10,428 nt of DNA. It comes from an uncultured Lachnospiraceae bacterium (GTDB lineage: Bacteria > Bacillota_A > Clostridia > Lachnospirales > Lachnospiraceae). The notes under the pieces were generated by a model. That model searched no databases, was not told where the DNA came from, and saw only the letters and a program-made list of their open reading frames with translations. Shown here piece by piece: positions 1-10,428 of the stretch. Position numbers and translations under genes: made by a program. Location: positions 1 to 10,428 of the forward strand of contig CADBNA010000198.1 in assembly GCA_902795835.1 (NCBI GenBank), written 5' to 3'. How positions within the stretch are numbered: position 1 is the first letter of the stretch; each line of letters starts with the position of its first letter.

Positions 1-2
1 CA

Positions 3-560
3 AAGGAACAGGAGGCATGGCAGTTCGCAGGGGAAGGCCAGTGGCAGACAGCGGACAGGCGGTTTACAATTCTTGAGAGTCAGAGCGGTGAGTATCATCA
101 TCTGGTTGACAATCAGCGCCTTCGCAACAGCAAGACTTTTAAGACCTTTGCGGAGTGTGATGAGTATGCCGGCCAGATCCGGAACGGGCTGGAGGAACCA
201 TCCCCGGCTAAAAAAACACGCCGGGATGAAGATGAAGCCGCCGAGCGCGGAATCCGGCAGGCAGGTGTGCAGAACACAGAACGCGCAGCCGTTCAGAGCA
301 AAAAGCAGGACGGCCGGACAGGCCGCCAGACTGCAGCGGAGGAACGGCACAGTGAACGTGCGGAACGGGGTCAGGGAGGCGGCCGCAGAGGACGGCGCCA
401 GGAAAAGGAACCCGCGAAAGAATCTGCCCGCGCCCGGAACGACGGGCAGAAGGAAGGCGCTGACAGCGGCAGACAACAGGAGAAACCGCCGCGCCGCAGA
501 CGGCATCACAGGCGGAGCGGTTCAGCACAGACCCAGACAGGTCCTGTGATGAAGGAATGA
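3..560 (+). CDS. C-terminal part of an unidentified protein with a basic, low-complexity tail (5' end outside window)
   Basis: The frame is open from the first base of the window to a TGA at 558-560, giving 185 visible residues; the true start lies upstream. The first ~62 residues look like ordinary globular sequence (WQFAGEGQWQTADRRFTILE, then YHHLVDNQRLRNSKTFKTF and a stretch ending in GLEEP). From about residue 65 the protein becomes strongly biased: Arg, Lys, Gln, Glu and Gly dominate, with runs such as GGGRRGRRQEKE and PPRRRRHHRRSG, so this part is probably disordered and binds nucleic acid or another polyanion. No membrane segment or Cys motif is visible. The stop is only 19 bp before the zinc-ribbon gene, so the two are probably co-transcribed. 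I do not recognise the family. Internal Met starts (for example at 267) would be artefacts, because the frame is open well before them. Confidence 0.75.
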   Translation, partial: KEQEAWQFAGEGQWQTADRRFTILESQSGEYHHLVDNQRLRNSKTFKTFAECDEYAGQIRNGLEEPSPAKKTRRDEDEAAERGIRQAGVQNTERAAVQSKKQDGRTGRQTAAEERHSERAERGQGGGRRGRRQEKEPAKESARARNDGQKEGADSGRQQEKPPRRRRHHRRSGSAQTQTGPVMKE

Positions 561-579
561 CGCAGGAGGTAACGCAAAG

Positions 580-2118
580 ATGAGTACAGACGGCCGAATG
601 GATTTTAAATGTCCGAACTGCGGCGGTACAATGAGTTTCGATCCCGCATCAGGGAAGCTGAAGTGTGATTACTGCGATTCGGCTTTTTCAGAGGAAGAAG
701 TCAGCCGCAGGGAGGCGGAACAGCTGCTGCAGCAGCAGAACAAAGAATCCGGCGCTGACTGGCAGCAGGACGCTGAAGCCATGCGGGCGTATTCCTGCTC
801 ATCCTGCGGGGCAGAACTGCTGGCAGATGCCAATACTGCCGCGATCTGCTGCCCCTACTGCGGCAGCAACACAATAGCGACGGCACAGTTTTCCGGCGCA
901 ATCCGTCCGGATTATGTAATACCGTTCGCCTTCACCAAAAAGCAGGCAGTCGATAAATATCAGGGCTATTACGCCAGGCGCATGCTGCTTCCGGGCTCTT
1001 TTTCCCGGAGCAGCCATGTGGATGAAATTCAGGGCGTCTATGTGCCGTTCTGGCTGTTTAACGGATCCGTGACGGCAGATGCCGCTTATGAGGCTTCAGA
1101 TACGGTCCGTGACGGAGATGAAGAGGTCACCACCTATTACGATGTGCAGCGCAGAGGAACGGTCTCATTTGAAAATGTGCCTGCAGATGCCTCCGGGCGA
1201 ATGGATGATGCGCTGATGGATTCCCTGGAGCCATACGATTTCAGCGCGCTGAAGCCGTTTACACTGGCCTGTCTCCCCGGCTTTCTCGCCGAGCGGTTTG
1301 ATGTGGAGCAGACAGATAACCGGAAACGGGCCGAAGAGAGAATCCGCACTTCGGCGGAAAATATGGTGAGAGATACCATAGAGCATGATGATTATACGAC
1401 CAAACATGAGACATTTGACATACATTACGGTCAGACCGGATATGCCCTGCTGCCCGCCTGGATCCTGACGACCAGATGGAATGGCGGAACCTATACCTTT
1501 GCCATGAACGGACAGACCGGTGAGTTTACCGGGGATCTCCCCGTCAGCAAGCCCAAACTGGCCATTCTGACAGCGATTGCGTTTCTGATCCCGCTGGTGA
1601 TTCTGCTTCTGGCGACGGACAATACTATGCTTGCGGTTATCGCCGGGCTGGCTGTCGCGCTGATTGCCGCATTTGCGGCACATTCCAGCATGAAGCCGGT
1701 AACAAAAGCGTATGGGGCTTCCAGATATATGAGTGAACTGCACCTGAACAGGCAGACGGACCGCAGACTCCGGGAGGAGCGGAAGCCTGTTGAGAAGAGC
1801 GGATCTGCAGAAGAAAAGAAACCAGCAGCACAGAAACCTGCAGTACAGAAACCTGCAGTACAAAAGTCTTCGACCGCGCAGAAGCCTGCGGCACAGAAAC
1901 CGTCATCGGCCGTGAAGCAGAAATCCGCCGCCGCGCCTAAACCGGCAGTGAAAAAGTCTCCGACGGCGCAGCAGCCTGCAGAACCCCGCAAACCGGCAGT
2001 GCAGAAGTCATCGGAAGCGCAGAAACCTTCATCAACTGCACAGAGATCCCCTGCGGTAAAGCAGAAAACAACCGGAAGTCCGGATAATGCCCCCGGACGG
2101 AAACCGCGTGTGAAGTAA
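580..2118 (+). CDS. Membrane-anchored TFIIB-type double zinc-ribbon protein with Lys/Pro/Ala repeat tail
   Basis: The 512-residue protein starts 9 bp after a strong AGGAGGT ribosome binding site (564-570). Two zinc ribbons are visible: Cys11/14 with Cys29/32, and Cys73/76 with Cys91/94. They are separated by a Gln/Glu-rich, probably helical segment. A conserved middle domain follows (PDYVIPF, EIQGVYVPFWLFNG, DDALMDSLEPYDFSALKPF, YALLPAWILTTRWNG, FAMNGQTGEFTGDLPV). Two hydrophobic segments near residues 327-345 and 349-367 form a likely membrane hairpin. The last ~100 residues are a basic repeat tail. I recognise the architecture as the TFIIB-type zinc-ribbon family common in Lachnospiraceae. 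Its function is unknown; names referring to helicases or PriA for such proteins are, in my view, caused by the zinc ribbon alone. The gene upstream also ends in a basic tail. The long tail is the unusual part. Confidence 0.85.
   Translation: MSTDGRMDFKCPNCGGTMSFDPASGKLKCDYCDSAFSEEEVSRREAEQLLQQQNKESGADWQQDAEAMRAYSCSSCGAELLADANTAAICCPYCGSNTIATAQFSGAIRPDYVIPFAFTKKQAVDKYQGYYARRMLLPGSFSRSSHVDEIQGVYVPFWLFNGSVTADAAYEASDTVRDGDEEVTTYYDVQRRGTVSFENVPADASGRMDDALMDSLEPYDFSALKPFTLACLPGFLAERFDVEQTDNRKRAEERIRTSAENMVRDTIEHDDYTTKHETFDIHYGQTGYALLPAWILTTRWNGGTYTFAMNGQTGEFTGDLPVSKPKLAILTAIAFLIPLVILLLATDNTMLAVIAGLAVALIAAFAAHSSMKPVTKAYGASRYMSELHLNRQTDRRLREERKPVEKSGSAEEKKPAAQKPAVQKPAVQKSSTAQKPAAQKPSSAVKQKSAAAPKPAVKKSPTAQQPAEPRKPAVQKSSEAQKPSSTAQRSPAVKQKTTGSPDNAPGRKPRVK
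1822..2067 (+). repeat. Degenerate in-frame repeat coding a Lys-Pro-Ala-X-Gln tail
   Basis: Residues ~415-496 of the zinc-ribbon protein are built from degenerate 4-6 residue units of the type K-P-A-x-Q (QKPAVQKPAVQKSS, AQKPAAQKPSS, RKPAVQKSSEAQKPSS). At DNA level the unit cagaaacctgcagta is seen twice in exact tandem around 1831-1860, and looser copies follow. The tail is rich in Lys, Ala, Pro, Gln and Ser and almost free of acidic residues, so it is probably extended, basic and disordered. Such repeats may vary in copy number between strains. Confidence 0.75.
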
Positions 2119-2160
2119 GTCGGATCAATTCCTGATCGTCGTACAAAGGGAGAAAATCCT

Positions 2161-3480
2161 ATGTTTGAACTTGAACAGTCGCTGGAACTGCACCAGACAC
2201 TGTCACCGCAGCAGATTCAGTCTCTTCAGATCCTGGCCTATACCAATCAGGAACTGGAAGAATTTCTGAAGAATGAGTATTTTGAGAATCCGCTGCTGGA
2301 AAACACGATCGATAAACAGGGAGAGATGCTCCAGAATCTGGAAACCCTCTATGAGAATGATGAGGGCTACCGGCGGGAATATATTGCAGATGATGACGAT
2401 GAGCCCCAGAGAGAGATCCGGGCCCGGGAAAAGATTTCCATCCGGCAGATTGTTCTGGAACAGCTGGCGCATCGTGACCTGACCCGACGGGAATGGGATA
2501 TCATAGAGTCTCTGGTTCAGTTTGTGAATGACCAGGGATTCCTCGACTACGAGCCGACGGATATCGCCATCGACATGGGCTTTGCCCGGGATGAAGTCCT
2601 GCACTGCCTGGATATCCTGAAAGAACTGGAGCCGGCAGGCCTGTTTGCGTCAGGCATTGAAGAGTGTCTGATCATACAGCTGCAGAGGCAGGGAACAGAA
2701 GACGAGACGCTTTTCCGGCTGATCCGGGACCATATGCAGGAAATACTGGCCGGACGGTTCAGCAATGCATCCCGCAGCCTGGGCATATCCACGAGCCAGG
2801 TCAAGAAATATCTGCGCGTCATCAGCCGGCTGCAGCCTTATCCCATTCTGGAGAGAGAAGCCGGGGACGTTGAATACATCGTTCCGGATATCATTATCAA
2901 AAAGGAACGGGGCGGCGACTGGGAGGTGGAACTCAACGACGGCTGGATGGGAGAATACCGCTGCAATGAATATTATGTCCGGATGATGAGGACGACAAAG
3001 GATCCGGAACTGAAGGAGTATTTTGAGGAAAAACTGCGCCGGGCGGTATTTATCATGAATTGTGTGGAGAAACGGCGGGAGACTCTGGTCAACATCTGCA
3101 GGGCGATTCTTCACCTGCAGGAAGATCATTTTCTGAACGGGGCGCCGATCACTCCCATGCTGATGCGTGAGGTTGCGGAAGAGGCCGGAATCAACGGGTC
3201 AACGGTCAGCCGCGCTGTCCAGGGAAAATATATCATGTTCAGGAAAACAGAACTCCTGCGTGACTTTTTCAGCGGAAAGGCCATAGAGGGAAGCGACGTC
3301 TCCGGGCGGGAGATCCGGAATATCCTGGCTGATATGATCCGGCAGGAAGATAGGGAAAACCCGTTAAGCGACATGCAGATTGTCGAGGAAATGGAAAAAC
3401 AGGGCATATCTATCTCACGGCGCACGGTTAATAAGTATAGAAAACAGATGGGAATACCGGATTCCAGACACAGGATCTGA
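2161..3480 (+). CDS. rpoN: RNA polymerase sigma-54 factor (RpoN)
   Basis: This 439-residue protein has the standard length and domain order of sigma-54. Region I is Gln/Leu-rich (SLELHQTLSPQQIQSLQILA, ending ENPLLE near residue 45) and is the part that contacts activators and the -12 promoter element. An acidic linker (residues ~65-80) leads into the core-binding domain. A helix-turn-helix lies at about 331-357 (VAEEAGINGSTVSRAVQGKY). The RpoN box, which reads the -24 element, is SRRTVNKYRK at 419-428 (family consensus close to ARRTVAKYRE). The protein directs RNA polymerase to -24/-12 promoters and needs an AAA+ enhancer-binding protein to open DNA. The ribosome binding site is AAAGGGAGA (about 2145-2153). 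It starts 42 bp after the zinc-ribbon gene, may be read from upstream, and ends before a strong terminator. A sigma-54 promoter lies just downstream at 3673-3688. Confidence 0.97.
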   Translation: MFELEQSLELHQTLSPQQIQSLQILAYTNQELEEFLKNEYFENPLLENTIDKQGEMLQNLETLYENDEGYRREYIADDDDEPQREIRAREKISIRQIVLEQLAHRDLTRREWDIIESLVQFVNDQGFLDYEPTDIAIDMGFARDEVLHCLDILKELEPAGLFASGIEECLIIQLQRQGTEDETLFRLIRDHMQEILAGRFSNASRSLGISTSQVKKYLRVISRLQPYPILEREAGDVEYIVPDIIIKKERGGDWEVELNDGWMGEYRCNEYYVRMMRTTKDPELKEYFEEKLRRAVFIMNCVEKRRETLVNICRAILHLQEDHFLNGAPITPMLMREVAEEAGINGSTVSRAVQGKYIMFRKTELLRDFFSGKAIEGSDVSGREIRNILADMIRQEDRENPLSDMQIVEEMEKQGISISRRTVNKYRKQMGIPDSRHRI

Positions 3481-3496
3481 ACCGGTATCGGCAGAA

Positions 3497-3549
3497 ACGC
3501 CGGATCCGGTCACCCTTTTTTGGATGTGCGGGATCCGGCGTCTTTTTTT
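3497..3549 (+). terminator. Rho-independent terminator after rpoN
   Basis: A perfect 11-bp inverted repeat, ACGCCGGATCC (3497-3507) and GGATCCGGCGT (3531-3541), is followed by C and seven Ts (3543-3549). It begins 16 bp after the rpoN stop. The loop is long (23 nt), but the GC-rich stem and T tract are typical of an intrinsic terminator. It should separate rpoN from the fermentation genes. Confidence 0.88.
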
Positions 3550-3560
3550 GTAGTGCAGAA

Positions 3561-3589
3561 TTGCATCACGTCCGGAGATAGTGTACAAT
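3561..3589 (+). promoter_or_regulatory. Possible sigma-70/sigma-A promoter between rpoN and the dehydrogenase gene
   Basis: TTGCAT (3561-3566) and TACAAT (3584-3589) are separated by 17 bp, a good vegetative promoter match, with an overlapping TATAAT at 3589-3594. Transcription would start near 3596, giving a leader of about 150 nt before the dehydrogenase gene. That leader contains the GC-rich hairpin region at 3600-3648. It sits just after the rpoN terminator, where a new transcription unit would be expected to begin. The match is from inspection only. Confidence 0.45.
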
Positions 3590-3599
3590 ATAATCAGTT

Positions 3600-3648
3600 G
3601 TCCGGCCCCGGGGCAGCCGGGCTTCACTGCTCCGGAGGGACGTTTTTT
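3600..3648 (+). other. GC-rich inverted repeats followed by T6: attenuator/terminator-like structure or activator-binding region
   Basis: The segment is dense in CCGG half-sites: TCCGG at 3601, CCGG at 3617 and TCCGGA at 3631, with another TCCGGA at 3571. A hairpin CCCGG (3607-3611)/CCGGG (3617-3621) can nest inside GTCC (3600-3603)/GGAC (3638-3641), and six Ts follow at 3643-3648. This could attenuate a transcript from the promoter at 3561-3589. It also lies about 60-100 bp upstream of the start expected from the sigma-54 promoter, a distance suited to an enhancer-binding-protein site. The sequence does not decide between these roles. Confidence 0.4.
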
Positions 3649-3672
3649 CAACACCCTGGCACCTGCTGCAAG

Positions 3673-3688
3673 TGGCACGCGAAATGCT
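3673..3688 (+). promoter_or_regulatory. Sigma-54 (-24/-12) promoter for the 3-hydroxyacyl-CoA dehydrogenase/crotonase operon
   Basis: TGGCACG (3673-3679), four bases, then ATGCT (3684-3688) matches the sigma-54 consensus TGGCACG-N4-TTGCW at all but one position. The invariant GG (3674-3675) and GC (3686-3687) are in exact register. Transcription would start near 3699, about 50 nt before the ATG at 3750, leaving room for the AAAGGA ribosome binding site at 3737-3742. It is intergenic, on the coding strand, and directly after rpoN and its terminator. The site implies dependence on an enhancer-binding activator, which is not encoded in the window. Confidence 0.78.
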
Positions 3689-3749
3689 CACCAGATAATC
3701 GGAAGATTATTGGACTTCTGTCAGCTGCATGTTAAGAAAGGATGAAGGT

Positions 3750-4691
3750 ATGAGTGAACGTATAGCGGTATATGGAGCCGGTACAATCGGATCCTGTGAG
3801 ATCACGCTGATTACAGGCAACAGCTTTCCTGTTACGGTTATCGGATTTGATGACGCGGACCTGGAGCGCTGCAGAGGCAAACTGGAGACAAACTGGAACG
3901 ATCTGATTGAACTGGGTCTTGCGACCCAGGAGAATAAAGAAGCCGCCATGAAACTGGTGACGCTTACGGCAGATCCGGAAGCACTGCGGGACTGCACGTT
4001 TGTATTCGAAGAGGTTCTTGAGGATATCAAGATCAAATCTTCTGTTTTTAAGGTTATCGAAGAGCATACCGGACCGGATACCATCATTGCGTCAAGCACC
4101 TCTTCCATTGACGCGGAAGATCTGGCCGCAACCGTAAAAAGACCGGAGCGGCTGATCGTTGCGCATCCGTTCCAGCCGGTACATCTGCAGCCGCTGGTAG
4201 AGCTGGTCTGCAATGCGAAGACGTCGGATGATACCATTTCCCGCGCAAAAGACATACTCGCCCAGCTGCAGCGCGTTGTTGTCTGCATGAAGAAGAGCGT
4301 GCCGGGCTTCCTGGTCAACCGCTTTGCGCAGACATTGTTCCGTGAGTCAATCTACCTGATTGAGCAGGGCGTTACGACGGCCGAAGATATCGACATCGCG
4401 GTGAAGTATGCTGTCGGCATGCGGTATGCGGAAATCGGTCTTCTTGAATACTTTGACGCTGTCGGCTTTGAGCTGGAGAGCGCCATCGCGAAGAACTGTT
4501 ATCCGGATCTGTGCGATACCAAGGAACTGCAGGAGACCGTGCTGGAAGGCCTCAGGACCGGAAAGACCGGAATGGCAGCCGGACAGGGCCTCTTTGACTG
4601 GTCGAACCGGAGCTATGACGACTACCGCCGCCGTCTGAACGCTCCGTATCTGGATGGTGTTAAAAAATGGCACTTGCCGAAAGGAGAATAA
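3750..4691 (+). CDS. 3-hydroxyacyl-CoA dehydrogenase family protein (Hbd-like, with carnitine-dehydrogenase-like features)
   Basis: A 313-residue NAD(P)-dependent dehydrogenase that should oxidise a 3-hydroxyacyl-CoA (probably 3-hydroxybutyryl-CoA) to the 3-keto form, or run in reverse. The Rossmann motif GAGTIG is at residues 9-14. IASSTSSI (113-120) supplies the Ser/Thr region near the substrate. His139 and Glu151 (AHPFQPVHLQPLVELV) have the 12-residue spacing of the catalytic His-Glu pair. PGFLVNR (185-191) opens the C-terminal domain. I chose ATG 3750, not the in-frame ATG at 3729, because AAAGGA at 3737-3742 is well placed for it and the protein then begins right before the first beta strand. 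It differs from classical Hbd: SCEI replaces the usual Gly-containing segment after the glycine motif, and HPFQP replaces HFFNP, which recalls carnitine dehydrogenase and lambda-crystallin relatives. The substrate is therefore inferred mainly from context. The crotonase gene follows after 4 bp. Confidence 0.85.
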   Translation: MSERIAVYGAGTIGSCEITLITGNSFPVTVIGFDDADLERCRGKLETNWNDLIELGLATQENKEAAMKLVTLTADPEALRDCTFVFEEVLEDIKIKSSVFKVIEEHTGPDTIIASSTSSIDAEDLAATVKRPERLIVAHPFQPVHLQPLVELVCNAKTSDDTISRAKDILAQLQRVVVCMKKSVPGFLVNRFAQTLFRESIYLIEQGVTTAEDIDIAVKYAVGMRYAEIGLLEYFDAVGFELESAIAKNCYPDLCDTKELQETVLEGLRTGKTGMAAGQGLFDWSNRSYDDYRRRLNAPYLDGVKKWHLPKGE

Positions 4692-4695
4692 AAGC

Positions 4696-5469
4696 ATGAG
4701 TTACGTGAAATTTGAGAAACAGGGTGAGATCGGAATTGCCACGATTGACCGGCAGGAAGCGCTGAATGCGCTGAACGCTGATGTCATCGGCGAGCTGGAA
4801 GATCTGGTGACAGAGCTGGAGAAGGATACGGAGATCCGTGCGCTGATCCTTACCGGTGCCGGCCGTTCTTTCGTGGCGGGCGCGGATATCAAGCTGCAGC
4901 AGCCGCTGGACGTTGACGGCGGACGCCGCTGGGGCCAGAGAGGATCAAAGGTTTTCCGCCGCCTGGAGAAGCTGGAATTCCCGACGATCGCTGCAGTCAA
5001 CGGCTTTGCGCTTGGCGGCGGCTGTGAGCTGGCTATGAGCTGTGACATCATTCTTGCCTCCGAGAAGGCAAAATTCGGCCAGCCTGAAGTCGGCCTGGGC
5101 ATTACACCCGGATTTTCCGGCACCCAGAGACTGCCCCGCCGCGTAGGCATTGCAAAGGCAAAGGAGCTGATTTACTCCGGCAAGATGATCAAAGCCGACG
5201 AGGCAAAGGCAATCGGCCTGGTCAACGAGGTCTATGCACCGGAAGAACTGATGGACAAAGCCATTGAGATGGCAAAATCCTTTACAAAGAATGCGCCGAT
5301 CGCCGTCAAGTATTCCAAGGCTCTGATCGACCGCGGCATGCAGATGGATATTGATGACGGCATCATGCTTGAGCAGGAGATGTTTGCCATGTGCTTTGCC
5401 ACACAGGACCAGAAGGAAGGCATGAGCGCTTTCATTGAGAAGAGAGCGGCAGAGTTCAAGAATAAATAA
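4696..5469 (+). CDS. crt: Enoyl-CoA hydratase (crotonase family, 3-hydroxybutyryl-CoA dehydratase)
   Basis: A 257-residue cytoplasmic crotonase that should reversibly hydrate crotonyl-CoA to 3-hydroxybutyryl-CoA. The ATG at 4696 has AAAGGAG at 4680-4686 nine bases upstream; the in-frame ATG at 4654 lies inside the preceding gene and is unlikely. The oxyanion-hole regions are visible (GAGRSFVAGADIK; NGFALGGGCELAMSCD). Both hydratase glutamates are present, Glu111 in GGGCELAM and Glu131 in FGQPEVGLG, 20 residues apart as in mammalian crotonase (Glu144/Glu164). This supports a true hydratase rather than a family member with other chemistry. PGFSGTQRLPRRVG is also typical. It starts 4 bp after the dehydrogenase stop, so the two form a tight pair supplying the oxidative branch from crotonyl-CoA. 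The length is normal. Confidence 0.93.
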   Translation: MSYVKFEKQGEIGIATIDRQEALNALNADVIGELEDLVTELEKDTEIRALILTGAGRSFVAGADIKLQQPLDVDGGRRWGQRGSKVFRRLEKLEFPTIAAVNGFALGGGCELAMSCDIILASEKAKFGQPEVGLGITPGFSGTQRLPRRVGIAKAKELIYSGKMIKADEAKAIGLVNEVYAPEELMDKAIEMAKSFTKNAPIAVKYSKALIDRGMQMDIDDGIMLEQEMFAMCFATQDQKEGMSAFIEKRAAEFKNK

Positions 5470-5484
5470 TACTGGCGTTTTGCT

Positions 5485-5518
5485 TTTGCCATTGAGTACA
5501 AAACATTTGCCAATGAGT
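5485..5518 (+). promoter_or_regulatory. Direct repeat pair two helical turns apart, upstream of the CoA-transferase promoter
   Basis: TTTGCCATTGAGT (5485-5497) and TTTGCCAATGAGT (5506-5518) agree at 12 of 13 positions and start 21 bp apart, which puts them on the same face of the helix. They end about 10 bp before the TTGACA -35 box at 5529. The placement fits an activator-binding site. The regulator is unknown. Confidence 0.5.
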
Positions 5519-5557
5519 TGTCAAACAGTTGACAGTTCTTGCATTTAACGGTAAGAT
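5519..5557 (+). promoter_or_regulatory. Sigma-A promoter with inverted-repeat operator over the -35 box, upstream of the CoA transferase
   Basis: A perfect TTGACA -35 box (5529-5534) is followed after 17 bp by TAAGAT (5552-5557), a fair -10 box; GATAAT at 5555-5560 is an alternative with a longer spacer. Transcription would start near 5564. The -35 box is the right half of a perfect inverted repeat, TGTCAA (5519-5524), ACAG, TTGACA (5529-5534). Together with the direct repeats just upstream, this suggests that a regulator acts here. The 140-bp gap after the crotonase gene also argues for a separate promoter. Confidence 0.55.
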
Positions 5558-5560
5558 AAT

Positions 5561-5592
5561 GAAGCGCCTGAGGCGTGCCCTCAGGCAGCTTC
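5561..5592 (+). other. Leader stem-loop before the CoA-transferase gene
   Basis: GAAGC plus GCCTGAGG (5561-5573) pairs with CCTCAGGC and GCTTC (5579-5592), making a 13-bp stem with one bulged A (5587) and a 5-nt loop. No T run follows, so it is not a standard terminator. It lies at the expected 5' end of the transcript from the promoter at 5529-5557 and ends 4 nt before the GGAGGTG ribosome binding site (5597-5603). Possible roles are mRNA 5'-end stabilisation, a processing site, or a weak end for the crotonase transcript. Confidence 0.55.
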
Positions 5593-5609
5593 TTATGGAG
5601 GTGTGACAG

Positions 5610-7166
5610 ATGAAAAAGGTTAAGGTACTGCAGGCAGAAGAGGCAGCTCTGCTGGTTCAGGACGGCGACACGATTGCCACAGGCGGTTTCGTAAGCTGTG
5701 CCTGCCCGGAAGCGCTTTCAAAAGCTCTGGAACAGCGTTTTCTGGAGACAGGTCATCCGAAGGACCTGACACTGTTTTTTGCAGCAGGCCAGGGACACAG
5801 AGACGGCACAGGCGGTGATCACTACGGACATGAAGGCATGGTGAAGCGCGTTATCGGCGGTCACTGGGACCGCGCGCCGAAGCTTGGCGAACTGGCACTG
5901 CAGAACAAGATCGAAGCATACAATCTGCCCCAGGGCGTAATTTCCCACATGTACAGGGATATTGCCGCCCACAATATCGGTACCATTACAACCGTGGGCC
6001 TTTATACATTTGCAGACCCCCGTATTGAAGGCGGAAAGCTGAACGAGCGGACGACCGAGGATATGGTAAAGGTTGTTGAGATCGAAGGCGAAGAGATGCT
6101 CCTTTACAAGGGCTTCCCGATCAATGTGGTGTTCCTTCGCGGCAGCTATGCCGATGAATACGGCAACTGCACCGTGCACCGTGAGATCGGACCGCTGGAT
6201 GTTACCGCCATGGCACAGGCCTGCCGCAATTCCGGCGGAAAGGTAATTGTGCAGGTAGAAAAGATCGTGCAGGGCGGTTCTCTGGATCCGAAGCTGGTTG
6301 CCATTCCCGGCATCTATGTAGATGCAGTCGTAGTCGGCACACCGCAGGAGAACGAACAGTGCCTGGGCATGGAGTATGACGGCAGCCTGACCGGCGAATT
6401 CCGGATTCCGGTGGACGCAATCCCCCCGATCCCGATGGATGCCAAAAAGATCATTGCCCGCCGCGCGGCAATGGAGCTGCCGAAGGACGCCATCGTCAAT
6501 CTGGGCACCGGCGCGCCGGAGAAAATCGCCAATGTTGCTGCCGAGGAAGGAATTTCCGACTACATGACGCTGACGGTAGAAGCCGGGTCCATTGCCGGCG
6601 TGCCGATGGGCGGGACGCAGTTCGGAGCCGCCGCAAATGCCATGGCTATTATTCCTCACAATGTACAGTTTGACTTCTATCAGGGCGGCGGACTGGATGT
6701 CGCATTCCTGGGTCTGGCGGAGACGGCTCCGAACGGCGATCTGAATGTCTCGAAGTTTGGCGTGCGCCTGGCCGGCGCCGGCGGATTCATAGACATCACC
6801 CAGAACGCGAAGAAGGTTGTCTACTGCGGCACCTTCACGGCCAAGGGGCTGAAGACCGAGTGCCGGGACGGCAAGCTGGTCATCACACAGGAGGGCGCCA
6901 AGAAGAAATTCGTTCAGCAGGTTGAGCAGGTCACCTTCTCCGGAAAATACGCGAACAAGGTTCACCAGCCGGTTCTGTATATCACGGAGCGCGCCGTATT
7001 TGAGCTTCGTCCGGAAGGCGTTACCCTGATCGAAATCGCCCCCGGCATCGACCTGCAGACACAGGTTCTGGATCAGATGGAGTTTAAGCCGCAGATTGCC
7101 GAGGATCTGAAAGTCATGGATGAACGGATCTTCCGTGAGGAACTGATGGGCCTGAAGGAAGGCTGA
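5610..7166 (+). CDS. pct: Propionate CoA-transferase-type family I CoA transferase (fused alpha/beta)
   Basis: This 518-residue enzyme moves CoA from an acyl-CoA donor such as acetyl-CoA or butyryl-CoA to a free carboxylic acid through a glutamyl-CoA thioester. The alpha and beta halves are fused in one chain, as in propionate CoA-transferase (Pct). The N-terminal half has DGDTIATGGF and the later FLRGSYADEYGN. The second half carries the catalytic motif VEAGSIAGVPMGG, in which the nucleophile is Glu324, the same number I recall for the Clostridium propionicum enzyme. AAANAMAIIPHNVQFDFYQGGG and GAGGFIDITQNAKKVVYCGTF follow. The ribosome binding site GGAGGTG (5597-5603) fixes the start. Beside AbfD its substrate is probably 4-hydroxybutyrate, with acetyl- or butyryl-CoA as donor. 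Pct relatives also accept propionate, lactate and acrylate, so specificity cannot be read from the sequence. An inverted-repeat element follows the stop. Confidence 0.92.
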   Translation: MKKVKVLQAEEAALLVQDGDTIATGGFVSCACPEALSKALEQRFLETGHPKDLTLFFAAGQGHRDGTGGDHYGHEGMVKRVIGGHWDRAPKLGELALQNKIEAYNLPQGVISHMYRDIAAHNIGTITTVGLYTFADPRIEGGKLNERTTEDMVKVVEIEGEEMLLYKGFPINVVFLRGSYADEYGNCTVHREIGPLDVTAMAQACRNSGGKVIVQVEKIVQGGSLDPKLVAIPGIYVDAVVVGTPQENEQCLGMEYDGSLTGEFRIPVDAIPPIPMDAKKIIARRAAMELPKDAIVNLGTGAPEKIANVAAEEGISDYMTLTVEAGSIAGVPMGGTQFGAAANAMAIIPHNVQFDFYQGGGLDVAFLGLAETAPNGDLNVSKFGVRLAGAGGFIDITQNAKKVVYCGTFTAKGLKTECRDGKLVITQEGAKKKFVQQVEQVTFSGKYANKVHQPVLYITERAVFELRPEGVTLIEIAPGIDLQTQVLDQMEFKPQIAEDLKVMDERIFREELMGLKEG

Positions 7167-7176
7167 CTGCGGCCTT

Positions 7177-7265
7177 TGACAGGGGACGGTTCTCTGTCAC
7201 CTGATCTGAAATTTCAGATTATCTCAGAAGGATGAAAAAAGGTGACAGAGAGCCGTCCCCTGTCA
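7177..7265 (+). repeat. 89-bp inverted-repeat element (MITE/REP-like) with nested palindromic core
   Basis: The left arm at 7177-7202 (begins TGACAGGGGACGG) and the right arm at 7240-7265 (ends CCGTCCCCTGTCA) are 26-bp inverted repeats with a single mismatch, T7190 against G7252, which still pairs as G-U in RNA. Each arm is itself a small hairpin (TGACAG...CTGTCA). Between them lies a perfect 16-bp palindrome, ATCTGAAATTTCAGAT (7204-7219). The element starts 10 bp after the CoA-transferase stop and ends just before the AbfD ribosome binding site, so it is transcribed with the operon. I recall very similar GGGGACGGTTCTCTGTC sequences between genes of many clostridia and other bacteria, which suggests a dispersed non-coding repeat mobilised in trans. 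No transposase is present here. Confidence 0.8.
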
Positions 7266-7284
7266 CCATACGAAAGGAGACTGT

Positions 7285-8757
7285 ATGATTCGTACTGCAG
7301 AACAGTATATCGAGAGCCTTAGGACGCTGAAGACCCGCGTATATATGTTTGGCGAGAAGATTGACAACTGGGTGGATCACCCGATCATCCGTCCGTCGAT
7401 CAATTGTGTTGCCGCAACATATGAGCTGGCCAATGATCCCATGTATGAGGACCTCATGACGGCCACATCCAGCCTCACGGGAAAGAAGATCAACCGTTTC
7501 ACGCATCTGCACCAGTCTACGGATGATCTGATCAAAAAAGTGAAAATGCAGCGCCTGCTGGGCCAGAAGACAGCCAGCTGCTTCCAGCGCTGTGTCGGCA
7601 TGGATGCATTCAATTCCGTATTTTCGACAACGTATGAAATCGACGAGGCCTGCGGCACACATTATCATGAGAACTTTAAAAAGTTCCTGACCTTTATCCA
7701 GGATGAAGACCTGGTTGTCGACGGCGCCATGACGGATCCGAAAGGTGACCGTTCCAAAGCACCTCATGCACAGGCAGACCCGGATATGTTTGTACACGTT
7801 GTTGAGCGGCGTGAAGACGGCATCGTCGTCTGCGGCGCAAAGTGTCACCAGACCGGTTCCATTAATTCCCACTGGCACATTTTCATGCCGACGATCTCCA
7901 TGGGAGAGGCCGACAAAGACTGGGCTGTCAGCTTTGCCTGCCCGACTGATGCAGAAGGCCTGTACATGATCTACGGACGTCAGTCCTGCGATACCCGCAA
8001 GCTGGAAAATGCTCCGATTGATCTCGGCAACGAGAAGTATGGCGGACAGGAAGCCCTGGTTGTCCTGGATCACGTATTCATTCCGAACGAGTATATCTTC
8101 ATGAATGGCGAGTATCAGTTTGCCGGCATGATGGTTGAGCGTTTTGCAGGGTATCACAGACAGAGCTACGGCGGCTGCAAGGTCGGTGTCGGCGATGTGG
8201 TGATCGGAGCTACTGCTCTTGCCGCTGAGTACAACGGCGCTGACAAGGCTTCCGCCGTCAAGGACAAACTGATCGAGATGACGCACCTGAATGAGACGCT
8301 CTATTGCTGCGGCATCGCCTGCTCTTCCCAGGGCGCTCCCACAAAAGCCGGAAACTATCAGATCGACCTGCTCCTGGCCAATGTCTGCAAGCAGAACGTC
8401 ACACGGTTCCCGTACGAGATCGTGCGTCTGGCCGAAGATATTGCCGGCGGCCTGATGGTCACCATGCCTGCCCAGAAGGATTTCGAATCCGATACCGTTG
8501 TCGGAAGAAACGGTGAGACGATCGGCGAGATCTGCAACAAATTCTTCAAGACAAAGGAGAATGTCCCCACAGAATACCGCCAGAGAATTCTTCGTTTCCT
8601 GGAGAACATGTGTCTCGGCGCCGCGGCCGTCGGATACAGGACGGAGTCTATGCATGGCGCAGGTTCCCCGCAGGCACAGCGTATCATGATCGCGCGTCAG
8701 GGCAACCTGGAGCACAAAAAGGAACTGGCAAAAGCAATTGCCGGCATTCCGGAATAA
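7285..8757 (+). CDS. abfD: 4-hydroxybutyryl-CoA dehydratase / vinylacetyl-CoA delta-isomerase (AbfD)
   Basis: A 490-residue FAD and [4Fe-4S] enzyme that dehydrates 4-hydroxybutyryl-CoA to crotonyl-CoA by a ketyl-radical mechanism and isomerises vinylacetyl-CoA. The cluster ligands known from the Clostridium aminobutyricum enzyme (Cys99, Cys103, His292, Cys299) are all present: Cys99 and Cys103 in SCFQRCVGMDAF, and His291 and Cys298 in ERFAGYHRQSYGGCK, shifted by one residue. Tyr295, Glu256 (GGQEALVVLDHV) and Glu454 (TESMHGAGSP) match the other active-site positions I recall, Tyr296, Glu257 and Glu455. The length equals the family's. A flavin-dependent 4-hydroxyphenylacetate hydroxylase would lack the Cys/His set, so this is the dehydratase. 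The ribosome binding site is AAAGGAG (7273-7279). It probably acts between the CoA transferase upstream and Bcd/Etf downstream. The iron-sulfur centre is oxygen-sensitive, fitting an anaerobe. Confidence 0.96.
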   Translation: MIRTAEQYIESLRTLKTRVYMFGEKIDNWVDHPIIRPSINCVAATYELANDPMYEDLMTATSSLTGKKINRFTHLHQSTDDLIKKVKMQRLLGQKTASCFQRCVGMDAFNSVFSTTYEIDEACGTHYHENFKKFLTFIQDEDLVVDGAMTDPKGDRSKAPHAQADPDMFVHVVERREDGIVVCGAKCHQTGSINSHWHIFMPTISMGEADKDWAVSFACPTDAEGLYMIYGRQSCDTRKLENAPIDLGNEKYGGQEALVVLDHVFIPNEYIFMNGEYQFAGMMVERFAGYHRQSYGGCKVGVGDVVIGATALAAEYNGADKASAVKDKLIEMTHLNETLYCCGIACSSQGAPTKAGNYQIDLLLANVCKQNVTRFPYEIVRLAEDIAGGLMVTMPAQKDFESDTVVGRNGETIGEICNKFFKTKENVPTEYRQRILRFLENMCLGAAAVGYRTESMHGAGSPQAQRIMIARQGNLEHKKELAKAIAGIPE

Positions 8758-8790
8758 AAAACTAAAATATATTAATATAGGAGGATACAA

Positions 8791-9927
8791 ATGGATTTTG
8801 AATTATCCAGAGAACAGAAGCTGATTCAGAAGATGATCCGCGAGTTCACAGAGAATGAGATCGCGCCGATCACAGCAGAGACTGACAGAACCAGCACGTA
8901 CCCGGCCGAGACCATCGACAAGCTGTTCGACTGCGGCGTCATGGGCATGGCCGTACCGAAAGAGTATGGCGGAGCAGGTGCTGACCTGCTGTCTGCTGCC
9001 ATCTGCGTAGAGGAGATTTCCAAGGCCTGTGCATCCACCGGTGATATCGTGGCGACCCACAATGGACTTTGCTGCGCGCCGATTCTGGAGAATGGCACAG
9101 AAGAGCAGAAGAAGAAATACCTTCCCATGCTGACGCAGGGCCATAAGGTAGGTGCTTTTGCCCTGACCGAGTCCAACGCCGGTTCCGATGCTTCCAAGGG
9201 CACCACGACCGCCCGTCTGGAAGGCGACAAGTATATCCTGAACGGATCAAAGATCTTCATTACCAACGGTTATGTGGCAGAGATCTTCGTAGTATTTGCC
9301 ATGACGGATCCGTCCAAGGGCACAAAGGGCATTTCCGCCTTCATCGTAGAGAAGGATTTCCCGGGCTTCTCCGTAGGAAAGCATGAGGAAAAGCTGGGCC
9401 TGCACGGCTCACCGACAGCTGAGATTGTGTTCACTGACTGCGAGGTTCCGAAAGAGAACCTGCTCGGCCAGGAGGGCAAGGGATTCCGTATCGCCATGGC
9501 CACCCTGGACGGCGGCCGTATCGGCATTGCCGCACAGGCACTCGGCATCGCGGAAGGCGCCATGCAGGAAGCGATCAACTTCACAAAGACCAGAGAGCAG
9601 TTTGGCCGCCCGATCGCAAAGTTCCAGAATACCCAGTTCGAAATTGCAGATATGCATGTCGGCATTGAGGCCGGCCGTCTGCTGTGCTACAAGGCTGCAT
9701 CGATCAAGAATACCGGTGCCAGGGTGACGCTTGACGCGGCTACCGCAAAGCTGTTCTGCTCCGAGCTGGCTATGAAGGTTACCACAAAGGCTGTACAGCT
9801 CCACGGCGGCTACGGCTATACAAAGGACTATCCGGTTGAGCGCATGATGCGCGATGCCAAGATCACGGAGATCTACGAAGGCACCTCCGAGATTCAGAGA
9901 GTTGTTATTTCGGGAAATATACTTTAA
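8791..9927 (+). CDS. bcd: Butyryl-CoA dehydrogenase (short-chain acyl-CoA dehydrogenase)
   Basis: A 378-residue FAD enzyme that reduces crotonyl-CoA to butyryl-CoA with electrons from the electron-transfer flavoprotein. Family signatures are intact: AFALTESNAGSDAS (122-135) for flavin and substrate binding, QLHGGYGY (336-343), and the catalytic base Glu363 in IYEGTSEIQR. The length is typical of clostridial Bcd. The start follows a strong AGGAGG site (8779-8784) behind a short AT-rich spacer of 33 bp after AbfD. The etfB start lies 12 bp after its stop, the usual clostridial arrangement for the complex that can couple crotonyl-CoA reduction by NADH to ferredoxin reduction. Whether this one bifurcates cannot be told from the dehydrogenase alone. 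Other acyl-CoA dehydrogenases share these motifs; the C4 assignment rests on context and overall similarity. Confidence 0.94.
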   Translation: MDFELSREQKLIQKMIREFTENEIAPITAETDRTSTYPAETIDKLFDCGVMGMAVPKEYGGAGADLLSAAICVEEISKACASTGDIVATHNGLCCAPILENGTEEQKKKYLPMLTQGHKVGAFALTESNAGSDASKGTTTARLEGDKYILNGSKIFITNGYVAEIFVVFAMTDPSKGTKGISAFIVEKDFPGFSVGKHEEKLGLHGSPTAEIVFTDCEVPKENLLGQEGKGFRIAMATLDGGRIGIAAQALGIAEGAMQEAINFTKTREQFGRPIAKFQNTQFEIADMHVGIEAGRLLCYKAASIKNTGARVTLDAATAKLFCSELAMKVTTKAVQLHGGYGYTKDYPVERMMRDAKITEIYEGTSEIQRVVISGNIL

Positions 9928-9939
9928 AAGGAGATCGTC

Positions 9940-10428
9940 ATGAAAGCAATTGTATGTGTAAAACAGGTGCCGGACACATCAGGAAAAGTAGCTGTCAATG
10001 AGAATGGTACCCTGAACCGTGCATCCATGCAGACCATTACCAATCCGGATGACCTGAACGCTGTTGAGGCGGCGCTGCAGCTGAAGGATGAGACAGGCTG
10101 CGAAGTAGTTGTAGTCACCATGGGACCGCCGCAGGCGGAAATCATGCTGCGCGAGCTGCTGGCCCGCGGCGCAGACCGCGCCGTTCTGGTATCCGGCAGA
10201 GAGTTCGGCGGATCCGACACCTACGCGACATCCCAGATCCTGGCAGCGGCCATCAGCCGCATCGGCCTGGAGAAGGATGACATCGTATTCTGCGGCAGAC
10301 AGGCCATTGATGGTGATACCGCCCAGGTCGGCCCGCAGATCGCCGAGAAGCTGAACATCCCGCAGGTTACATACGCAGGCGCCCTGCAGAAGGACGGCGA
10401 CGCTCTGATCTGCCGCCGGATGCTTGAG
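9940..10428 (+). CDS. etfB: Electron transfer flavoprotein beta subunit (EtfB), 3' end outside window
   Basis: The first 163 residues of EtfB (full length usually about 260) are visible, starting at ATG 9940 after AAAAGGAG (9926-9933), which overlaps the bcd stop codon. MKAIVCVKQVPDT is the family's classic N-terminus. NPDDLNAVEAALQLKD and the nucleotide-binding segment CGRQAIDGDTAQVGPQIAE (118-136) follow. EtfB pairs with EtfA, expected just downstream, to pass electrons to Bcd. The frame is open to the last base with no disruption. Confidence 0.96.
   Translation, partial: MKAIVCVKQVPDTSGKVAVNENGTLNRASMQTITNPDDLNAVEAALQLKDETGCEVVVVTMGPPQAEIMLRELLARGADRAVLVSGREFGGSDTYATSQILAAAISRIGLEKDDIVFCGRQAIDGDTAQVGPQIAEKLNIPQVTYAGALQKDGDALICRRMLE

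Follow-up and report, generated by a model that had tools for sequence, protein, structure and literature searches.

The locus examined here raises the question of whether a sequence resembling a sigma-54 promoter, located directly behind the gene for sigma-54 itself and ahead of a group of fermentation genes, is a functional control site and, if so, by which activator it is opened and which of the genes it serves. We have analyzed the whole stretch of 10,428 nucleotides from an uncultured Lachnospiraceae bacterium (hereafter the window) together with related loci and genomes. Our results indicate that the element at 3673-3688 is very probably a real sigma-54 switch site. The features of the window are summarized in Table 1.

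Table 1. Positions and characteristics of the features identified in the window
Feature	Positions	Strand	Remarks
rpoN (sigma-54), 439 aa, AID+CBD+DBD	2161..3480	+	Profile matches; RpoN-box-like SRRTVNKYRK
Intrinsic terminator of rpoN	3497..3549	+	Perfect 11-nt stem (3497-3507/3531-3541), T run
Putative activator site (UAS) TGTAGTGC-AGAATT-GCATCACG	3549..3570	+	Shared repeat; 19/22 identical in L001
Weak sigma-A-like element TTGCAT-N17-TACAAT	3561..3589	+	Overlaps UAS; kept in L001; not reported by scan
Sigma-54 -24/-12 promoter (predicted) TGGCACG-CGAA-ATGCT	3673..3688	+	In-register match, kept in L001
Inverted repeat ATAATC-GGAA-GATTAT	3695..3710	+	Exactly at predicted start
3-hydroxyacyl-CoA-dehydrogenase family (3HCDH), gene 1	3750..4691	+	Below 3-hydroxybutyryl-CoA dehydrogenase cut-offs
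Crotonase family	4696..5469	+	Best NCBIfam model short-chain-enoyl-CoA hydratase, 369.9 of 394 bits
Sigma-A-type element TTGACA-N17-TAAGAT	5529..5557	+	Conserved in L001
CoA-transferase family, YdiF type	5610..7166	+	449 bits to 2ahu
4-hydroxybutyryl-CoA dehydratase/vinylacetyl-CoA isomerase type	7285..8757	+	902.6 bits to 1u8v
Short-chain acyl-CoA dehydrogenase (butyryl-CoA dehydrogenase/acryloyl-CoA reductase type)	8791..9927	+	Family matches
etfB, cut by window end	9940..10428	+	Family matches

The -24/-12 element and its conservation

The window encodes a complete sigma-54 factor, which scores 331.4 bits against TIGR02395 (cut-off 277.35) and contains all three sigma-54 Pfam domains. Its terminator was missed by our terminator scan, in which the loop was limited to 8 nt (the loop here is 23 nt). 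Between this terminator and the dehydrogenase gene, the sequence TGGCACGCGAAATGCT (3673-3688) carries GG at 3674-3675 and GC at 3686-3687, in the fixed spacing TGGCAC..TGC of sigma-54 promoters. The first-pass annotation had described this in-register match, placed it about 60 bp before a start codon and regarded it as a sigma-54 promoter adjoining rpoN and dependent on an AAA+ activator; the match and its placement are confirmed, with 61 bp separating the element from the ATG at 3750 and a predicted transcript start near 3699, and the promoter itself is supported by the retention of the site in relatives. The start of gene 1, given as 3729 in the list of open reading frames, was set at 3750 from the spacing of the ribosome-site region upstream of this ATG (AAGAAAGGATGAAGGT).

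When the whole window was searched for TGGCACNNNNNNTGCW with at most one mismatch, 3673-3688 was the sole match and had 0 mismatches. Shuffled windows contained a mean of 1.68 matches at this tolerance, with at least one match in 158 of 200, and a match at this tolerance is therefore not significant by itself; the weight of the element comes from its exactness, its place and its conservation. One point against a promoter is that the -12 box reads ATGCT, not TTGCT. In the 2.0 Mb genome of the closest relative (G001), the exact pattern was found 12 times compared to 6 times for a reversed control, which puts the background at about 0.03 per 10 kb.

A search of a genome collection with the 3HCDH protein returned 27 loci. 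One of these, a 95% relative of the window (L001; contig CAMODP010000001.1 of genome G001, labelled uncultured Eubacterium), shares the order of all eight genes that were compared, and the seven from rpoN to etfB are 94-99% identical. Upstream of rpoN, positions 580-2118 encode a zinc-ribbon protein with a low-complexity tail rich in Lys, Pro, Ala and Gln, which is 69% identical in L001, far less than its neighbours. Within the gap between rpoN and the 3HCDH gene, 139 of 269 positions are identical, and these are unevenly distributed: the linker 3592-3669 retains 21 of 78 (27%), compared with 16 of 19 at 3671-3689, 17 of 18 at 3553-3570, 14 of 17 at 3575-3591 and 13 of 18 in the ribosome-site stretch 3732-3749. 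The changes around the element fall at 3679-3681 and affect the final G of TGGCACG and two positions of the spacer; loss of the GG and GC positions in close relatives would have spoken against the promoter, and both are kept in the one close relative checked, L001.

The leader downstream of the predicted start resembles no known riboswitch, an Rfam scan at the gathering threshold having given no match, and its folding is barely better than that of shuffled sequences (z of -0.70 for the window and -1.60 for L001). Where the window has the repeat 3695-3710, L001 has a hairpin of other sequence. An attenuator at about 3599-3650, suggested by eye from a GC-rich stem and a T run, was rejected, as the scan was silent there and the stretch is unlike that of L001.

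Among the 26 other 3HCDH loci, a consensus-like site is found upstream of the gene in one (L026), two (L007 and L014) have a loose-pattern match only, and 23 have no match within 400 bp. L026 belongs to Butyricicoccus pullicaecorum DSM 23266 (genome G017) and is also the only one of the 26 that shows rpoN in the DNA examined. Its rpoN ends 2 bases before TGGCACGAAAAATGCT, which stands ahead of the 3HCDH gene, and the identical 16 letters recur before an aldolase operon 1.1 kb on; the pattern as a whole occurs 33 times in G017 (24 for the reversed control), TGGCACGAAAAATGCT itself at those two places only. In G010, from the genus group of L001, rpoN is followed by TGGCATGGTAATTGCT and then by glycerol-dehydrogenase-like and CoA-transferase genes. 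No matching site lies behind rpoN on the stretches examined in G008, G015 and G016, and the pattern count in G016 equals that of the reversed control (9 and 9). A site is hence present directly behind four of the seven rpoN genes (window, L001, G017/L026 and G010). The expectation that it would be conserved upstream of orthologous operons is borne out in L001 and L026 and fails at the remaining 25 3HCDH loci, where no consensus-like site is present; the site therefore goes with the rpoN cluster and not with the 3HCDH gene.

A candidate activator and its putative binding site

The window holds no activator gene, and it had been supposed that the activator lies elsewhere or is global. In the relatives, the activator is local and not global: a lone protein with PAS, AAA+ (GAFTGA) and Fis domains is encoded on the rpoN contig, and the proposed search for an AAA+ activator with a GAFTGA motif gave one in G001, G017 and G010. 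G001 has seven PF00158 matches, of which one is strong (7.2e-69) and the others are 4.9e-8 or weaker, and the strong one lies about 12.7 kb downstream of rpoN on the same contig. G017 has one strong activator among three matches, about 6 kb from rpoN. Within the genus of G001, rpoN is found in 5 of 16 genomes, and the same five each have exactly one strong activator (Fisher P 2.3e-4), gene absences being provisional as the completeness of these genomes is not given. The two genes share a contig in G001, G010 and G016 and are on different contigs in G008 and G015. There is one strong activator per rpoN-bearing relative examined, except in the group of G018; G018 has the catabolic genes and at least three strong activators, with no rpoN and no site among those genes in the stretch examined. 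A longest contig of 53,762 is recorded both for an RpoN (P0005, 54% identical) and for an activator (P0123, 69% identical to that of L001), which suggests a further lineage with rpoN and activator on one contig. By comparison with L001, the activator gene in the window's own genome would be expected about 12.7 kb downstream of rpoN.

The activators of L001, G010 and G017 have the GAFTGA motif and similar recognition helices, and the promoters share a candidate target for them, an inverted repeat with the core TGC-N6-GCA. In the window, about 105 bp separate this putative UAS from the -24 box and 140 bp separate it from the predicted start; most clostridial activator sites are placed 100-250 bp upstream in the available part of a study of Clostridiales (PMC6615313), a range into which the window copy falls. 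Two of the G010 repeats have perfect 8-nt arms (TGTGATGC-GATATT-GCATCACA and TGCGATGC-GTATAT-GCATCGCA), and elsewhere the arms are degenerate. Twelve promoters were listed and nine tested, three having been left out before the count, viz. the L001 promoter that corresponds to that of the window and comes from the same lineage, a weak L001 site ahead of thiolase, and G016 abfD, for which the activator recognition helix differs. The core is present at -150 to -40 in seven of the nine, and none of 2000 dinucleotide-shuffle sets reached seven with every inverted repeat of three letters and 0-12 spacer positions admitted, this breadth being allowed because the motif was first noticed by eye. It is missing at L001 dctP and at the rpoN-linked 3HCDH promoter of G017, where the region is mostly coding. 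RATGC-N6-GCATY alone occurs at 28 places in G010, and the repeat is therefore not specific by itself. Taken together, these sequence comparisons lend good support to the prediction of a sigma-54 promoter served by its own, locally encoded activator.

Extent of the sigma-54 target and alternative explanations

The genes surrounding these sites form a larger catabolic cluster in the relatives. In L001, rpoN is followed by a site and the genes for 3HCDH, crotonase, CoA-transferase, a 4-hydroxybutyryl-CoA dehydratase type, acyl-CoA dehydrogenase, etfB, etfA and a glycerol-dehydrogenase type; by a second site with an HpcH/HpaI aldolase, a 2-hydroxyacid dehydrogenase, a KduI/IolB type and the activator, and then a metallo-beta-lactamase fold, a URO-D type, a zinc alcohol dehydrogenase, EutH and a small protein; by a third with two small proteins; and by a fourth with TRAP dctPQM, one more small protein and a thiolase gene that runs off the contig (TRAP and thiolase were named by inspecting the sequences and not by matching them to families). 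Of the 12 exact matches in G001, four are located on this rpoN contig of 31 kb and all four point the same way (binomial P 2.6e-5; the contig was reached through one of these four sites, which is included in the count). G010 shares much of the L001 gene set, differently ordered; five pattern matches lie on its stretch, three of them intergenic and two inside genes, the latter taken as chance. A substrate resembling a sugar acid is suggested by the aldolase, the hydroxyacid dehydrogenases, the KduI/IolB-type protein and the TRAP uptake genes. In samples of 394, 392, 87 and 250 genomes, a KduI-like protein at E 1e-40 was matched only in the centre genome of each; the 392-genome sample was evidently without G010, which has a KduI-like gene, and the rarity of the island is therefore provisional. 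At 3220 (-) in L056 of G001, a sigma-54-like TGGCACGTGGTTTGCT stands ahead of thiolase-like (49%) and 3HCDH-family (28%) genes, and the regulon may thus reach beyond the island. The RpoN proteins of the window, G010 and G017 share 33-36% pairwise identity and are not one clade in a midpoint-rooted FastTree tree of 126 sequences in which some supports are low; it is for these reasons unproven that rpoN and the island were transferred together.

In the window, gene 1 falls well short of the 3-hydroxybutyryl-CoA dehydrogenase models (160.7 of 408 for NF004474 and 171 of 427 for NF006125), and no other listed NCBIfam model reaches its cut-off. Its best solved relative is a 5-formyl-3-hydroxy-2-methylpyridine-4-carboxylate 5-dehydrogenase (145.6 bits, compared to 124.9 for 3-hydroxybutyryl-CoA dehydrogenases), and its active-site stretch reads HPFQPVHLQPLVELV where a second 3HCDH-family copy in G010, which adjoins thiolase and which we take to be the true butyrate-pathway enzyme, has HFFNPAPVMKLVEVI. 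In L026, L014 and G010, the 3HCDH gene is near TRAP, aldolase and KduI-type catabolic genes. Gene 1 may act on a free acid and not on a CoA ester. The genes further downstream are of the CoA-ester type, the predicted dehydratase covering residues 1-488 of 1u8v in a full-length match.

The promoter could drive this whole CoA-ester cluster as a single operon through the ETF genes, an alternative that concerns the extent of the transcript and not whether the promoter is real. All of the genes from 3HCDH to etfB are co-directional in the window, and G010 has CoA-ester genes that are preceded by sigma-54 sites, viz. the glycerol-dehydrogenase-like and CoA-transferase genes and bcd-etfBA-crt-abfD-3HCDH. 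However, the crotonase and CoA-transferase genes of the window are separated by 140 bp containing TTGACA-N17-TAAGAT, nearly unchanged in L001, and a perfect inverted repeat, TGTCAA-ACAG-TTGACA (5519-5534), which overlaps the -35 box of that element and is itself unchanged in L001. This points to separate control of the genes from CoA-transferase to ETF, with sigma-54 read-through possible, and we consider a single operon unlikely, if still the strongest of the alternatives. Because gene 1 fails the butyrate models and the CoA-transferase-to-ETF genes follow TTGACA-N17-TAAGAT, the surest sigma-54 targets are the first two genes; where the first-pass annotation had offered either the butyrate-forming cluster or its first two genes as the target, the narrower version fits best and the whole cluster is too broad. 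The repeat at 5519-5534 is perhaps an operator of another regulator of CoA-ester genes. Between the CoA-transferase and dehydratase genes, 7177-7265 contains an inverted repeat of 26 nt with 96% complementarity (TGACAGGGGACGGTTCTCTGTCACCT...). Since this gap measures 118 nt in the window and about 40 nt in L001, the repeat has the appearance of a palindromic, MITE/REP-like element that was inserted recently.

A second alternative is that sigma-A transcribes the genes from TTGCAT-N17-TACAAT (3561-3589), the sigma-54 element being a minor or silent second promoter. The block 3575-3591 is about as conserved in L001 (14/17) as the sigma-54 site (16/19). Against this, the scan did not pick up the candidate, which has only 8 of 12 consensus letters; by eye, no such -10 box follows the repeat at the gld and bcd sites of G010; and TTGCAT is accounted for as half of the shared repeat, so that sigma-A transcription of this kind appears improbable. 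A bound activator would lie over TTGCAT-N17-TACAAT, which may be a basal sigma-A promoter, and a mixed form is possible, in which an activator over the -35 box shuts the sigma-A start and turns on the sigma-54 start. A functionless chance look-alike is the least credible alternative: 1.68 matches are expected per window at one mismatch and many genome-wide matches in the relatives are background by the reversed-control counts, but the match is exact, correctly placed and oriented, kept in L001, and accompanied by sites directly behind rpoN in two more lineages, by the shared repeat and by the activator.

A working sigma-54 promoter at 3673-3688, opened by a PAS-AAA+-Fis activator from the repeat 3549-3570, is the reading that we regard as highly likely. 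The site, its register, its conservation, the shared repeat and the single strong activator of the rpoN-bearing relatives are read from the DNA; binding, activation, transcript start, signal and the presence of the activator in the window's own genome are what we infer. RpoN, encoded just upstream, would hold RNA polymerase at 3673-3688 in a closed state; an activator of the PAS-AAA+-Fis type would bind the inverted repeat, loop onto the polymerase and, on sensing a signal via its PAS domain, spend ATP to open the promoter. The transcript from about 3699 would carry the 3HCDH-family and crotonase genes and possibly read on. If the arrangement in L001 is a guide, more sigma-54 sites would be expected in the same cluster, one ahead of an aldolase operon and others ahead of small genes and of a TRAP transporter.

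Significance and comparison with known sigma-54 systems

A broader interpretation, which we put forward tentatively and at somewhat less than even confidence, is that sigma-54 in several gut Clostridia is a private polymerase subunit of one catabolic island, with rpoN, the only activator and most of the strong promoters in a cluster of about 30 kb that is gained, lost and reshuffled; the island would comprise TRAP uptake, a lactonase fold, an aldolase, hydroxyacid dehydrogenases and a KduI-like enzyme, with butyrate genes as an electron sink in some lineages. Here, a sigma factor commonly regarded as global seems to be devoted to one pathway, in whose gene cluster it is encoded. The locus offers a testable switch for a catabolic, butyrate-linked cluster, one relative being a named and deposited butyrate producer, and with one activator, one site type and about four promoters its parts are few enough for complete testing.

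In Rhodobacter, rpoN is similarly found within nif clusters, inside the cluster that it serves; that case differs in involving nitrogen fixation, the activator NifA and Proteobacteria. For gut Clostridia, we found no report of rpoN inside its own target cluster in a search of titles and abstract openings, with subscription journals mostly outside its scope.

Sigma-54 control of butyrate genes has already been published for Clostridiales, where in vitro binding of a clostridial sigma-54 to DNA fragments that carry predicted promoters of butyrate genes is reported (PMC6615313). The regulons described there (activators CrbR, XanR, AhcR, XcgR, and YctR; Nie et al., 2019, PMC6615313) are, in the portion available, like the present one in combining sigma-54 and mostly PAS-type activators upstream of butyrate or fermentation genes, with the activator gene usually near its targets and its sites mostly 100-250 bp upstream. 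The CrbR-type sites of that portion are TGT/ACA repeats with a 10-12 bp spacer, whereas the core here is TGC-N6-GCA, and a search of the 320 bp ahead of the window site and ahead of four L001 sites gave no TGT-N8-13-ACA. The same portion makes no mention of rpoN/sigL adjoining a target operon, and its main text does not contain the word "Lachnospiraceae" (PMC6615313). A single sigma-54 activator per genome has a parallel in Lactobacillus plantarum and Chlamydia trachomatis, and the Firmicute context of rpoN given in the available part of the same source is yhbJ and central glycolytic genes with CggR, in contrast to the catabolic cluster found here (Francke et al., 2011, PMC3162934). Butyrate genes under sigma-54 being known already from Clostridiales, what is unusual in the present locus is the position of rpoN inside the cluster that it serves.
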